From assembly GCA_944323785.1 (NCBI GenBank), contig CALUTU010000001.1, positions 118,484 to 182,483 of the forward strand: DNA of 64,000 nucleotides, written 5' to 3'. The stretch's first letter is position 1. Each line of letters opens with the position of its first letter. Positions 1 to 64,000 of this stretch are shown piece after piece. Source of the DNA: an uncultured Bacteroidales bacterium (GTDB lineage Bacteria; Bacteroidota; Bacteroidia; Bacteroidales; UBA932). The position numbers and the translations under genes are program-made. The notes beneath the pieces were generated by a model. That model searched no databases. It had not been told where the DNA came from and saw only the letters and a list, made by a program, of their open reading frames with translations.

Positions 1-1
1 G

Positions 2-589
2 GCCAAGCGGCAGTGGCTTCTGCTGATACTGGTAACCGCCATCATCTACATGATATGCGCCGTGCTCTTCGAGTCGCTGCTGCAGCCGCTGGCCATAATA
101 TCGCTGATACCCGTCTCGTTCATCGGGATATTCCTGGCGTTCAGGCTCACGGAGACCACCTTTGACCAGGGAGGCTTCGCGTCGATGATCATGCTCGCCG
201 GCATCGTGGTCAACGCCGGCATCTACATCGTGAACGAGTACAACCGCATGCCCGCTCACAGACGCAGCTTCATACGGGCCTACAACCACAAGATCATCCC
301 GATATCCCTGACGATACTCTCGACAGTCCTCGGACTCGTGCCCTTCCTGCTCGACGGCAAGGAGGAAGTCTTCTGGTTCGCCTTCGCGATAGGCACCATG
401 GGCGGTATGCTCTTCTCCTATGCGGCGCTTATCGTGCTGCTGCCTATGATTATGCCCGGCAAAGCCATCATTCCACCCGGTTCCGGTGGAAATGGGGAGC
501 CGCGTAGAAAACGAAGCCGAGAAGGGAAACGAGGCTTAGGACGGCACCTGCCAGGTAGGCGTAGGAGAAAGACAGACGCTCCCCTATAA
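2..589 (+). CDS. RND efflux permease, C-terminal part (5' end outside window)
   Basis: This is the C-terminal end of an inner-membrane RND (AcrB/CusA-type) proton-driven efflux permease. The frame is already open at base 2, so the gene begins before the window. Hydrophobic helices, the stretch VVNAGIYIVNEYN (the TM helix after the periplasmic domain) and GLVPFLLDGKEEVFW followed by GTMGGMLFSY are typical of the last transmembrane bundle of this superfamily. The protein ends with an unusual Arg/Lys/Gly-rich tail of about 45 residues. That tail is read through the antisense of the convergent MFS gene (122-bp overlap), so it may come from a lost stop codon or a frameshift. Substrate unknown. Confidence 0.85.
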   Translation, partial: AKRQWLLLILVTAIIYMICAVLFESLLQPLAIISLIPVSFIGIFLAFRLTETTFDQGGFASMIMLAGIVVNAGIYIVNEYNRMPAHRRSFIRAYNHKIIPISLTILSTVLGLVPFLLDGKEEVFWFAFAIGTMGGMLFSYAALIVLLPMIMPGKAIIPPGSGGNGEPRRKRSREGKRGLGRHLPGRRRRKTDAPL

Positions 590-1670
590 TTCCTCCTAAT
601 ACCAGACCGATACCGATGCCTATGTCCCACGAGGTGAGATAGGTTGACGTCGCCGTGCCGCGCTGGTCGTGCCGGCCGAGGTTGACGAACATGGTGTTGA
701 AGGCCGGGAACATCGTACCGAATCCGGCGCCGAGCACCAGTGCCGTGGTATATAGCATGATCTCCGCCGCCCTTATCGAATGAGGCGCCACCCTCTCGCA
801 CAGGAAGAGGCTCAGGAAGCACAGTATCACCGGATAGAACGCGATGTGTATCACCTCCGTGATGTGACCGCGGTCCACCTGTTTGCCCGAGAACAGACGG
901 GACACGGCCAGGCCGACGGCCATGCAGGTGAAGAACAGGCCCGTACCTCCTGTGATACCCATGTGCTTGGCGTACATCGCCACGTAGGTAGTGGTCATGC
1001 CGTAGGGTATCGAGAGCAGCAGCAGGTCTATGCCTAAGGGGATGCCCTTGAGCAGTATGAAACGGTCCAGGGAGATGGCTGTGCGCGGAACCGGCTGCTT
1101 CTTGGGCGTCCTGATGCAGCAGGCGCAGATAAGGCCGGCCATACAGCAGCCCAGGGCGGTGATGAAGATGATGTCGAAGGACACGTGGTCGTGCATGAAC
1201 AGACCGGTCATCGGGCCGAGGGACATGGCTATGTTGTTGGCCAGTCCGTAGTAGCCCACGGCTTCCCCGCGCCGGGACGAGGGCGTGATGTCGATGACTA
1301 TCGTGTTGCCCGCCACCGTCACGGTCCCGAACGAGAATCCGTGCACTATGCGCAGGACGATGAACATCAGCACCGTCCCGGTGACGATATAGCCTCCGAA
1401 AATCAGGGTAAATACTAAAAATGCTATCAGGTACAGCGGCTTGCGGGCAAATGTGTCCAGCAGATAGCCCGAGAACGGACGGACAGCCAGAGCGGCCACC
1501 GTGTAGCAGGCGAGAATCGCTCCCACAGCCCCCTCGGTGACTCCGAACTCTTCTACTAAATAAAACGGGAAAACCGGCATCAGCAGATAGAAGCCGAAAT
1601 ACAGCAGGAAGTTCGCTGCGAGGATGAAGCAGTAGCCGGGAGAGACCAGCCTGTCCTTATGCGGTGTCAT
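468..1670 (-). CDS. MFS transporter, 12-TM
   Basis: A 400-residue major facilitator superfamily permease of the inner membrane. The sequence has about twelve hydrophobic segments, an early acidic loop before the helix EGAVGAILACYTVAALAVRPF and a conserved RRGEAVGYYG loop between TM4 and TM5, as in DHA1-like sugar or drug exporters. Its ATG overlaps the stop codon of the upstream YfhO-type gene by 4 bp (ATGA), so the two are probably cotranscribed and translationally coupled. Its 3' end overlaps the RND gene in convergent orientation. The substrate cannot be told from the sequence. Confidence 0.9.
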   Translation of the reverse strand: MTPHKDRLVSPGYCFILAANFLLYFGFYLLMPVFPFYLVEEFGVTEGAVGAILACYTVAALAVRPFSGYLLDTFARKPLYLIAFLVFTLIFGGYIVTGTVLMFIVLRIVHGFSFGTVTVAGNTIVIDITPSSRRGEAVGYYGLANNIAMSLGPMTGLFMHDHVSFDIIFITALGCCMAGLICACCIRTPKKQPVPRTAISLDRFILLKGIPLGIDLLLLSIPYGMTTTYVAMYAKHMGITGGTGLFFTCMAVGLAVSRLFSGKQVDRGHITEVIHIAFYPVILCFLSLFLCERVAPHSIRAAEIMLYTTALVLGAGFGTMFPAFNTMFVNLGRHDQRGTATSTYLTSWDIGIGIGLVLGGIIGERLSFSYAYLAGAVLSLVSLLGFVFYAAPHFHRNRVE

Positions 1671-4219
1671 CGGGGTTGTCTTTTCTTATGTCCGTAGAAA
1701 AATGAATAAAGGATGCATCCGGCCAGGGCCAGGATGATGGCAAGGGAGGAGGCAAGGGAAATGTTCTTTCCGAGAGTGAAGGAACCGGGGTCATAGACAA
1801 ATTCCACCTCATGGTCCCCCTCGTCTATCAGCAGGGCCCGGAGGGTGTAGTCGGCACGGAGGATGGGAACCTCCTCTCCGTCTATGAATGCCCTCCATCC
1901 GGCAGGGTAGTATATCTCGCTGAAGACCGCCAGTCCGCGGGCAGCGGCGGAGACTTCGTAGCTCAGACGGTTGGGACTGTATTCCTTCAGTACAATGCTT
2001 CCCTCCGCGGCACCGGGATATTCGGCGACAGTACCCTCAGCGGCCTGCGCGTCGAAGATGACGGCCTCCTTTCCGGGGTCAATCTGCCCGAGTGCGGCCA
2101 TCTCCGCATCAGCGGTCGGTGCGGTACGGGAGCGCTCCACGAACCAGGCATTGCCCAGACGCTGTCCGTAGGTCAGGGGATAGCTGTTGCCGTCGATGAC
2201 GATATACTTGGTGTTGAGCATGGCCAGGACAGGATAGTATTGCAGGCCTTCCTCCAGATCGGCGATTGTGGAGGCCGTGGGGATGACGGCATTGATATCC
2301 GAAGCCAGGCGGCTCATCTCCGGAGCGATATGGAAATCTATCAGATCCTGATACCGCTGGAGCTTGGCAGGGCTGTATCCGCCTATGGTCTTGTGGTGGT
2401 AGCTGACGATAGCGTCGTTGAAGGTATTGACGCTCAGGTCGAGGACGCGGTAGGAGAGGTCGGTGTCCTGATGTATGGCATTGTCCACCGGACGGGGATT
2501 GAACTGGGCATCGAAATTGCGCACGGTGACAAAATGCTCCTTGTTGAGATACCGCTTGTCCACTCCCCACAGGTCCGCGAGAAGCAGGACTCCTATAACT
2601 GCCACGGCCGGCAGAGCCTTCAGCTTCCTCTTCCATGCGGCGAGGAACACACCTGCCGCAAGGACAATGAATATCAGAGAGCGGAAGGCATCGGCCCGCA
2701 GAAGGCTGCGGCGGTCGTCCTGGAGAGCACTGATGAGCAGGTCATTGGCCCCGAATACGGCTGCATCGCTCGCCGAGGAGAAGTCACCGGCCAGACCCGG
2801 GAAGAGGGCGAAGAGCAGGGATATGCCGCCGGTAACCCCGAGGGCGGTCAGCAGGCCGTTCCTTATCTTCTTCTCCGGGAGAGGTTCCTTGCCGAAAAGG
2901 GCGGCATTGAGACCGAGAATGCCCATCAGCGGGACGGTCACCTGGAGGATGACCAGAATCATGGAAACGGTGCGGAACTTATTGTACATAGGGGCATACT
3001 TGAAGAACAGCTCGGAGAACCACATGAAATGCGAGCCCCAGGCCAGCAGCAGGGCCAGGACCGAAACTCCGGCTATCCACCATTTGTAGCGGCCGCGGAT
3101 AACGCAGAGGCCGAATACGAAGAGGAAAAGAGACACGGCACCGAGATACATCGGGCCGGCGGTAAAAGGCTGCGGTCCCCAGTAAAGGGGCATGCCCTTG
3201 CGAAGGGACTCGATATTGGATGCGCCCATTGACTGCAGGGCCTTGTAGGTAGCCGACCCGCGGGAAAGCTCACCGGAGGATGCACCGCCGTTGAAGTTGG
3301 GAATAAGCAGATTGGGCACCTCATTGATGCCGTATGACCAGGCCGTCGCATAATCCAGCTTGAGGCCGTCACCGGTCTGGTTGTGCTCGTCGTGGGTCAG
3401 TTCCGAGCCCCCGCGCATGGTGTACTCCGCGTATTCGTAGGTGGGCAGCAGCTTGTTGGCGTTGGTGGCGATGCCCAGCAGGCCGCCGACCAGCACCAGG
3501 ACGGAGGCCATGAGCCAGCGGCCCAGCGGTGTCTCGCGGAAAGGAGGCGTCGCGGCCTTCATTTTCCTCTGGGCCACAACCGCCCCGCACAGCTCCGCGA
3601 TGGCGTAACCGAAGACGATGAACGCCAGATAGTATGTAATCTGAGGATGATTGGCCTTTATCTGAAAGCTCAGGGCGAGGGCGAAGAATACCGCACCGAG
3701 GAGGGCCTTGCGCCGGTAGGCATAGACCAGAGCCGCCAGCACCCAGGGCATGAATGCGATAGCCACCATCTTGGTATTGTGCCCGACCTGGATAATCTGC
3801 ATGTTGTAGGAGCAGAAAGTCACCGCAATGGCCCCGACCGCCGAAAGCCAGGGATTGACCCCGAAGGCCAGGAACAGCAGGAAGCCTCCGAGCAGCGAGA
3901 TGATCAGATAGCTGGGCGGACGCTGCCCCCAGAAAAGCAGGTCGTAGAGCGGAGTCGTCGCGTCACCCTTGTACGGCACGGATATCTGTGTCGCAGGCAT
4001 CCCGCCAAACATCGAGCCGGTCCACAGTGCCGGGTCGTCCGGATGCCCCTCATTCCATTCCAGTATCTCGTGCGACATTCCCTTCCATGAAGAGATATCC
4101 GACTGGTCCACCACCTTGCCCTGCAGCACCTGAGGCGCATAGGCATACGCAATCACTACAAACCCCACCACGATAAGCACATACGGCAGGGCCTTCCTGA
4201 GTATTTCATTTATCTTCAT
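1667..4219 (-). CDS. YfhO-family polytopic membrane protein
   Basis: An 850-residue inner-membrane protein with an N-terminal TM helix (about residues 12-30), a long periplasmic loop, around ten further helices, a large extracytoplasmic C-terminal domain and a last TM helix followed by a basic tail. This architecture, with the early motif EWNEGHPDDPALWTGSMFGGMPA and a C-terminal segment VFSEIYYPAGWRAFIDGEEV, matches the YfhO family (GT-C-like fold). Some Gram-positive members glycosylate lipoteichoic acid; in Bacteroidota the role is undefined, and glycolipid or glycan modification is only an inference. A TATATTTG element at 4257-4264 on the same strand gives a leader of about 30 nt. Confidence 0.85.
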   Translation of the reverse strand: MKINEILRKALPYVLIVVGFVVIAYAYAPQVLQGKVVDQSDISSWKGMSHEILEWNEGHPDDPALWTGSMFGGMPATQISVPYKGDATTPLYDLLFWGQRPPSYLIISLLGGFLLFLAFGVNPWLSAVGAIAVTFCSYNMQIIQVGHNTKMVAIAFMPWVLAALVYAYRRKALLGAVFFALALSFQIKANHPQITYYLAFIVFGYAIAELCGAVVAQRKMKAATPPFRETPLGRWLMASVLVLVGGLLGIATNANKLLPTYEYAEYTMRGGSELTHDEHNQTGDGLKLDYATAWSYGINEVPNLLIPNFNGGASSGELSRGSATYKALQSMGASNIESLRKGMPLYWGPQPFTAGPMYLGAVSLFLFVFGLCVIRGRYKWWIAGVSVLALLLAWGSHFMWFSELFFKYAPMYNKFRTVSMILVILQVTVPLMGILGLNAALFGKEPLPEKKIRNGLLTALGVTGGISLLFALFPGLAGDFSSASDAAVFGANDLLISALQDDRRSLLRADAFRSLIFIVLAAGVFLAAWKRKLKALPAVAVIGVLLLADLWGVDKRYLNKEHFVTVRNFDAQFNPRPVDNAIHQDTDLSYRVLDLSVNTFNDAIVSYHHKTIGGYSPAKLQRYQDLIDFHIAPEMSRLASDINAVIPTASTIADLEEGLQYYPVLAMLNTKYIVIDGNSYPLTYGQRLGNAWFVERSRTAPTADAEMAALGQIDPGKEAVIFDAQAAEGTVAEYPGAAEGSIVLKEYSPNRLSYEVSAAARGLAVFSEIYYPAGWRAFIDGEEVPILRADYTLRALLIDEGDHEVEFVYDPGSFTLGKNISLASSLAIILALAGCILYSFFYGHKKRQPR

Positions 4220-4256
4220 CGTATTCCGTTTTTCCGTCGAAAGTTATTGCAACTTG

Positions 4257-4264
4257 CAAATATA
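4257..4264 (-). promoter_or_regulatory. Bacteroidota-type -7 element of the YfhO-type gene
   Basis: On the minus strand this reads TATATTTG, matching the TAnnTTTG consensus of the primary sigma factor of Bacteroidota. It lies about 38 bp before the start codon at 4219. No convincing TTTG -33 element is seen. Confidence 0.55.
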
Positions 4265-4381
4265 CTCTTTTTCCATATAAACGCGCATATTCTCAACCAC
4301 CAGTATTGCCCTTCACTCCACCGTCACCTCCAGCATCACCCCCACCGTCACCCACTTCCCACTCCTTCGGAAGGAGTCGGA

Positions 4382-4624
4382 TTTTCCCGCATTATAACCG
4401 ACACCACATTCACCAACATTGTGTGCGAGGACAGCTCCGGAGCTCTGCTCACCCCTGCCACTCCACTGCTGCACGGTACCATGAGACAGCACCTGCTGGA
4501 CTCCGGCCTCCTCCGCGAAGCCGATATCCGTCCCGAGGACCTTCCCCGCTTCCCCCGCATCCACCTCATCAATGCCATGAACGGGCTCGGAGACCTGATA
4601 ATAAACGCCAACGTCTACAAATAG
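4382..4624 (+). pseudogene. Remnant of a class IV aminotransferase / aminodeoxychorismate lyase (pabC-like)
   Basis: This open frame encodes only the C-terminal third of a PLP fold-type IV enzyme. The hallmark string IITDTTFTNIV is followed by LLTPATPLLHGTMRQHLLDSG, an IRPEDL stretch and IHLINAMNGL, in the same order as in aminodeoxychorismate lyases and branched-chain aminotransferases. The N-terminal half with the catalytic lysine is missing; upstream the frame is a low-complexity His/Pro-rich stretch with no family likeness. The stop codon lies inside the first unit of the 23-bp repeat array that precedes the next gene, so both ends of the remnant look rearranged. Probably non-functional; pabC identity is likely but not proven. 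Confidence 0.75.
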
Positions 4625-4679
4625 CCGAAAATTTTTCCGACAAATAACCGAAAAATTTTCCGACAAATAACCGAATTTG
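4617..4679 (+). repeat. 23-bp tandem repeat (about 2.7 units) before a DUF4143 ATPase gene
   Basis: Units start at 4617, 4640 and 4663. Each begins ACAAATA(A/G)CCGAA; the central halves are CCGAAAATTTTTCCG (4625-4639) and CCGAAAAATTTTCCG (4648-4662). From 4625 to 4670 the two copies differ at one base in 23. The third unit is partial and runs into the promoter. The array sits where -33 and activator or operator sequences would lie. Confidence 0.85.
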
Positions 4680-4680
4680 C

Positions 4681-4688
4681 TATCTTTG
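4681..4688 (+). promoter_or_regulatory. -7 element of the first DUF4143 ATPase gene
   Basis: TATCTTTG matches TAnnTTTG and is followed 25 bp later by the ATG at 4714. The tandem repeats end immediately upstream, and the T-run of the second unit (4656-4659) falls near the expected -33 position. Confidence 0.6.
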
Positions 4689-4713
4689 CTGCAGTAAAAC
4701 TCTGATATTCATT

Positions 4714-5988
4714 ATGTATTATAGAAAAAGAGCGGCAGACGCACTTCTTGCAAGGAAACTGGCAGGTAAAGGGGCTGTATTGATAGAAGGCCCAAAATGG
4801 TGCGGGAAAACGACCACTGCTGAACAGCAAGCGGCCAGCACCATCTATATGGATGATCCTCAGCATATTGAGCAGAATAAAATACGGGCGGATATCAATC
4901 CGTCACTGTTACTGCAAGGCAAGACTCCAAGGTTGATCGATGAATGGCAGATTGCTCCCAAGTTATGGGATGCTGTAAGATATGAGGCTGATCATAGAGA
5001 CGGAACAGGCCACTTCATATTGACCGGTTCATCCCTTCCCGTTGACAACAAGGATATTCAGCATTCCGGAACAGGACGTTTCGCTTGGCTCAGAATGCGC
5101 CCTATGGCATTGTACGAGTCTGGAGAATCTTCCGGAGATATAAGCCTGGAAGACCTGTTCTCAGCCCCCGGAAGCATCTATGCTGAAAATCGTCTTTCAA
5201 TGGAAGACATAGCGTTTCTGATATGCCGTGGCGGATGGCCGAAAGCCATTGACCAAAATAAAGACATCGCACTGGACCAGTCATTTGATTACTGCGATGC
5301 CATTACCAACAGGGATATATCCAAGGTAGACAACATCAACCGCAACCCAGAGCGTGTGAAAAGGCTTATGCGCTCATACGCACGCCTTCAAGGCTCACAG
5401 GCGTCTTACGAGACCATTTGCGCCGATATCAAATCCAATGACACAACCACATTGGACTCTGATACAGTTGCCGCATATATCACCGCTCTCGGCAGACTGT
5501 TTGTAATAGAGGAGGCGCAGGCATGGAATCCCAATCTAAGGTCAAAAACTGCAATACGTACTTCTGCCACAAGATACTATATTGATCCGTCAATAGGTAC
5601 GGCAATACTTCAGACAGGCCCGGAGGAACTTCTGGCAGACATCAAGACCATGGGACTTTTTTTCGAGACTTTATGTATGCGTGACCTGCGTACCTACGCA
5701 GAGGCACTTATGGGAACTGTATACCATTATCGTGACTCATCCGGGCTGGAATGTGATGCGGTGGTGCATCTGCGCAACGGCTCCTACGGTCTGGTAGAGA
5801 TAAAGCTGGGCGGCACACATCTTATATCCGAAGGATGCAGGACTCTTAAAACCCTAAGTGAGCGCATAGACACTGACAGAATGAAAGCCCCCTCATTCCT
5901 GATGGTTCTTACCGGAATCGGGGATATAGCTTACAGACGGAAAGAGGACGGCATCTACATTGTCCCCATCGGTTGCCTGAAGCAATAG
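4714..5988 (+). CDS. AAA+ ATPase with DUF4143 (nuclease-like) C-terminal domain
   Basis: A 424-residue member of the AAA_14/DUF4143 ATPases, which are numerous in gut Bacteroidales and have no settled function. The Walker A loop GPKWCGKT is at residues 26-33, a Walker B-type LIDEWQ at 74-79 and a sensor-like ILTGSS follows. The C-terminal part keeps a PD-(D/E)xK-like pattern: D348, E362 and K364 (EIK). It stands alone between opposing genes, behind a repeat-laden promoter, and its 3' end is 5 bp from a convergent exporter gene. Codon use is more AT-rich than in the flanking genes, which fits acquired DNA. A role in mobile-element or defence biology is speculation. Confidence 0.85.
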   Translation: MYYRKRAADALLARKLAGKGAVLIEGPKWCGKTTTAEQQAASTIYMDDPQHIEQNKIRADINPSLLLQGKTPRLIDEWQIAPKLWDAVRYEADHRDGTGHFILTGSSLPVDNKDIQHSGTGRFAWLRMRPMALYESGESSGDISLEDLFSAPGSIYAENRLSMEDIAFLICRGGWPKAIDQNKDIALDQSFDYCDAITNRDISKVDNINRNPERVKRLMRSYARLQGSQASYETICADIKSNDTTTLDSDTVAAYITALGRLFVIEEAQAWNPNLRSKTAIRTSATRYYIDPSIGTAILQTGPEELLADIKTMGLFFETLCMRDLRTYAEALMGTVYHYRDSSGLECDAVVHLRNGSYGLVEIKLGGTHLISEGCRTLKTLSERIDTDRMKAPSFLMVLTGIGDIAYRRKEDGIYIVPIGCLKQ

Positions 5989-5993
5989 CGGAA

Positions 5994-7373
5994 CTATCTG
6001 GAACGAAGACGGAGAAAGGAGAAGAAGGCGGCGCAGACGACCAGTATGCCGGCAAGGAGCATCGCGTCATGCGGAGCCTTGTCTCCGAAGAGGTGGAAGA
6101 ATAGGGCGACGAGAGCTGCGCCGGTGGCCTGGCCTGTCAGGCGGGCGGTGGAGAGCATGCCGCTTGCACTGCCGGCCCGGTGGTTGGGCGCGGAGCTCAG
6201 GAGCAGATGGTTGTTGGGCGACTGGAAGAATCCGAAACCGGCGCCGCAGAGGGCGAGTCTCCAGCCGAGGGCAAAGGGGGAGGCATCCGCCGGCATCTGC
6301 GAGAGCAGGAAGCAGCCGGCACTCATAAGCAGCAGACCGAAACCACCTAACAGGCCCGGGTGGATCTTGCCGCTCAGCGAGCCGGACAGAGGCGCCACGA
6401 ACATCACTATGAACGGCCAGGCGGTCATTACGGCACCGGTCTCCACGGGATTCATCCCGAAGGTATGCAGCAGCATGAAAGGCATACCGACCAGCACCAT
6501 CATCTGGGCCGTATAGGAGACAATGCTGGTGACCACCGACATGGAAAATGCCGGAATACGCAGCAGGTCAAAGGGCAGCATCGGGTATCTGCGGCGGAGC
6601 TGACTGCGGATATACAGGAAACCCAGTGCGAGCAGCACGGCAGCTGCCACAGCTACGACCGCAGGACTGACATCGTGCGAATACATCTCGATGCAGCCTA
6701 TGAGAAGGCCGAATACGGCGGCGTTGAGAAGGGCGTCCCCGACATGGAAACGGCGTCCGACGATATGAGTGGGATTGTCAGGGAGGAAACGCCACCCCAT
6801 CAGGAATGTCACTATCCCCACCGGGATATTGATGGCGAACAGCCATGGCCAGGAGGCGAAAGACAGTATGGCGGCCGCTATCGACGGACCGGACACGGCC
6901 GACAGGGCCACCACGGTAGCATTGATTCCCACCCCCTTGCCGAAATGCCGCCTGGGAAACACCAGTTTGGCCACGGAGGTATTGACACTCATCATCATCG
7001 CCGCCCCAAGCCCCTGGAATGCCCTGGATGCCACGAGCATAAGCAGACTGTGTGAAACCGTGCAGAAAACGGATGCCACCGTAAACACGGCCACTCCCGA
7101 CAGATACACTTTTTTATAGCTGTACAGCTCCCCGAGTGTCGAGAACGGCAGCAGGGCCATCATCACCACGAGCTGGAAAGCATTGACCACCCATATCGAA
7201 TCAGCAGGCGAGACACCGAGTCCCTGCGCTATCACCGGCAGGGCCACATTGCAGATATTGCCGTCCACCACCGACAGGAAGATGCCGCACCACACCGCGC
7301 CCATGGCATAGAAAAGCTGCGGCCTGTGCAGACCGTCCCACTCCAGATTGCCGGTGATCCTTTCTTCTTCCAT
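5994..7373 (-). CDS. DHA2-type MFS drug exporter, copy 1
   Basis: A 459-residue multidrug-type MFS antiporter of the inner membrane. It has the motif D-G-N-I-C-N-V-A-L-P in TM1, the antiporter motif C-like region (GPSIAAAI in TM5) and the FFQSPNN-HLLLSSAP segment late in the protein. The start at 7373 (MEEERIT) is preferred over an ATG at 7394, because a TACATTTG promoter element overlaps the latter. It is a close paralogue of the next gene upstream (7407-8804); the two share most residues over the first 100 positions. The 33-bp gap between them has its own promoter-like sequence. Confidence 0.88.
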   Translation of the reverse strand: MEEERITGNLEWDGLHRPQLFYAMGAVWCGIFLSVVDGNICNVALPVIAQGLGVSPADSIWVVNAFQLVVMMALLPFSTLGELYSYKKVYLSGVAVFTVASVFCTVSHSLLMLVASRAFQGLGAAMMMSVNTSVAKLVFPRRHFGKGVGINATVVALSAVSGPSIAAAILSFASWPWLFAINIPVGIVTFLMGWRFLPDNPTHIVGRRFHVGDALLNAAVFGLLIGCIEMYSHDVSPAVVAVAAAVLLALGFLYIRSQLRRRYPMLPFDLLRIPAFSMSVVTSIVSYTAQMMVLVGMPFMLLHTFGMNPVETGAVMTAWPFIVMFVAPLSGSLSGKIHPGLLGGFGLLLMSAGCFLLSQMPADASPFALGWRLALCGAGFGFFQSPNNHLLLSSAPNHRAGSASGMLSTARLTGQATGAALVALFFHLFGDKAPHDAMLLAGILVVCAAFFSFLRLRSR

Positions 7374-7391
7374 TTTACTGCGTGACTTCGG

Positions 7392-7399
7392 CAAATGTA
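7392..7399 (-). promoter_or_regulatory. -7 element before DHA2 exporter copy 1
   Basis: Minus-strand TACATTTG, about 19 bp before the start at 7373. The surrounding string CGGCAAATGTAC (plus strand) recurs before the paralogous gene at 8811-8821, so the promoter region was probably duplicated with the gene. Confidence 0.5.
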
Positions 7400-7406
7400 C
7401 GCAAAT

Positions 7407-8804
7407 TTACTTTACGGGAGAACGCAGCCCGAGGCGGCTGACAGAGGAAAGGGCGCCGCAGATGGTAAGAATGCCGGCCAGGAGCATGGCATCGTGGGGA
7501 GCACCGTCCCCGAAAAGATGGAAGAAGAGGGCGACGAGGGCCGCACCGGTGGACTGGCCTACGAGGCGGGCCGTTGCAAGCATGCCTCCCGCACTGCCGG
7601 CACGGTGGTTGGGCGCGGAACTCAGAAGCATGTGGTTGTTGGGCGACTGGAAGAAACCGAATCCGGCCCCGCACATCATCAGCCGCCATGCGATGTCCAG
7701 ATGCGAGGCATTCTCAGGAATAAATGCAAGCAGGAAACAGCCGGCACTCATCAGCAGCAGACCGAAACATCCCAGCACTCCGGGATGCACCCTGCCTATG
7801 AGCGAGCCGGCCAGCGGGGCCACGAACACGATGACCAGCGGCCAGGAAGTCATCAGCAGTCCGGTCTCTACGGCATTCATCCCGAAAGTATGCAGGAGCA
7901 TGAACGGTATGGCCACCATTGCCGTCATCTGGGCCGTGAAAGAGATGATACTGGTGAGCACCGACATCGAGAATACGGGGATACGGAGCAGGTCGAACGG
8001 CAGCATGGGCCAGCTGCGGCGGAGCTGGGTCCGCACGTAGATACTGCCCAGGACAACCAGCAGGGCGACCCCGACAAGCACCGTAACAGACTTCGCCCCG
8101 TGCGAATACATCTCGATGCAGCCTATCAGCAGGCCGAATACGGCGGCATTGAGCAGGCCGTCCCGGATATTGAAATGCCGTCCCTCGATGTGGGTAGGAT
8201 TGTCCGGCAGATGCTTGAATGCCATGAAGAACGTCACTATTCCCACCGGAATGTTGATTGCGAAGAGCCAGGGCCAGGAGGCGAACGAAAGAATACCTGC
8301 CGCAACCGTAGGACCGGCCACCGAGGCAAGGGCCACCACCGTGGCGTTAAGCCCCACTCCCCTGCCCAGGTACTTTTTGGGATAGGTGATTTTCACAAGA
8401 GTGGTATTGACACTCATCATCATCGCCGCACCCAGCCCCTGAAACGCCCTTGAGGCAACCAGGAGCGGCAGCGTATGCGACAGGGCGCAGAACAGCGAGC
8501 CGACGGTGAACAGCACCGTCCCCGAGACATACACCCGCTTGTAGCTCAGCAGCTCTCCGATGGAGGAAAACGACAGCAGGGTCATCATGATCACCAGCTG
8601 GAACGAGTTGACCACCCAGATGGAGTCCGCAGACGACACCCCCAGCTCCTGCGAGATGGTAGGCAGGGCCACATTGCAGATATTGCCGTCCATCACCGAG
8701 AGAAAAATCCCGCACCACAGCGAGGCCACCGCATAGTAAATCTTCGGGCGGGACAGACCGTCCCACTCCAGATTGCCGGTGATGTGCTCTGCATTATTAT
8801 TCAT
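7407..8804 (-). CDS. DHA2-type MFS drug exporter, copy 2
   Basis: A 465-residue paralogue of the neighbouring exporter, with the same ITGNLEWDG start region, the DGNICNVALP motif, the GPTVAAGILSF motif C-like helix and the FFQSPNNHMLLSSAP segment. It is expected to export small hydrophobic compounds by proton antiport; the substrate is unknown. The start at 8804 (MNNNAEH) is chosen because the longer frame from 8831 runs through a TACATTTG element at 8813-8820. That element leaves a leader of only a few nucleotides, so a promoter farther upstream remains possible. Confidence 0.88.
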   Translation of the reverse strand: MNNNAEHITGNLEWDGLSRPKIYYAVASLWCGIFLSVMDGNICNVALPTISQELGVSSADSIWVVNSFQLVIMMTLLSFSSIGELLSYKRVYVSGTVLFTVGSLFCALSHTLPLLVASRAFQGLGAAMMMSVNTTLVKITYPKKYLGRGVGLNATVVALASVAGPTVAAGILSFASWPWLFAINIPVGIVTFFMAFKHLPDNPTHIEGRHFNIRDGLLNAAVFGLLIGCIEMYSHGAKSVTVLVGVALLVVLGSIYVRTQLRRSWPMLPFDLLRIPVFSMSVLTSIISFTAQMTAMVAIPFMLLHTFGMNAVETGLLMTSWPLVIVFVAPLAGSLIGRVHPGVLGCFGLLLMSAGCFLLAFIPENASHLDIAWRLMMCGAGFGFFQSPNNHMLLSSAPNHRAGSAGGMLATARLVGQSTGAALVALFFHLFGDGAPHDAMLLAGILTICGALSSVSRLGLRSPVK

Positions 8805-8812
8805 AACGGCGG

Positions 8813-8820
8813 CAAATGTA
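8813..8820 (-). promoter_or_regulatory. -7-like element before DHA2 exporter copy 2
   Basis: Minus-strand TACATTTG in the same context as at 7392-7399. It ends 8 bp before the ATG, so a transcript from here would be almost leaderless. Confidence 0.4.
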
Positions 8821-8844
8821 CACAAAATCATGGCAATTGCTTAT

Positions 8845-8881
8845 AAATTCTTTCCATTGTTTTACAGATTGGAAAGAATTT
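8845..8881. promoter_or_regulatory. Inverted repeat 12-13-12 in the Fic promoter (operator candidate)
   Basis: The left arm 8845-8856 (AAATTCTTTCCA) and right arm 8870-8881 (TGGAAAGAATTT) are exact reverse complements over 12 bp with a 13-bp spacer. It occupies the space between the -33 and -7 regions of the Fic gene, a classic repressor position. The same architecture recurs at the end of the gene (10199-10235). Confidence 0.85.
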
Positions 8882-8883
8882 TC

Positions 8884-8891
8884 TATTTTTG
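8884..8891 (+). promoter_or_regulatory. -7 element of the Fic gene
   Basis: TATTTTTG (TAnnTTTG) directly follows the inverted repeat and precedes the chosen ATG at 8908 by 16 bp. Confidence 0.65.
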
Positions 8892-8907
8892 TAAAAATCT
8901 TAAAAGT

Positions 8908-10218
8908 ATGGAAAAAGCCCCTGACATACCTCAGCACAGCCTTCTTCAAGCCATTGTGGAACTACAGCAAGATAACGAGCTGCGTTCTTTTATAGAAGAC
9001 TTGAATGATGAATACGGATATTGGGATAGAATAAAGTATATCAGAAATTCTTTCCACAAGTCTCCGAATGAGTTATGGGCTCTGATAAAAGCCCAGAGAT
9101 TCATTTCCAACGTATCTGTCAAAAATTGGGGAAAATACAATATCCACTTCGCATTGACCGACAGAATGCAGCGGCAATGTCATTCTTTTGATATAAACTT
9201 CGGGGGAAGATGGGAGTATGAAACCACTATACCTGAAAAAACAAAGGAACGGTATCTTATAAGTTCCCTTATGGAAGAGGCCATATCTTCAAGTATGATG
9301 GAAGGAGCTTCTACAACACGCAGGATAGCCAAGGAAATGCTGCGCAAGAAAATGTCCCCCGCTGATAAGTCCCAGCAGATGATTTTCAACAACTATGAGA
9401 CAATTCAGTTTATCGTCACGCATAAGTCGGAGCCGCTTACAACAGAACTGCTGCTTCAGGTTCACCGGCTGATGACTGACAGCACGCTGGACAATCCTGA
9501 AGATTCCGGCCGGTTCCGTCAAAATGACCAGGTCGTCGTGGAGAATGCCATTACCCATGAGATTGTACACACACCTCCGACATATACAGAACTGCCTCAT
9601 TTCATGGAAACATTGTGTGATTTTTTCAACAACCATGAATCCAGACCATATATCCACCCTATCATAAAAGGAATTATCATCCATTACATGATTGCATACA
9701 TGCATCCGTTCGTTGACGGTAACGGACGGACTGCACGGGCAATCTTTTACTGGTATATGCTGCGTCAGGGTTATTGGCTGATGGAATATCTGTCAATATC
9801 CCGCATCATTTACCGCTCCAAACCCTTTTACGAAAAATCCTTTCTGTACGCGGAAATCGAGAACAATGATCTGGGCTATTTCATAACATACCATATGAGA
9901 GTTCTCGAGTTGGCATTCAGGGATATGCAGGAATACATAAAAAGAAAGACCAAAGAGCGGGAAGCCGCTCATCAATATCTGGGGAAGTCAGGCATCAACG
10001 AAAGACAAGCTGAAATCATAAAGATGTTTGATGACAATCCGAATGAGGTTATGACTGTAAAAGATGTCCAGGTCAAGTTCAGAATAACTCCCACAACTGC
10101 AAAATCTGACATCATCAAGCTTGTACGGCTCGGATTATTGAAAGAAATTGCCGTGAACAAGGTAAAAAGGGCATATATCAAAAGCGATTCCTTTGAGCAG
10201 ATTCTTTCCAATTTATAA
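8908..10218 (+). CDS. Fic-domain AMPylase with C-terminal winged-helix
   Basis: A 436-residue Fic enzyme expected to transfer a nucleotide monophosphate, usually AMP, to a hydroxyl on a target protein. The canonical active site HPFVDGNGRTAR starts at H266. An inhibitory-helix motif SxMMEG (E132, G133) lies N-terminal to the Fic core, marking a self-inhibited class II protein. The last 65 residues look like a winged helix-turn-helix (NERQAEIIKMF..VKDVQVKFRITPTTAKSDI), so the protein could bind DNA and control itself. The start at 8908 is set by the promoter at 8884-8891. The left arm of the second inverted repeat overlaps the last codons (EQILSNL). The gene is clearly more AT-rich than the flanking genes. 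Confidence 0.9.
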   Translation: MEKAPDIPQHSLLQAIVELQQDNELRSFIEDLNDEYGYWDRIKYIRNSFHKSPNELWALIKAQRFISNVSVKNWGKYNIHFALTDRMQRQCHSFDINFGGRWEYETTIPEKTKERYLISSLMEEAISSSMMEGASTTRRIAKEMLRKKMSPADKSQQMIFNNYETIQFIVTHKSEPLTTELLLQVHRLMTDSTLDNPEDSGRFRQNDQVVVENAITHEIVHTPPTYTELPHFMETLCDFFNNHESRPYIHPIIKGIIIHYMIAYMHPFVDGNGRTARAIFYWYMLRQGYWLMEYLSISRIIYRSKPFYEKSFLYAEIENNDLGYFITYHMRVLELAFRDMQEYIKRKTKEREAAHQYLGKSGINERQAEIIKMFDDNPNEVMTVKDVQVKFRITPTTAKSDIIKLVRLGLLKEIAVNKVKRAYIKSDSFEQILSNL

Positions 10219-10235
10219 AATAATGGAAAGAATCT
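10199..10235. promoter_or_regulatory. Second copy of the 12-13-12 inverted repeat
   Basis: Arms AGATTCTTTCCA (10199-10210) and TGGAAAGAATCT (10224-10235) are perfectly complementary, with the same 13-bp spacer as the copy at 8845-8881 and the same 10-bp core ATTCTTTCCA. It spans the Fic stop codon and lies about 30 bp before the -7 element of the next gene, so it could control that gene too. A single half-site, ATTCTTTCCA, also occurs inside the Fic gene at 9047-9056. Confidence 0.85.
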
Positions 10236-10264
10236 CAAAAATTTTTCATTTGCTTCGAAATCCA

Positions 10265-10272
10265 TATATTTG
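10265..10272 (+). promoter_or_regulatory. -7 element of the M49-peptidase operon
   Basis: TATATTTG, 25 bp before the ATG at 10298. A T-run at 10242-10246 lies at the expected -33 spacing. Confidence 0.6.
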
Positions 10273-10297
10273 CAAAAATGAATAAATACTACTGTAA

Positions 10298-11950
10298 ATG
10301 AAAGTAAACACCACAGCCAAATCCATCTGCGCGGCCCTGATAGGGGCGGCGGCAGTAGCAGGAACATCTTCCTGCGGCAATCAGAATCAGACAGAATCAC
10401 CCATGAAACAGAAAGTTGAGGAATATGCGCCATTCGAGCTGTCCTCTCCCTTGGCAGCCCAGCTGAGCGACAATGAGAGGCAGATCGTCGAGCTGTTCTT
10501 CCAGATAGGACAGATAGCCGACGGGCTGTTCTGGCAGCAGACATTCGGGGACAAGAGCCTCATGGATCAGATTGCTGATCCCTATGCGAAGCAGTTCGCC
10601 TACATCAACTACGGCCCCTGGGACCGTCTCGATGACAACAAGCCTTTCATCGACGGCTACGGTGCCAAGCCCGACGTATGCACCTATTATCCTGCCGACA
10701 TCACCCTCGAGGAGTTCAACGCCTTCGACGACCCCAACAAGTCGTCCTGGTACACAGTCCTGCGCCGCGATGAGAACGGAAAGCTGAAGACCGTATGGTA
10801 TCACGAGGAGTACGCCGAAGAGGTAAACAAGATGTGCGAGCTGATGCAGCAGGCCGCCGACCTGGCCGAGGATCCCGGTCTGAAGAAATACCTGCTGGAG
10901 CGCATCAAGGCCTTCAGGACCGATGACTACCTCGCCAGCGATCTGGCCTGGATGGACATGAAGGACAGCAGGATAGACTTCGTGGTCGGTCCCATCGAGA
11001 GCTACGACGACAAGTTCCAGGAGACCAAGACTTCCTACGAGGCATTCATCCTGCTGAAGGACACCGAGCGCAGCAAGGACCTGGCCAAGTTCGTGGCCAT
11101 GCTTCCCGCCCTGCAGAAAGAGCTGCCCTGCAAGCCCGAGTACAAGACCTTCGTGCCAGGCACATCCTCCGACCTCAACGTCTATGACGTAGTCTATTAC
11201 GCCGGAGACTGCAACGCCGGCAGCAAGACCATCGCCATCAATCTGCCCAACGACGAGCGCGTACACGCCATGAAGGGCACCCGCCGTCTCCAGCTGCGCA
11301 ACTCGATGCAGGCCAAGTTCGACAAGATTCTCCTCCCGATCGGAGAGCTTATCCTCGCTCCCGAGGAGCACGAGCACCTGAAATTCGACGCCTTCTTCTG
11401 GAACGTGACCTTCCACGAGGTGGCCCACGGCCTCGGCATCAAGGAGACCATCAACGGCAAGGGCAGCGTGGACGCAGCAATGGGTACTGAGAAGACCTCC
11501 TGGGAAGAGGCCAAAGCCGACATCCTCGGACTCTTCATGGTATCCCGCCTGATAGAGAAAGGCGAGATCACCAATATCTCCGTAGAGGACGCCATCACCA
11601 CCTACATCGCCGGCATCCTCCGCTCGGTACGCTTCGGAGCCGCATCCTCCCACGGCAAGGCCAACATGATGTGCTTCAACTTCATGGAGCAGCAGGGCGC
11701 ATTTACCCGCAACGCCGACGGCCTCTATGTCATCGACTACGCCAAGGCCAAGAGCGCCATCAACGCATGGGCCGACCTCATCCTGACCACCCAGGGCAAC
11801 GGTGACGTCAAGTTCGCCACCGAGTTCCGCGAGAAGAACGGCGGCATCACCCCCGCCCTCCAGGCCGACCTCGACCGCATCAACGCAGCCGGTATTCCCA
11901 AGGACATTTTCTTCATTCAGGGTCCCGATGTTCTCTTTAGTACAAAGTAA
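10298..11950 (+). CDS. Lipoprotein metallopeptidase, DPP III-like (family M49)
   Basis: A 550-residue predicted lipoprotein: a basic N-terminus, a hydrophobic stretch and a lipobox ending SSC with Cys26. The zinc site HEVAH (H373, E374, H377) is followed 27 residues later by EEAKAD (E403-D408), whose second glutamate would be the third ligand. This order and spacing match the dipeptidyl peptidase III family, in which the enzyme removes dipeptides from peptide N-termini. The motif has the five-residue HExxH form rather than the HExxxH form of most M49 enzymes; a DPP III of Caldithrix is also known with the short form. The two downstream genes overlap it or each other, so a three-gene lipoprotein operon is likely. 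Confidence 0.85.
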   Translation: MKVNTTAKSICAALIGAAAVAGTSSCGNQNQTESPMKQKVEEYAPFELSSPLAAQLSDNERQIVELFFQIGQIADGLFWQQTFGDKSLMDQIADPYAKQFAYINYGPWDRLDDNKPFIDGYGAKPDVCTYYPADITLEEFNAFDDPNKSSWYTVLRRDENGKLKTVWYHEEYAEEVNKMCELMQQAADLAEDPGLKKYLLERIKAFRTDDYLASDLAWMDMKDSRIDFVVGPIESYDDKFQETKTSYEAFILLKDTERSKDLAKFVAMLPALQKELPCKPEYKTFVPGTSSDLNVYDVVYYAGDCNAGSKTIAINLPNDERVHAMKGTRRLQLRNSMQAKFDKILLPIGELILAPEEHEHLKFDAFFWNVTFHEVAHGLGIKETINGKGSVDAAMGTEKTSWEEAKADILGLFMVSRLIEKGEITNISVEDAITTYIAGILRSVRFGAASSHGKANMMCFNFMEQQGAFTRNADGLYVIDYAKAKSAINAWADLILTTQGNGDVKFATEFREKNGGITPALQADLDRINAAGIPKDIFFIQGPDVLFSTK

Positions 11951-12941
11951 ATCCGCGGCACGGCTGCTGACGGCACTCTACGTCCCGGCAGTCCTCTCCG
12001 CAGCACTCGCAGTATCGTCCTGCCGCAACCACAGCGGCGGGACAGATACTTTCATACCCGCACCTCCCGACTGGTCCGACGCTGCGGCGTGGTACATTTC
12101 CACTCCCTCCGGGGAAAATACCGGAAATACCGCTTCCCCCGCAGCGGACATTTTCTACATCCTCCCTACCTGTGTATGGGACTGGACCACTGAGGACGGA
12201 CAGTCCTGCCGCTACTCCAACTACACCCGCACGGACCATATCGAGGCATTCCTCCCCTCCGTGGAGCTCGCGGAGGACATTTTCGCCCAGGGACAATACG
12301 GGTTCTACTGCCCCTACTACCGGCAGATCTCCCTCAATGTCTGGATGGACGGCGAGGCGGCGGTGGAGGAGCTCTTCCCCCTGTCGATGGAGGATGTCAG
12401 TGCGGCATTCGACTATTATCTGGACAATTACAATGAAGGACGGCCCTTCGTCCTCGCCGGCTTCAGCCAGGGAGGAAAGGCTGTGGTCGAACTGGTAAAA
12501 CACGCTCCGGCAGAGGTTCTCGGACGGATGGTGGCCGCATACGCAATAGGCTACCGCATCTCTGACGAGGAAGTGGAACAGTACCCGCAACTGCACCCCG
12601 CCACCGATTCGACCGGCACCGGCACCATCATCAGCTACAACTCCGTAGCCTCCCCCGAAGCGGCATGTGCGGTCCTCTCCCCCTCCGACTTCTGCATCAA
12701 CCCGGTGAACTGGACTACCGATGCCGTCCCGGCTGCCCTCAACGACTCGGTGACCGTCACCGTCGACACCCTGAACCACCTGCTGATAGTGGACGGCCTC
12801 GATCCCGAAGCCTATTTCCTGCCCTCATTGTCCCCGATGTTTCCCCTCGGCAACTACCACCTGCAGGAACTGACCCTGTATCAAGAGCACCTGAGGCGCA
12901 ACACGGCCCTGCGCATCGGGAATTTTGACTTACAGCAATGA
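11928..12941 (+). CDS. DUF3089-family lipoprotein, putative serine hydrolase
   Basis: 337 residues. The start at 11928 (MFSLVQS) overlaps the end of the peptidase gene by 23 bp; a longer frame upstream is only out-of-frame peptidase sequence. The N-terminus is a hydrophobic signal with lipobox AVSSC. The motif FVLAGFSQGG places a nucleophile elbow at S180, and the order FYILPTCVW, YCPYYRQ and GFSQGG fits the DUF3089 family of alpha/beta-hydrolase-like proteins. A late Asp/His pair (around VDGLDPEAYF and GNYHLQEL) could complete a triad. Substrate unknown. Confidence 0.8.
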   Translation: MFSLVQSKSAARLLTALYVPAVLSAALAVSSCRNHSGGTDTFIPAPPDWSDAAAWYISTPSGENTGNTASPAADIFYILPTCVWDWTTEDGQSCRYSNYTRTDHIEAFLPSVELAEDIFAQGQYGFYCPYYRQISLNVWMDGEAAVEELFPLSMEDVSAAFDYYLDNYNEGRPFVLAGFSQGGKAVVELVKHAPAEVLGRMVAAYAIGYRISDEEVEQYPQLHPATDSTGTGTIISYNSVASPEAACAVLSPSDFCINPVNWTTDAVPAALNDSVTVTVDTLNHLLIVDGLDPEAYFLPSLSPMFPLGNYHLQELTLYQEHLRRNTALRIGNFDLQQ

Positions 12942-13726
12942 AACGCTTTCCCGCCATTCATATGATTCCTGCAGCAGCATTGGGCATGATACTCAGCTGC
13001 TGTGCCTGCCAGTCTGCCCAGGACCTGCCCTGGTACGAGGATACCGACAGGCTCTGGCAGGACTACATGGCCGCAGTGGAGGACGCCAAAGAGGCCACGT
13101 CCGAGGAGATGGACCCGGACCTGGCAGCCATCATCTCCCCGGAGGAAAGCCCCCTGTTGGAATGGCTGGAGCGGGACGGGCGGATCTTCGTGCTGGTCGG
13201 CTCGGTCATGAGCGGGGAGGACAGCCGCTACTGGGAAAATGGAAGCGGGACGGACAGCGGATTCATCCTGGACGACCGCCTGCCGTGGATCACCCTGCCC
13301 TACGACCTGACAGCCCGGCTCCAATCAGTAGGAGTCCAGACCGAGGATGCCGGAATAGAGATGCGCGTCATCCAGATGCTGGGCCTTCCGCCCGACTGCG
13401 GATACGACCGCATAGTGTTCTTCTGGGCCGAGAAGGACAGCCTTTTCCGTCCCGCACCCGACCCGGAGATATATGACCGTGAGGTACTTCTGGACTTCCG
13501 GAACGATGTAGACCCGCGATACCGGGCATGGTTCGAGGACTACCGTCAGACCGCCTACTTCTCTGACACCCCCTACCCCTGGACCCGCCTCGGCTACACC
13601 TACGACTGGAACGCGGAAACCGGCACTGAGACAGGCCCCGCCGAATTCATCGTCCGCCCCGGCACCCGTGTCATAGTCAAAGACATCCTAGGCGTACCCG
13701 AATGGTACCGCACCGCTATCAGATGA
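12938..13726 (+). CDS. Lipoprotein of unknown function
   Basis: 262 residues, translationally coupled to the DUF3089 gene through an ATGA overlap. It has a lipoprotein-type signal (MILSCCAC; the modified cysteine is about residue 21 or 22) and then an acidic, mostly alpha/beta sequence rich in Asp, Glu, Trp and Tyr. The C-terminal part (YPWTRLGYTYDWN and EFIVRPGTRVIVKDIL) looks like a compact beta domain. I do not recognise the family. Its place in the operon suggests that it works with the peptidase and the hydrolase at the cell envelope. Confidence 0.75.
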   Translation: MKRFPAIHMIPAAALGMILSCCACQSAQDLPWYEDTDRLWQDYMAAVEDAKEATSEEMDPDLAAIISPEESPLLEWLERDGRIFVLVGSVMSGEDSRYWENGSGTDSGFILDDRLPWITLPYDLTARLQSVGVQTEDAGIEMRVIQMLGLPPDCGYDRIVFFWAEKDSLFRPAPDPEIYDREVLLDFRNDVDPRYRAWFEDYRQTAYFSDTPYPWTRLGYTYDWNAETGTETGPAEFIVRPGTRVIVKDILGVPEWYRTAIR

Positions 13727-13736
13727 CCCTCGGCAG

Positions 13737-13816
13737 GATTTTGGGGAAATGCATATTTTGCCATTTTTAAATTTCGGGGAAAATAGGGATTTTGCCTCAA
13801 AAGATTTTGGGGAAAT
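13737..13816 (+). repeat. 33-bp-period imperfect tandem repeats before the second DUF4143 ATPase gene
   Basis: Cores GATTTTGGGGAAAT (13737-13750), AATTTCGGGGAAAAT (13770-13784) and GATTTTGGGGAAAT (13803-13816) start exactly 33 bp apart. The first two units also share a second block, ATTTTGCC, at 13755-13762 and 13789-13796. The third unit merges into the promoter of the ATPase. A further single core, GATTTCGGGGAAAC, lies at 16214-16227 beside a duplicated fragment of this ATPase. Confidence 0.85.
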
Positions 13817-13836
13817 GAAGAACTTGTCTATTTTTG
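13806..13836 (+). promoter_or_regulatory. Promoter of the second DUF4143 ATPase gene
   Basis: TTTG at 13806-13809 (inside the third repeat unit), 19 bp, then TATTTTTG at 13829-13836: an ideal Bacteroidota -33/-7 pair. Transcription should start near 13843, so the gene starts at 13855 or 13858 and not at the earlier TTG. Confidence 0.75.
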
Positions 13837-13854
13837 CATAGACAAATATCTGTA

Positions 13855-15195
13855 ATGATGGCAAATAGGGTTTTTAAAAGGAAAATCTACGACAGGCTGC
13901 TTCAGTGGAAACAGGAGTCAGGCGGAACAAGCGCCGCTCTGATACAAGGAGCAAAACGTATCGGTAAGTCGACAATCGTAGAGGAATTCGCGAAAAATGA
14001 ATACTCCTCATACCTGCTGATTGACTTCAACAGGGCCTCCGCCGATGTAAAAGCCCTGTTCGATGACCTGACGGACCTGGATTTCATTTTCCTCCAGCTG
14101 CAGACCATATACCGTGTCGTACTGGAAAGACGCAGGTCAGTCATCATCTTCGATGAGGTGCAGAAATGCCCCAAAGCCCGCGAGGCGATCAAATACCTCG
14201 TTCAGGACGGAAGATATGACTACATCGAGACCGGCTCCCTCATCAGTATCAGGAAAAATACAAAAAACATCACCATCCCGAGCGAGGAGGAACGCATGGA
14301 CATGTATCCTATGGACTTCGAGGAATTCAGGTGGGCCATGGGCGATACCGCGTCAGTCCCCCTTATCCGGACCTTCTTTGAAAAGCGGATGCCGCTGGGT
14401 GCCGCACACAGATCCATGCAGAGAGACCTGCGGCTGTATATGCTGGTGGGAGGTATGCCGCAGGCCGTCAATGAATATCTGGAGACAAACAATCTCGCGA
14501 AGGTAGACGCCGCAAAGAGACGTATCATCCAGCTCTATTCCGAGGACTTCCTCAAAATAGACGCCACAGGCAGGCTGAGCAGACTGTTCATGTCCATTCC
14601 CGCCCAGCTGAGCAGGAAAACCTCCCGGTACTACATGAGTGCAGTAGTAGGAAGTGTGGACAACGACAAAGAAGAGGAAATGCTCGTCAGTCTCGAAGAC
14701 AGCAAGGCCGTCCTGGTATCATATCATTCCGATGACCCTAACGTGGGCCTGTCGCTGACAAAAGACACCTCCAGATATAAACTGTTCGCCGCGGACACCG
14801 GCCTGTTCGTCACGATGGCTTTTTGGGACAAAGGCTTTGCGGAGAACATCATCTATCAGAAACTGCTGTCCGACAAGCTGGAGGCCAATCTCGGATATCT
14901 TTACGAGAATCTTGTGGCGCAGATGCTTACCGCGGCAGGCAATCAGCTGTTCTACTATACTTTCGAAAAAGACGACAAGCACTTCTATGAAATAGACTTC
15001 ATGCTGACGAGAGGCAGCAAGATATGCCCTGTCGAAGTAAAGTCCTCAGGCTACATGACCCACGCCTCCCTCGACGCCTTCAGGAAGAAATACCAGACCC
15101 GGATACAGAACAGTTATGTACTCTATACCAAGGACCTGCAGAAAGGCGAGAGCGGGCTGCTGTATCTGCCGGTGTACATGACGCCGGTGCTGTAG
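13855..15195 (+). CDS. AAA+ ATPase with DUF4143 C-terminal domain
   Basis: 446 residues, of the same broad family as the gene at 4714 but of a different subtype. Walker A GAKRIGKST is at 32-40 and Walker B IIFDE at 97-101, followed by the sensor-like ETGSLIS. The C-terminal domain has the PD-(D/E)xK-like residues E379/D381 and E394-V-K396. Two adjacent in-frame ATGs (13855 and 13858) follow the promoter; either may serve. The stop codon directly abuts the stop of the convergent Rpn-type gene. A 200-bp copy of its 3' part lies 1.3 kb downstream. The cellular role of the family is unsettled. Confidence 0.87.
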   Translation: MMANRVFKRKIYDRLLQWKQESGGTSAALIQGAKRIGKSTIVEEFAKNEYSSYLLIDFNRASADVKALFDDLTDLDFIFLQLQTIYRVVLERRRSVIIFDEVQKCPKAREAIKYLVQDGRYDYIETGSLISIRKNTKNITIPSEEERMDMYPMDFEEFRWAMGDTASVPLIRTFFEKRMPLGAAHRSMQRDLRLYMLVGGMPQAVNEYLETNNLAKVDAAKRRIIQLYSEDFLKIDATGRLSRLFMSIPAQLSRKTSRYYMSAVVGSVDNDKEEEMLVSLEDSKAVLVSYHSDDPNVGLSLTKDTSRYKLFAADTGLFVTMAFWDKGFAENIIYQKLLSDKLEANLGYLYENLVAQMLTAAGNQLFYYTFEKDDKHFYEIDFMLTRGSKICPVEVKSSGYMTHASLDAFRKKYQTRIQNSYVLYTKDLQKGESGLLYLPVYMTPVL

Positions 15196-16119
15196 TCAAA
15201 ACTTGTCAATCTCTTCCGGAGATAGACCGGTAGTCCGTGTAATCAGTTCCAAGGGGAGGCCCTGCGCTTTCATATTCCTTGCGATGTCGTAAATGGCCTC
15301 AGTCCTGCCTTCTGCCAGACCTTCAGCTCTGCCTTCCGCCCGGCCTTGAGCCCGGCCTTGAGCCACACCCTCGTCCAGTCCCTCTTCGCGGGCAGTGTTG
15401 AGCACGTCCCACTGAATGCGGCGGTTCTCGATGTGACGCTCGTAGGCCCTGCGCTCCTCCTTCGAAAGGCACGATATCTGAAGCTGCCTGCGGGCAAGAC
15501 GGAGACCCTCCACCTGGGTATTCTCGTCGATCTTTCCAGACTTGAGGAACCTGATCCACTCATCTAAAGGAGTCACAGCGTGCTGGTTGAACTCGTTTAC
15601 CCTAAGTATGTAGTACTCCGGGAAAAGATCTCCCACATCATGCTTCGTGAACTTCTCCTGCTGCTTTACGGAGAGTCGCAGGGTGTCTCCCGTGTGCACC
15701 CCCTTGAATACCGACTTCCCGTGATAGATGTAGTCGCTGCCCTGACCGATGTCGAAGTAGACGATGCTGATGGAGTACACCTTTCGCACCTGGGAATACT
15801 CATCGCCATCGTAGATGTACTCAGTGATGGCCTTGGACGTCCCGTAGAGCATCCTCTGGAAATAGTAAATCTCGGCGTTGTTCTGTATCTCGATAATGAT
15901 CAGCTCACCTTTGGAATTCTCGGCGAGCACGTCCACCCGGTTGAACTTGTCGTCGGGGGTCTCCTTGTTGCCCTCGCTTTCGAGCATACGCTTGATTACG
16001 ACCTTTTCTCCGAGCAGCTCGCTCAGAAAACTCTCCAAGACAGCGAAATTGGCCTTCTGCCGCAGCAGCCGCTTCATGGCCCAGTCAAAGCGGATTACTT
16101 CATCTCCATAATAAACCAT
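15196..16119 (-). CDS. Rpn-family recombination-promoting nuclease / PD-(D/E)xK transposase-like protein
   Basis: A 307-residue protein of the Rpn/PDDEXK_2 type: early FDWAMKRLLRQ, then VDVLAENSKGELIIIEIQNN, with the D and E-x-Q catalytic pattern common in this family, and FQRMLYGTSKAITEY. Such proteins cut DNA and promote RecA-independent recombination in E. coli; some recent work links the family to phage defence. The start at 16119 follows an AAGGAGGA ribosome site, whereas the ATG at 16164 lies upstream of the promoter. Near the C-terminus are five 12-bp repeats encoding (A/T)-(Q/E)-G-R-type units. It is convergent with the ATPase gene with no bases between the stop codons. Confidence 0.85.
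   Translation of the reverse strand: MVYYGDEVIRFDWAMKRLLRQKANFAVLESFLSELLGEKVVIKRMLESEGNKETPDDKFNRVDVLAENSKGELIIIEIQNNAEIYYFQRMLYGTSKAITEYIYDGDEYSQVRKVYSISIVYFDIGQGSDYIYHGKSVFKGVHTGDTLRLSVKQQEKFTKHDVGDLFPEYYILRVNEFNQHAVTPLDEWIRFLKSGKIDENTQVEGLRLARRQLQISCLSKEERRAYERHIENRRIQWDVLNTAREEGLDEGVAQGRAQGRAEGRAEGLAEGRTEAIYDIARNMKAQGLPLELITRTTGLSPEEIDKF
15304..15363 (-). repeat. 12-bp coding minisatellite in the Rpn-type gene
   Basis: Five consecutive 12-bp units, at 15304, 15316, 15328, 15340 and 15352. The last two are identical (CCGGCCTTGAGC on the plus strand) and the others diverge by a few bases. Each codes for four residues of the AQGR/AEGR type, so gain or loss of a unit keeps the frame. Confidence 0.85.
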
Positions 16120-16137
16120 ATCTTCCTCCTTTTTCTG

Positions 16138-16145
16138 CAAATTTA
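16138..16145 (-). promoter_or_regulatory. -7 element of the Rpn-type gene
   Basis: Minus-strand TAAATTTG. The transcript would start near 16131, just before the AAGGAGGA site and the ATG at 16119, which settles the start codon. Confidence 0.65.
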
Positions 16146-16233
16146 AGTATAAATCCGATTTCACCCGCGCCGGCAGAGTAAAAAATCCGGACCGTCACCC
16201 GCTGAGCCGCCAAGATTTCGGGGAAACAGAAAA

Positions 16234-16449
16234 GTGGCGCAGATGCTTACAGCGGCAGGCAATCAGCTGTTCTACTATACTTTCGAGAAAGACGACAAGC
16301 ACTTCTATAAAATAGACTTCATGCTGACGAGAGGCAGCAAGATATGCCCCGTCGAAGTAAAGTCCTCAGGCTACATGACCCACGCCTCCCTCAACGCCTT
16401 CAGGAAGAAATACCAGACCCGGATACAGAACAGCGTAAAACTTGTCTAA
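16234..16449 (+). pseudogene. Duplicated C-terminal fragment of the DUF4143 ATPase
   Basis: Bases 16234-16433 repeat 14914-15113 of the intact ATPase with five differences in 200 bp. The fragment covers the nuclease-like motif region (IDFMLTRGSKICPVEVKSSG); one change turns the Glu of YEID into Lys. It has no ATG start and no ATPase domain, so it is a dead copy. It is preceded at 16214-16227 by a single GATTTCGGGGAAAC repeat core and followed by AAAACTTGTCTA, a string also found (as GAACTTGTCTA) just before the promoter of the intact gene. Confidence 0.85.
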
Positions 16450-16476
16450 GTCGTTTTTTATCATTATAATTGCACT

Positions 16477-17553
16477 ATGAATGGTGTAATGCAATCAATT
16501 AAACAAGTAGGTATGAAATGGTTTAACTTGTTGCTGCTGTCTTTTGCTATGGCAGCAACATTATCATGCGCAGATAAAAGCAAAGCTGTCAAGACATTTG
16601 ATGTTGTTAAGAATTTAAAGGCAGAGCAAATTCCAATATCTGAAATATTGAATATCAACAATATCATAAAACTTGAAAATTATATAGTCCTGCAGAACAC
16701 CGGTGATGGCGGAGACTATTTCTACTTTGTATACTCATATCCTGATATCCGGTTTCTATATTCTTTCGCCCATAACGGACGGGGACCGGAGGAGTACCTG
16801 ATGCCTTCTGTCATTAAGAATACGCATGGAAACGTAATCGGGCTCAGGGACCACGCCACCGACGTCATTGCCTTTTATGAACTTTCGGATACAGCTGCGC
16901 ATCTGAAGTTCAGCAAGACATTCAAGACTCCGGACATAAACCGTTTCTTCTGGGAAATAAATGTTATCGAGGATTCCTTACTACTTGTAAAGCATCAAGG
17001 TTACAATACGGGAGCGCGTGAACTGTGGAATCTGTATAACGGTACGATGATGGACAGCATAGGCAACTCCTTCCCGAAGTTGCCGCACAAGATGGGAAAG
17101 AATTATTACTCGATATTCGATGACTATCTTATATCCGCTTCGGACAATCGTTTTGTTATAAGTTACAATTTCATTGACCGACTTGAGATGGGAGAGGTCA
17201 TAGATGGAAAAATACAGCTGACGGAATTCACTGGAGCAAAACAGCCGCCAAAGTTTCATCTGTATGGAGATGATACCTCTACAGAATTCAGTATAGACCG
17301 GAATATAGTGACATACGAGAATGTTTATGCGGGAAAGGACTATATCTATGCCCTCTATTCGGGCAAGCGGCTTGATGATACGGAAGCCAACCACTCCTCA
17401 TCCATAGAGGTCTACACCTGGACCGGCGAGCCCTTACAACTGCTGAACTTGGATACCCCCATAGCATATTTCGCAGTGGATGAGCAAAATAGAGCAATAT
17501 ATGCTGTGAATCCGGAAATACATGAGGACAAACTATTGAAATACATCTTCTGA
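16477..17553 (+). CDS. Lipoprotein with TolB-like six-bladed beta-propeller
   Basis: 358 residues. A hydrophobic signal ends in LSC (about residue 31), giving a predicted lipoprotein. It is followed by repeated beta-strand segments such as FLYSFAHNGRGPEEYL, a string typical of the TolB_like/BF3454-type propeller lipoproteins that are common in Bacteroidales. The function of these proteins is not established; ligand or polymer binding at the cell surface is an inference. The ATG at 16513 (MKWFNLLLLS) gives a shorter, more usual signal and may be the real start. The gene is AT-rich relative to its neighbours. Confidence 0.75.
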   Translation: MNGVMQSIKQVGMKWFNLLLLSFAMAATLSCADKSKAVKTFDVVKNLKAEQIPISEILNINNIIKLENYIVLQNTGDGGDYFYFVYSYPDIRFLYSFAHNGRGPEEYLMPSVIKNTHGNVIGLRDHATDVIAFYELSDTAAHLKFSKTFKTPDINRFFWEINVIEDSLLLVKHQGYNTGARELWNLYNGTMMDSIGNSFPKLPHKMGKNYYSIFDDYLISASDNRFVISYNFIDRLEMGEVIDGKIQLTEFTGAKQPPKFHLYGDDTSTEFSIDRNIVTYENVYAGKDYIYALYSGKRLDDTEANHSSSIEVYTWTGEPLQLLNLDTPIAYFAVDEQNRAIYAVNPEIHEDKLLKYIF

Positions 17554-17582
17554 TATGATGGGTCTTTGGGCCTGGGACATAT

Positions 17583-17613
17583 AAAAAAAACACAACCCCG
17601 AAAGGAGTTGTGT
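17583..17613 (-). terminator. Rho-independent terminator of tRNA-Ala
   Basis: On the minus strand, ACACAACTCC pairs with GGGGTTGTGT around a short loop, followed by eight T residues (plus-strand A-run 17583-17590). It lies directly after the tRNA. Confidence 0.85.
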
Positions 17614-17619
17614 CCCGAG

Positions 17620-17693
17620 TGGAGCATACCGGAGTCGAACCGGTTACCTCGACACTGCCAGTGTCGCGCTCTAGCCAAATGAGCTAATGCCCC
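17620..17693 (-). tRNA. tRNA-Ala(GGC)
   Basis: The minus strand folds into a full cloverleaf: acceptor GGGGCAT with ATGCTCC including the G3:U70 identity pair of alanine tRNA, a D-arm AGCTCATTTGGCTAGAGC, the anticodon loop CTGGCAG (anticodon GGC) on a CGACA/TGTCG stem, and a T-arm with GGTTCGACTCC. CCA is not encoded. Confidence 0.93.
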
Positions 17694-17755
17694 TCCACTA
17701 TTATGAAAAAGTGCCGCAAAGATACGGTAATTTTTCTATTTACAAAATTATTTTT

Positions 17756-19084
17756 CTACAGCCAGCCGAAAATCATGATGACGGCTATCACCAGCGGGGC
17801 CACGTAGCGCACCAGATAGAAGATGGCGTTGTACAGCCGCTTGTTGGGCAGGGTGCCGCCGTTGGAGAGCTCGTCCACAAACTCCTTCCGGCCGAGTTTC
17901 CAGCCGACGAATATCACAATGAAGAGTCCGCACAGGGGCATCAGCAGGTTGGCCGATATCATGTCGAAGAAGTCGAAGAAGGTCTTGCCGAGGATGTGCA
18001 CGTCGGAGAGCACGCTGCCGGAGAGGGCGCACAGGGTGCAGAGCACCAGGCAGACGGCGCTGGAAAGCAGCACGGCCATGCGGCGCTTCATCCTGCAGGC
18101 CTCTATCAGATAGGTCACGGACACCTCTAAGAGGGAGATGGACGAGGTGATGGCCGCGATGAAGAGCACGAAGAAGAAGAGTATCGCGATGACTCCGCCG
18201 GCGGCTATCTGGTCAAAGATGTCGGGCAGCACCACGAAGAGCAGGCCGGGGCCCTCGCTGGGGGAGATGCCGAAGGCAAATACGGCGGGCATGATGGCCA
18301 GTCCGGCTAAGATGGCGAAGAAGGTGTCGGAGATGGCGGTCAGCGAGGAGAGCTTGACGATCTTCTCCTGTTTCTTGACATACGAGCCGTAGGTCAGAAT
18401 AGTCGCGCAGCCGATACTCAGGGAGAAGAAGGCCTGGCCGAGGGCGTTGAGGAAGGTGCTTCCGGTGACCTTGGAGAAATCGGGCTTGAAGAGGAACTCC
18501 AGACCGGCTCCGGCTCCGGGCAGGGTCACCGAGCGGATGGCGATGATGATGATGGTCAGGAAGAGCAGCGGCATCATGACCTTGGTATAGCGCTCGATAC
18601 CGTCCTTGATGCCGGCCAGCAGCACGAGGGATGTCAGAGCCAGGAAGATATAGGTGTAGAGTATCGTCCTCCCAGGTGTGGATACGGCCGCGGCGAAGAA
18701 GCCTTCCGACGAGCCCTGTTCGGGCAGGGTGAACGACACGGCATGCACGAGGTAGTCTATCGTCCAGCCTCCCACCACGCAGTAGAAGGATATCAGAGCC
18801 ACCGAGGCAAGCACGCCGAGCACACCGACCAGTCCCCAGTGTCCCTTGGGTGACAGCACCTTGAAGGCCTTCACAGCATTGACTTGACTGCGGCGTCCGA
18901 CCACGAACTCCGACATCATGATGGGCAGGCACAGCAGGAATACCAGCACGAGGTAGATGATGATGAATGCCGCGCCGCCGTTGGTACCCATAAGATAGGG
19001 GAAGCGCCAGAGGTTGCCCAGTCCGATAGCCGAGCCGGCCATGGCTACGAGCACGCCGAAGGAGGATTTGAAGTTGTCTCTCAT
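17756..19084 (-). CDS. Sodium:neurotransmitter symporter (SNF) family transporter
   Basis: A 442-residue inner-membrane protein with 11-12 helices. The N-terminal GSAIGLGNLWRFPYL is the sodium and substrate site signature of bacterial LeuT-like SNF transporters, which import amino acids or amines with sodium. Further markers are the NGGAAF loop and the FFSLSIGCATILTYGSY helix in the middle. Its start overlaps the stop of folA by 4 bp, so it is expressed from the folA transcript. The substrate cannot be read from the sequence. Confidence 0.9.
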   Translation of the reverse strand: MRDNFKSSFGVLVAMAGSAIGLGNLWRFPYLMGTNGGAAFIIIYLVLVFLLCLPIMMSEFVVGRRSQVNAVKAFKVLSPKGHWGLVGVLGVLASVALISFYCVVGGWTIDYLVHAVSFTLPEQGSSEGFFAAAVSTPGRTILYTYIFLALTSLVLLAGIKDGIERYTKVMMPLLFLTIIIIAIRSVTLPGAGAGLEFLFKPDFSKVTGSTFLNALGQAFFSLSIGCATILTYGSYVKKQEKIVKLSSLTAISDTFFAILAGLAIMPAVFAFGISPSEGPGLLFVVLPDIFDQIAAGGVIAILFFFVLFIAAITSSISLLEVSVTYLIEACRMKRRMAVLLSSAVCLVLCTLCALSGSVLSDVHILGKTFFDFFDMISANLLMPLCGLFIVIFVGWKLGRKEFVDELSNGGTLPNKRLYNAIFYLVRYVAPLVIAVIMIFGWL

Positions 19085-19587
19085 TTTTTGATAAGTATTA
19101 GGAATGAATAATAAAGTCCGGTCTTTTCATCAAAATAACGCTCGGAACGGCTCTCCACCTTCCACAGCTCAGGGTCCACTTCCGGGAAAAATACCTCCGC
19201 ATCCCCGATGACCGTCTCCACCTCGGTGATATACAGGCGGCCGGCAAGGGGCATGGCTGCACGGTAGAGCTGCCCGCCTCCTATGACGAACACCTCCTCC
19301 GAAGTGCCCGCAGCATCCGCACCGGCAGCAGCGACAGCGGCCTCCAGCGAGGGCTGGAACTCCGCCCCGCAGTCAGGGGCCGCGCTGTGCGAGCGGCTTA
19401 CCACGATGTTGCGCCGTCCGGGAAGAGGACGCTCTCCGAGCGAGAGCCAGGTATTGTAGCCCATGATGACGGGATGGCCGGTGGTCACCCGTTTGAAATA
19501 CTTCAGGTCGCCGGAGATGTGCCAGGGCATCCGGTTGCCCTTTCCGATGGCGCCGTTGGCGGCTTTGGCGACGATAAGCGATATCAT
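19081..19587 (-). CDS. folA: Dihydrofolate reductase
   Basis: A 168-residue cytosolic enzyme that reduces dihydrofolate to tetrahydrofolate with NADPH. The N-terminal ISLIVAKAANGAIGKGNRMPWHISGDLKYFK has the substrate-side tryptophan loop, followed by VIMGYNTWLSLG and RRNIVVSR for the cofactor, and GGGQLY with the NADPH-binding glycines. Length and motif order are normal. It precedes the SNF symporter with a 4-bp overlap, and thyA, which makes its substrate, is 4 kb away. Confidence 0.95.
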   Translation of the reverse strand: MISLIVAKAANGAIGKGNRMPWHISGDLKYFKRVTTGHPVIMGYNTWLSLGERPLPGRRNIVVSRSHSAAPDCGAEFQPSLEAAVAAAGADAAGTSEEVFVIGGGQLYRAAMPLAGRLYITEVETVIGDAEVFFPEVDPELWKVESRSERYFDEKTGLYYSFLILIKK

Positions 19588-19650
19588 AGGCTCGATTCTG
19601 ATAAGTTGAAATGAAGTTCAAAATTAAGGAAAATTTTCGGGAAATTGTGC

Positions 19651-19658
19651 TACTTTTG
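19651..19658 (+). promoter_or_regulatory. -7 element of the two-component operon
   Basis: TACTTTTG; the ATG at 19666 lies only 7 bp further on, so the mRNA is expected to be leaderless or nearly so. Confidence 0.6.
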
Positions 19659-19665
19659 TAAGGTT

Positions 19666-21009
19666 ATGATACTGATAATCGACGACGACGACGCCATAAG
19701 AGCATCCCTGACCTTCCTCCTGAAGCGCTCGGGCCTGACCGCCAAGGCCGTTCCGGGTCCGAAAGAGGCTCTGGACGAGGTGCGGCTGCAGGAGCCTGAG
19801 CTGATCCTCATGGACATGAACTACTCCCTGTCCACTACCGGGGAGGAGGGGCTGGAACTGCTGCGCAAGATCAAGATATTCGCCCCGGCGGCTCCCGTCA
19901 TCCTCATGACGGCCTGGGGCAGCATCAGCCTCGCGGTGGAGGGCATGCGCCTCGGGGCCTTCGACTTCATCACCAAGCCCTGGGACAATATGGCCCTTAT
20001 GGACCGTATCCGCACCGCCCTGCATCTGAACTCAGAACGGCAGGAGGAGGCGGGCACTACCGGCAAGGGCTTCGACAAGATCATAGGCAACAGCCCCCAG
20101 ATCAAGGAGGTGCTGGACGCAGTGACCCGCGTGGCACCCACCGGCGCCTCGGTGCTCATCACCGGGGAGAGCGGCACGGGCAAGGAGCTTATCGCGGAGG
20201 CCATCCACCTCAACTCCCCCCGCAGCAGCGGTCCCTTCGTCAAGGTCAATCTCGGCGGCCTGAGCTCCAGCCTCTTCGACAGCGAGATGTTCGGGCACAA
20301 GAAGGGCGCCTTCACCGACGCCTGGACCGACCGCAAGGGCCGGTTCGAACTGGCCGACAAGGGCACCATCTTCCTCGACGAGATAGGCGAGCTGGAGCCC
20401 GTCTGCCAGGTCAAGCTCCTGCGCGTGCTCCAGGACCGCACCTACGAGCCGCTGGGCGAGAGCATCCCCCGCCGCACCGACGTCCGGGTGGTCTCGGCCA
20501 CCAACCGCGACCTGCAGGAGATGGTCCGCCAGGGCCTCTTCCGCGAGGACCTGTTCTACAGGCTCAACCTCATCCCCATACACCTGCCGCCGCTGAGGGA
20601 AAGGAGGGAGGACATCCCCCTTTTAGTGCAGTATTTTACCCGCAATGCCGGCAGCCGCGCCGCATTCTCCCCGGAGGCGATGGAATACCTCAGTCGCCTC
20701 CCCTATCCGGGCAATATCCGCGAGCTCAAGAACATCGTCGAGCGTGCCCTCATCCTCGGCGGCAGCGGGACCATCTCCCGCGATGACGTGGTCCGCTGCA
20801 CCGGCGCCCCCGACGAGCACGGCGCTGCCTCCGGAACAGCCGCCAAGGACTCAGACACCCCGGCCCAGACCCTCGAGGAGATGGAGAGGGACCGCATCCT
20901 CCGCACCCTGAGCGACTGCAACGGCAATGTCTCCCGCGCCGCCGCAGCCTTAGGCCTCACCCGGGCCTCCCTCTACCGCCGCATCGAAAAATTCAAAATC
21001 AACCTTTAG
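19666..21009 (+). CDS. NtrC-family sigma-54 response regulator
   Basis: 447 residues: a receiver domain with phospho-acceptor D50 (LILMD), a central AAA+ domain with Walker A GESGTGKE at 167-174, the sigma-54 contact loop at 214-219 and the FREDLFYRLN signature, then a Fis-type HTH (NVSRAAAALGLTRASLYRRI). The start at 19666 (MILIIDDDD) puts the receiver at the N-terminus and just clears the promoter. The contact loop reads GAFTDA instead of GAFTGA. The cognate histidine kinase follows after 4 bp. It is expected to activate RpoN-dependent promoters after phosphorylation; targets unknown. Confidence 0.93.
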   Translation: MILIIDDDDAIRASLTFLLKRSGLTAKAVPGPKEALDEVRLQEPELILMDMNYSLSTTGEEGLELLRKIKIFAPAAPVILMTAWGSISLAVEGMRLGAFDFITKPWDNMALMDRIRTALHLNSERQEEAGTTGKGFDKIIGNSPQIKEVLDAVTRVAPTGASVLITGESGTGKELIAEAIHLNSPRSSGPFVKVNLGGLSSSLFDSEMFGHKKGAFTDAWTDRKGRFELADKGTIFLDEIGELEPVCQVKLLRVLQDRTYEPLGESIPRRTDVRVVSATNRDLQEMVRQGLFREDLFYRLNLIPIHLPPLRERREDIPLLVQYFTRNAGSRAAFSPEAMEYLSRLPYPGNIRELKNIVERALILGGSGTISRDDVVRCTGAPDEHGAASGTAAKDSDTPAQTLEEMERDRILRTLSDCNGNVSRAAAALGLTRASLYRRIEKFKINL

Positions 21010-21013
21010 GACC

Positions 21014-22336
21014 ATGGGATCAAGAGGATACTTCCGGCTCATAGCGGTGCTGCTCGTGGCGGTCGTGGCGGCCTCCATAGGATTTGCCCTCAAGATGGCG
21101 GACGAGGGGACGGGCAACTGGATATACGTCGCGGCGCAGGTGCTGCTGATAGCTGCCGTTGTCCTCTTAGTGATATTGTATCAAAAGACCATAAAGCCGC
21201 TGAACACCCTCTCCGGAGGTATCGACCTGATCAAGGAGCAGGACTTCTCCACCCGCCTGAGACCCGTGGGGCAGAAGGACGCCGACCGCATCATAGAACT
21301 GTTCAACCGCATGAGCGACCGCCTGCACAACGAGGAGCTGCGGATTCAGGAGCAGAACCACTTCCTCGACCAGCTCATCGCCGCCTCCCCGGCCGGGGTG
21401 CTGATCATGGACATCGGCCACCGCATCGACTCGTCCAACCCGGCATTGGACCGGATGCTCGGAGTCCGGAGCATTGAGCCTTACCGCGGACAGCTCCTGC
21501 AGGACAGCCCCCTGCCCCTGCTCAGACTGCTCGCCGGACTGCAGCCGGACGAGGGCCGCATCCTCCAGACCGACCCCCTGCACATCTACCGCTGCACCCT
21601 CTCGTCCTTCATGGACCGGGGCTTCCCCCACCCTTTCTACATGGTCGAGCCCCTGACCGAAGAGCTGTACGAGGCCGAGAAGAGGGGTTACAAGAAGGTC
21701 ATCCGCGTCATCTCCCACGAGGTCAACAACACCATGGCCGGCATCACCTCGGCCCTCTACGCCATACAGCAGACCTCCACGGACTCCGGGGACGGGGACA
21801 CCGCCGCGATGCTGTCGATACTGCTCTCGCGGATAGACCGGATGAGCCGCTTCATCACCGACTACGCCTCGATGGCCAGGATTCCCGACCCGGTATGCAG
21901 GCCGGTGGACGCCTGTGCCTTCATGCGCCGCGTGCTGCCCTTCCTGGAGAGCCTCAGGGGTCAGAAACAGATAGCGTTCGTAACCGGGATAGATGAGAAA
22001 GCCGGAGAAGTGCCGATAGACCAGGTGCTGATGGAGCAGGTGCTGACCAACATCGTCAAGAACGCGGTGGAGGCCTTCCCGGACGGTTCGCCCGACGCCC
22101 GCATCACCGTCACCGCCCGCCTCGGCTACTGGTGCGTGGCCGACAACGGAGCCCCCATCCCCGAGGAGACCGCCCGCCACCTCTTCACCCCCTTCTTCTC
22201 CACCAAGCCGGACGGCAAGGGCATAGGCCTGATAGTCATCCACGAGATCCTGACCCGCTCAGGCATCCGTTTCAGCCTCGGCACCGGGGAGGACGGCATT
22301 ACGAGATTCGAACTTTTTTTCCAAACCACTCAATAA
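21014..22336 (+). CDS. NtrY-like sensor histidine kinase
   Basis: 440 residues with two N-terminal TM helices (about 8-28 and 38-57), a HAMP-like linker (KTIKPLNTLSGGIDLIKEQDF), a PAS-like region and a kinase core. The H-box ISHEVNNT has the phospho-accepting His235; the N-box NIVKNAVEAF, the G1 box DNGAP and the G2 box GKGIGL follow. This is the bacterial NtrY/AtoS kind of kinase that pairs with sigma-54 regulators, and it sits right after one. There is hardly any periplasmic loop between the helices, so the signal is probably sensed in the membrane or cytosol. Confidence 0.9.
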   Translation: MGSRGYFRLIAVLLVAVVAASIGFALKMADEGTGNWIYVAAQVLLIAAVVLLVILYQKTIKPLNTLSGGIDLIKEQDFSTRLRPVGQKDADRIIELFNRMSDRLHNEELRIQEQNHFLDQLIAASPAGVLIMDIGHRIDSSNPALDRMLGVRSIEPYRGQLLQDSPLPLLRLLAGLQPDEGRILQTDPLHIYRCTLSSFMDRGFPHPFYMVEPLTEELYEAEKRGYKKVIRVISHEVNNTMAGITSALYAIQQTSTDSGDGDTAAMLSILLSRIDRMSRFITDYASMARIPDPVCRPVDACAFMRRVLPFLESLRGQKQIAFVTGIDEKAGEVPIDQVLMEQVLTNIVKNAVEAFPDGSPDARITVTARLGYWCVADNGAPIPEETARHLFTPFFSTKPDGKGIGLIVIHEILTRSGIRFSLGTGEDGITRFELFFQTTQ

Positions 22337-22353
22337 TCAAATTCCATTTACCT

Positions 22354-23445
22354 ATGAGACGATTTAAAAAAATTATCATCGCAGCTGCTGCCATTTTCCT
22401 GGGCGCCTGCACAGTTTCCACAGCTCAGACCAACGAGGACCTGATGAAGGAAATCCAGAGACTGAAGGCCTACAACAACAGTCTCCAGCACACATTCGAC
22501 ATGATAATCAAGAATATCGATGATGTTCTCTGGTACGAGAAAGTCGGGGATGTGGCCTATATCGACAAGGTATATCTGACAGGAGAGCCCAAAGCCAAAC
22601 AGGGCAGCCCCACTTCAAGAGGGTACAACAACCCCTTCAAGTTCTGGAACTATGTCTTCATCCCCAAGACAGTGGATCCGAATAAGAAATACCCTCTCAT
22701 CGTATTTCCTCACAGCGGAGTTCACGCCGACATGTCCACCTATTACGCACACATCATCCGCGAGCTGATGGCTCAGGAGTATATCGTCATAGCCACCGAA
22801 TACCGGGGAAGTACAGGCTATGGTGAGGGTATGTACAAGGCCATCGACTACGGCGGACGCGAGAACTCGGATGTCAAGGCCGGACGTGACTACATGGTGG
22901 AGAACTACGATATCGTGGACCCCAACCGCGTGGGCATCATGGGCTGGAGCCACGGCGGCATGATAACGCTGATGAACCTCTTCGAGTACCCCGACGCCTA
23001 TAAGGTGGGCTATGCCGGAGTGCCAGTATCCGACCTCATCGCCAGGATGGGTATCGCCACCGACAGCTACCGCGATCTCTTCTCGGCCTCATATCACATC
23101 GGAGCCACTGTATCGCAGAACGTACAGGAGTACAAGCGCCGCTCACCTGTATGGAACACCCACAAGCTCAAGGCTCCCCTGCTCGTATACTCCAACACGA
23201 TAGACGATGACGTGGACGTACTGGAAGTCGAGCACCTCATCAAGAGCCTGAAAGCCGACGGCAAGAAGTTCGAGTACAAGATATACGAGGCAGCAGCCGG
23301 AGGACACTCCTTCGACCGTATCGACACCAAGGAGGCCACCGATATCCGCTTCACCGTCTACAAGTTCCTGGAGAAGTACCTGAAGCCCAACAAGCCTTTC
23401 AAGACTCCCGACGATATGCGCAAGGCCGCCTACCGTTTTAATTAA
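22354..23445 (+). CDS. Secreted S9-type peptidase / alpha/beta hydrolase
   Basis: 363 residues. It starts with a signal peptide that carries a Cys at LGAC, so it may be a lipoprotein, and then has a prolyl-oligopeptidase-like catalytic domain: nucleophile S199 in GWSHGG, an acid in the TIDDDVD stretch (D284-D288) and H318 in GGHSF. The usual N-terminal beta-propeller of S9 enzymes is missing, so it resembles stand-alone acylaminoacyl peptidases or esterases. The start at 22354 is an ATG 17 bp after the kinase stop; an upstream in-frame extension is only kinase sequence in another frame. Its stop overlaps that of thyA. Confidence 0.85.
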
Positions 23446-24236
23446 ACCGATACCGGGGCCTTTATGGCAGGCCAGGGGTCATAGCCTTCCAGCCTGAAGT
23501 CATCATAATCGAAATCGAAGACCGAGTGAATCTCGGGATTCAGTACCATGCGCGGCAGCTCTCTGGGAGTCCTGGAGAGCTGTTCGTGTACCTGGTCGAA
23601 ATGGTTGAGGTAGATGTGGACATCCCCGAAGGTGTGCACGAAGTCCCCGGGGACATAGCCGCACTCCTGGGCCACCATCATGGTCAGCAAGGCGTAAGAG
23701 GCGATGTTGAAAGGCACTCCGAGGAAGACATCCGCGCTGCGCTGGTAGAGCTGGCAGGAGAGCCGCCCGTCGGCCACGTAGAACTGGAAGAGGGTGTGGC
23801 AGGGAGGCAGGGCCATCCGGTCCACCTCAGCGGGATTCCAGGCCGAGACGATGTGCCGCCGCGAGTCCGGGCTGCGCTTGAGCGAGTCCAGCACCTGGGA
23901 GAGCTGGTCGATGGTCCGTCCGTCGGGAGCGGGCCAGGACCGCCACTGATGCCCGTAGACCGGCCCCAGGTCCCCGTTCTCATCGGCCCATTCGTCCCAT
24001 ATCGAGACCTTGTGGTCGTGCAGGTACTTGATGTTGGTATCGCCCTTGATGAACCACAGCAGCTCGTAGATAATCGAGCGCAGATGCAGTTTCTTGGTTG
24101 TCAGCAGGGGAAATCCCTCCGCGAGGTCGAACCTCATCTGATAACCGAACACCGACTTGGTTCCCGTCCCCGTCCGGTCCGACTTGACCGTCCCGTGGTC
24201 CAGGATATGCTGCAAAAGATCCAGATACTGCTTCAT
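23442..24236 (-). CDS. thyA: Thymidylate synthase
   Basis: A 264-residue classical ThyA, methylating dUMP to dTMP with methylene-tetrahydrofolate. Markers are [11 protein letters not shown] at the phosphate site, [27 protein letters not shown] with the active-site cysteine, [14 protein letters not shown], and the C-terminal [18 protein letters not shown]. Length equals the E. coli enzyme. A TACCTTTG promoter element lies at 24260-24267. It recycles folate together with FolA in this window. Confidence 0.97.
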
Positions 24237-24259
24237 GGCTGCTTAAATTTTACGTCCGC

Positions 24260-24267
24260 CAAAGGTA
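24260..24267 (-). promoter_or_regulatory. -7 element of thyA
   Basis: Minus-strand TACCTTTG, 23 bp before the thyA start codon. Confidence 0.55.
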
Positions 24268-24278
24268 ATGAATTTCCA

Positions 24279-25286
24279 TTAAAAGTCTGACGGAAGCAGC
24301 AGGACAATAGGCAGATGGTCGCTCGCCCCTCCGTGCCACTGCGGCCCGTAGTATGTCCTGAACGGCTTCTGTCCCAAGAACTTCTCATCATCCTCAAGCA
24401 GTAGATGGTGAGAATATATCTCCATCCGGGCATTCTCCAGGGACGGGCTGATGAGGAAGAGGTCAATCAACTCCCACCGGCCGTTGTACTTGAGGGTCCC
24501 CTCCCCTCTCTCATGCAGGGACAATCCCGTATTGAGCAGGCCCGTCCCCAGTTGCAGCGACATCACCGGAGGAGATTCCGGAGTATCGTTGAAATCCCCC
24601 ATGACAATCACCGGCGGCAGCTCTCCGGAAGCGGAGTCCCTGAGAGCCTCCACCACCCTCCGTAGGGTATCGGAGGCGGCCTGACGGAAAGGGCGGGAGT
24701 ACTCCTCGCCGCCGAACTTCGAAGGCCAGTGATTGATGAAAAAATGCACGGTATCCGGCTGCCCGCCCGGCAGATAAAGTCCGGCCGTCACTTGGAGGAT
24801 ATCCCGTGTAGGCCGCTCTCTCCCCGTCAGCACTGCCCGGGCCTCCACCTCCAGGACGGTCATATATTCCTCCCGGTAAATGAATCCCACGTCTATCCCC
24901 CGGCTGTCCGGCGAGTCGCGGTGCACAACCCCATAACCGAGCTTTGCCAGCGGTGTCTGCTCCGTCAGCTGCCGCAGCACCATCCGGTTCTCCACCTCAG
25001 CAAAACCTACAGCCAGAGGCCATTCCCCATACCGGTCATGCATTGACAGCAGGGCTTTCGCTATAAGATTACGCTTTACGAGAAATTTTTTCCACGTCCA
25101 GTGTTTCTCTCCGGCGGGAGTGAATTCCTCATCCACCGTCAGAGAATCATCGAAGGGATCGAAATAGTTCTCAAGATTCCAGAAAGCGACATAGGGGCTG
25201 ACGCTCTCCTGCCCCCTCACGACCCCGCCTGAACACATAATCCCCATCAGCAAGGCCAGTACCGATACCGCATGCTTTCTCCACAT
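24279..25286 (-). CDS. Secreted endonuclease/exonuclease/phosphatase (EEP) family protein
   Basis: 335 residues: a signal peptide (residues 1-25, ending near VRGQ) and then one EEP domain. The family pattern is visible: FWNLENYFDP at the start, FAEVENR with the metal-binding Glu, INHWPSK, MGDFNDTP with catalytic Asp/Asn, and the closing GGASDHLPIVL with the Asp-His pair. This family of Mg-dependent hydrolases includes nucleases and phosphodiesterases, and a periplasmic nuclease or phosphatase is plausible. It is transcribed alone, between thyA and the PpiD-like gene. Confidence 0.88.
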   Translation of the reverse strand: MWRKHAVSVLALLMGIMCSGGVVRGQESVSPYVAFWNLENYFDPFDDSLTVDEEFTPAGEKHWTWKKFLVKRNLIAKALLSMHDRYGEWPLAVGFAEVENRMVLRQLTEQTPLAKLGYGVVHRDSPDSRGIDVGFIYREEYMTVLEVEARAVLTGRERPTRDILQVTAGLYLPGGQPDTVHFFINHWPSKFGGEEYSRPFRQAASDTLRRVVEALRDSASGELPPVIVMGDFNDTPESPPVMSLQLGTGLLNTGLSLHERGEGTLKYNGRWELIDLFLISPSLENARMEIYSHHLLLEDDEKFLGQKPFRTYYGPQWHGGASDHLPIVLLLPSDF

Positions 25287-25344
25287 AATTCATCAGATTT
25301 CCGGCTAATTTAGCAAAAAATCCCCACGCGGCGAAAATAAGACA

Positions 25345-25370
25345 GCCGGTCCCCGAAGAAGGAACCGGCC
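25345..25370 (-). terminator. Possible terminator after the PpiD-like gene
   Basis: The GC-rich hairpin GCCGGTCC / GGAACCGGC with one bulge lies between the PpiD-like gene and the EEP gene, followed on the minus strand by TGTCTTATTTTC. The T-tract is weak. Confidence 0.45.
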
Positions 25371-25404
25371 GTCCGCTACATAATATGAAAAAATACATTA
25401 TTTC

Positions 25405-27498
25405 CTAAAAGAAACGTGCCCGGTTGTCCACTATCCCGCCTCTTTCATTGAAAATAGATGCCAGGTTGTTTATCTGATATGCCTCCACCTGGGCGGCGCG
25501 GATCTTGGCATCGTCCTCGGTATAGAAGGCTCCGGTCTCGCGGCTGAGTACGTTGAAGACGTATACTCCGATATTGCCTGCTACGGGACCGCTGACGACG
25601 CCGGGCTCGGCACCTGCCACTGCACCGATGAAGGCGGGCTCGGTGGATGTAGAGGTCATGCTGCCGAATGTGATGCCGTCACGGGTGCTGACCGTCTGTC
25701 CGAGAGCCTCGGCGATGGAGTTCATGTCTGTCAGACCCTGAATCTTGGAGGCTACCTCACCTTTTACCTTCTCAGCCCTCTTCTCGTTGGTCAGGATGTA
25801 GCGTATGGAGGCAGCCACATTGTTTACAGGGGCATATCCGTCCTCACGTACAGCCTTGAGGGCCACTACGAAGAAGATATCGTTGTTGACGGTGATGATC
25901 GGGGATACATCGCCCACCTTGGTCTTGTCATCGTAGATCCAGCGGATAACCTCCCTTACGTCATCGAACCTCGAAAGCTGACGTGCGCTCTCCAGCACAT
26001 TGTTTGCAGGCACTACGGGAAGCTCCTCCTCAAGGGTGATTCTGTCGAAATTCTCTATATTGCCCTCGCAGCGGGAAGCCAGGTCGTTGGCCTGTGCGTA
26101 GTAGTCCTGGAAGGTTTCCTTGCTTGCCAGAGCCTCTTTGGACAGGATGGCAAGCTGCACTTTCTTCATGGGAGCCGTCCGGTCAGTTACCGAGACAATA
26201 TGCAGACCATAGTCTGTCTCCATCTTTGCGATGGCTCCGGGCCTCATGGAAAGGACATCCTGCATTCCGGGTATCATCGCGGTCTGTGTCATCCAGCCGA
26301 TATCGCCGGGGTTGGCCACGTTGGGATTCTGGTCCATGGAGTACTGTGCGGCCAGGGCAGAGAAGTCGCCGCCGTGATTGAGAACGTTGATGAGGCTGTC
26401 AGCCAGTTCACCGGCATCGAAGGAAAGGAGAATATGGCGCACGTATGCCGAATCCGACATATTCTTCACGTCATTGACACGTACTGCATAGAAAGTATTG
26501 TCTTTCTGGAACACGGGCATCACGCCGGGCCTGCGGCTGAATGCGAACTCATCCACCTCGGGGAACTGTGCGGAAAGCTCTCCCTGCTTGAAATAATAGT
26601 CCTGCAGAGGAGTATCGGAGTTCAGGGAGAGGAAACTCTTGAGATTGTCAGTAGTGGAGAATTCCTCGAAAAGACCGTCGATTTCATCCTTGGCTGCCTG
26701 TATATCGGCCTCGGAGGGCACGACCTCATAGGCTACAAACTCGATGTCACGGGAAGCCCTCTGACGGTAGTTCTCCTTATGGGCGTTGTAATAATCGTGA
26801 ACCTCCTTGTCGCTGACAGTGATGGTAGAGTCAATCTCGAATCCGAAAGGAACGAGCACAAACTCCACATTCGAGGAAGTGTTGTTCTCCTCTATCTGCC
26901 TGCGCAGTTCCACAGGGGTAAGAATGTCACTGCCGGTAATCAGGGATGTGTATTTGATGAAATACTGCTGGGAAGTCATGTTCTGCTGCAGGAAACTCCA
27001 GTACTGCGCGAGATTGCCTGAGGCATCTCCGGGAATGGCATGGATGAAATCCAGAAGCTTCTCGCGGCTGAAATTGCCGGAAGCATCAAGGAAAACCGGA
27101 TCCTGGGCCAGAATGGGAGATATCTCCTTGCCCTGGCTGAGGTCCACAAGCTCGTCCTCACCGACCTTGATACCTGCTTTCTGCATCTGGGGGATGATGT
27201 ACCACTGGGAGATGAAGTTCTGCCAGGCGGTCTCGTTGATGGTCTGCATGGCCTCCTCCGATACGGACTGACTGCCGGTGGTGAGAGTATAGATATTGGT
27301 ATAATAATCAACCGCTTCCTGGAATTCCTGATAGCGGACTTTCTTTCCGTCTATCTTGCCGACGTCATACTTCGACGAGAAATAACTGAGGGTAGTCTCC
27401 AGAGTAGTGGGGTCGATGATAAATGATAACAGCGCCACCGCGATGAGCACTGTGATAAGAATACCGAGCTTGACTCGAATTTTCTCTAATACTGCCAT
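25405..27498 (-). CDS. PpiD-like periplasmic peptidyl-prolyl isomerase
   Basis: 697 residues anchored by one N-terminal TM helix (about 12-28, after the basic MAVLEKIRVK). A SurA_N_3-like chaperone region follows, then a parvulin domain around residues 340-445 (YVRHILLSFD, GGDFSALAAQYSMDQ, GDIGWMT, YGLHIVSVTDR). The protein helps outer-membrane proteins fold in the periplasm. It is the last gene of the leftward block coaX - OMP - TPR - lptC - this gene, an envelope-biogenesis neighbourhood that I recall as common in this order. The 58-bp gap upstream contains a weaker -7 match (TATCTTCG). Confidence 0.9.
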   Translation of the reverse strand: MAVLEKIRVKLGILITVLIAVALLSFIIDPTTLETTLSYFSSKYDVGKIDGKKVRYQEFQEAVDYYTNIYTLTTGSQSVSEEAMQTINETAWQNFISQWYIIPQMQKAGIKVGEDELVDLSQGKEISPILAQDPVFLDASGNFSREKLLDFIHAIPGDASGNLAQYWSFLQQNMTSQQYFIKYTSLITGSDILTPVELRRQIEENNTSSNVEFVLVPFGFEIDSTITVSDKEVHDYYNAHKENYRQRASRDIEFVAYEVVPSEADIQAAKDEIDGLFEEFSTTDNLKSFLSLNSDTPLQDYYFKQGELSAQFPEVDEFAFSRRPGVMPVFQKDNTFYAVRVNDVKNMSDSAYVRHILLSFDAGELADSLINVLNHGGDFSALAAQYSMDQNPNVANPGDIGWMTQTAMIPGMQDVLSMRPGAIAKMETDYGLHIVSVTDRTAPMKKVQLAILSKEALASKETFQDYYAQANDLASRCEGNIENFDRITLEEELPVVPANNVLESARQLSRFDDVREVIRWIYDDKTKVGDVSPIITVNNDIFFVVALKAVREDGYAPVNNVAASIRYILTNEKRAEKVKGEVASKIQGLTDMNSIAEALGQTVSTRDGITFGSMTSTSTEPAFIGAVAGAEPGVVSGPVAGNIGVYVFNVLSRETGAFYTEDDAKIRAAQVEAYQINNLASIFNERGGIVDNRARFF

Positions 27499-27556
27499 TT
27501 TATTTTATCAATTTACAACGTTCTGAAAATAGGGTGCGAAGATAGTAATTTTATTT

Positions 27557-28195
27557 TTATCTCCGGTATCTGGGTCCAATAAAATTAACCGTATCGACAT
27601 AGTCCGTCCCCGCTGAATCCTTCTGGACTATTCCGTAACTGTCAAAAATTCTCAGAAGCCTGGCATTTCTGGCTCTTTCGTCAGACTCCAGACCATAACC
27701 CTGCATGAAACCGTCAGGAGAATACAGCCTTACATGACAGTCGGTGAAGATTCTGTGCTGCTCACGGTCCCAGTAGAGGGTGTCCGTCATGATTCTCTGG
27801 CCTTCCAGATAATTGGTAATCACAACATTTCCATAAGCGGACCACTGCTCCGTAGAGTCGTTTACAGTATGCTCGGCCTTTTCCGATACTATCTGTGTCT
27901 CCAGCAGTCCCTCCTCGTTGTAAGCAAGCACATTGAATCCGTCCGGAAACAGTTCCGACGACTCGCCCTCGCCCCGTTCATATCTCTCCATCCGGGGGGC
28001 CGTAAGCCTCATCTGCATCATGCCGTTCTCAGTCTGCGCCGCATCCATGTTCAGCACTACCTGGGTCGGGGCCTCGGAGATACTTTCCGCATCTATATTC
28101 TTGAGTTTGTTACCGCATGATACAGCAATGGTAGCGGTCCAAAGGGCCGCTACCATTCTGATAACCGTACAATAATGCGGTATTTTTAAAATCAT
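27557..28195 (-). CDS. lptC: LPS export periplasmic protein LptC
   Basis: 212 residues. A short N-terminal hydrophobic segment ends in AVSCGN, so in this phylum it is a lipoprotein or an anchored protein. The LptC beta-jellyroll follows: TAPRMERY, a FPDGFNVLAYNEEG strand pair, VSEKAEHTVNDSTEQWSAYGNVVITN and FTDCHVRLYSPDGFM. LptC passes lipopolysaccharide from LptBFG to LptA. It begins 2 bp after the stop of the TPR-like gene and is certainly cotranscribed with it. Confidence 0.9.
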   Translation of the reverse strand: MILKIPHYCTVIRMVAALWTATIAVSCGNKLKNIDAESISEAPTQVVLNMDAAQTENGMMQMRLTAPRMERYERGEGESSELFPDGFNVLAYNEEGLLETQIVSEKAEHTVNDSTEQWSAYGNVVITNYLEGQRIMTDTLYWDREQHRIFTDCHVRLYSPDGFMQGYGLESDERARNARLLRIFDSYGIVQKDSAGTDYVDTVNFIGPRYRR

Positions 28196-28197
28196 CG

Positions 28198-29511
28198 CTA
28201 TTTCTGTGTCCTGACAGTGGTAGTCTCGTTCATACCGTTGCAGTTGACCTGGAAACGGTCGCCGTCCACGATATCATACATGAAGGCGTCGGACTGCAGA
28301 GGATAGTACTGACGGTATGTAGCTATCTGCTTGTCTACCTCTCCAGCCATCGTGGCGTCAGTATTCTTTGCCTTGAGCATGTAGTCTGTAGCTACCCAGA
28401 ACTGAGCGCGGCTCTCGATGGGGTTGCCGTCGCACTTGACAGTGCTCCAGATAGTACCGAGGAGGAAGTATGCCCTTGCCTGCCATGTTGCGGACTCTGC
28501 GGCCTTCTTGGCTGCGGCTGCGGCGTCAGCCTTGCGGTCGAGCTTGGAGAAGAGATAGGTTGCGAGCTCGAAATAGTACTCTGCATCCTTCTCGGCATCT
28601 GAATCCTCGAATGCGATGGCCTCGTTCATGTACTTGACAGCCTGGTCGCCTCCGTCAGGGAGCGATGAGTAGAGCTGGAAGAGCAGGTGAGCCGAGTTCG
28701 AAGAGGGATCCACCTTGTAAAGACCTTCCACAGCCTGGAGGAAGAGGTCTTCCTGGGTACATCCTGTAGAGGAGAAGAGGGTCACGATATTTGAGAGCAC
28801 GGTCTCGTCCTCAGGAGAAGCCTCATAGCGGGGCTGGAACACTGTAACGAGGTTCTCGCAGCTTGCCACACCGCTTCCTGCAAACAGGCTCTCTACATCG
28901 GCGATGGCGTCATCGACCATCTTCGAGGGCTTTGCGGCCTTCACAAGCTCGAGGGTCTCCACACTTTTCTCGAAAGCCGAGAACACATCGGAGTCCATCA
29001 GTCTGCCGGCCTTGTACAGCTGGATGGCATAGTCCAGATACCTCACGGCCACTGTTGTATTTGATTTAGCTTTAGCTGCGTCAAGAGCCTCTCCCAAAGC
29101 ATTGTAGACATCCATCTCAGTACCGGGCTCGGCGTAGTTCATCATATCTACGGCCTTGTTGGTCTTTGCTGTGGTGGCATAGTTGGGATAGGTGTCGATT
29201 CGCATCTGATGCAGCATCATCAGAGTATCCACCAGTTCTTTTTTCCTGATGGGGTTGTTACGGAACTGGTTGATCTCCTTTCTCATGATCTTCATACCGT
29301 CAAGAAGCATGTTCTGACTTGCAGTAGGGGGGCAGAACTTGATGGCCTTTCTCCAGTTGGGAGCGGCGTCCTCAAGGTTATTCTGCTTTACATACTGCTG
29401 GTAGAATGAAAGATACTTAATACATTCCGCGCTGTCCGCACCATATCTTCCCTGTCCGAAGACAAGCGTGGACATCATAATTGCTGCTGCTGCTAATAGA
29501 ATTCGTTTCAT
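28198..29511 (-). CDS. TPR-like exported protein
   Basis: 437 residues with a cleavable signal peptide (residues 1-19, ending VFGQ) and then helical repeats that look like degenerate tetratricopeptide units (for example YFELATYLFSKLDRKADAAAAAKKAAE followed by ARAYFLLGTIW). The rest is Ala-rich helix. Orthologues sit in the same operon between lptC and an outer-membrane protein gene, so a periplasmic scaffold role in envelope assembly is the best inference. No enzymatic motif is visible. Confidence 0.8.
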   Translation of the reverse strand: MKRILLAAAAIMMSTLVFGQGRYGADSAECIKYLSFYQQYVKQNNLEDAAPNWRKAIKFCPPTASQNMLLDGMKIMRKEINQFRNNPIRKKELVDTLMMLHQMRIDTYPNYATTAKTNKAVDMMNYAEPGTEMDVYNALGEALDAAKAKSNTTVAVRYLDYAIQLYKAGRLMDSDVFSAFEKSVETLELVKAAKPSKMVDDAIADVESLFAGSGVASCENLVTVFQPRYEASPEDETVLSNIVTLFSSTGCTQEDLFLQAVEGLYKVDPSSNSAHLLFQLYSSLPDGGDQAVKYMNEAIAFEDSDAEKDAEYYFELATYLFSKLDRKADAAAAAKKAAESATWQARAYFLLGTIWSTVKCDGNPIESRAQFWVATDYMLKAKNTDATMAGEVDKQIATYRQYYPLQSDAFMYDIVDGDRFQVNCNGMNETTTVRTQK

Positions 29512-29534
29512 ATGTTTAGAATTAATAATAGTTA

Positions 29535-30836
29535 TTAGTCGTATCTATATTTGACAAACCAGATGTCGTGAAGATTAATGTTCAGGATAAAATTAATGTA
29601 ATTCTCCCTGATCTGTCCCTGTCTCAGCGATCCTCTCTGTCCGATGTCCACAGCCACGCTCACTGCATTGTACCACCTGTAGAAGGGGAACGAGGCACCG
29701 AATGTAATACCGAATGCATTCACCTGCCTTCCGTCTACCCTCACGTATGACTGCTCGAAATACGCTCCGGCCCTGTATGTTACCCTCTTCATGTAATAGC
29801 GGATGTCGTACATATTGGGGGTGAGCTCGAATCCGGCTTTGTACTGCCTGGAAACCCCGGCTCCGAAATTGGTCCACGTTACAGCGTCGGGGAACATGTC
29901 GGTACGCCAGTTCTGCTGAATGAAGTCCGCTCCCACAGCCCATTTCCCATTGACCCTGTAGGATATTCCTACTCCGAACTCATCCGCTATGCGGAGAGTA
30001 CCGGAGGATATATTGCTGTTCAGGACAGTATCTATGTCCGTATACGCATAACGTGATGTCTCTCCTTTCATGGACGTACCCAGGCGGTACGTTCCTCCGA
30101 TGACCAGCTGGGAGTTGTTCTTCTTGAACGGCTGGATATACTGCAGGCCGAACTTACCGCTGAATGAGTGGACTTTATAGTTCCATCCCGTATACACGGT
30201 ATTATACGAGGAAGAGGAGTTGAACAGAAGATCGTTGTGCTTGTTCATATATCCGAAATAATATATGCCCTGGGCACCGAGCGATATGCGGTCGAAAAAC
30301 ATGACCGAGGCTCCTAGAAAAAGCTGGTAGATACTGCCTGTTCCGTACTGCTGATATTTCACGTCACCCATGTCGGCCTCCACGTCAGTAGCTGTCTCCG
30401 TGGACTGGAACTTGTATCCGACGTCGCTGAACGGAGCTATGCCTACAATGAATGCAGATGACTTGTAGATAGGGAATGTAAAGGCCACGTTCTGCACATT
30501 GAAGATATTGTAGGCCGATTTGGTGATATTGTCGTTGAAATAGGAATTCTTCTCGTTGATTCCTAAATCAAACATGAACGAGAGTGTATCACGGGCCGTT
30601 ATCGCTGCGGGATTGATGAAATTTATCACCCGGTTATCCCTCATTCCTATACCTATGCCTCCCATGGAATGATTGTAGGCTGTACCTTCATAAGCGATGC
30701 GCCCGACACCGAACATAGAGTAGGGTGAGTAGGAACCCAGTGCGTCAATGGACTGACCTATGGCACTATACAGCGGACATACCAGAAGCGTGACCGCGAG
30801 TACCACCCTAAAAAGGACTTTTGTTCTTCTAACCAT
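29535..30836 (-). CDS. Outer-membrane beta-barrel protein
   Basis: 433 residues: a signal peptide (residues 1-28, ending AIGQS), then alternating aromatic-rich beta strands ending in the C-terminal strand IWFVKYRYD. The opening SYSPYSMFGVGRIAYEG and the many Gly/Tyr strands resemble the uncharacterised OmpP1/FadL-like barrels of Bacteroidota. It overlaps the end of coaX by 8 bp and precedes the TPR-like gene by 23 bp. A channel or surface-assembly role is likely, but no ligand is known. Confidence 0.8.
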   Translation of the reverse strand: MVRRTKVLFRVVLAVTLLVCPLYSAIGQSIDALGSYSPYSMFGVGRIAYEGTAYNHSMGGIGIGMRDNRVINFINPAAITARDTLSFMFDLGINEKNSYFNDNITKSAYNIFNVQNVAFTFPIYKSSAFIVGIAPFSDVGYKFQSTETATDVEADMGDVKYQQYGTGSIYQLFLGASVMFFDRISLGAQGIYYFGYMNKHNDLLFNSSSSYNTVYTGWNYKVHSFSGKFGLQYIQPFKKNNSQLVIGGTYRLGTSMKGETSRYAYTDIDTVLNSNISSGTLRIADEFGVGISYRVNGKWAVGADFIQQNWRTDMFPDAVTWTNFGAGVSRQYKAGFELTPNMYDIRYYMKRVTYRAGAYFEQSYVRVDGRQVNAFGITFGASFPFYRWYNAVSVAVDIGQRGSLRQGQIRENYINFILNINLHDIWFVKYRYD

Positions 30837-31551
30837 TCAACTGTGCAATTTTGGACAAACCTATAAAAACCAAGTTGCAAACTACAAATATCGGGGTTTT
30901 TAGCATCTTTGCAAAAAAAACTGCATCACCGCCGGTAAAAATTACTCTGCTTCCAGGATTATTCTCAATGTACTTCTCCACTTCAAACATCATGCCCGAA
31001 ACCGTTCCGTTGACAAGAGCCTCCGCTGTTGTCTTTCCTATCGGACGCACCGGCTCATAGGCCTCGACCAGCGGGAGCCTCCCGGTAAACTCGTGCATGG
31101 CTTTCAGACGCATGCTGAGCCCCGGAGAAATATTGCCGCCGGAGAACATGCCGCCGGCTGTTACAAAATCCACTGTCAGAGCTGTTCCGAAGTCAAATAT
31201 CATACAGCTTTCTCCCGGAAAAACAGCAGCGGCACCCGCAGCGGCGGCTATCCTGTCTGCTCCGAGAGTCCCCGGTGTTCCGTAATCCAGCTGCAGGGGC
31301 AGACGGATATCAGCACTGACCTGAACATATTTCCTGCACATTCCCGCACACCAGTTTCCGGGACTGTCTTCCTCTCCGGCAACAGATGATACGCACAGCA
31401 CATCCGCCGGACCGCGCCTTGACACCTCATCCTCCATTACCATACGCAGGTCCTTCCTGGGTATGCGGCGCACCGACAGTATGCTGTCCCCGTCCGTGAC
31501 AGCTGCCTTGCAATGCGTCGAATTTCCTATGTCTACCAGTATATTCTTCAT
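30829..31551 (-). CDS. coaX: Type III pantothenate kinase
   Basis: 240 residues. This cytosolic ASKHA-fold kinase phosphorylates pantothenate, the first step of coenzyme A synthesis. The N-terminal DIGNSTHCKAAV is the phosphate loop, YGTPGTLGADRIAAAAGA the pantothenate site, IFDFGTALTVDFV the second phosphate motif, and FTGGDAVFFAK the adenosine motif. It is the first gene of the envelope operon. A TATATTTG element lies at 31578-31585, right at the mfd stop codon. Confidence 0.93.
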   Translation of the reverse strand: MKNILVDIGNSTHCKAAVTDGDSILSVRRIPRKDLRMVMEDEVSRRGPADVLCVSSVAGEEDSPGNWCAGMCRKYVQVSADIRLPLQLDYGTPGTLGADRIAAAAGAAAVFPGESCMIFDFGTALTVDFVTAGGMFSGGNISPGLSMRLKAMHEFTGRLPLVEAYEPVRPIGKTTAEALVNGTVSGMMFEVEKYIENNPGSRVIFTGGDAVFFAKMLKTPIFVVCNLVFIGLSKIAQLNG

Positions 31552-31577
31552 TATCCCGACAATAGAGGAAAGGGCGG

Positions 31578-31585
31578 CAAATATA
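31578..31585 (-). promoter_or_regulatory. -7 element of the coaX operon
   Basis: Minus-strand TATATTTG, 26 bp before the coaX start and 1 bp after the mfd stop. Confidence 0.6.
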
Positions 31586-31586
31586 G

Positions 31587-34500
31587 TTACAATTTCTGTA
31601 TCAAGTTATATGCTCCCTCTATTGTTTTAACATTTTTAACAGTGATATATAGCCTGTCGTTATTTTCCTTGAGCATGTACCTGCCGGAATCCTTCTGTTG
31701 AATAGCCTTGATGATCTCGGGAAAACGGCTGCTGCGGTAGAACGGGGACATCGAATTGGAGATGAAATACATCACCATCGTGCCGTTCTTCAAGACTATC
31801 TTCTCGAATCCCCTTTCGCGGGCGGCCATTCTCAGACGGACAACATATATAAGCTGCTTGAACTGTTCCGGTATAGGCCCGAAACGGTCTTCTATGTCTG
31901 CTATGAAGCGCTGGAGGGAAGCCTCGTCGGTAATGGAGTCCAGTTCCTTGTACAGACGTATCTTCTCGGCGGTAATGTTTATATATGAGTCCGGAATGAG
32001 AATCTCCAGGTCCGTATCCACCACGCAGTCCGTAACGTATACCTCGTCCTCCTCCTTTCTTCCGGGGATGTCCGCCGCTGTTCCCTTTATCTCCTCGAAT
32101 GCTTCGGCCAGGATACGCTGGTAGGTCTCGAAACCCATCTCGGCTATATAGCCGCTCTGCTCGGCTCCGAGCATATTGCCCATTCCGCGGATATCAAGAT
32201 CGCGCATGGCTATATTGAAACCGCTGCCCAGATCCGAGAACGCCTCTATGGCATCCAGTCTCCTCCGGGCATCATCCGAAAGCGATGTCATCGGAGGCAC
32301 GATCAGATAGCAGTAAGCCTTCCGGTTGGAGCGCCCCACCCTGCCGCGGAGCTGATGCAGGTCGCTCAGACCGTAGTTCTGTGCCTGGTTGATGATGATG
32401 GTGTTGGTGTTCGGAATATCTATGCCGTTTTCTATGATAGTAGTGGCTATGAGTACGTCATAGTCTCCGGACATATACTCAATAATCTTGTTTTCCAATA
32501 CTTTAGGTTCCATCTGGCCATGTGCCACACAAGTCTTGACTCCCGGTACTGTCCTGCGGATGATATCCTCCACTTCGTAGATGTCCTTAACCCTGTTGTG
32601 TACGAAGAAGACCTGGCCGCCACGTCCTATCTCCTCATTGATTATATCCCTTATGGTATTTTCGTTGAAATCTATTATCTCCGTCTGAATCGGCAGCCTG
32701 TTGGGCGGAGGAGTATTGATGATGGAGAGATCCCTGGCACCGAGCAACGAAAACTGAAGTGTCCTCGGAATAGGGGTGGCCGTAAGGGTAAGGGTATCCA
32801 CTGACAGTTTCAGATGCCTTAGAGCCTCCTTGGCAGCAACTCCGAACTTCTGTTCCTCATCGATGATGAGCAGCCCCAGATCCTTGAACGCAATACTCTT
32901 ACCCAGAAGCCTGTGAGTACCTATTATAATATCTATCTTACCCTCTTTCAGTCTTGCTGTAATGTCCGCCACTTCCTTGGGTGTCCGGAGACGGCTTATA
33001 TAGTCGATATTGCAAGGGAAATTACGGAGTCTGTCTCGGAAAGTATTGAAATGCTGCAATGCCAGGATAGTCGTAGGCACTAGTACGGCCACCTGCTTGC
33101 TGTCGGCCACGGCTTTGAATGCCGCCCTTATAGCCACTTCCGTCTTGCCGAATCCCACATCTCCGCATACCAGACGGTCCATAGGCCAGCTGCTTTCCAT
33201 GTCCTTCTTCACAGCTTCCACAGCCTTGATCTGATCCGGTGTCTCCTCATACTGGAATGAAGATTCGAATTCCTGCTGAAGATAAGAATCAGGACTGAAT
33301 GCAAAACCCTTTGTAACTCTCCGCTGGGAATAAAGACGTATCAGGTCCTCCGCTATATCCTTGACCTTGGATTTCGCGCTGTTCTTCAATTTTTCCCAAT
33401 TACCGGTACCGAGCTTATTGATCTTTGGAGGCTTCGTCGAATCACCCGAACGGTATTTGGATATCCTGTGAAGCCCGTGAACTGATACAAAAAGTACATC
33501 ATTGTCCCTGTAAATCAACTTTATGGCCTCCTGGACCTTGCCATTTATGCGGTTCTTGACAAGTCCTCCGAAACGGCCTATGCCGTGGTCTATATGAACT
33601 ATGTAGTCCCCCTCCTTGAATGAGTTTATATCATTCATCGTCAGTCTCTCACTCCTCTCTACAGTTCTTTTGAGCCTGATGCGTCTGTAGCGGTCAAATA
33701 TCTGATGGTCAGTATACAGGCATATTTTTCCGTCATGATCCACAAAACCTTCCTGTAAAGTATATTCCATATACTTTACGCTGAGATCATAGGAAGACAT
33801 AATATTCCGGAGACGTTCTATCTGACTCCGGTTCTCACTCATGATATATACGGTGTAGCCCGAACCGGTCCGCGACTTGATGTCAGACGCCAGGAGCTCG
33901 AAATTCTTGTTGAATGCAGGCTGGGGAGATGTATTGAAATCCACTCTTGCGTCTGCTGACCCTATACTGTGCAGAGGCGACAGGAAAACCTGCTTATGAA
34001 TGCGGCCGTCCGCATTTTCATTTTCCTCCTTGAAATCCTGCAGTCCTGAAATCCATATTATCGAATCCTCAGGCAGGGCCGAATATACCGGACATCCTTT
34101 CTCCTCTTCCTCTTCCCTGGACATGGCCGGATAGACATTCAACACATCCAGCACGTCACCTGAAGTATGCTGTGTATTCGCATCGAACATCCGTATAGCC
34201 TCTATCTCATCTCCGAAAAAATCCAGACGGTACGGTTTGTCATTATTATATGAAAACAAGTCTATGATACCGCCTCTTACAGCATATTCACCCGGTCTGG
34301 AAACGAAGTCAACCCTTTCAAAACCCATCCTGTACAGTTCATCCTGAAGACCTTCGAAAGATATATCCGTACCCTTCACCACCCTCAGCACTGATTTTTC
34401 CATCTGATTTCTGTCGGGTATAAACTCGGCCACAGAATCACTGTATCCGACTATTACCAGATACTCACCTTTATATATACCTTCATTGAAATCTGAGAGG

Positions 34501-34823
34501 GCACTTATCGCTGCCGTACGCTGCACCTTGGCAGACATATCCTTCATGGTACCCTTTACAGTCCTTACATCCGATGTAGGAAAGAAATACACATTCTCGT
34601 CACCTATTATATTATATAGGTCATTTACACAGCCCTCGGCGTCATCCTTACTGTCCAATATTACAAGATGAACTCCACGGCTTATTCCATACGCGACGGC
34701 ATAGGCTTTTGCGGAACAGTATAACCCGTTTACTTCTATCTTCTTAACATCTTTATCCGCAACTGCCTCACGTAATTTAAGGATACTTGAAGTTTTCAAC
34801 AGTCCTTCTATAATCCTGTTCAT
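31587..34823 (-). CDS. mfd: Transcription-repair coupling factor
   Basis: 1078 residues. Mfd removes stalled RNA polymerase at DNA lesions and recruits UvrA. In order: a UvrB-like N-terminal module (RPGEYAVRGGIIDLFSY), the RNA-polymerase interaction domain (GDYIVHIDHGIGRFGGLV), SF2 helicase motifs GDVGFGKTEVAIRAAF (Walker A), IIDEEQKFGV (DEEQ box) and TLTATPIPRTLQ, QLRGRVGRSNRKAYCYL (motif VI), and a TRCF C-terminal domain. Length is normal for the phylum. It faces away from ruvB across the AT-rich intergenic region. Confidence 0.97.
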   Translation of the reverse strand: MNRIIEGLLKTSSILKLREAVADKDVKKIEVNGLYCSAKAYAVAYGISRGVHLVILDSKDDAEGCVNDLYNIIGDENVYFFPTSDVRTVKGTMKDMSAKVQRTAAISALSDFNEGIYKGEYLVIVGYSDSVAEFIPDRNQMEKSVLRVVKGTDISFEGLQDELYRMGFERVDFVSRPGEYAVRGGIIDLFSYNNDKPYRLDFFGDEIEAIRMFDANTQHTSGDVLDVLNVYPAMSREEEEEKGCPVYSALPEDSIIWISGLQDFKEENENADGRIHKQVFLSPLHSIGSADARVDFNTSPQPAFNKNFELLASDIKSRTGSGYTVYIMSENRSQIERLRNIMSSYDLSVKYMEYTLQEGFVDHDGKICLYTDHQIFDRYRRIRLKRTVERSERLTMNDINSFKEGDYIVHIDHGIGRFGGLVKNRINGKVQEAIKLIYRDNDVLFVSVHGLHRISKYRSGDSTKPPKINKLGTGNWEKLKNSAKSKVKDIAEDLIRLYSQRRVTKGFAFSPDSYLQQEFESSFQYEETPDQIKAVEAVKKDMESSWPMDRLVCGDVGFGKTEVAIRAAFKAVADSKQVAVLVPTTILALQHFNTFRDRLRNFPCNIDYISRLRTPKEVADITARLKEGKIDIIIGTHRLLGKSIAFKDLGLLIIDEEQKFGVAAKEALRHLKLSVDTLTLTATPIPRTLQFSLLGARDLSIINTPPPNRLPIQTEIIDFNENTIRDIINEEIGRGGQVFFVHNRVKDIYEVEDIIRRTVPGVKTCVAHGQMEPKVLENKIIEYMSGDYDVLIATTIIENGIDIPNTNTIIINQAQNYGLSDLHQLRGRVGRSNRKAYCYLIVPPMTSLSDDARRRLDAIEAFSDLGSGFNIAMRDLDIRGMGNMLGAEQSGYIAEMGFETYQRILAEAFEEIKGTAADIPGRKEEDEVYVTDCVVDTDLEILIPDSYINITAEKIRLYKELDSITDEASLQRFIADIEDRFGPIPEQFKQLIYVVRLRMAARERGFEKIVLKNGTMVMYFISNSMSPFYRSSRFPEIIKAIQQKDSGRYMLKENNDRLYITVKNVKTIEGAYNLIQKL

Positions 34824-35102
34824 ATCCTTTCAATATCTTTGTTTATATCTTATGATAAGTTTTTTTCTTTTTTTAAAAATTCCATATACCGGATATCTTT
34901 TTAAAATTTCAAAATTATGAGCCCATAAGTTTTTAAATTTTTTTCAAAAAGTTATCCACATGTTTTTATCAATCCACTGTTCGGGCTACAAAGTTAATTT
35001 ATTTTACATTACAACATTTATCAACATATTGACAGATATAAATAATAATCATCTTATTTTTTAAGAAGTAAAATATTATATTTGTATTCTGTTTTTTAAG
35101 GT
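34824..35102. other. AT-rich divergent intergenic region with a DnaA box (origin candidate)
   Basis: 279 bp between mfd and ruvB, visibly much richer in A and T than the genes around it, with runs of T and A. It holds one perfect DnaA box, TTATCCACA, at 34952-34960 and a near match, TTATCAACA, at 35019-35027. The ruvB promoter (TATATTTG, 35077-35084) is at its right end. No open frame or RNA fold is evident. It may be only a long divergent promoter region. Confidence 0.4.
35077..35084 (+). promoter_or_regulatory. -7 element of the ruvB operon
   Basis: TATATTTG, 18 bp before the ATG at 35103. Confidence 0.65.
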
Positions 35103-36134
35103 ATGATGAACAACGAAGATTTCGACGCCAGAAGTCAAAGTTCGGCTAAGGACACTGATTTCGAGGGAAAGATACGGCCTCAGGATTTCGGAGAATTCTC
35201 GGGTCAGGATAAAATTATCGAGAACCTCAGGATTTTTGTCAAGGCTGCTCTTCTGCGCGGTGAGGCGCTCGACCATATTCTTCTTCACGGACCTCCGGGA
35301 CTTGGCAAGACGACTCTGGCTCATATTGTAGCCAATGAGTTGGGAGTCAATATGAAAATAACGTCCGGACCTATATTGGACAAACCCGGAGACCTGGCCG
35401 GTCTTCTTACGAGCCTGGAAGAGGGCGATGTTCTGTTTATTGACGAGATACACCGGCTTTCCCATATTGTGGAGGAGTACCTTTATTCTGCAATGGAGGA
35501 TTTTACTATCGATATAATGATAGACAAGGGACCCGGTGCAAGATCCGTGCAGATAGGATTGAACCGTTTTACTCTCATAGGTGCGACAACCAGGAGCGGA
35601 CTTATAACTTCCCCTCTGAGAGCCAGATTCGGTATCACGGCCCATCTGGAGTATTATGATGCGTCTGTATTGAAAAATATCATTGTGCGGAGCGCCCGTA
35701 TACTGAATATTGAGATAGAGGACCGTGCGGCTATGGAGATAGCGATGCGCAGCCGCGGAACACCGCGTATCGCCAATTCCCTGCTTCGCAGGGTAAGGGA
35801 TTTCGCTCAGGTAAAAGGTTCCGGATATGTGGACCTGGAAATAGCCTCTTATGCCCTCGATGCACTGAACATAGACAAGAGAGGTCTTGATTCTATTGAC
35901 AACAAGATACTTAATACCATTATCTATAAGTTCAAGGGAGGTCCCGTGGGGCTCGGAACCATAGCTACTGCCATAGGGGAGGATCCCGGAACTGTGGAAG
36001 AAGTATATGAACCATATCTAATCAAGGAAGGTTTCATACACCGTACTCCGAGAGGAAGGGAAGCTACGGATCTGGCTTATGATCATCTCGGTGTGGACAG
36101 GTATGCTCCTGATACTTTATTTCAGTCGTTATGA
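35103..36134 (+). CDS. ruvB: Holliday junction helicase RuvB
   Basis: 343 residues; the hexameric motor that drives branch migration with RuvA. Motifs: [11 protein letters not shown] at the start, Walker [13 protein letters not shown], Walker [29 protein letters not shown] as the sensor and arginine-finger region, and the winged helix with RTPRGREAT near the end. Two ATGs lie in tandem (35103 and 35106). It overlaps the glycosyltransferase gene by 4 bp. Its partner ruvA is at 50.9 kb in this window. Confidence 0.97.
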
Positions 36135-37243
36135 AAGTATTGATGGTGGCTGATGCCAGGAGCGTTCATACCCGCAGATGGGCTGTATCGCTGCAGGAGC
36201 GTGGAATAGGCATTGTTCTCTTTTCTCTCTATCCGTCACCGGATAATTTTTTTGCTGAAAAAGATATAGCACTGCATGTGTTTGATCTTTTCACATACAA
36301 GCAGTACAGAGGTATCAGAGCTTTGACGGGTATGCTGTCAGGACATGCAGCTGCTGTCAGTCAACTAAAGAAATTGATAAGGAGCGAGAGTCCGGATATA
36401 CTTCATGCCCATTATGTGACCAGTTTCGGACTCGTTGCAGCGCTTGCAGGTTTCAGGCCATTTCTAGTATCTGTATGGGGCAGTGATGTTTATGAATTTC
36501 CGGATTCTTCACTAATCAACCGTTTGTCGGTGAAATACGTACTGAGACGGGCTGACAGAATACTGTCCACCAGTCATGTCATGGCACGCAGGACATCCAG
36601 GTTTACCGGTAAGGAAATAGCGGTCACGCCATTTGGAGTCGATATAGAAAAGTTCAAAAAGATTACGGTCAAGAAGGATGATACATTTGTCGTAGGAAAT
36701 GTCAAGACACTTTCACCGAAGTACGGTATCGATGTTCTGATAAGGGCATTCAGAATGGTGAAGGACAACAACCCGAATCTTAAGACAGTATTAGTAATCG
36801 TAGGTGATGGTCCGTGCAGGAATGAATATATCGGGCTTGCAGAGGAACTCGGCATGAAAGATGATGTCAAGTTTATCGGAAAAGTACCAAACGACAAGCT
36901 TTTATGGTATTACAATTCTTTCTCAGTATCAGTGTCATTATCTGACAGTGAAAGTTTCGGTGTCGTGGCAGTTGAGGCCATGGCCTGCTGCTGTCCAGTG
37001 GTAGTTTCGGATGCGGACGGCTTTACTGAAGTTGTTGAGGACGGTGTTACCGGTTTTATAGTGCCGAAGCGTGATCCGTCTGCAGCAGCGGCCGCAATAC
37101 AGAAGTTCATAAACGATCCTGTGCTCAGGGACAGAATGGGAGCCGCTGGACGCGAGCGCGTATGCAGGTTTTATGAGTGGAATGACAATGTATCCGGGAT
37201 GATCAGAATTTATAATGAAGTTTGCGATGGCGGACGATCTTAA
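36131..37243 (+). CDS. Glycosyltransferase family 4
   Basis: A 370-residue GT-B fold retaining glycosyltransferase. The N-terminal domain has [17 protein letters not shown]. The C-terminal donor-site domain has [39 protein letters not shown], the [21 protein letters not shown] region with the ExFGxxxxE motif, and a closing [14 protein letters not shown]. It would add a sugar to a lipid-linked or surface glycan in the cytosol. An ATGA overlap with ruvB and a 29-bp overlap with the flippase gene make one transcription unit with glycan-export logic in its second half. Confidence 0.9.
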
Positions 37244-38681
37244 AGCCAGGACTGCAAAAGGAATAGGGTGGGGCTTCACTGAAAATATCCTAGGATCAGG
37301 TATTTTCGGTGTTGCCAATATTATTCTAGCTCATATTCTTTCTCCGGAGGATTTCGGTATTATCGGAATGACTGCTATTTTTCTCACATTATCCAATTCT
37401 CTGGTTGACAGTGGTTTTGCCAATGCCCTTACCCGTAAGAAAGAAGTTACGCCCAAGGATCTGGATACAGTGTTCTATTTTAATTTGACCGTCAGTTCTT
37501 TTCTTTATGCAGTGCTGTATTTCACAGCACCATATATTGCCGGATTTTTCGGACAGGAAGTTCTTACTGGTGTGATCAGGATATTAAGTCTTTCTTTGAT
37601 TATTAATGCATTCGGCATAGTACATAAAATATTGCTCTACCGTAGTATAGATTTCAGGACTCAGGCCTGGATCTCTTTTGTATCCTCTTTGACTGCTGCC
37701 CTGATATCCATAATATGTGCGTTTAAGGGTATGGGTCTGTGGAGTCTGGTCATTCTGCAGCTTGTGAGGATTACCGTAAGCAGTATACTATTGTGGGCGG
37801 TATCCGGGTGGCATCCCGGTTTCAGGTTTTCCATGTCAAGCTTCAAGGAGATGTTTGCGTTCGGGAGCCGTCTGCTGATAACGTCCATTATGAGTACAGT
37901 ATGGTCTGAGATATATTCTCTGATAATAGGTAAGGTCTATACACCGGCTACTCTAGGACTGTATTCCCGGGCTGAGAAAGTGAAGGCAATGTTCACTTCC
38001 AATATCGGAATGGTAATGCAGCGAGTCTCCTATCCTGTGCTGTCCAAAGTACAGGACGAGAGCCAGCGTCAGGTACAGGTTTATCGTAAAGTATTCAAAA
38101 CTACTGTATTGCTATCCTTTACCGCAATTTTCGGGTTATGGGCCGTAGCAGAGCCGTTTATGGTTACTGTGTTCGGCAAGCAGTGGCTGCCGGCCGTAGG
38201 CTACCTGCGGATTTTGTGTTTTTCCGGATTGTTTCTCCCTCTTATGTTGAGTTGTGTCAATGTAATCAATGCGGACGGCCGTTCTGACATTACTCTCAGG
38301 CTTGAGGTGCTGAAGGTGCTCTTCGGGATAGTACCGGTGCTGTTCGGAATTTTCATAAGTGTTGACGCGATGCTCTGGAGCATGATATTTACTTCAGCGC
38401 TTCTTTATATCATACATGCATGGTATGTTTCCAGACTCATTGATTACAGTGTGCTGAGGCAGTTGTCCGATATCTTTCCCATTTTCTTAATTTCACTTTT
38501 TATGGCCTTGATTGTCAACTTGTTCAATAATCTCGACATACAACCATGGCTGCTGTTGATTATCCAGGTTGCTGTGGGCGGACTGATAATTGTACTTGTC
38601 TATGAACTGGTCTACAGAAGTGAGGAATACAGAGATATAAGGTCTGAGTTACAAAAGTTTTGCAAAAGTGCTGAAAAGTGA
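37215..38681 (+). CDS. Polysaccharide flippase (WzxC-like, MOP superfamily)
   Basis: 488 residues with about 12-14 TM helices. Features of the oligosaccharidyl-lipid flippase family are the start AKGIGWGFTENILGSGIFGVANIILAHILSPEDFGIIGM, followed by NALTRKKEVTPKDLDTVFYFNL, and the mid-protein IIGKVYTPATLGLYSRAEKVK. It is expected to flip lipid-linked sugars made by enzymes such as the preceding glycosyltransferase. A second in-frame ATG at 37227 would reduce the overlap with the previous gene. Substrate unknown. Confidence 0.88.
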   Translation: MKFAMADDLKARTAKGIGWGFTENILGSGIFGVANIILAHILSPEDFGIIGMTAIFLTLSNSLVDSGFANALTRKKEVTPKDLDTVFYFNLTVSSFLYAVLYFTAPYIAGFFGQEVLTGVIRILSLSLIINAFGIVHKILLYRSIDFRTQAWISFVSSLTAALISIICAFKGMGLWSLVILQLVRITVSSILLWAVSGWHPGFRFSMSSFKEMFAFGSRLLITSIMSTVWSEIYSLIIGKVYTPATLGLYSRAEKVKAMFTSNIGMVMQRVSYPVLSKVQDESQRQVQVYRKVFKTTVLLSFTAIFGLWAVAEPFMVTVFGKQWLPAVGYLRILCFSGLFLPLMLSCVNVINADGRSDITLRLEVLKVLFGIVPVLFGIFISVDAMLWSMIFTSALLYIIHAWYVSRLIDYSVLRQLSDIFPIFLISLFMALIVNLFNNLDIQPWLLLIIQVAVGGLIIVLVYELVYRSEEYRDIRSELQKFCKSAEK

Positions 38682-38718
38682 GTAAAATTGCACCAAATTT
38701 TAATTCTATTGATACATT

Positions 38719-40665
38719 ATGGAGGATAAGTTAATTTCCAAAGTACCCGAAGGTCCTTTGGCTGAAAAATGGACAAAGCATAAAGCCGCAATCCGTGTAG
38801 TCAGCCCTGCCAATAAGAGAAAGCTCGACATTATCGTTATCGGCACAGGCCTCGGCGGTGCATCCGCAGCCGCCACTCTCGGTGAACTCGGTTATAATGT
38901 CAAGATTTTCTGCATCAGCGACTCTCCCCGCCGCGCCCACTCTATCGCAGCCCAGGGAGGTATCAACGCCGCCAAGAACTATCAGAATGACAATGACTCA
39001 GTGTACCGTCTCTTCTACGACACCATCAAGGGAGGCGACTACCGCAGCCGTGAGGCCAATGTCTACAGGCTCGCAGAGGTCAGCAATCTGATCATCGACC
39101 AGTGTGTGGCACAGGGCGTTCCTTTCGCACGTGACTACGGCGGACTGCTCGACAACCGCTCCTTCGGAGGCGCTCAGGTAAGCCGTACATTCTATGCCCG
39201 CGGTCAAACCGGGCAGCAGCTCCTCCTCGGTGCCTACGCTTCCCTGAACCGTCAGATCGCTAAGGGTACTGTCAAATCATATCCCCGTCATGAGATGCTC
39301 GAGCTCGTGGTCATCAACGGTGAGGCCCGCGGTATCATCACCCGCAACCTCGTAACCGGTGAGATCGAGCGTTTCGGAGCCCACGCCGTAGTGCTGGCTT
39401 CCGGAGGATACGGAAATACTTATTTCCTCTCAACCAATGCCATGAACTCCAACGGTTCAGCCGCATGGCACTGCTACAAGAAGGGCGCTTACTTCGCAAA
39501 TCCCTGCTTTGCCCAGATTCACCCCACATGCATTCCCGTGCACGGTGACCAGCAGTCCAAGCTGACCCTGATGAGTGAGTCCCTCCGTAATGACGGACGT
39601 ATCTGGGTTCCCAAGAAGATGGAGGATGTAAAGAAACTCCGTGCAAAGCAGATCAAGGGCTCTCAGATTCCTGAAGAGGACCGCGACTACTATCTCGAGC
39701 GCAGGTATCCCGCTTTCGGTAACCTCGTTCCCCGTGACGTGGCATCCCGCGCCGCCAAGGAGAGATGCGATGCCGGATACGGTGTGAACGAGACCGGACT
39801 CGCAGTGTTCCTCGATTTCTCCTCTGCTATCCAGAGGCTCGGAAAGGACGTCATCACAGCCCGTTACGGCAACCTTTTCCAGATGTACGAGAAGATTACA
39901 GGCGTCAATCCCTACGAGGAGCCTATGATGATATATCCCGCCATCCACTATACCATGGGCGGTATCTGGGTAGACTACAACCTCCAGACCACCATCCCCG
40001 GACTCTATGCCATCGGTGAGGCCAACTTCTCCGACCACGGCGGTAACCGTCTCGGAGCCTCCGCCCTCATGCAGGGTCTGGCTGACGGATATTTCATCCT
40101 TCCTTACACTATCGGAGACTATCTCTCGCATAAGATACAGGAGCCCAAGGTCAACACCAACACTCCTGAGTTCGATGAGGCGGAGAAAGCTGTCAAGGAG
40201 CGTATCAACTACTTCATCAACAACAAGGGTACACAGCCTGTTGACTACTACCACAAGAAACTCGGACACATCATGTGGGAGAAAGTCGGCATGGCCCGTG
40301 ACAAGAAGGGTCTCGAGGAGGCTATCAAGGAGATTCACGACCTCCACGCTGAGTATGTGAAGGACGTATATGTTCCCGGTTCCAATGATGAGTTCAACCA
40401 GGAGCTTGAGAAAGCACTCCGTGTAGACGACTTCTTCGAGATCGGCGAACTGATGGCCCGTGACGCTCTCAACCGCAACGAGTCCTGCGGAGGTCACTTC
40501 AGGGTAGAGATGCAGACTGCCGACGGTGAGACACTCCGTGATGACAAGAACTACCAGTATGTCAGCGCATGGGAGTATGCCGGCGAGGGCAAGGAACCTA
40601 TTTTCCACAAGGAAGACCTTGTATTTGAATTTGTTAAGCCTTCAACACGTAACTATAAAGACTAA
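38719..40665 (+). CDS. frdA: Fumarate reductase / succinate dehydrogenase flavoprotein subunit
   Basis: 648 residues. It binds FAD and interconverts fumarate and succinate at the inner face of the membrane. [17 protein letters not shown] is the dinucleotide fold, [14 protein letters not shown] has the His that holds FAD covalently, HPTCIP belongs to the substrate site, and [12 protein letters not shown] and [22 protein letters not shown] close the FAD pocket. In fermenting Bacteroidales the enzyme mainly reduces fumarate. The iron-sulfur subunit follows after 14 bp, but no cytochrome b subunit precedes it; a flippase gene ends 37 bp upstream. Confidence 0.95.
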
Positions 40666-40679
40666 GGAGGGATATTATT

Positions 40680-41459
40680 ATGAATTTTACTTTGAAAGTA
40701 TGGCGTCAGCCTAACGCCAAGACAAAAGGACATTTCGAAACATATAAAGTGTCCAATATATCGCCCGACACTTCGTTCCTCGAGATGCTCGATATCCTCA
40801 ACGATCAGCTGATACGTGAGGGCAATGAACCTGTTGCTGTCAACAAGGGTTGCAAGAATTCCGGTCCTATCGCATTTGACCATGACTGCCGCGAGGGTAT
40901 CTGCGGTATGTGCTCGCTCTATATCAACGGTCATCCCCACGGACCTGACAGCGAGATTACTACCTGCCAGCTCCACATGCGTAAGTTCAAGGACGGCGAT
41001 ACCATCACTATCGAGCCTTGGAGAAGCGCAGGTTTCCCCATCATCAAGGACCTGGTAGTAAACCGCGGTGCCTTTGACAAGATACTTCAGGCCGGTGGAT
41101 TTATCTCCATCAATGCTGGTTCTGCTCAGGATGCGAATGCTATTCCTATTCCCAAGCAGAAGGCTGACGAGAGTATGGACGCAGCAGCCTGCGTAGGTTG
41201 CGGAGCATGTGTAGCCACCTGTAAGAACGGCTCTGCAATGCTCTTCGTAGCAGCACGTGTAAGTTCGCTCGCACTCCTTCCTCAGGGACGTCCTGAGGCA
41301 GCACGCAGGGCCAAGGCTATGGTAGCCAAGATGGACGAGCTCGGATTCGGTGCCTGCACCAACACCCAGGCATGCCAGAGTGAGTGTCCTAAGGGCATCA
41401 CAGTAAGCCACATTGCCCGCCTCAACCGCGAGTTCCTCTGCGCTAAGTTAAAAGACTAG
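40680..41459 (+). CDS. frdB: Fumarate reductase / succinate dehydrogenase iron-sulfur subunit
   Basis: 259 residues. The N-terminal plant-type ferredoxin domain carries [20 protein letters not shown] (2Fe-2S), and the C-terminal domain has [11 protein letters not shown] and [15 protein letters not shown] for the other clusters. It passes electrons between quinone chemistry in the membrane and FrdA. A strong ribosome site AAGGAGGG precedes the ATG by 8 bases. It is cotranscribed with frdA. Confidence 0.95.
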
Positions 41460-41464
41460 CCGTC

Positions 41465-42253
41465 ATGGAGTACTTTGTCACCTGTAGCGGGATTCCGGTA
41501 CATGTCTCTGAGACAGGATCAGGTGACAAAGCAGTAGTTTTGCTCCACGGTTATCTCGAAACATTGTATATATGGGAAGACTTCAGGGCTCTTTTTCCTG
41601 AGTCTTCCCATATTATTTCTATCGATCTTCCAGGCCTCGGACTCTCCGGTTCGGCACCTGAGGTCAATTCCATGCAATACGATGCCATGGTTCTCGTGTC
41701 CCTTTTCGACAAGTTGTCTATTTCCAAAGCTCTGATAATAGGGCATTCCATGGGTGGATACGTCGGGCAGCGCTTTCTGAGAGATTATCCTGACCGTATA
41801 TCTGCCTTGGTCAATGTCAATTCCAATCCTTATGCCGATGATCCCCTAAAGGTAAAGGACAGGGAAAAGGAGATATCCTTCATACTTAATGGAAAACTGG
41901 TTCAGTTGGCGCAGATAGCCATTCCGAACATGTATTCCAAGGCAAATCTAAGGAATTGCGATGATAAGGTTGCGGAAACAGTCGAAATCTGCGAAACACA
42001 TGACCCGGAAGGGGTTGCTGCAGTCGTCAGGGGATTAATGACACGTGATGACAATGTAGCTCTTCTCTCGTCCGCTAAAGTACCTGTGATGTTCATATAC
42101 GGTGATTCGGACGTATATGCGCCCTTATCCCGGATTCAGCAGATCATGAATGATTTACCCGGTTGCCGTCATGAAATCGTACCCGGTACAGGACATAATA
42201 CCCACGTAGAGAATCCCAGGGCAGTCTACGACTTGGTTTCTTCGCTGCTGTAG
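41465..42253 (+). CDS. Alpha/beta hydrolase
   Basis: 262 residues with no signal peptide. HGYLETLYIWEDF is the oxyanion-hole HG motif, GHSMGG (S95) the nucleophile elbow, D-S-D (VMFIYGDSDVYAP) the acid strand, and GTGHNTHVE holds the catalytic His (H244). It is a generic esterase/lipase-like fold; the substrate is unknown. It starts 5 bp after frdB and may be cotranscribed with it. The 3' end overlaps the convergent hflX by 28 bp. Confidence 0.88.
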   Translation: MEYFVTCSGIPVHVSETGSGDKAVVLLHGYLETLYIWEDFRALFPESSHIISIDLPGLGLSGSAPEVNSMQYDAMVLVSLFDKLSISKALIIGHSMGGYVGQRFLRDYPDRISALVNVNSNPYADDPLKVKDREKEISFILNGKLVQLAQIAIPNMYSKANLRNCDDKVAETVEICETHDPEGVAAVVRGLMTRDDNVALLSSAKVPVMFIYGDSDVYAPLSRIQQIMNDLPGCRHEIVPGTGHNTHVENPRAVYDLVSSLL

Positions 42254-43440
42254 GTTTCATACAGCAGGTTGTTGAACGGGTATCTGCCCTCATGTATGGA
42301 TTTCACCATGCTGTATAGGTCTTTCCTGAGTTTTTCTATGTTTATTCTCTCTTTTGCGGAAATAAATATGCAGGCAGAATTCTCTTTTGCAACCCACATT
42401 TTCTCAAGTCTTTCAAGCGGAATGTTCTCGGGCTTCTCCTCCTCAAAGTCGTACTCTGATTTCTCCTTGTAGTTGTACGCATCTATCTTGTTGAAAACCA
42501 TAAATATAGGCTTATCTTTCGCGCCTATGTCCATCAATGTGGAGTTCACTGCCCTGATCTGTTCCTCGAAGTCAGGATGGGATATGTCCACTACATGGAG
42601 AAGTATGTCTGCCTCCCTTATTTCATCAAGAGTGCTTTTGAATGACTCAATCAGTTCTGTAGGCAGCTTTCTGATGAATCCTACCGTGTCGGACAGGAGG
42701 AAGGGCACATTTTCTATAACTACCTTCCTTACCGTTGTGTCCAGTGTTGCAAACAGTTTGTTCTCAGCGAATACATCGCTCTTGGACAACAGGTTCATCA
42801 GGGTGCTTTTTCCGGCGTTCGTGTAGCCTACAAGCGATACCCTTACAAGAGAGCCGCGGTTTCCTCTCTGAGAGGCCATCTGTCGGTCTATCTTCTTGAG
42901 CTGCTCTTTCAGGAGACTTATTTTATTCAGAATGATTCTTCTGTCAGTCTCTATCTGGCTTTCTCCGGGACCTCTCATACCGATACCTCCCCGCTGTCTT
43001 TCCAGGTGTGTCCACATTCTGGTAAGTCTGGGCAAAAGGTATTGATACTGTGCAAGTTCTACCTGTGTCTTTGCGTATGCGGTCTTTGCCCGCTGGGCAA
43101 ATATGTCCAGTATCAGGTTAGTTCTGTCAAGTATTCTGCATCCCAGTTCCTTTTCGAGGTTTCTGAGCTGTGAAGGGCTGAGCTCATCGTCAAAGATAAC
43201 GAGTTTGATTTCGTGCTCTTCGATGTACGCCTTTATCTCTTCCAGTTTACCTGATCCGACGTATGTCCTGGAGTTTGCCCTTTCCATTTTCTGAGTGAAC
43301 CTTTTCTCACTTCTTGCACCTGCTGTGAGTGCCAGGAATTCCAGTTCGTCCAGATTCTCCTTAATCCTTCTCTCATCGGTTCCCTGAGGTATGACTGATA
43401 CCGTTACTATTCTTTCAAATTCTTCTGTTACCTGTTTCAT
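42226..43440 (-). CDS. hflX: Ribosome-associated GTPase HflX
   Basis: 404 residues. HflX splits stalled ribosomes under stress. The N-terminal HflX domain (NSRTYVGSGKLEEI and VIFDDELSPSQLRNLE, then ILDIFAQRAKT) is followed by the linker GPGESQIETDRR and a G domain with GYTNAGKST (G1), DTVGFIRKLP (G3) and NKIDAY (G4). Its promoter region would lie in or near the tonB terminator hairpin. Confidence 0.95.
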   Translation of the reverse strand: MKQVTEEFERIVTVSVIPQGTDERRIKENLDELEFLALTAGARSEKRFTQKMERANSRTYVGSGKLEEIKAYIEEHEIKLVIFDDELSPSQLRNLEKELGCRILDRTNLILDIFAQRAKTAYAKTQVELAQYQYLLPRLTRMWTHLERQRGGIGMRGPGESQIETDRRIILNKISLLKEQLKKIDRQMASQRGNRGSLVRVSLVGYTNAGKSTLMNLLSKSDVFAENKLFATLDTTVRKVVIENVPFLLSDTVGFIRKLPTELIESFKSTLDEIREADILLHVVDISHPDFEEQIRAVNSTLMDIGAKDKPIFMVFNKIDAYNYKEKSEYDFEEEKPENIPLERLEKMWVAKENSACIFISAKERINIEKLRKDLYSMVKSIHEGRYPFNNLLYETYSSEETKS

Positions 43441-43446
43441 ATTCTC

Positions 43447-43484
43447 AAAAAAATGAGGCTGACTCTTTTCAGGGACAGCCTCAT
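43447..43484 (-). terminator. Rho-independent terminator of tonB
   Basis: On the minus strand, ATGAGGCTG (43476-43484) pairs with CAGCCTCAT (43453-43461), followed by seven T residues (plus A-run 43447-43453). It lies 20 bp after the tonB stop codon. Confidence 0.9.
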
Positions 43485-43505
43485 CTAAGTTAACAGTTGA
43501 CCGTT

Positions 43506-44201
43506 TTAGTTTCTGAGCTGGAAGTAGATAGGGAAGTTATACGTTACACGTACTGCTTTATCCCTCTGTCTTCCAGGTGTCCACTTCGGAGACATCGAGA
43601 CTACGCGGATGGCTTCCTGATCAAGTGAGGGGTCAACACCTCTGAGCACCTTGATGTTGGTAAGTGAACCGTCTGCCTCAATTGTGAACTGGAGGGTTAC
43701 ACGTCCGGAAATACCGTTCTCTCGTGCTACTTCAGGATAAACCATGTTTGAGAATACCCACTTGGTGAACTCATTTGCATCACCTCCGTTGAAAGAAGGT
43801 TTTTCCTCTACGAGGGTGTAGGGTATAGGAGCCTCTTCGATGGTCTCTTCTGCAACTTCCGCTACGTAGTCCATAATCTCCACTCCCATGTCAGCTTCAT
43901 CCTCAAGGCTGATGAAAAGGTCTGTATCGACAACGATGTCATCATCAACGACCTCAATCATATCAGACAGTACGGGAACCTTGGGAGCCTCGGGGGGCGG
44001 GGGAGGGGCCTCTGTAGTTACGGGTACCTGCTCTACTTCAATTGGTGCCGCTTCCTCCTGCTGGATGACGGACTCTGTCTTTTCACTGGTGCTCCACTCG
44101 AAAGCGCAAAGTATGACTCCGAGAGCTATGATAAGACCTAACTCTCTGTAGAACATCTTTTTGTTCTCGAGGTTCGCTTTAGGAGATTTTTTAACTTCCA
44201 T
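43506..44201 (-). CDS. TonB-family energy transducer
   Basis: 231 residues: an N-terminal TM anchor (about 21-39, after the basic KKSPKANLENKK), a Pro/Glu-rich periplasmic spacer with EAPPPPPEAPKVP, and the TonB C-terminal domain (VYPEVARENGISGRVTLQFTIEADGSLTNIKVLRG and KWTPGRQRDKAVRVTYNFPIYF). It couples the inner-membrane proton gradient to outer-membrane transporters. It is monocistronic, with a clear terminator. Bacteroidales usually carry several paralogues, so the specific partner is unknown. Confidence 0.93.
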   Translation of the reverse strand: MEVKKSPKANLENKKMFYRELGLIIALGVILCAFEWSTSEKTESVIQQEEAAPIEVEQVPVTTEAPPPPPEAPKVPVLSDMIEVVDDDIVVDTDLFISLEDEADMGVEIMDYVAEVAEETIEEAPIPYTLVEEKPSFNGGDANEFTKWVFSNMVYPEVARENGISGRVTLQFTIEADGSLTNIKVLRGVDPSLDQEAIRVVSMSPKWTPGRQRDKAVRVTYNFPIYFQLRN

Positions 44202-44291
44202 CTTATTTGTGTTTTTTCTAATTTTCCGAGTGTAAAAGTAGGAATAATTTCTGAATTAACACAAAAATTGTTGAAAAAACTGTTAAAAACT

Positions 44292-45233
44292 TTAGATAAG
44301 TCCGAGTTCGTGGAGAATCTTGTTGGTGTTTCTCTGCTTCTCGGCACCCTCGTGGAATCTCTTCTCCTCCTCGGCTGTAAGTTCAACTTTTACAATGCCT
44401 TCAACGCCGTCCTTACCGATAACTACGGGAACACCGAGGCAGATGTCGTCTTCGCCGTACTCACCGTTCTGGGGCACGCTGCAGGGGATGATTCTCTTCT
44501 CGTCGTGCAGGATAGCGCGGACGATGCTTGCTGCGCAGGCGCCGGGTGCGTAGTATGCTGAGGTACCCATCAGTTTGGTGATGGTTGCACCGCCTACCAT
44601 GGTGTCTGCTATCACTTTCTCGCGCTGCTCTGCTGTGAGGAGCTTCTCGATCTTACCGCCCTTGTAGAGCACGCTGCTCATCAGGGGAACCATTGTTGCG
44701 TCGCCGTGTGCGCCGATAACCATGCCGTCAATCTCGCACATAGGCACGTTGAGAGCCTGGCTCAGATAGTATGTAAAACGGCTGCTGTCCAGAGCACCGC
44801 CCATACCGATGAGGTGGTTCTTCTTTACGCCGCTGGTCTTGTATGTAAGGTAGGTCATGGTGTCCATAGGGTTGGAGACCATAACGATGAATGCCTCGGG
44901 GGAGTTCTTTACCACGTTGGCTACAACCTCGCTTACGATTTTTGCGTTGGTGCCGATGAGGTCCTCTCTGGACATACCCGGCTTGCGGGGCATACCGGAG
45001 GTGATGACTACTACGTCGGAGCCTGCTGTGGCCTCGTAGTTGTTGGTCACTCCTGTGATCTTGGTGTTGATACCCATTATTTTGGCAGACTGCTGGATGT
45101 CGATGGCCTTGCCCTCTGCGAAACCCTCTCTAACGTCGAGAAGTACGACCTCTTTGCAGATGTTCCAGCTTGCGAGTACGTTGGCGCAGGTTGCACCTAC
45201 ATTGCCAACTCCGATAACACTAACTTTTGACAT
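44292..45233 (-). CDS. mdh: Malate dehydrogenase
   Basis: 313 residues; NAD-dependent oxidoreduction of malate and oxaloacetate, feeding the fumarate-reducing branch that FrdAB closes. VSVIGVGNVGATCANVLA is the Rossmann loop, SGMPRKPGMSREDL the mobile substrate loop with the arginines, VSNPMDTMTYL the NAD contact, and MGGALDSSRF / VIGAHGDATMVPL carry the catalytic region and His. The start at 45233 (MSKVSVIG) places the Rossmann loop at the N-terminus; a frame from 45272 adds an unlikely leader. It is LDH-like MDH in type. Confidence 0.95.
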   Translation of the reverse strand: MSKVSVIGVGNVGATCANVLASWNICKEVVLLDVREGFAEGKAIDIQQSAKIMGINTKITGVTNNYEATAGSDVVVITSGMPRKPGMSREDLIGTNAKIVSEVVANVVKNSPEAFIVMVSNPMDTMTYLTYKTSGVKKNHLIGMGGALDSSRFTYYLSQALNVPMCEIDGMVIGAHGDATMVPLMSSVLYKGGKIEKLLTAEQREKVIADTMVGGATITKLMGTSAYYAPGACAASIVRAILHDEKRIIPCSVPQNGEYGEDDICLGVPVVIGKDGVEGIVKVELTAEEEKRFHEGAEKQRNTNKILHELGLI

Positions 45234-45284
45234 AGTTGTAATTTTATTAATTTTACAAAAATTTTTAAGCAAAAATCAGACCGC

Positions 45285-45770
45285 ATGATAAGATTTGAAG
45301 TCATAGATGCAACCTTCAATTTGCGACGCAAAAATGCAATTAAAAATTGGATTAATGAAATCATTCTGAGTAAAAATCGCAAAACAGGCTCAGTAAATTA
45401 TCTATTTGCGTCCGACGAGTATGTACTAAACGTAAACCGGCAGTACTTGGGGCATGACTACTATACTGACATCATCACTTTTGACACGTCCGACTATGAA
45501 GTCCCGTCAGCCGGCAGGCGTTCGGAAGGTATCCTTTCAGCAGACATAGTAATCAGTCTGGATACTGTCCTTGCCAACAGTTCGACGTACGGCTCGACAT
45601 TTTCTACTGAACTTTACAGAGTTATGGCACACGGTATCCTACATCTTCTTGATTTCGATGATCATACTGAGCAGGAGAGAGCTCTGATGCGGGATGCTGA
45701 GGAACAGGCTTTGAAGTTGCTTCCTCAATTCGGTTTGGGCGAGGACCAGGTTTATCATTCAACTAAGTAA
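45285..45770 (+). CDS. ybeY: Endoribonuclease YbeY (16S rRNA maturation)
   Basis: A 161-residue, zinc-dependent RNase for 16S rRNA 3'-end maturation and ribosome quality control. The metal site HGILHLLDFDDH matches the H-G-x-L-H-L-x-G-x-D-H family motif except that Phe-Asp replaces Gly-Tyr, as is common in this phylum. NRQYLGHDYYTDIITFD is the other conserved block. It is divergent from mdh across 51 bp and its stop is 1 bp before mnmG. Confidence 0.93.
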   Translation: MIRFEVIDATFNLRRKNAIKNWINEIILSKNRKTGSVNYLFASDEYVLNVNRQYLGHDYYTDIITFDTSDYEVPSAGRRSEGILSADIVISLDTVLANSSTYGSTFSTELYRVMAHGILHLLDFDDHTEQERALMRDAEEQALKLLPQFGLGEDQVYHSTK

Positions 45771-45771
45771 G

Positions 45772-47745
45772 ATGCAAAGTCATTACGATATTATTGTCAT
45801 AGGGGCCGGACATGCAGGATGTGAAGCCGCCTATGCCTCAGCTGTCATGGGAGCGTCCACTCTGCTCATTACCATGGATCTCAACAAGATAGCCCAGATG
45901 TCCTGCAATCCTTCTATTGGCGGAATTGCTAAGGGGCAGATAGTCAGAGAGATAGATGCTTTGGGAGGCATGTCTGCAATAATCACGGATGCAAGTACGC
46001 TCCAGTTCCGTATGCTCAACCGTTCAAAGGGTCCGGCAATGTGGAGTCCCCGCGCTCAGTGTGACAGGAACTCGTATTCGCAGAACTGGAGATGGATTCT
46101 CGAGAATACTCCCGGTTTGTATCTTTGGCAGGATACTGTCAGTAATTTCACTTTCTCTGAACGCGGGGAAATAATTTCCCTTGAAACATCCCTGGGCGGT
46201 AGGTTCACTGCTGGCCATTACATTCTGACTGCCGGTACATTTCTAAACGGACGTATTTTCGTCGGAGACCGTACAGCCGAGGGTGGGAGAGTGGCCGAGC
46301 CATCATCGCATCTGATTTCATCCCAGCTACGTGACCAGGGGATACAGACGTCCAGAATGAAGACCGGTACTCCGCCCCGTGTTGATGTACGTTCCGTGAA
46401 TCTTTCGCGTCTTATTCTCCAATCTGGTGACGAGTCGCCGGAAAAGTTTTCATACCTGCCGTATCTTTCTTCAGCGCAGCGTCATGATATTCGGCAAATG
46501 AACTGCTATATCGCGCACACCAGTCCGAAGGTTCATGAAATCCTGCGCTCCGGTTTTGACAAGTCCCCGCTTTTCTCGGGTAAGATAACCGGAATAGGAC
46601 CCCGATATTGTCCAAGTATTGAAGATAAGCTCCGAACATTTTCAGACAAGGACTCTCATCAGATATTCCTGGAGCCCGAAGGAAGGAATTCTACTGAGTA
46701 TTATCTTCAGGGTTTTTCATCTTCTCTTCCTTTCGAGATACAGCTTGAGGCTTTATCTCATGTCGAGGGTTTCGAGGACGTCCATCTTTTGCGTCCAGCC
46801 TATGCCATCGAATATGATTATTTTGATCCTATACAGCTCGACCATACGCTTCGCTCGAAGGTCATTCCCAATCTCTATCTTGCCGGCCAGGTCAATGGAA
46901 CAACCGGATATGAGGAGGCTGCAGCGCAAGGAATCGTTGCAGGAATCAACGCTGTACTTCGTAATAGAGGACAAGAGGAATTTATTCTCACCCGTGATTC
47001 ATCGTATATCGGTGTCCTAATTGATGATTTAGTTACCAAAGGAGTTGATGAGCCCTACAGGATGTTCACATCCAGAGCAGAATACCGCATACTTCTCCGT
47101 CAGGATAATGCGGACGAGCGTCTTACTCCTCTGTCTCATAGAATAGGTTTAGCTTCGGATTACAGAATGCACCTTTTGGAAATTAAGCGGACTTCAGTCA
47201 TCGCTCTAGTTAATGCTTGTTCCCAGGCCCGTCCTTCAGTCGTAGATGTTAATCCTGTTTTGGATGCTCATGCAACATCGCTGCTAACGACCCCAAAGTC
47301 TATTACATCTCTTGTTACTAGACCTCAGATTTCTTTATCAGATGTCCTACAATTTGTTCCACGTGGAACAATCGATGAGACTATCCATGCTTCGCAACTT
47401 CCACTATCTATTCCAGACTTCTTACCTTCGACTCCACTCCCGGAAACATTTAAGAGTATTTGTCCGGAGAGTCCGTCTATTTTTTCTAATATAGTTACCT
47501 CAACAGAGATTGCCATTAAGTATTCAGGCTATATTGAACGCGAGGCTGAACTTGCAAAGAAGTTGAAGAAGTTGGAGGGTCTGAAGGTTCCTGAAGATTT
47601 CGATTATTCGCGTATTGAGTCTCTCTCGATTGAGTCAAGGATGAAACTTACACGACATCGGCCAAGAACGATTGCTGAGGCTTCGCGTATTCCAGGAGTA
47701 TCTCCTTCTGACATCTCAGTACTTCTTGTGTATTTTGGCAGGTAG
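45772..47745 (+). CDS. mnmG: tRNA uridine-34 modification enzyme MnmG (GidA)
   Basis: A 657-residue FAD protein that with MnmE adds the carboxymethylaminomethyl group to wobble uridine. VIGAGHAGCEAAYASA is the FAD loop, NPSIGGIAKGQIVREIDALGG and RFRMLNxSKGPA-like blocks follow, KTGTPPRVD is the family signature, and YEEAAAQGIVAGINA lies near the end of the FAD domain. The gene carries a parS-like palindrome at 47355-47370 inside its coding sequence. In many bacteria mnmG lies near the replication origin. Confidence 0.96.
   Translation: MQSHYDIIVIGAGHAGCEAAYASAVMGASTLLITMDLNKIAQMSCNPSIGGIAKGQIVREIDALGGMSAIITDASTLQFRMLNRSKGPAMWSPRAQCDRNSYSQNWRWILENTPGLYLWQDTVSNFTFSERGEIISLETSLGGRFTAGHYILTAGTFLNGRIFVGDRTAEGGRVAEPSSHLISSQLRDQGIQTSRMKTGTPPRVDVRSVNLSRLILQSGDESPEKFSYLPYLSSAQRHDIRQMNCYIAHTSPKVHEILRSGFDKSPLFSGKITGIGPRYCPSIEDKLRTFSDKDSHQIFLEPEGRNSTEYYLQGFSSSLPFEIQLEALSHVEGFEDVHLLRPAYAIEYDYFDPIQLDHTLRSKVIPNLYLAGQVNGTTGYEEAAAQGIVAGINAVLRNRGQEEFILTRDSSYIGVLIDDLVTKGVDEPYRMFTSRAEYRILLRQDNADERLTPLSHRIGLASDYRMHLLEIKRTSVIALVNACSQARPSVVDVNPVLDAHATSLLTTPKSITSLVTRPQISLSDVLQFVPRGTIDETIHASQLPLSIPDFLPSTPLPETFKSICPESPSIFSNIVTSTEIAIKYSGYIEREAELAKKLKKLEGLKVPEDFDYSRIESLSIESRMKLTRHRPRTIAEASRIPGVSPSDISVLLVYFGR
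47355..47370. promoter_or_regulatory. parS-like centromere site inside mnmG
   Basis: TGTTCCACGTGGAACA is a perfect 16-bp palindrome (18 bp with its flanking T/A) and matches the chromosomal parS consensus tGTTnCACGTGnAACa bound by ParB. No other role in the coding sequence is evident. Confidence 0.8.
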
Positions 47746-47746
47746 T

Positions 47747-47762
47747 TGTTCCACGTGGAACG
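47747..47762. promoter_or_regulatory. Second parS-like site, after mnmG
   Basis: TGTTCCACGTGGAACG; the 14-bp core GTTCCACGTGGAAC is perfect. It fills the 19-bp gap between the stop codons of mnmG and the convergent acetyltransferase gene, 392 bp from the first site. Confidence 0.8.
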
Positions 47763-47764
47763 TA

Positions 47765-48580
47765 TTACTCCATCGCAAAACTGAAGACTGCGGAACTGTC
47801 GGGTAGGAGCGGGAATGGTTTGCAAAGCAAGTACTTTTCTCCGCAGTCTTGTGCTGGAGTGGATAGAAGGACGCTTACAGAATCCGGATACAGAATGCGG
47901 AGGGCAGATAGAATGACCGGTAAGGATGTCATCTCGATGTCGAGGCCGGCCTCTTCGCATATTATGACGCCGTTGTTTTCGGGGGAGGGGTAGGATAGGA
48001 GGTATGACTCACCGCCGTTGATCTCTACGGCATGTCCCCGGCAGTAACCGATATAGGACAAAATGTATCCACAGGTCTCTTCCGGCCACTCTACCAGTCC
48101 TGTCCCGCTGTAGAATCTACGACGGAGGGAATGGTAGCGCACAGCGGACAGTGGGCTTGTCTCTATTTCTGCCGGTATCATGGGCAGTGGAAGTGTCTCC
48201 CGATGCCTGTATATATTATAGGAGTAACCTTGCTTTTGATAATATCCGAACAGTGTCGGGTCTGCAGGCCTCAGCAGGAAGAATTCCATGCCCTCATTCT
48301 CCATGCAGTGCCGCTCGACTTCCTGCAGCAATTTGATTGCGTAGCCGTGCCCGCGCTGAGCCGGATCGGTGCATACTCCGTAGACGTAGCCTCCCGTGTG
48401 TCCTTTGTATGAGATAGGAAAAACAGAGAGGGCAGAGACTGTCTTCCCCTCCCTCTCCAGAGTGTATGTCCTGCAAAGTCGGAATCCTTGTCCGAAGAAC
48501 AGATCCAGAAATGAGGAGTCTGCTTCGAAACACTGCTTCCAAAGGCGGCGGAGGACAGGTATGTTATCGGTAGATCTCAC
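47765..48580 (-). CDS. GNAT-family N-acetyltransferase
   Basis: 271 residues. The N-terminal GNAT domain has YVYGVCTDPAQRGHGYAIKLLQEVE, where QRGHGYA is the acetyl-CoA pyrophosphate loop, and FLLRPADPTLFGYYQKQGY as the closing strand-helix. The C-terminal 120 residues resemble the second half of two-domain GNATs. The acceptor substrate is unknown. It overlaps the acyl-CoA ligase gene by 17 bp and is cotranscribed with it. Confidence 0.87.
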   Translation of the reverse strand: MRSTDNIPVLRRLWKQCFEADSSFLDLFFGQGFRLCRTYTLEREGKTVSALSVFPISYKGHTGGYVYGVCTDPAQRGHGYAIKLLQEVERHCMENEGMEFFLLRPADPTLFGYYQKQGYSYNIYRHRETLPLPMIPAEIETSPLSAVRYHSLRRRFYSGTGLVEWPEETCGYILSYIGYCRGHAVEINGGESYLLSYPSPENNGVIICEEAGLDIEMTSLPVILSALRILYPDSVSVLLSTPAQDCGEKYLLCKPFPLLPDSSAVFSFAME

Positions 48581-50345
48581 TTATGATGCCGCTGTATCTG
48601 GATGTAAGTTTTGCCCGCTTCAGTTTCAGAGTCTGGGACAAAAGGCCGTTGGCGGGAGTCCATTCATCGCATACGATACGCTCGCGCTTTATCTGTTCGT
48701 GAGGAGCCAGTTTGGAGTTGATCTGATCTACGATGCTGTGGAGAAACGCGACTGCCTTGGGGTCAGCTGCCAGCTGTTTGTCGTCCAGTTCTCCTAGTCC
48801 ATTCTCCTGGGCCCAGTGGCGCAGATGGTCGAAATCGGGGATGATGACGGCAGAGGCAAACTTCTGATTTTCCCCGAAGACAAAACAGTTCTGGATGTAC
48901 GGTGACTCCTTGAGAAGGTTCTCGATGACCTGCGGGGCTACGTATTTGCCGAGGGAGAGTTTGAAGATTTCCTTCTTGCGGTCAGTTATCTGAAGGTACT
49001 TGCCGTCTACCAGGCGGCCGATATCTCCGGTGTGGAGGAATCCGTCTGAATCGATTACTTCGCTGGTGGCCTCAGGATTCTTGTAGTAACCGAGCATGAC
49101 GTGGGGCCCTTTGGTGAGAATCTCGCCGTCCTCGGCAAACTTCAGTTCTGTGCGTTCCATCGGCTTGCCGACGGTGCCGATGATGTTGATGCCCTCCACC
49201 GGATTGTTCACTGCGATGACGGGGGAGGCCTCGGTCATACCGTAGCCTTCGTAGATGTGGAGGCGTGCGGCATTGAAGAGCCGGATGATCTTGGCCTGTA
49301 TAGAAGAGCCGCCGGATACTATGAGCATCTCGTGACCGCCGAGATTGTCTCTCCACTTGCTGTAGACGAGACGGTCGTATAGGTTGCGTTTTGCTCTGTA
49401 TATCAGACTATTATTGTAGTTGTCGTAGTTGTTGGCAAAGTTCCAGGCGAGTCTATAGACAGTCTTTTTGAAGCCTTTCAGATGCTTGCCGGCCGCCTCC
49501 AGCTTCGAGTACATCATTTCTAAAACACGCGGCACAGCACAGAATCCGTCGGCGTGACAGTCGGCCAAATCTCTGGCCAAAGTGCCCAAACTCTCTGCGT
49601 AATAGATACTTATGCCGATATATTGGTATTCGTAGTTCATGCTTCTCTCGTAGACGTGGCACAGGGGCAGGAAACTGAGCATCTTCTGGTCAGAGCGGAC
49701 GGTCTGCTTGACGGCATGGCCGTAGGCGTTGAACATCAGGTTGTGGTGGGAGAGGACTACGCCTTTGGGGGTGCCGGTGGTGCCTGAGGTATAGATGATG
49801 GAGACGGGCTCGTCAGTACCGGTTTCTGCCTTAATCTTCTCTATCACAGGCTTCTGGACAAGTTCCACACGTTCTCCTGTCTGATATAAATCCCTGAAAC
49901 ACTGGATGTTGTCCGAGTCATCCATGAGTATTATCCGTGCCGGATGCTCCATCTTCCGTACTATCGGCTCTATTTTGCGGTACTGGCTCATGGTCCCGAT
50001 GATGATGATCCTGGCATCGCTGTGGTTGAATATATAGAGGTATTCGTCGGCACTTAGGGTGGGGTAGACGGGTACGTGTATGAGGCCGGCCATGCTCAGG
50101 CCCATGTCGGTGAAGTTCCATTCGGGCCGGTTGTTGCAGATGGTCACGACCTTGTCGCCCTTGCCGTATCCCATGGATGAGAGGGCGTAGGCAATGAGAT
50201 GTGAATAGCGTACGTAGTCCTTGACACTGAATCGGATCCATTCCTTACCGCTGCGGCGGCAGAGCATATCCTGTTTGTCCGGAAACCTCTCTTCGAGCTT
50301 GGTCAGGAGGTCGTAGATGTGGGCGACTTCTTGTAACATAGGCAT
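48564..50345 (-). CDS. Long-chain fatty acid-CoA ligase (AMP-binding)
   Basis: A 593-residue ANL-superfamily enzyme that activates fatty acids with ATP and CoA at the membrane. IIYTSGTTGTPKGVVLSH is the phosphate loop, IYEGYGMTEASPVI the adenine motif, HTGDIGRLVDGKYLQITDRKKEIFKLSLGKYVAP the hinge region, and the late QTLKLKR carries the catalytic-lysine area. The promoter element TATCTTTG at 50365-50372 gives a leader near 13 nt. This domain order is that of the FadD15/ACSBG-like forms found throughout Bacteroidota. Confidence 0.93.
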   Translation of the reverse strand: MPMLQEVAHIYDLLTKLEERFPDKQDMLCRRSGKEWIRFSVKDYVRYSHLIAYALSSMGYGKGDKVVTICNNRPEWNFTDMGLSMAGLIHVPVYPTLSADEYLYIFNHSDARIIIIGTMSQYRKIEPIVRKMEHPARIILMDDSDNIQCFRDLYQTGERVELVQKPVIEKIKAETGTDEPVSIIYTSGTTGTPKGVVLSHHNLMFNAYGHAVKQTVRSDQKMLSFLPLCHVYERSMNYEYQYIGISIYYAESLGTLARDLADCHADGFCAVPRVLEMMYSKLEAAGKHLKGFKKTVYRLAWNFANNYDNYNNSLIYRAKRNLYDRLVYSKWRDNLGGHEMLIVSGGSSIQAKIIRLFNAARLHIYEGYGMTEASPVIAVNNPVEGINIIGTVGKPMERTELKFAEDGEILTKGPHVMLGYYKNPEATSEVIDSDGFLHTGDIGRLVDGKYLQITDRKKEIFKLSLGKYVAPQVIENLLKESPYIQNCFVFGENQKFASAVIIPDFDHLRHWAQENGLGELDDKQLAADPKAVAFLHSIVDQINSKLAPHEQIKRERIVCDEWTPANGLLSQTLKLKRAKLTSRYSGIISEIYR

Positions 50346-50364
50346 AAGAATTTAGTGTTTCTGA

Positions 50365-50372
50365 CAAAGATA
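50365..50372 (-). promoter_or_regulatory. -7 element of the acyl-CoA ligase gene
   Basis: Minus-strand TATCTTTG, just downstream of the gcvH terminator. Confidence 0.6.
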
Positions 50373-50374
50373 CG

Positions 50375-50402
50375 AAAAAGGCCGGACATTCCTGCCCGGC
50401 CT
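50375..50402 (-). terminator. Rho-independent terminator of gcvH
   Basis: On the minus strand AGGCCGG pairs with CCGGCCT around a 10-nt loop and is followed by five T residues, 27 bp after the gcvH stop. Confidence 0.88.
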
Positions 50403-50428
50403 GTGCTGTTATGTGTACACTTTTCAGA

Positions 50429-50803
50429 CTAGAGGATGGCTGTGTATGCGTCGGCGTCCATCAGCTCATCGAGCTCAGCGGGGTTGGTGAGCTTGATCTT
50501 GATCATCCAGCCCTCTCCGTAAGGATCGGTGTTGACGGTCTGGGGAGCTCCCTCGAGAGCAGCGTTGACCTCGATGATCTCGCCGGATACAGGCATGAAG
50601 GCATCGGCAACTGTCTTAACAGCCTCGATGGCTCCGAAAACCTCTTCCTTGTCAAGGGTCTCGCCCTGTGTCTGAATGTCTACGAAGACGATGTCTCCGA
50701 GCTGATCCTGAGCGTAATCGGTGATGCCGACGGTAGCTACATCGCCGTCAACCTTTACCCACTCGTGATCCTTGGTGTACTTCAAATTGCTAGGTATGTT
50801 CAT
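50429..50803 (-). CDS. gcvH: Glycine cleavage system H protein
   Basis: 124 residues; the lipoyl carrier that shuttles the aminomethyl group of glycine between the P, T and L proteins. [33 protein letters not shown] opens the lipoyl fold, and [20 protein letters not shown] contains the lipoylated lysine. Full length. Promoter TACATTTG at 50834-50841, terminator at 50375-50402: a single-gene unit. The other gcv genes are not in this window. Confidence 0.96.
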
Positions 50804-50833
50804 AACCGGTTATATTTAATTGTTAAACTGGTG

Positions 50834-50841
50834 CAAATGTA
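50834..50841 (-). promoter_or_regulatory. -7 element of gcvH
   Basis: Minus-strand TACATTTG, 30 bp before the gcvH start. Confidence 0.6.
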
Positions 50842-50858
50842 TTAAAAAGCTTTCTAGT

Positions 50859-51440
50859 CTACAACATTTTTAAGGCTTTTTTGATGATGTCTTCCAGAGA
50901 CAGGCCGGGTTCTTTTTTGACGATTGAGGCAACGGTTTTCTCTACAGCATTTTTCGTAAATCCCAGCATTACAAGGGCCGAGCATGCCTCCGATGTATTG
51001 GCTGTCGACGATCCTCCTGATAGGTCGAGTTCCGCTCCTCCCCTGGAAATCTTGTCCTTGAGTTCGATGATGACCTTCTGGGCGGTCTTCAGCCCGATAC
51101 CCTTGACTCCCTTGATGCGGTTCACGTCGCCGGAGACGATGGCCGTGGAAACCTCGTCGGCCGTGAGGGACGAGAGCATCATCCGGGCGGTGTTGGGACC
51201 TATGCCGGAGACTCCGATGAGGAGCGCGAAGATACGCCGCTCTTCCTTGTCACAGAAGCCGTAGAGAGTCTCCTCGTCTTCGCGCAGGTGGTGGTGGACG
51301 TACAGCCTGACCTCCTTCTGCCCCTGCAGGCGGTCGTAGGTGTTGAGGGATATCTGGAGCTTGAAGCCTATGCCGTGGCACTCTACCACTGCCTCCGCGG
51401 GCGAGAGTTCCTCGAGCGTTCCTTTGATATAGTCGTACAT
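50859..51440 (-). CDS. ruvA: Holliday junction protein RuvA
   Basis: 193 residues; it binds four-way junctions and loads RuvB. MYDYIKGTLEELSPAEAVVEC is the OB-fold start, LIGVSGIGPNTARMMLS and IKGVKGIGLKTAQKVIIELKDK are the two helix-hairpin-helix motifs, and the C-terminal three-helix domain contacts RuvB. The start at 51440 follows the promoter TAAATTTG; a frame from 51467 would begin inside the promoter. It is unlinked from ruvB, which lies 16 kb away. Confidence 0.95.
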   Translation of the reverse strand: MYDYIKGTLEELSPAEAVVECHGIGFKLQISLNTYDRLQGQKEVRLYVHHHLREDEETLYGFCDKEERRIFALLIGVSGIGPNTARMMLSSLTADEVSTAIVSGDVNRIKGVKGIGLKTAQKVIIELKDKISRGGAELDLSGGSSTANTSEACSALVMLGFTKNAVEKTVASIVKKEPGLSLEDIIKKALKML

Positions 51441-51464
51441 GACGTTTTTTCTGATAAGTTTCTG

Positions 51465-51482
51465 CAAATTTAGTTACTTTTG
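51465..51482. promoter_or_regulatory. Overlapping divergent promoters ruvA / sufS
   Basis: The -7 element of ruvA (minus-strand TAAATTTG, 51465-51472) and that of sufS (TACTTTTG, 51475-51482) are 2 bp apart and point away from each other. The -33 region of each must therefore lie over the start of the other transcript. Confidence 0.7.
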
Positions 51483-51506
51483 TAAGATATTTGAAAAATA
51501 AAAGCC

Positions 51507-52733
51507 ATGATACAGGATATAGACCAGATAAGGAGCCATTTCCCCTATCTCCAGTGTGCGCGGGGAGGGGACAGGCAGCTGATATATTTCGACAATGCCG
51601 CCACCACGCAGAAGCCCCGGGCCGTCATTGACGCCACTTCCCGCTGGCTGCAGGAGGCCAATGCCAATGTCCACCGCGCCATCTACGGTCTTGCCGCCTC
51701 CGCCACCGAACACTACGAGGCCGGGAGGGAGGCCGTCCGCGGACTCATCAACGCCGCCTCGAAGGACGAGATAGTCCTTACCTCCGGTACCACCGCCTCC
51801 ATCAACCTGCTGGCCAATATCTACGGACAGAAGTACATCCGTCCCGGGGATGAGATCCTCCTTTCGGAGGGAGAGCATCACTCCAACATTGTTCCCTGGC
51901 AGATGCTTTGCGCCCGGACGGGGGCACGCCTGAGATATTTTCCAGTAGGGGAGGACGGGCAGTGGGACCTCGGGGCTGCGGAGCGGATCCTGGCTGAGGG
52001 CAAGGTGAAAATAGTCTCTGCCGCCCATATCTCCAATGTGCTGGGCATCGTCAATCCTGTAGGGGAGCTTACCGTGCTGGCTCACCGGTACGGCGCCGTG
52101 ATACATCTGGACGGGGCGCAGGGGATAGTCCACGAGGGCATTGACGTGCAGGAGACACCCTGCGACTTCTATTCTTTCTCCGGGCATAAGCTCTATGCGC
52201 TGACCGGTACAGGAGTGCTCTACGGCCGCCGCAGCCTGCTCGAGACCCTGCCGCCGTGGATGGGAGGCGGGGAGATGGTGGACACGGTGACGTATGAGAG
52301 GACCACGTACGCTCCGGTTCCGCTGAGATTCGAGGCCGGAACACCTAATTTCATAGCAGCTGCTACTTTAAAGCCCGCTATCGATTTTGTCACTTCAGTA
52401 GATGTACCGCAAGTAAGGGAAAATGAAAAGCGGATGACCGATTATCTCATGCAGGAATTGAATGCTGTGGCCGGTCTGAGGATTATCGGAAGCGGCGGAA
52501 AGAAAGCCCCGCTGATATCATTTACCATCGAAGGGGCGCATCACAGTGACATCGCCACCCTTCTGGACAAAATGGGAGTGGCTGTCCGCTCCGGGCAGAT
52601 GTGCTCGGAGCCGCTGCTGGCCAAGTTCGGGCTGACGGGAGCGGTGCGGGTCTCGCTGGCGGCCTACAATACGATGCAGGAGTGCGAGGCGTTCATGGAC
52701 GCTCTGCGCAGGGTACTGGCAATGTTGAGATAA
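51507..52733 (+). CDS. sufS: Cysteine desulfurase SufS
   Basis: A 408-residue PLP enzyme that takes sulfur from cysteine for Fe-S assembly. IYFDNAATTQKP, VHRAIYGLAASATEHYEAGR, TSGTTASINL, EGEHHSNIVPWQ, the PLP-lysine motif FYSFSGHKLYALTGTGVLYG and the active-site cysteine in VAVRSGQMCSEPL are all present. SufE, which accepts the persulfide, follows after 32 bp. The scaffold genes sufBCD are not adjacent. Confidence 0.95.
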   Translation: MIQDIDQIRSHFPYLQCARGGDRQLIYFDNAATTQKPRAVIDATSRWLQEANANVHRAIYGLAASATEHYEAGREAVRGLINAASKDEIVLTSGTTASINLLANIYGQKYIRPGDEILLSEGEHHSNIVPWQMLCARTGARLRYFPVGEDGQWDLGAAERILAEGKVKIVSAAHISNVLGIVNPVGELTVLAHRYGAVIHLDGAQGIVHEGIDVQETPCDFYSFSGHKLYALTGTGVLYGRRSLLETLPPWMGGGEMVDTVTYERTTYAPVPLRFEAGTPNFIAAATLKPAIDFVTSVDVPQVRENEKRMTDYLMQELNAVAGLRIIGSGGKKAPLISFTIEGAHHSDIATLLDKMGVAVRSGQMCSEPLLAKFGLTGAVRVSLAAYNTMQECEAFMDALRRVLAMLR

Positions 52734-52765
52734 ACTGAATTCATTTCAATAAAAGATACAGGACA

Positions 52766-53197
52766 ATGACAGACAATACATCATCTATCAAGCAGGTTCA
52801 GCAGGAGATAGTGGACGAGTTCACCGCCTTCGGGGACTGGATGGACAAGTACGAGTATCTCATCGAGCTGGGTCATTCCCTGCCCGTCATCGACGAGCAG
52901 AAAAAGCAGGAGGACCGCCTCATCAAGGGCTGCCAGTCCCGGGTGTGGCTCGACAGCGAGTTCCGTGACGGCAGGCTGTGGTTTACGGCGGACAGCGATG
53001 CCATCATCACAAAGGGTATCATCTCCCTCCTCATCCGGGTCTACAACGGCAGGACCCCGGACGAGATACTCTCCGCAGACAATTCATTTATCGAGGAGAT
53101 AGGACTCCGTGAGAATCTGTCGCCGACCCGGGCCAACGGACTGGTGTCGATGATGGAGCAGATACGTGAGGACGCCCTGAAGTACAAAGGACAGTAA
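52766..53197 (+). CDS. sufE: SufE sulfur acceptor
   Basis: 143 residues. It accepts persulfide sulfur from SufS and stimulates it. The conserved loop EEDxLIKGCQSRVWL-like block (EDRLIKGCQSRVW) contains the reactive cysteine, and NGRTPDEI and LSPTRANGL complete the family pattern. It lies between sufS and the DUF59 gene (3-bp gap), all in one operon. Confidence 0.95.
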   Translation: MTDNTSSIKQVQQEIVDEFTAFGDWMDKYEYLIELGHSLPVIDEQKKQEDRLIKGCQSRVWLDSEFRDGRLWFTADSDAIITKGIISLLIRVYNGRTPDEILSADNSFIEEIGLRENLSPTRANGLVSMMEQIREDALKYKGQ

Positions 53198-53200
53198 GTT

Positions 53201-53512
53201 ATGGACAAAACGACTCTCACCCGCGATGTAGTGCGGGCCCTCAAGCAGGTCTACGACCCCGAGATACCGGTCAATATCTACGACCTGGGCCTCATCTACG
53301 ACATGACCGTAGATGACGACCACAAGGTTCACATCAAGATGACTCTGACGGCGCCCAACTGCCCCATGTCCGACACTCTGGTAGAAGACGTGCACACGGC
53401 TGTGGCCGATACGCCGGGAGTTACGGACGTGGCTATAGAGATAACATTCGACCCGCCCTGGGACAAGTCCCGGATGAGCGATGAGGCTTTACTTGAACTG
53501 GGACTGCTATGA
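53201..53512 (+). CDS. DUF59/MIP18-family Fe-S assembly protein (SufT-like)
   Basis: 103 residues, the whole being one DUF59 domain: YDPEIPVNIYDLGLIYDM, LTAPNCPMSDTLVEDVHTAV with the conserved Cys, and FDPPWDKSRMSDEALLELG. Proteins of this family (SufT, PaaD, eukaryotic MIP18/CIAO2) help insert Fe-S clusters. Its place after sufS-sufE supports that role. An ATGA overlap couples it to folK. Confidence 0.92.
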   Translation: MDKTTLTRDVVRALKQVYDPEIPVNIYDLGLIYDMTVDDDHKVHIKMTLTAPNCPMSDTLVEDVHTAVADTPGVTDVAIEITFDPPWDKSRMSDEALLELGLL

Positions 53513-53967
53513 CACCGGAATCTCAGCCCGTAAGGGTATATCTCATCCTCGGCAGCAATATGGGGAACAGGCGGCGCAACCTCAGCACCGCCGTATCGCT
53601 TCTGGTCACTCAGCTGGCTCCCTGGCTCTTTTCCGATATCCGTGAATCTGAGGTGCTCGAGACCGAGCCATGGGGCATGGCGCCGGGTTCCGAACCATTT
53701 CTCAACCAGGCCATATCCTTTGAGACCACCGTCCCGCCCGAGCCTCTGCTGGAGATCTGCAAATGGGTGGAACAGAAGCTGGGCCGTATAGCCCGTGAGC
53801 CGGAGTATGATGCGGAGGGCCGTCGTATCTACCACTCCAGGACTATCGACATCGACATCGTCCTGTATGGAGACCGTCATATAGATACCCCGACATTAAA
53901 AATCCCTCATCCTCAGATCGAGGAGAGGGATTATGCCAAGCGTCTGCTGAAGCAGATTCTATACTGA
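53509..53967 (+). CDS. folK: Dihydropterin pyrophosphokinase (HPPK)
   Basis: 152 residues. It transfers pyrophosphate from ATP to hydroxymethyl-dihydropterin in folate synthesis. ILGSNMGNRRRNL is the start motif, SEVLETEPWGM and FLNQAISFETT form the pterin pocket, and HSRTIDIDIVLYGD holds the paired metal-binding aspartates; IPHPQIEERDY closes the fold. It is the last gene of the suf-like operon. Confidence 0.95.
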   Translation: MTPESQPVRVYLILGSNMGNRRRNLSTAVSLLVTQLAPWLFSDIRESEVLETEPWGMAPGSEPFLNQAISFETTVPPEPLLEICKWVEQKLGRIAREPEYDAEGRRIYHSRTIDIDIVLYGDRHIDTPTLKIPHPQIEERDYAKRLLKQILY

Positions 53968-53974
53968 TTCCTTT

Positions 53975-55831
53975 TTAGAAATTCAGAAAGTTCAGGAACT
54001 CCTCCTCTGAGCAGCTTCCGACGGGGCCGGAGAGAGTGCTGCCCTCAGCGTCCACCACCGCGTAGAGCGGCTGCGATGCCGAGGCGAACTGCCTCATCTC
54101 CAGGTCGCGGTAGCGGCGGCCCAGGGTGCGGAACTCCGCGTCCTCGGTCTTGTCGTCCACGTAGAGGTGGGCGATGACGAACTCATCCGAGAGCCTGTCC
54201 ATGACGGCCGCCGACGAGAGGACGGTGGCCTCCATCTGCTTGCACACGCTGCATGTGTGGGACTTGAACACCACGAAGACGGGCTTGCCGGTGGCCTCGC
54301 TCTCCGCGAGGGCCTCGTCGAGGTCCGTATGGTACTTCAGCGTCGAGTAGCCCGTGGCAGCCGCATTGTCCCCGGATGCTGCCTGCGCGGTGCCGCCGGA
54401 GGAGAGCGTCAGCGTCGAGCCGTCCATCGGCGGGATGAGGCCGGAGATGCTCTGCAGCGGGGCGCCGAAGAGGCCGGGGATGAGGTAGAAGGCGAAGGTG
54501 ATGCAGACTATCGCCGCGATGTGCCTGCCCCAGCCGATGCCGTCAGTAGGCGAGTCGTGGCTGGTGCGGAACACCCCGAGGAAGTACAGGCCCAGGAGCA
54601 GGGCGAGCACAACCCATGATGCGATGAAGCCCAGGCGGGTAATGATGCCCCATCCGAAGTACGCGTCGATGTTGTAGAGGAACTTCATGGCGAAGGCCAG
54701 CATGATGTAGGCGAAGACGACCTTGACCATGTTGAGCCAGCCGCCGGACTTCGGGAGCTTCTTCATCACTCCGGGGAAGAAGGAGAGGACGACGAAGGGC
54801 AGTGAGAATCCCAGTCCGAAGACGGCCATGCCGACGATGGGCCTGAGGGCCACCCCGTCGAGGACGGCGGCGGCGAGGATCGAGCCCACGAAGGGACCGG
54901 TGCAGGAGAAGGAGACGATGACCATCGCCAGGGCCACGAAGAAGGCGGCCACGTACCCGCCCTTGTCCGCCTCGCGGTCGGCCTTGTTGGCCAGGCCCGA
55001 GGGCAGGGTTATCTCGAACGCGCCGAGGAACGACACGGCGAAGACGAGGAAGAGGAGGGCGAAGATGAGGTTGGGTATCCAGTGTGTGCCTATCGCGTCG
55101 GTGGCCGCGGTGCTCTGGAAGAGGGCCACGACGAGTCCGAGGATGGTGTAGATGACCATGATGGAGAGGCCGAAGATGACGCCCTTGAGGACACCGGCCC
55201 GCTTGGTGCTGCCTCCTCCGATGAGGAAGCCCACGGTCATGGGTATCATGGGGAAGACGCAGGGGGTGATGACTCCGGCGAGTCCGGCGAGGAAGGCTAT
55301 GAGCAGGAAGCTCCAGAAGCCCTGGCCGGCGGCCTTACCGCCCTTGGAGGGGGCTGCGGACGCCTCTCCCGGCGCCGCCGTGGGGTCCACCTTGACGGAG
55401 ACCTCGCTCTCGTTGAGGGTACACTCGGCCCCGTTGCAGGTCTGGTACTCGAGGTATCCGGTCACGGTGAAGGTCTCCTGCGAGGCGGGGACGATGACCT
55501 GGCGGAATTGCGCAGTGCCCTCGAAGTACTTGACGTCGATGCCGAAGCCCTCGTCCAGCTTGACGTGGGCCTCCTCAACGTCCTGCAGCCCTCCGGAGAG
55601 GGTGAAGGCGGAGCTTTCGTCGGCGGTGAATGAGGTGGCCATCGGGCCGCCGCTCACCGGCACGGTGCTGTACATGTACCAGCCCGGCTCGAGGCTGACG
55701 GTGAAGAGCAGCTCGACGTTCCCGTCGGGCAGGACGGAGGCTTTCGAGTCTACTGAGATTACTCCCTGGGCGCTGGCGCACAGGGTTATAAGGCCGGCTA
55801 AGACGGCCATGACAGTTCTTTTGAGTCTCAT
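53975..55831 (-). CDS. dsbD: Thiol:disulfide interchange protein DsbD
   Basis: A 618-residue membrane protein moving reducing power from cytosolic thioredoxin to the periplasm. It has a signal peptide, an N-terminal alpha domain with CNGAEC, an eight-helix transmembrane domain with TPCVFPMIPMTVGF and SCTGPFVGSIL (the two membrane cysteines), and a C-terminal thioredoxin domain with CSVCKQME. The start at 55831 gives the signal peptide at the N-terminus; the frame from 55948 extends through the promoter (TACTTTTG, 55860-55867). It is divergent from glyS. Confidence 0.93.
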   Translation of the reverse strand: MRLKRTVMAVLAGLITLCASAQGVISVDSKASVLPDGNVELLFTVSLEPGWYMYSTVPVSGGPMATSFTADESSAFTLSGGLQDVEEAHVKLDEGFGIDVKYFEGTAQFRQVIVPASQETFTVTGYLEYQTCNGAECTLNESEVSVKVDPTAAPGEASAAPSKGGKAAGQGFWSFLLIAFLAGLAGVITPCVFPMIPMTVGFLIGGGSTKRAGVLKGVIFGLSIMVIYTILGLVVALFQSTAATDAIGTHWIPNLIFALLFLVFAVSFLGAFEITLPSGLANKADREADKGGYVAAFFVALAMVIVSFSCTGPFVGSILAAAVLDGVALRPIVGMAVFGLGFSLPFVVLSFFPGVMKKLPKSGGWLNMVKVVFAYIMLAFAMKFLYNIDAYFGWGIITRLGFIASWVVLALLLGLYFLGVFRTSHDSPTDGIGWGRHIAAIVCITFAFYLIPGLFGAPLQSISGLIPPMDGSTLTLSSGGTAQAASGDNAAATGYSTLKYHTDLDEALAESEATGKPVFVVFKSHTCSVCKQMEATVLSSAAVMDRLSDEFVIAHLYVDDKTEDAEFRTLGRRYRDLEMRQFASASQPLYAVVDAEGSTLSGPVGSCSEEEFLNFLNF

Positions 55832-55859
55832 ATTTGTGTTATTGTAGATTTTCTTCGGG

Positions 55860-55887
55860 CAAAAGTATGAAATAATTCTTATTTTTG
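55860..55887. promoter_or_regulatory. Divergent promoters dsbD / glyS
   Basis: The -7 element of dsbD (minus-strand TACTTTTG, 55860-55867) and that of glyS (TATTTTTG, 55880-55887) are 12 bp apart and point outward. Confidence 0.65.
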
Positions 55888-55909
55888 CGTGATTAATTCC
55901 AATAAACAC

Positions 55910-57460
55910 ATGACACAGGAAGAAGTATTCAAACAACTTACCGCCCATGCCAAGGAGTATGGCTTTGTTTTCCCTTCAAGTGAGATTTACGACGGACTCA
56001 GCGCCGTCTATGATTACGGACAGATGGGCGTTGAGCTCAAGAACAATATCAAGAAATACTGGTGGGACGCCATGGTGCGCCTCAACGAGAATATAGTCGG
56101 TATCGACTCCGCTATCTTCATGCACCCTAAGATCTGGCAGGCGTCCGGTCATGTGGGAGCCTTCAACGACCCTCTGATCGACAACAAGGACTCCAAGAAG
56201 CGCTACCGCGCCGACGTGCTCATCGAGGACTATATCGCCAAGCTCGAGGAGAAGATCGCGAAGGATGTGGAGAAGGGCCGCCGCAAGTTCGGCGAGAGCT
56301 TCGACGAGGCTCAGTTCCGCGCCACCAATCCCAACGTGCTGCGCAATCAGCAGAAGATGGACGAGGTACGTGAGCGCATGACGGCCGCCCTCAATGCCAA
56401 CGACCTTCAGGGTCTGCGCGACATCATCATCGACTGCGGCATCGTCTGCCCCATCTCAGGTACCAAGAACTGGACTGAGGTGCGTCAGTTCAACCTGATG
56501 TTCTCCACCCAGCTCGGCAACATCTCCGGAGAGGACGGCATCATCTACCTCCGTCCCGAGACCGCCCAGGGTATATTTGTCAACTTCCTGAATGTCCAGA
56601 AGACCGGCCGTATGAAGATACCTTTCGGCATCGCCCAGATAGGCAAGGCCTTCCGCAACGAGATAGTGGCCCGTCAGTTCATCTTCCGCATGAGGGAGTT
56701 CGAGCAGATGGAGATGCAGTTCTTCGTGCGTCCCGGCTCTGAGCTCGAGTGGTTCGCCAAGTGGAAGGAAGCCCGCCTGCAGTGGCACAAGGCCCTCGGC
56801 CTGGGCGATGAGAAGTACCGCTTCCACGACCACGAGAAGCTGGCCCACTACGCCAACGCCGCCACTGACATTGAATTTGAATTCCCCTTCGGCTTCAAGG
56901 AGCTCGAGGGCATTCATTCCCGCACGGACTTCGACCTGGGCAACCATCAGAAGTTCTCCGGCCGCAAGATACAGTACTTCGACCCCGAGACCGGCGAGAG
57001 CTACACTCCGTACGTAGTGGAGACATCCATAGGACTGGACAGGATGTTCCTGGCCGTGCTCTCAGCCGCCTACTGCGAGGAGAAACTGGAAAACGGAGAG
57101 GAGAGGGTAGTCCTCCGCATTCCTCCCGTGCTGGCTCCGGTGAAACTTGCAGTACTGCCTCTGGTCAAGAAGGACGGGCTGCCTGAGATAGCCCGCGATA
57201 TCATCGATGACCTGAAGTTTGACTTCAACTGCCAGTATGACGAGAAGGACAGCATCGGCAAGCGCTACCGCCGTCAGGATGCCATCGGCACACCCTTCTG
57301 CATCACCGTGGACCATCAGACCAAGGAGGACAACTGCGTGACCATCCGCGACCGCGATACCATGTCCCAGGAGCGCATACCCGTAGCGGAGGTCGGCAGG
57401 ATTATCCGCGAGAGGACGGATTTCAGGACCGTAATGAAAAAACTGAACAAAATAGGATAA
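55910..57460 (+). CDS. glyS: Glycyl-tRNA synthetase (single-chain, class II)
   Basis: A 516-residue homodimeric type of glycyl-tRNA synthetase (eukaryote/archaea-like, without separate alpha and beta chains). FVFPSSEIYDGLSAVYDYGQMGVELKNNIK opens the catalytic core, NLMFSTQLG and YLRPETAQGIFVNF precede motif 2 (GKAFRNEI), and YTPYVVETSIGLDRMFLAVL is motif 3. The C-terminal anticodon-binding domain has LAPVKLAVLPLVKK. The start at 55910 follows the promoter at 55880-55887; a GTG at 55889 lies before the expected transcript start. Confidence 0.96.
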   Translation: MTQEEVFKQLTAHAKEYGFVFPSSEIYDGLSAVYDYGQMGVELKNNIKKYWWDAMVRLNENIVGIDSAIFMHPKIWQASGHVGAFNDPLIDNKDSKKRYRADVLIEDYIAKLEEKIAKDVEKGRRKFGESFDEAQFRATNPNVLRNQQKMDEVRERMTAALNANDLQGLRDIIIDCGIVCPISGTKNWTEVRQFNLMFSTQLGNISGEDGIIYLRPETAQGIFVNFLNVQKTGRMKIPFGIAQIGKAFRNEIVARQFIFRMREFEQMEMQFFVRPGSELEWFAKWKEARLQWHKALGLGDEKYRFHDHEKLAHYANAATDIEFEFPFGFKELEGIHSRTDFDLGNHQKFSGRKIQYFDPETGESYTPYVVETSIGLDRMFLAVLSAAYCEEKLENGEERVVLRIPPVLAPVKLAVLPLVKKDGLPEIARDIIDDLKFDFNCQYDEKDSIGKRYRRQDAIGTPFCITVDHQTKEDNCVTIRDRDTMSQERIPVAEVGRIIRERTDFRTVMKKLNKIG

Positions 57461-57475
57461 CAAAAAACTACAGCT

Positions 57476-58456
57476 ATGGCAACAACAGACGTGAAGTATC
57501 TCGGCCTGGACCTCAAGAGTCCTATAATAGTGAGCAGCTGCTCGCTGACAGCCGATGTCGACAAAGTTAAGGAAATGGAAAGCTGCGGTGCCGGAGCCGT
57601 GGTCATGAAGTCCCTCTTCGAGGAGCAGATCCGCGGTGAGGTGGAGTTCATGGCCTCAGCGGGACACTCCTATCCGGAGATGGACGACTATCTCCATGCT
57701 TACATCCGTTCCAACTCCATCGCGCAGTATACCGAGAAGGTACGCGCACTTAAAGATGCCGTCTCAATACCTGTCATAGCCAGCATCAACTGCTACAGTC
57801 CCGGTGAGTGGGTCGAGTATGCCCGTCAGATCGAGGCTGCCGGAGCCGATGCTTTGGAGATCAACCTTTACGACCTGGCCCTGGATCCCAGAACCTCTCC
57901 TGCAGCCATCGAGGACGGCTATGTCAGCGTAGTCCGCTCGATAGTTTCGGAGCTTAAGATTCCCGTAGCCGTAAAGATAGGCCCCCATTTCACCAGCATA
58001 GTCAATTTCGTGGACCGCATAGCCTCTGCCGGAGCCAAGGGAGTGGTGATATTCAACCGTTTCTTCACCCCTGACATCGACCTGGAGAAGTTCTGCCTGG
58101 TGCCGGCCGCTCCCCTCTCACATGAGGGTGAGTATGCCGAGATCCTGCGCTGGACCGCCATTCTTGCCTCAGCAGTAAAGATAGACATCGCCACTACCAC
58201 AGGCGTGCACAGTGCTGAAAGTGCCCTCAAGATGATTCTTGCCGGTGCCGATGCCGTTCAGGTATGTTCTGTGATTTACAAGCACGGACCCGCCGTCATA
58301 AAGGAATTCAACGGGAAAATAGCTGCTTTCCTCGAAAAGAACAATGTGGAAAGCCTCTCCCAGATCCGCGGCCGCCTGAGCTACTCATCCATCCCTGACC
58401 CCGCCATGTACGAAAGGGTTCAGTTCATGAAGACCTTCGGCTCTCTGGCCCTGTAG
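57476..58456 (+). CDS. Dihydroorotate dehydrogenase-like FMN protein
   Basis: A 326-residue TIM-barrel of the DHOD family. YLGLDLKSPIIVSSCSLT opens it, followed by PVIASINCYSPGEW, ALEINLYDLALDP, VAVKIGPHFTSIVNFV with the phosphate-binding Lys, and a GADAVQVCSVIYKHG end. This paralogue group is usually annotated as dihydroorotate dehydrogenase-like, and its exact reaction is not established; it may act on another pyrimidine or related substrate. The TAG stop is followed at once by the tRNA-Pro remnant. Confidence 0.85.
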   Translation: MATTDVKYLGLDLKSPIIVSSCSLTADVDKVKEMESCGAGAVVMKSLFEEQIRGEVEFMASAGHSYPEMDDYLHAYIRSNSIAQYTEKVRALKDAVSIPVIASINCYSPGEWVEYARQIEAAGADALEINLYDLALDPRTSPAAIEDGYVSVVRSIVSELKIPVAVKIGPHFTSIVNFVDRIASAGAKGVVIFNRFFTPDIDLEKFCLVPAAPLSHEGEYAEILRWTAILASAVKIDIATTTGVHSAESALKMILAGADAVQVCSVIYKHGPAVIKEFNGKIAAFLEKNNVESLSQIRGRLSYSSIPDPAMYERVQFMKTFGSLAL

Positions 58457-58501
58457 TCGGGGTAAAAGGACTCGAACCTTCGACCCCCTGCTCCCAAAGC
58501 A
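58457..58501 (-). other. attL: 3' half of a tRNA-Pro(UGG) gene
   Basis: The minus strand reads the last 45 nt of tRNA-Pro: the loop TTTGGGA with anticodon TGG, a GCAGG stem strand, the variable loop, a T-arm with GGTTCGAGTCC, and the acceptor strand TACCCCG plus discriminator A. The 5' half is missing: beyond 58501 the sequence is AT-rich and unrelated. This is the expected scar where a tRNA-targeting integrase has recombined; the complete tRNA should be rebuilt at the far end of the element. Confidence 0.85.
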
Positions 58502-58569
58502 TATTTATTATGTTTTTCCACATTTTGTGCTGTTGTATCTATGTTATATAATTAATTGAGAAATAAATA

Positions 58570-58601
58570 TTTGTCAATATCATTCGTTTTTATTAGTTTT
58601 G
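58570..58601 (+). promoter_or_regulatory. Integrase promoter
   Basis: TTTG (58570-58573), 20 bp, TAGTTTTG (58594-58601): a good -33/-7 pair, 51 bp before the integrase ATG. Confidence 0.65.
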
Positions 58602-58652
58602 TGTTGTTATGATATAGCAGTGAAAAATCAGTGAAAAAATTAATATATTGCC

Positions 58653-59978
58653 ATGGAGAAAAAAACATTTGCATTTAAGGGTACAGTGGATGATGTTAAG
58701 ATTCATATCACTCTTGACAAGCGACCGCACACTATTGCGGATTACGACATCGGTAATGACGGTAAAATGAAGAATATTAAGTATCCTGTAGTTATACGTG
58801 TTACCAATAAAAATCAACGTACACAAAGGAATACAGGTATTATTCTTACGGAAACCGATTACAATACTATTGCAAATGGAGATTGTAGAACCAAGGAGAA
58901 GCAGAGAATACGTGACATGATGGAAGATTATTTTGATGCTACTTGCGATAGGGTTATAGAACTCAAGAAGACAGGTTGTTTTGTCCTTTCAAAGGTTCTT
59001 AAAGGAGAGAGAAAGCAATCAAATGGTAATAGCAAAACACTTGCAGTTCTTTGGTTGGAGATGGCAGAAGAGAAGAAAAAAATAAAAACCAGAGACAATT
59101 ATAAACAGGCATACCGAAGTTTCTTTCTTGCTAACGGAGCTGGATTCAGAATGGAAGGAAGGCGAAAGGTTCTGACAGGTAGGGTGCTTGAGACAATGCC
59201 GGATAGTCTTGAAGATACAATGGTTCAACGGTGGAACCGTTACATGGAAAGTTGTGGCAACAGTGCCTCCACAAAGAGCATATATTTGCGAGTATTCCGT
59301 GCGGTCTGTCGAAAGTTAAAGGATGATAATATCATTCATAATGTTCCACGTTTAGTGATTCCAAAGTCTTCTCGCCGCAACGACTCCTTTCTGACGGTGC
59401 CGGACATCCTGAAGTTGAGGGACTATCAAGGTCCCTTAAAGGAGTATGCTGATTGGTGGATAATATCCTACCTTTGCAATGGCGCAAATATGGCGGATAT
59501 TGCAAGGTTGACATGGCCGGATGACTGCTTGAGTGAATTTACTTTCATTAGATCAAAAACTGAAGATAAATCCCCTTCAACGGTTCACATCCCAATCACC
59601 TCGTTGCTGGCTCCCTACCTTGAGACGTATGCGTCCCCAAGGGTGAAAGGGGAAAGGGTATTTCCGCAAATCCTGTTGGATGCAAAAACTGATAGGGCGG
59701 TGGTAAACAGAATACATGACTTTCTTGCTGGTATTCGTGAGGGATTGATAAAGATATGCAATGAAATAGGTATTCCTAGGATAAGTGCATCATGGGCGCG
59801 AAATAGTTATACAACTACATTGACCTGGCACGGGATATCAGACAAGTTTATAGACGATATGGTAGGACATACGGACGGTTCTGTCTTAGCTGGGTATCAA
59901 GGCAAAATATCCCCTAAAAAGCGAATGAAAATAAATTTGCTTCTATTTACTAATCCGGAAGAAGACGATGATGAATAA
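58653..59978 (+). CDS. Tyrosine recombinase (integrase)
   Basis: 441 residues, in the length range of Bacteroidota element integrases: an arm-binding N-terminus, a SAM-like core-binding domain (about 130-250) and a catalytic domain. The catalytic pattern is recognisable: a Lys in FIRSKTEDK, SWARNSYTTTL with the second Arg, DMVGHTDGSVLAGYQG with the His and the nucleophilic Tyr. The first catalytic Arg is replaced: YLCNGANMADIARLTW has Asn where most enzymes have Arg; IntDOT likewise lacks this Arg. The gene is next to attL and reads into the element. It overlaps the next gene by 11 bp. Confidence 0.92.
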   Translation: MEKKTFAFKGTVDDVKIHITLDKRPHTIADYDIGNDGKMKNIKYPVVIRVTNKNQRTQRNTGIILTETDYNTIANGDCRTKEKQRIRDMMEDYFDATCDRVIELKKTGCFVLSKVLKGERKQSNGNSKTLAVLWLEMAEEKKKIKTRDNYKQAYRSFFLANGAGFRMEGRRKVLTGRVLETMPDSLEDTMVQRWNRYMESCGNSASTKSIYLRVFRAVCRKLKDDNIIHNVPRLVIPKSSRRNDSFLTVPDILKLRDYQGPLKEYADWWIISYLCNGANMADIARLTWPDDCLSEFTFIRSKTEDKSPSTVHIPITSLLAPYLETYASPRVKGERVFPQILLDAKTDRAVVNRIHDFLAGIREGLIKICNEIGIPRISASWARNSYTTTLTWHGISDKFIDDMVGHTDGSVLAGYQGKISPKKRMKINLLLFTNPEEDDDE

Positions 59979-60645
59979 TAGCTTTTTTGTGAATAAATTG
60001 GCGTATCGTAGGGAACGTAAAGCGACTATTCCGGACAAGCACCAGACGTATGTCGAAAAGGAGTATGAGGCGGTCATTTCCGACGTGGAGTTCCTGCTGG
60101 CAATGGCCCGGCAGGAACAGGCCGGAGACTTCATGCTGGATATTCGCAGGGGCCTGTCCGCCATGCTGGAAACGGCCCTAAACCTGCATGGAAGATATGA
60201 GGGAGTCAAGTTCATTTTCGATGCTAAATACAGCCTTTCAGACATACAGCTAATCTATACCGACAGCCAATCCGACACAAGGTATATCAGCCTAAAAAGC
60301 ATGTTTAAGATAGGTAGGATATGTATGGAATCTATCTGGGTGAAAGTGAAGCATTTCCCGGAATTTGAAACCGGATACAAGGATATCCGCGTCCTTTCTC
60401 TGAATCCAAACAATAGCCAAAACTTCATGGAGATATGCTCAGTTATCGACCATGAGATACAGGAAGACCATTCAATCTTCTACTATCGTGGCGGACGGAA
60501 CCGCAGCGGAGTAACCAAACGGATAGCAGGACTTGTAAAGCCAATATATAAATATGTAAAGCGATATCCGGAGGACTTTCCTGAACCGTTATCGTTCATC
60601 AATAATCTATTTGATACAAACCTAACCGATAGGTATCTGAAATGA
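59968..60645 (+). CDS. Element protein of unknown function
   Basis: 225 residues; I do not recognise a family. It has no signal or TM segment and mixed charged helical and beta sequence, with RYEGVKFIFDAKYSLSDIQLIYTDSQ in the middle and a basic YYRGGRNRSGVTKRIAGLVKPIYKYVKRYPEDFPE near the end. It overlaps the integrase gene by 11 bp and is followed by a strong terminator, so it belongs to the integrase transcript and may be an excision or regulation partner. Confidence 0.75.
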   Translation: MMNNSFFVNKLAYRRERKATIPDKHQTYVEKEYEAVISDVEFLLAMARQEQAGDFMLDIRRGLSAMLETALNLHGRYEGVKFIFDAKYSLSDIQLIYTDSQSDTRYISLKSMFKIGRICMESIWVKVKHFPEFETGYKDIRVLSLNPNNSQNFMEICSVIDHEIQEDHSIFYYRGGRNRSGVTKRIAGLVKPIYKYVKRYPEDFPEPLSFINNLFDTNLTDRYLK

Positions 60646-60672
60646 GGGTGCAGAATTAAGCACCCTTTTTTA
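60645..60672 (+). terminator. Rho-independent terminator of the integrase operon
   Basis: AGGGTGC (60645-60651) pairs with GCACCCT (60660-60666), followed by a T-run, directly at the stop of the unknown gene. Confidence 0.9.
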
Positions 60673-60735
60673 TTTGCTTGATTATCAGACAGTCCCTTAA
60701 CTTTTACAGAATTAGTATCAGAGTTCCTCATACAA

Positions 60736-60743
60736 TATTTTTG
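60736..60743 (+). promoter_or_regulatory. -7 element of the replication-type operon
   Basis: TATTTTTG, 18 bp before the ATG of the HTH gene. Confidence 0.6.
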
Positions 60744-60761
60744 CCTAAAAATTAAGTTGCT

Positions 60762-61010
60762 ATGAGGATAGATTTTGAAATTGATTACGACCTCTTGGCT
60801 GACAAGATAGCGGATAGGATCTGCCCACAGCGTGTAGAGGAAAAAGGGACCGTGATTCATGGTATACGAGGCTTGGCCAACTACCTTCATTGTTCCCCGT
60901 CAAAGGCTCAGGATTTAAAGAATAAGGGAATTATTCCATATTCTGAAGTCGGGCGAAAAGTGTTTTTTTATTCTCACGAAGTAGAGGCCGCCTTGCGGTC
61001 AAGGAGATAG
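60762..61010 (+). CDS. Small HTH protein (excisionase / DUF3853-like)
   Basis: 82 residues. The middle GIRGLANYLHCSPSKAQDLKNKGIIPYSEVGRKVFFYSHEVEAAL is a MerR/excisionase-type helix-turn-helix with the usual sequence of a DNA-reading helix, a wing and a closing helix. Such small proteins in Bacteroidota elements act in excision or control the following genes. It sits 2 bp before the ATPase gene in one operon. Confidence 0.82.
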   Translation: MRIDFEIDYDLLADKIADRICPQRVEEKGTVIHGIRGLANYLHCSPSKAQDLKNKGIIPYSEVGRKVFFYSHEVEAALRSRR

Positions 61011-61012
61011 CC

Positions 61013-62143
61013 ATGGGTGAAATAATTAAGGCCTCCGAAGAGGCCCTCAATGAAGAAGATGTAAAGGAAATAACTTGCTCCTGCATGGATGTTCCCGAAA
61101 ACAAATGTACGAAAATCCCGTCATTTGTCAAAACAGGCACCTATATCAAAGGACTGAAAGTTGAGGAGATCTGGACGCTTTACGGCCTCTTTCCGGTGGG
61201 TATATCTTTACTTGTCGGGGCCTCCGACACAGGGAAGTCCATGGCGCTTCGGCAGCTGGCTATATGCGTGGCCGGACGGATGAAATTTCTCGGCCGCGAA
61301 TGGAACGGGAAGACGGGAAAAGTCATTGTCGTCATAACCGAAGATGACGAGACCGCCACATCCTTTTTTCTAAACCGCCAGAACATTGACATACAAGCAC
61401 CGGATGAGGCTTTCGACAATATCCGCTACATTTTCGACACAGAGAATCTAATCGAGAAACTTACCGCTGAAATGCAGCGGGACCCGGCAGACATCATCAT
61501 CCTTGATGCCCTCGGGGACCTGTTCAATGGAAAGGACCTTAATGCAAATAATCAAGTCCGGTCATTCCTGCAGCAGTTCTCAAATCTTGCAAATCGCTTC
61601 TCCTGTCCGATCGTCTTCCTGCACCACACCTCAAAACGCAGCGAAGACCTTGCGCCAAGCAAGAACAATTCCATAGGCTCGCAAGGCATTGAAGCCAAAT
61701 GTAGGCTGGTCATGGAATTGCGTCTGTCCGCACAGGGGCCCGACATCCGGCACTTATGTATCGTAAAAGGAAACTACATTTCCCAGCGCGACAAGTCCGC
61801 AGCAATGGACTTGATGATGAGCCGGAACTTCGTTTTTACCGACACGGGCAAACGGACGGATTTCGAGGACCTTGTGGCCAAGAACGGCAAGCGAAAAGCT
61901 CCGGAATACATCGACGACGCGGAGCATATAGCCTTTATAAAAGCAACATTCCGGAATAAGCATGATATATACACAGGACGGGACTTCACTGCACTTGTTG
62001 CACGTCACTTCGAGGTATCCGATAAAACCGCAAGGATGTACAAGGCCATGTACCTCGCGAAAGGATGGATTAAGGACAAGAGCCGCAGCAAGTCTCGCAG
62101 CGAATTGACAATCAATGAATTGACTGGTAAACTTCAGATATAG
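61013..62143 (+). CDS. RecA/RepA-like hexameric ATPase of the element
   Basis: 376 residues. Walker A GASDTGKSMALRQLA lies near residue 70, Walker B DIIILDALGDLF near 165, and a conserved VFLHHTSKRSEDLAPSKNNSIGSQGI follows as in RepA/AAA_25 proteins. The C-terminal 100 residues are basic and helical (SDKTARMYKAMYLAKGWIKDKSRSKSRS) and could bind DNA. RepA helicases unwind plasmid origins; here the repeat cluster just downstream makes an element-replication role attractive, but this is inference. Confidence 0.85.
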   Translation: MGEIIKASEEALNEEDVKEITCSCMDVPENKCTKIPSFVKTGTYIKGLKVEEIWTLYGLFPVGISLLVGASDTGKSMALRQLAICVAGRMKFLGREWNGKTGKVIVVITEDDETATSFFLNRQNIDIQAPDEAFDNIRYIFDTENLIEKLTAEMQRDPADIIILDALGDLFNGKDLNANNQVRSFLQQFSNLANRFSCPIVFLHHTSKRSEDLAPSKNNSIGSQGIEAKCRLVMELRLSAQGPDIRHLCIVKGNYISQRDKSAAMDLMMSRNFVFTDTGKRTDFEDLVAKNGKRKAPEYIDDAEHIAFIKATFRNKHDIYTGRDFTALVARHFEVSDKTARMYKAMYLAKGWIKDKSRSKSRSELTINELTGKLQI

Positions 62144-62246
62144 TGTGGTAGTTGGTAGCGTGGTAAATATACTATAGTATATTTTACCACACATACCGTC
62201 ACCCCGATTGGGTACCACCGTGGTAGTACCACACCGACTACCACGG
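62144..62246. repeat. Nested TGGTA/TACCA repeat cluster (replication-site candidate)
   Basis: Four TGGTA (62146, 62153, 62161, 62221) and four TACCA (62185, 62213, 62227, 62239) occur within about 100 bp. A near-perfect palindrome runs 62161-62189 around TATACTATAGTATA. The outer parts GTGGTAGTTGGT (62145-62156) and ACCGACTACCAC (62233-62244) are complementary at 11 of 12 positions. It directly follows the ATPase stop codon. The rest of the gap up to 62337 shows nothing distinct. Confidence 0.75.
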
Positions 62247-62337
62247 AAACAGACCAACAACAAGGGAGAAATTTAAAAATACATCACCTTGTAGTCATAA
62301 TAAACAGATTTTAAAACCATAACAAAAATATTATATC

Positions 62338-62508
62338 ATGAACAGAATTGACCAATACAAGACATACACCCGTGAAGAAGCACTCCAGGCAGTGCCAACA
62401 TTGACAGCCAAGGACGTCCCGGCCGTGATGACCGGAAGTGAACTTCATCGTATCGCACTACGTGAGGCATTAATGAAGTTCAACCAGCAGAAAGGAGGTG
62501 CGAGATGA
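62338..62508 (+). CDS. Small element protein, unknown
   Basis: 56 residues from an ATG at 62338: NRIDQYKTYTREEALQAV and then VMTGSELHRIALREALMKFNQ. It is helical, charged and without a recognised family. The reading frame ends in an ATGA overlap with the next gene, whose ribosome site AAAGGAGGTG lies inside this gene. Translational coupling and the row of similar small genes support it as real. Confidence 0.65.
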   Translation: MNRIDQYKTYTREEALQAVPTLTAKDVPAVMTGSELHRIALREALMKFNQQKGGAR

Positions 62509-62735
62509 GCATTGTACAGCAAGCACGTGAGGCCGCAGACAGGCTAGGCAGCGAAACCACGTACGATGAGATTGTCCGTATCATAAATGCCGTTCCGAAG
62601 CCGCACCGTATCCCTTTTGCTCTTGGCTTTACGTCTTACATATCCGACAGACACATCCGGATGAGCGAAGAGGATGAACTCAAATACTATTCACTGAATC
62701 TACAAATACGAGAATTATGGCTGAAGACACGATGA
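62505..62735 (+). CDS. Small element protein, unknown
   Basis: 76 residues, starting 8 bp after a strong AAAGGAGGTG ribosome site. The sequence IVRIINAVPKPHRIPFALGFTSYISDRHIRMSEEDELKYYSLNLQ suggests a small helical protein. No family is recognised. It overlaps both neighbours (4 bp upstream, 19 bp downstream). Confidence 0.65.
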   Translation: MSIVQQAREAADRLGSETTYDEIVRIINAVPKPHRIPFALGFTSYISDRHIRMSEEDELKYYSLNLQIRELWLKTR

Positions 62736-62947
62736 CATACAACTTTTACCCGGTATCGGAATTTTACAGATATGAGAAACGTTCTTGCCTCAACTGCCGG
62801 AAGTTTCCGGATTGCACCCCATACAAGAAAAGGGATTGGAGCCAGCCGACATTAGACCGTGCTCGATGCGGCGCCCTTTGCTATGCCGGGCCATATGACA
62901 TGGAAAAAGCGAAGTTTAAAGACCTAAGGGGGAGGATGTCGAAATGA
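62717..62947 (+). CDS. Small cysteine-containing element protein
   Basis: 76 residues. Four cysteines fall in CLNCRKFPDC and ARCGALC, a spacing that could bind zinc (CxxC-x5-C and CxxxC). No family is recognised. It overlaps the previous gene by 19 bp and the next by 4 bp (ATGA). Confidence 0.65.
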   Translation: MAEDTMTYNFYPVSEFYRYEKRSCLNCRKFPDCTPYKKRDWSQPTLDRARCGALCYAGPYDMEKAKFKDLRGRMSK

Positions 62948-63204
62948 AGAAGACGAAAAGCATTAGAGAAATATGCCGCAAGTGGCAGCTTCGACCGGAG
63001 CAGGAAGTGTTCATCATCCTCTATATGGTCGCGGGCTATTCGATGATAGACGCCTACCGCCTTTCCCACCCTGACTCCAAGGCTACAATAGGCATGGCGT
63101 CTTTAGCCTCGCACCTCCTTGCCGTGCTTGAGCCTGTTGCCATTCAGATAGCCGAGGCTATTCAGAGAAACGGGGTGCAACTGCCCAAGAAATACCAAAA
63201 GTAA
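62944..63204 (+). CDS. Small element protein with terminase-small-like HTH pattern
   Basis: 86 residues: LRPEQEVFIILYMVAGYSMIDAYRLSHPDSKATIGMASLASHLLAVLEPVAIQIAEA. The order of a QE-x-F-x-x-Y helix, then an A-Y-R turn, then a helix with S-x-L-L and V-x-x-x-I resembles the DNA-binding region of phage terminase small subunits. This is a pattern resemblance only. No large terminase is visible in the window. Confidence 0.6.
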   Translation: MKKTKSIREICRKWQLRPEQEVFIILYMVAGYSMIDAYRLSHPDSKATIGMASLASHLLAVLEPVAIQIAEAIQRNGVQLPKKYQK

Positions 63205-63246
63205 GAACAAGAAATTTAATTTGCTAACACACTAAAAATCAAAGAA

Positions 63247-63834
63247 ATGAACAATGTTTATTACACCGACCCATACAGGGTTATCGCAGCTAAAGATGAA
63301 TTACGCGAGATTGAGGTATTCCTTGACACATTCCCCGTCACCCTGTCCGACCTGGGGCTCCCAGCAGGCATGGACGGAATACTCCACCGCGTCAAAATAG
63401 GAGCATCAGCGGAACTTGATGCCGCCATTAACGAAGTCGAGGATTACATCCAGCGCACCCGTATGCCGGAGTATCTAAGGGCTGGCGCACGAAGACGGGC
63501 CGAAGAGAGTGTCGATGAAGACATACAACGGAAATTAGGGCCTTTGGTCAGTCGTTTCCCGGCAGGGCTGGCAAAAGATGATGTGCTGGAAGTTGAGGGA
63601 AAACTGAGACTGACAGACAAATACAAGGATAGATATATCAAGGAAAAATCCACATTTGAACTTCCTCCGGAGGTTGCGGAGGATGTCGATGCTTTTCAAA
63701 AGTTTTTGGACGAATTTGAGAAGTGGAATGAGCGATATGACATGATCAACTACGTCTATGGCCAACTCAGGTACGGAAAGATAATAAATGCTCCATATGT
63801 AATGCTTGCTGCAAGAAGACCAAAACAGAAATAA
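63247..63834 (+). CDS. Element protein of unknown function
   Basis: 195 residues, acidic and strongly helical, likely with coiled-coil parts (AAINEVEDYIQRTRMPEYLRAGARRRAEESVDEDI and KFLDEFEKWNERYDMIN). It lies 42 bp after the preceding gene and before a terminator, closing the operon. I do not recognise it. Confidence 0.7.
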   Translation: MNNVYYTDPYRVIAAKDELREIEVFLDTFPVTLSDLGLPAGMDGILHRVKIGASAELDAAINEVEDYIQRTRMPEYLRAGARRRAEESVDEDIQRKLGPLVSRFPAGLAKDDVLEVEGKLRLTDKYKDRYIKEKSTFELPPEVAEDVDAFQKFLDEFEKWNERYDMINYVYGQLRYGKIINAPYVMLAARRPKQK

Positions 63835-63856
63835 CATCCACCATACCTTTTTTGTC

Positions 63857-63885
63857 AGGCGGCTCCATGTAGGGCCGCCTTTCTT
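63857..63885 (+). terminator. Rho-independent terminator
   Basis: AGGCGGC (63857-63863) pairs with GCCGCCT (63874-63880), followed by TTCTT, 20 bp after the stop of the unknown gene. Confidence 0.85.
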
Positions 63886-63906
63886 ATAATGATTCTATAA
63901 ATGAAT

Positions 63907-63914
63907 TATCTTTG
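63907..63914 (+). promoter_or_regulatory. -7 element of the last gene
   Basis: TATCTTTG, 44 bp before the ATG at 63959. Confidence 0.5.
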
Positions 63915-63958
63915 TCTTTGAATTTAAATTTACCAGATTTATAAAGTAAAGCCCTAAA

Positions 63959-64000
63959 ATGAAAACAAGAGCTAAACAAGTGCAAATAAAACCGCTTATT
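63959..64000 (+). CDS. Start of an element gene (truncated by the window)
   Basis: An open frame of 14 codons (MKTRAKQVQIKPLI) follows a terminator and a promoter element, and is still open at the last base. It is too short to assign. Confidence 0.45.
   Translation, partial: MKTRAKQVQIKPLI

Follow-up and report, generated by a model that had tools for sequence, protein, structure and literature searches.

The closest described systems are the Fic proteins CccR, SoFic and CbFic2. CccR of Yersinia pseudotuberculosis is a Fic protein with a C-terminal helix-turn-helix, which represses its own gene via an inverted repeat. Its operator consists of two 10-bp boxes with a 26-bp spacer, located near the -35 and -10 elements, and the protein is described as an effector of the T6SS (PMC9755527). 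SoFic and EcSofic are anti-phage Fic proteins (PMC12249575); PMC10628234 notes that SoFic had not been demonstrated to bind DNA. In the same paper, CbFic2 is described as carrying a winged helix that was predicted to be of the DeoR type, and the binding of DNA led to dimerization and altered activity of the enzyme (PMC10628234).

The window, that is, the whole stretch of 64,000 nucleotides that was analyzed, contains a fic gene with a copy of one inverted repeat at each end (IR1 and IR2). The coordinates of these features are given in Table 1. The elements TATTTTTG and TATATTTG are presumably -7 boxes, as we judge from the Bacteroidota-type consensus.

Table 1. Positions in the window of fic, its two inverted repeats and the promoter elements presumed nearby.
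Feature	Position	Strand	Remarks
IR1, promoter inverted repeat 12-13-12	8845..8881		predicted main operator; counterparts in homologs
Presumed fic promoter -7 box TATTTTTG	8884..8891	+	starts 2 bp past IR1; promoter predicted
fic gene, 436 aa	8908..10218	+	N-terminal domain without Pfam match, residues ~1-110
Single half-site within fic	9045..9056	+	judged chance
Region encoding the C-terminal winged helix, residues ~360-430	9985..10197	+	AlphaFold2 model; covariation
Recognition helix PTTAKSDIIKLVR	residues 395-407	+	AlphaFold2 model; covariation
IR2, inverted repeat spanning the fic stop codon	10199..10235		predicted second operator; copy of IR1, here inverted
Presumed -7 box TATATTTG, M49 peptidase gene downstream of fic	10265..10272	+	consensus match

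Both repeats, with perfect 12-bp arms and 13-bp spacers, were found where an earlier note on this DNA had placed them. IR2 crosses the fic stop codon (10216-10218) and precedes the next promoter, as had been claimed, with 29 bp between the repeat and the presumed -7 box of the M49 gene. The claim that IR1 lies between the -33 and -7 regions was not quite right: the repeat stops 2 bp before the -7 box, so that the presumed -33 region falls within it. In the source genome (1.97 Mb in 36 contigs, 87% complete), the pattern ATTCTTTCCA-N11-15-TGGAAAGAAT occurs just at IR1 and IR2. A search of the window for perfect 12-bp arms with a spacer of up to 25 bp returned IR1, IR2 and one unrelated place (41570-41571, in two registers). 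This further perfect repeat spans 41570-41613, has a spacer of 18 or 20 bp depending on the register, and is unrelated in sequence to IR1 and IR2. The observed repeat score was matched by 1 of 1000 dinucleotide shuffles for the IR1 region and by 7 of 1000 for the IR2 region, and since one 10-bp core is common to both repeats, a chance origin is less likely still. IR2 matches the reverse complement of IR1 at 87% over 38 nt and IR1 read directly at 79% over 33 nt. The half-site reported within the gene (9047-9056) is present but not conserved, being kept in three of five close copies and broken in the other two. It is therefore probably a chance match, and we rejected it as a member of an operator array.

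The Fic active-site motif HxFx(D/E)GNGRxxR is found in the protein as HPFVDGNGRTAR at residues 266-277. Its H, F, D, GNGR and last R are invariant across 47 aligned rows, and the Pfam Fic domain (PF02661) covers residues 176-283 with a score of 67.8 bits (cut-off 24). The inhibitory motif (S/T)xxxE(G/N) is present in the N-terminal part as SSMMEG (residues 128-133), which places the protein in class II; S128, S129, E132 and G133 are invariant across the 47 rows. In the AlphaFold2 model, with a mean pLDDT of 88.7 (82-89 in the winged-helix blocks), helices 365-376, 384-391 and 395-407 and strands 411-415 and 421-425 make up a predicted C-terminal winged helix. The combination of an intact active site, an inhibitory motif and a winged helix that had been read from the sequence was thus recovered, the winged helix as a prediction. 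The top five Foldseek matches were chains of Shewanella SoFic (3zcn/3zec/3eqx), followed by 7xux. The PADLOC SoFic model, which gives no cut-off, matched at 1.7e-46, and the NCBIfam SoFic equivalog reached 66.5 bits, far under its cut-off of 550. Taken together, the motifs and models suggest a self-inhibited Fic of class II, SoFic-like and ending in a winged helix, whose activity would be AMPylation. The gene is AT-rich, as claimed, with a GC content of 0.422 against 0.600 and 0.578 for its neighbors.

Close copies of the gene (96-99%) were found in four more genomes of the same genus, and a fifth (G167) shows the 3' end at a contig end; one close copy belongs to a record of Candidatus Coprenecus merdigallinarum. 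A homolog is present in 14 of 299 genomes of the family (E to 1e-40) and in 21 of 393 genomes of the order (E to 1e-60), the source genome counted in both. Scanning the genome contigs yielded 24 loci, which fall in Bacteroidota, Spirochaetota and Cyanobacteriota. Plasmids were considered as carriers and rejected, as all 16 records found in the plasmid collection are below 37% identity. Phages were rejected as well: the phage collection gave two records, one of them a 5-kb unverified fecal scaffold at 55%, and the viral contig scan found no fic homolog. This scaffold, L080 (MT840011.1, labelled 'bacteriophage'), carries a fic gene of the same family together with both repeats and may be a bacterial piece.

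The promoter repeat recurs in homologs. An upstream inverted repeat with a score of at least 10 was found for 33 of 45 fic genes, compared with 5 of 58 non-fic genes in these loci; with a score of at least 9, the counts were 40/45 and 7/58, and L012 is among the 45 with a score that comes from an unrelated repeat, its operator-like repeat lying ~250 bp upstream. The five fic genes below 9 are L022, L023, L035, L062 and L072. Among 49 rows with a scored repeat, a TAnnTTTG-type -7 box lies -5 to +14 bp from the repeat edge in 32 and farther away in three; none was found in 14, four of which are spirochaetes. The TTTCC core is kept by many relatives of 53-60% identity in several families, with small changes or with one good arm only in L022, L023 and L062. 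Other cores occur in L063, L066 and L068, which are of similar identity, and in most of the more distant relatives. No comparable upstream repeat was found in three cyanobacterial rows, with just a GC-rich terminator-like hairpin in L040, nor in three of four plasmid homologs (both gammaproteobacterial ones and one of the two from Bacteroidota). The comparison of flanks in related genomes, which the earlier note had proposed, thus shows the promoter repeat in most fic genes of Bacteroidota and Spirochaetota, but not in the minority formed by the five low-scoring, the cyanobacterial and the three plasmid genes.

The second repeat is less constant. For each locus, 120 bp upstream of fic was compared with the segment from -50 to +80 bp around the stop codon. 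A copy of the locus's own IR1 reached a score of at least 20 in 23 of 45 loci, and in 15 of 45 it exceeded the 99th percentile of mismatched pairs. The window locus scored 28, a value that 1 of 80 mismatched pairs attains, whereas L019, L022 and L032 are weak among the 23 (equalled by 5/80, 18/88 and 7/88 mismatched pairs, respectively). When presence was labelled by eye, IR2 was found in 27 of 51 tree rows and was missing from 24, including four (L038-L040 and L079) that also have no clear IR1; on the tree, these labels require about 10 changes, at least six of which are forced by supported branches. Because it was gained or lost repeatedly, IR2 appears to be dispensable, and an essential role is also disfavored, as half of the loci lack it. 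The orientation of IR2 relative to IR1 is not fixed; both direct and inverted copies occur, and the window locus has an inverted one. The duplicated flank is longer than the 35-bp palindrome in L078 (57 bp) and L068 (43 bp), and the upstream repeat of L012 includes an apparent copy of the last codons of the fic gene.

Where the core of the repeat differs between lineages, the recognition helix largely differs with it. All 17 rows with the TTTCC core have the helix xTTAKxDI, five of them being near-identical and three (L022, L023 and L062) having imperfect or half repeats. The helix KTxRxDL was found in 10/10 rows with the GGGAAATT core, and MTAR[KR]DL in 4/4 rows with CTTGC. The six shared cores require five changes on the tree, which is the minimum, and each of 300 shuffles required at least 15; in this count, nine rows with unique cores were excluded, the core labels were assigned by eye, the tree was built with the winged helix included, and the related sequences are not independent. 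The match is not one to one. L031 has a helix of the CTTGC class, MTARKDL, together with a GATAATT core; NQTARTDL occurs with two core labels; and L014 (NHMARIYL) deviates from the helix of its class, sharing one label with L078 (NQTARTDL). The exact TTTCC-type repeat was located at six sites, spread over 5 of the 393 order genomes. In four of the five genomes it lies beside a member of the same fic family, and four of the six sites adjoin fic genes with the TTTCC core (two in G000, one each in G376 and G597). A search of 386 genomes for the GGGAAATT pattern gave three sites; two precede their own fic, and the third (G304) is terminator-like.

The surroundings of fic vary widely. Judged from neighboring genes that are longest-ORF guesses named by eye, hsdM precedes and hsdS follows fic in several loci, and groEL-like or rseP-like genes are found elsewhere. 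In the window, two tandem MFS transporter genes lie upstream on the minus strand (5994-8831), the first recognized by eye and the second DHA2/EmrB-like, below cut-off. Two AAA_14/DUF4143 genes flank the region at 4714-5988 and 13834-15195, and the first of them matched the PADLOC candidate PDC-S01 at 2.8e-60. Between the repeats, fic is the only gene judged real, with no transposase or recombinase, and no target duplication was seen by eye at the fic unit.

Left edges were compared in 12 pairs of related fic loci, three of which share further left flank. In six of the nine pairs with different left flanks, homology stops no more than 5 bp from the outer border of IR1 (in the first member), the pairs not all being independent, as L066/L067/L030 and L073 were used twice. 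The clearest cases are L066/L067, 94.6% identical and with different neighbors, in which the edge is at 3 bp, and L003/L019, with the edge also at 3 bp, where type III restriction-modification genes adjoin IR1 in one locus and an MFS gene in the other. The exceptions are L073/L074 (10 bp outside), L035/L036 (inside IR1) and L075/L076 (41 bp past it). Homology between G046 and G000 starts at 8842, 3 bp ahead of IR1, and in G000 the MFS gene directly precedes the repeat. In G046 (L114, 1752-6658), a Res-Mod pair, probably a type III restriction-modification system (Res by eye), lies between the MFS gene and IR1. On the right, the edge was bracketed to ~10236-10265 in the source genus, and several fic-less sisters are homologous from ~10265-10272.

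In the sister G159, the MFS and M49 genes are adjacent, with neither fic nor repeat, and among the fic-less sister sites, no empty site carrying the repeat was found. Three fic-less sisters, G141, G098 and G197 (L049, L051 and L053), have a broken-RhuM-like fragment (by eye) at the place of fic, upstream of M49. At a radical-SAM site in another genus, fic is present in 2 of 12 matched genomes, in two types, and the flank is variable; in L085, hsdM and hsdS are joined without fic, and the two genes overlap. Repeats were also seen at other positions. In L058 (1501-1533, G581), a TTTCC-type repeat directly follows hsdM, ahead of a fic gene with another core. In L061 (1501-1532, G444), such a repeat precedes a rhuM-like gene by 24 bp, and its other flank holds only a distant Fic (22%). 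An orphan fic-type repeat precedes hsdS in L081 (1981-2017) and L082. An orphan AGGGGAAA-type repeat is found 3' of gpmI (by eye) in L088 (1502-1538), L089 (1504-1540) and L091 (1506-1542), with no fic match inside these 3-kb loci; these repeats may be scars or something else. The varied contexts, often restriction-modification loci, and the orphan repeats found in them make horizontal spread of the gene likely.

We consider it likely that the Fic protein represses its own gene through its winged helix on IR1, that IR2 is an optional second operator, and that the whole is a compact, spreading unit. The proposal rests on what was observed in the sequences, namely the repeats, their recurrence in homologs, their covariation with the recognition helix, the end of homology near IR1 in most of the pairs compared and the varied contexts; from these, we infer binding, repression, dimerization, AMPylation and a role in defense. 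The idea that the Fic protein itself would bind the repeat rests mainly on the covariation of core and helix, and self-regulation through the winged helix, the central idea of the earlier note, is well supported at the level of comparison, given also the presence of the promoter repeat across genera. The protein would bind presumably as a dimer, with one winged helix per arm. On IR1, it would cover the DNA just upstream of the -7 box and switch off its own promoter, which may keep a potentially harmful enzyme at a low cellular level. IR2 would most likely aid repression by extra local binding and possibly by a gene loop or a block to read-through. The unit of IR1 and fic, with or without IR2, would move between genomes, often into restriction-modification loci, and such spread fits a putative role in phage defense.

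The repeats can also be read as the ends of a mobile unit, inserted, excised or exchanged by recombination, that serve as operators at the same time, the loss of the unit leaving one repeat behind. The earlier note had suggested such movement, and the left edges at IR1, the varied contexts and the adjacent MFS and M49 genes of G159 agree with it. So do the repeated flanks beyond the palindrome in L078 and L068, the copied last codons in L012 and the orphan repeats at sites often occupied by fic or related genes (L058, L061 and L081/L082). Together, the edges, flanks and orphan repeats make this reading plausible, yet we hold it to be rather doubtful. The three exceptional pairs have edges off the IR1 boundary and the pairs are partly non-independent, while at 75-77% identity homology would stop at the last constrained element anyway. 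L066/L067, one of the clearest pairs, has no IR2, and its right edge lies before the stop codon. Moreover, no mobilizing enzyme, no circle and no empty site with a repeat were found, IR2 is absent from about half of the loci, and its orientation is mixed. A more elaborate version, which we put forward as speculation and regard as unlikely, is that Bacteroidota and Spirochaetota have single-gene defense cassettes whose operator is also their boundary, each lineage with its own repeat and winged helix and with the repeat at one or both ends. Such units would swap at joints of the hsdM/hsdS type, leaving single repeats, and occupancy of the operator could restrain the enzyme until a phage disturbs the host DNA.

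The remaining readings concern the function of IR2 and the identity of the regulator. If IR2 were an operator of the downstream gene, Fic would control its neighbor, as the earlier note had considered. This is possible for the M49 gene of the window, given the short distance to its presumed -7 box, and IR2 is located just before hsdS in some hsdM-fic-hsdS loci (L022 and L064); other loci of this arrangement (L030, L031 and L065), however, have no IR2, and several loci that do have IR2 place the next long ORF on the opposite strand or at a distance of over 150 bp. An apparent terminator follows IR2 in L024 and L029. The variety of neighbors speaks against control of the next gene as a general role of IR2, and we think this explanation improbable. 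Still less probable is that IR2 forms an RNA hairpin or terminates transcription. As RNA, its stretch has a folding energy of -15.2 kcal/mol (z -3.6; equalled by 1 of 200 shuffles), but the promoter repeat stretch folds equally well (z -4.0), so that folding seems to accompany any such repeat; the loop has 13 nt, no T-run directly follows IR2, and the core covaries with the protein. IR2 as a terminator was thus judged unlikely. It is equally hard to believe that another regulator binds the repeats and that fic is a mere target gene, since the recognition helix and the core covary across lineages and the exact TTTCC-type repeat accompanies the same fic family in most of the few genomes that have it. 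Self-repression by the Fic protein on IR1, with IR2 as an optional second operator, is the reading that we prefer.

The protein class and the type of control are known, and no description of fic genes bracketed by repeats was found in the open PMC literature (titles and starts of abstracts). What appears to be new is that lineage-specific paired operators, as predicted, bracket fic and coincide with the edge of the shared DNA in most pairs. From the analysis, operators can be predicted for a group of class II Fic proteins, along with a tentative code for the recognition helix, and self-regulation of SoFic-like genes becomes open to direct tests. The comparison further suggests a compact fic unit that spreads horizontally, often lies in restriction-modification loci and, in about half of the examined loci, has a second copy of its operator at the 3' end.

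The protein resembles CbFic2 in being a class II Fic that carries a winged helix, here a predicted one. CbFic2 was assayed with random DNA, and the CbFic2 sections available to us describe no operator (PMC10628234). With SoFic, the present protein shares class II membership and a C-terminal domain, and SoFic provides the nearest PADLOC model and the top Foldseek matches; the identity is 18-19% (Foldseek). EcSofic has a 47-residue antitoxin, AS1, encoded downstream (PMC12249575), and ORFs were considered here from 80 aa up. CccR is, like the present protein, a class II Fic with a C-terminal DNA-binding domain (here a predicted winged helix) and an inverted repeat in its own promoter. The locus differs from CccR in its 12-13-12 repeat, in a further copy that many lineages have at the stop codon, and in the longer N-terminal part of the protein; the CccR text describes one operator region (PMC9755527). 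By analogy with the CccR precedent, the same self-repression would be the most likely mechanism here.
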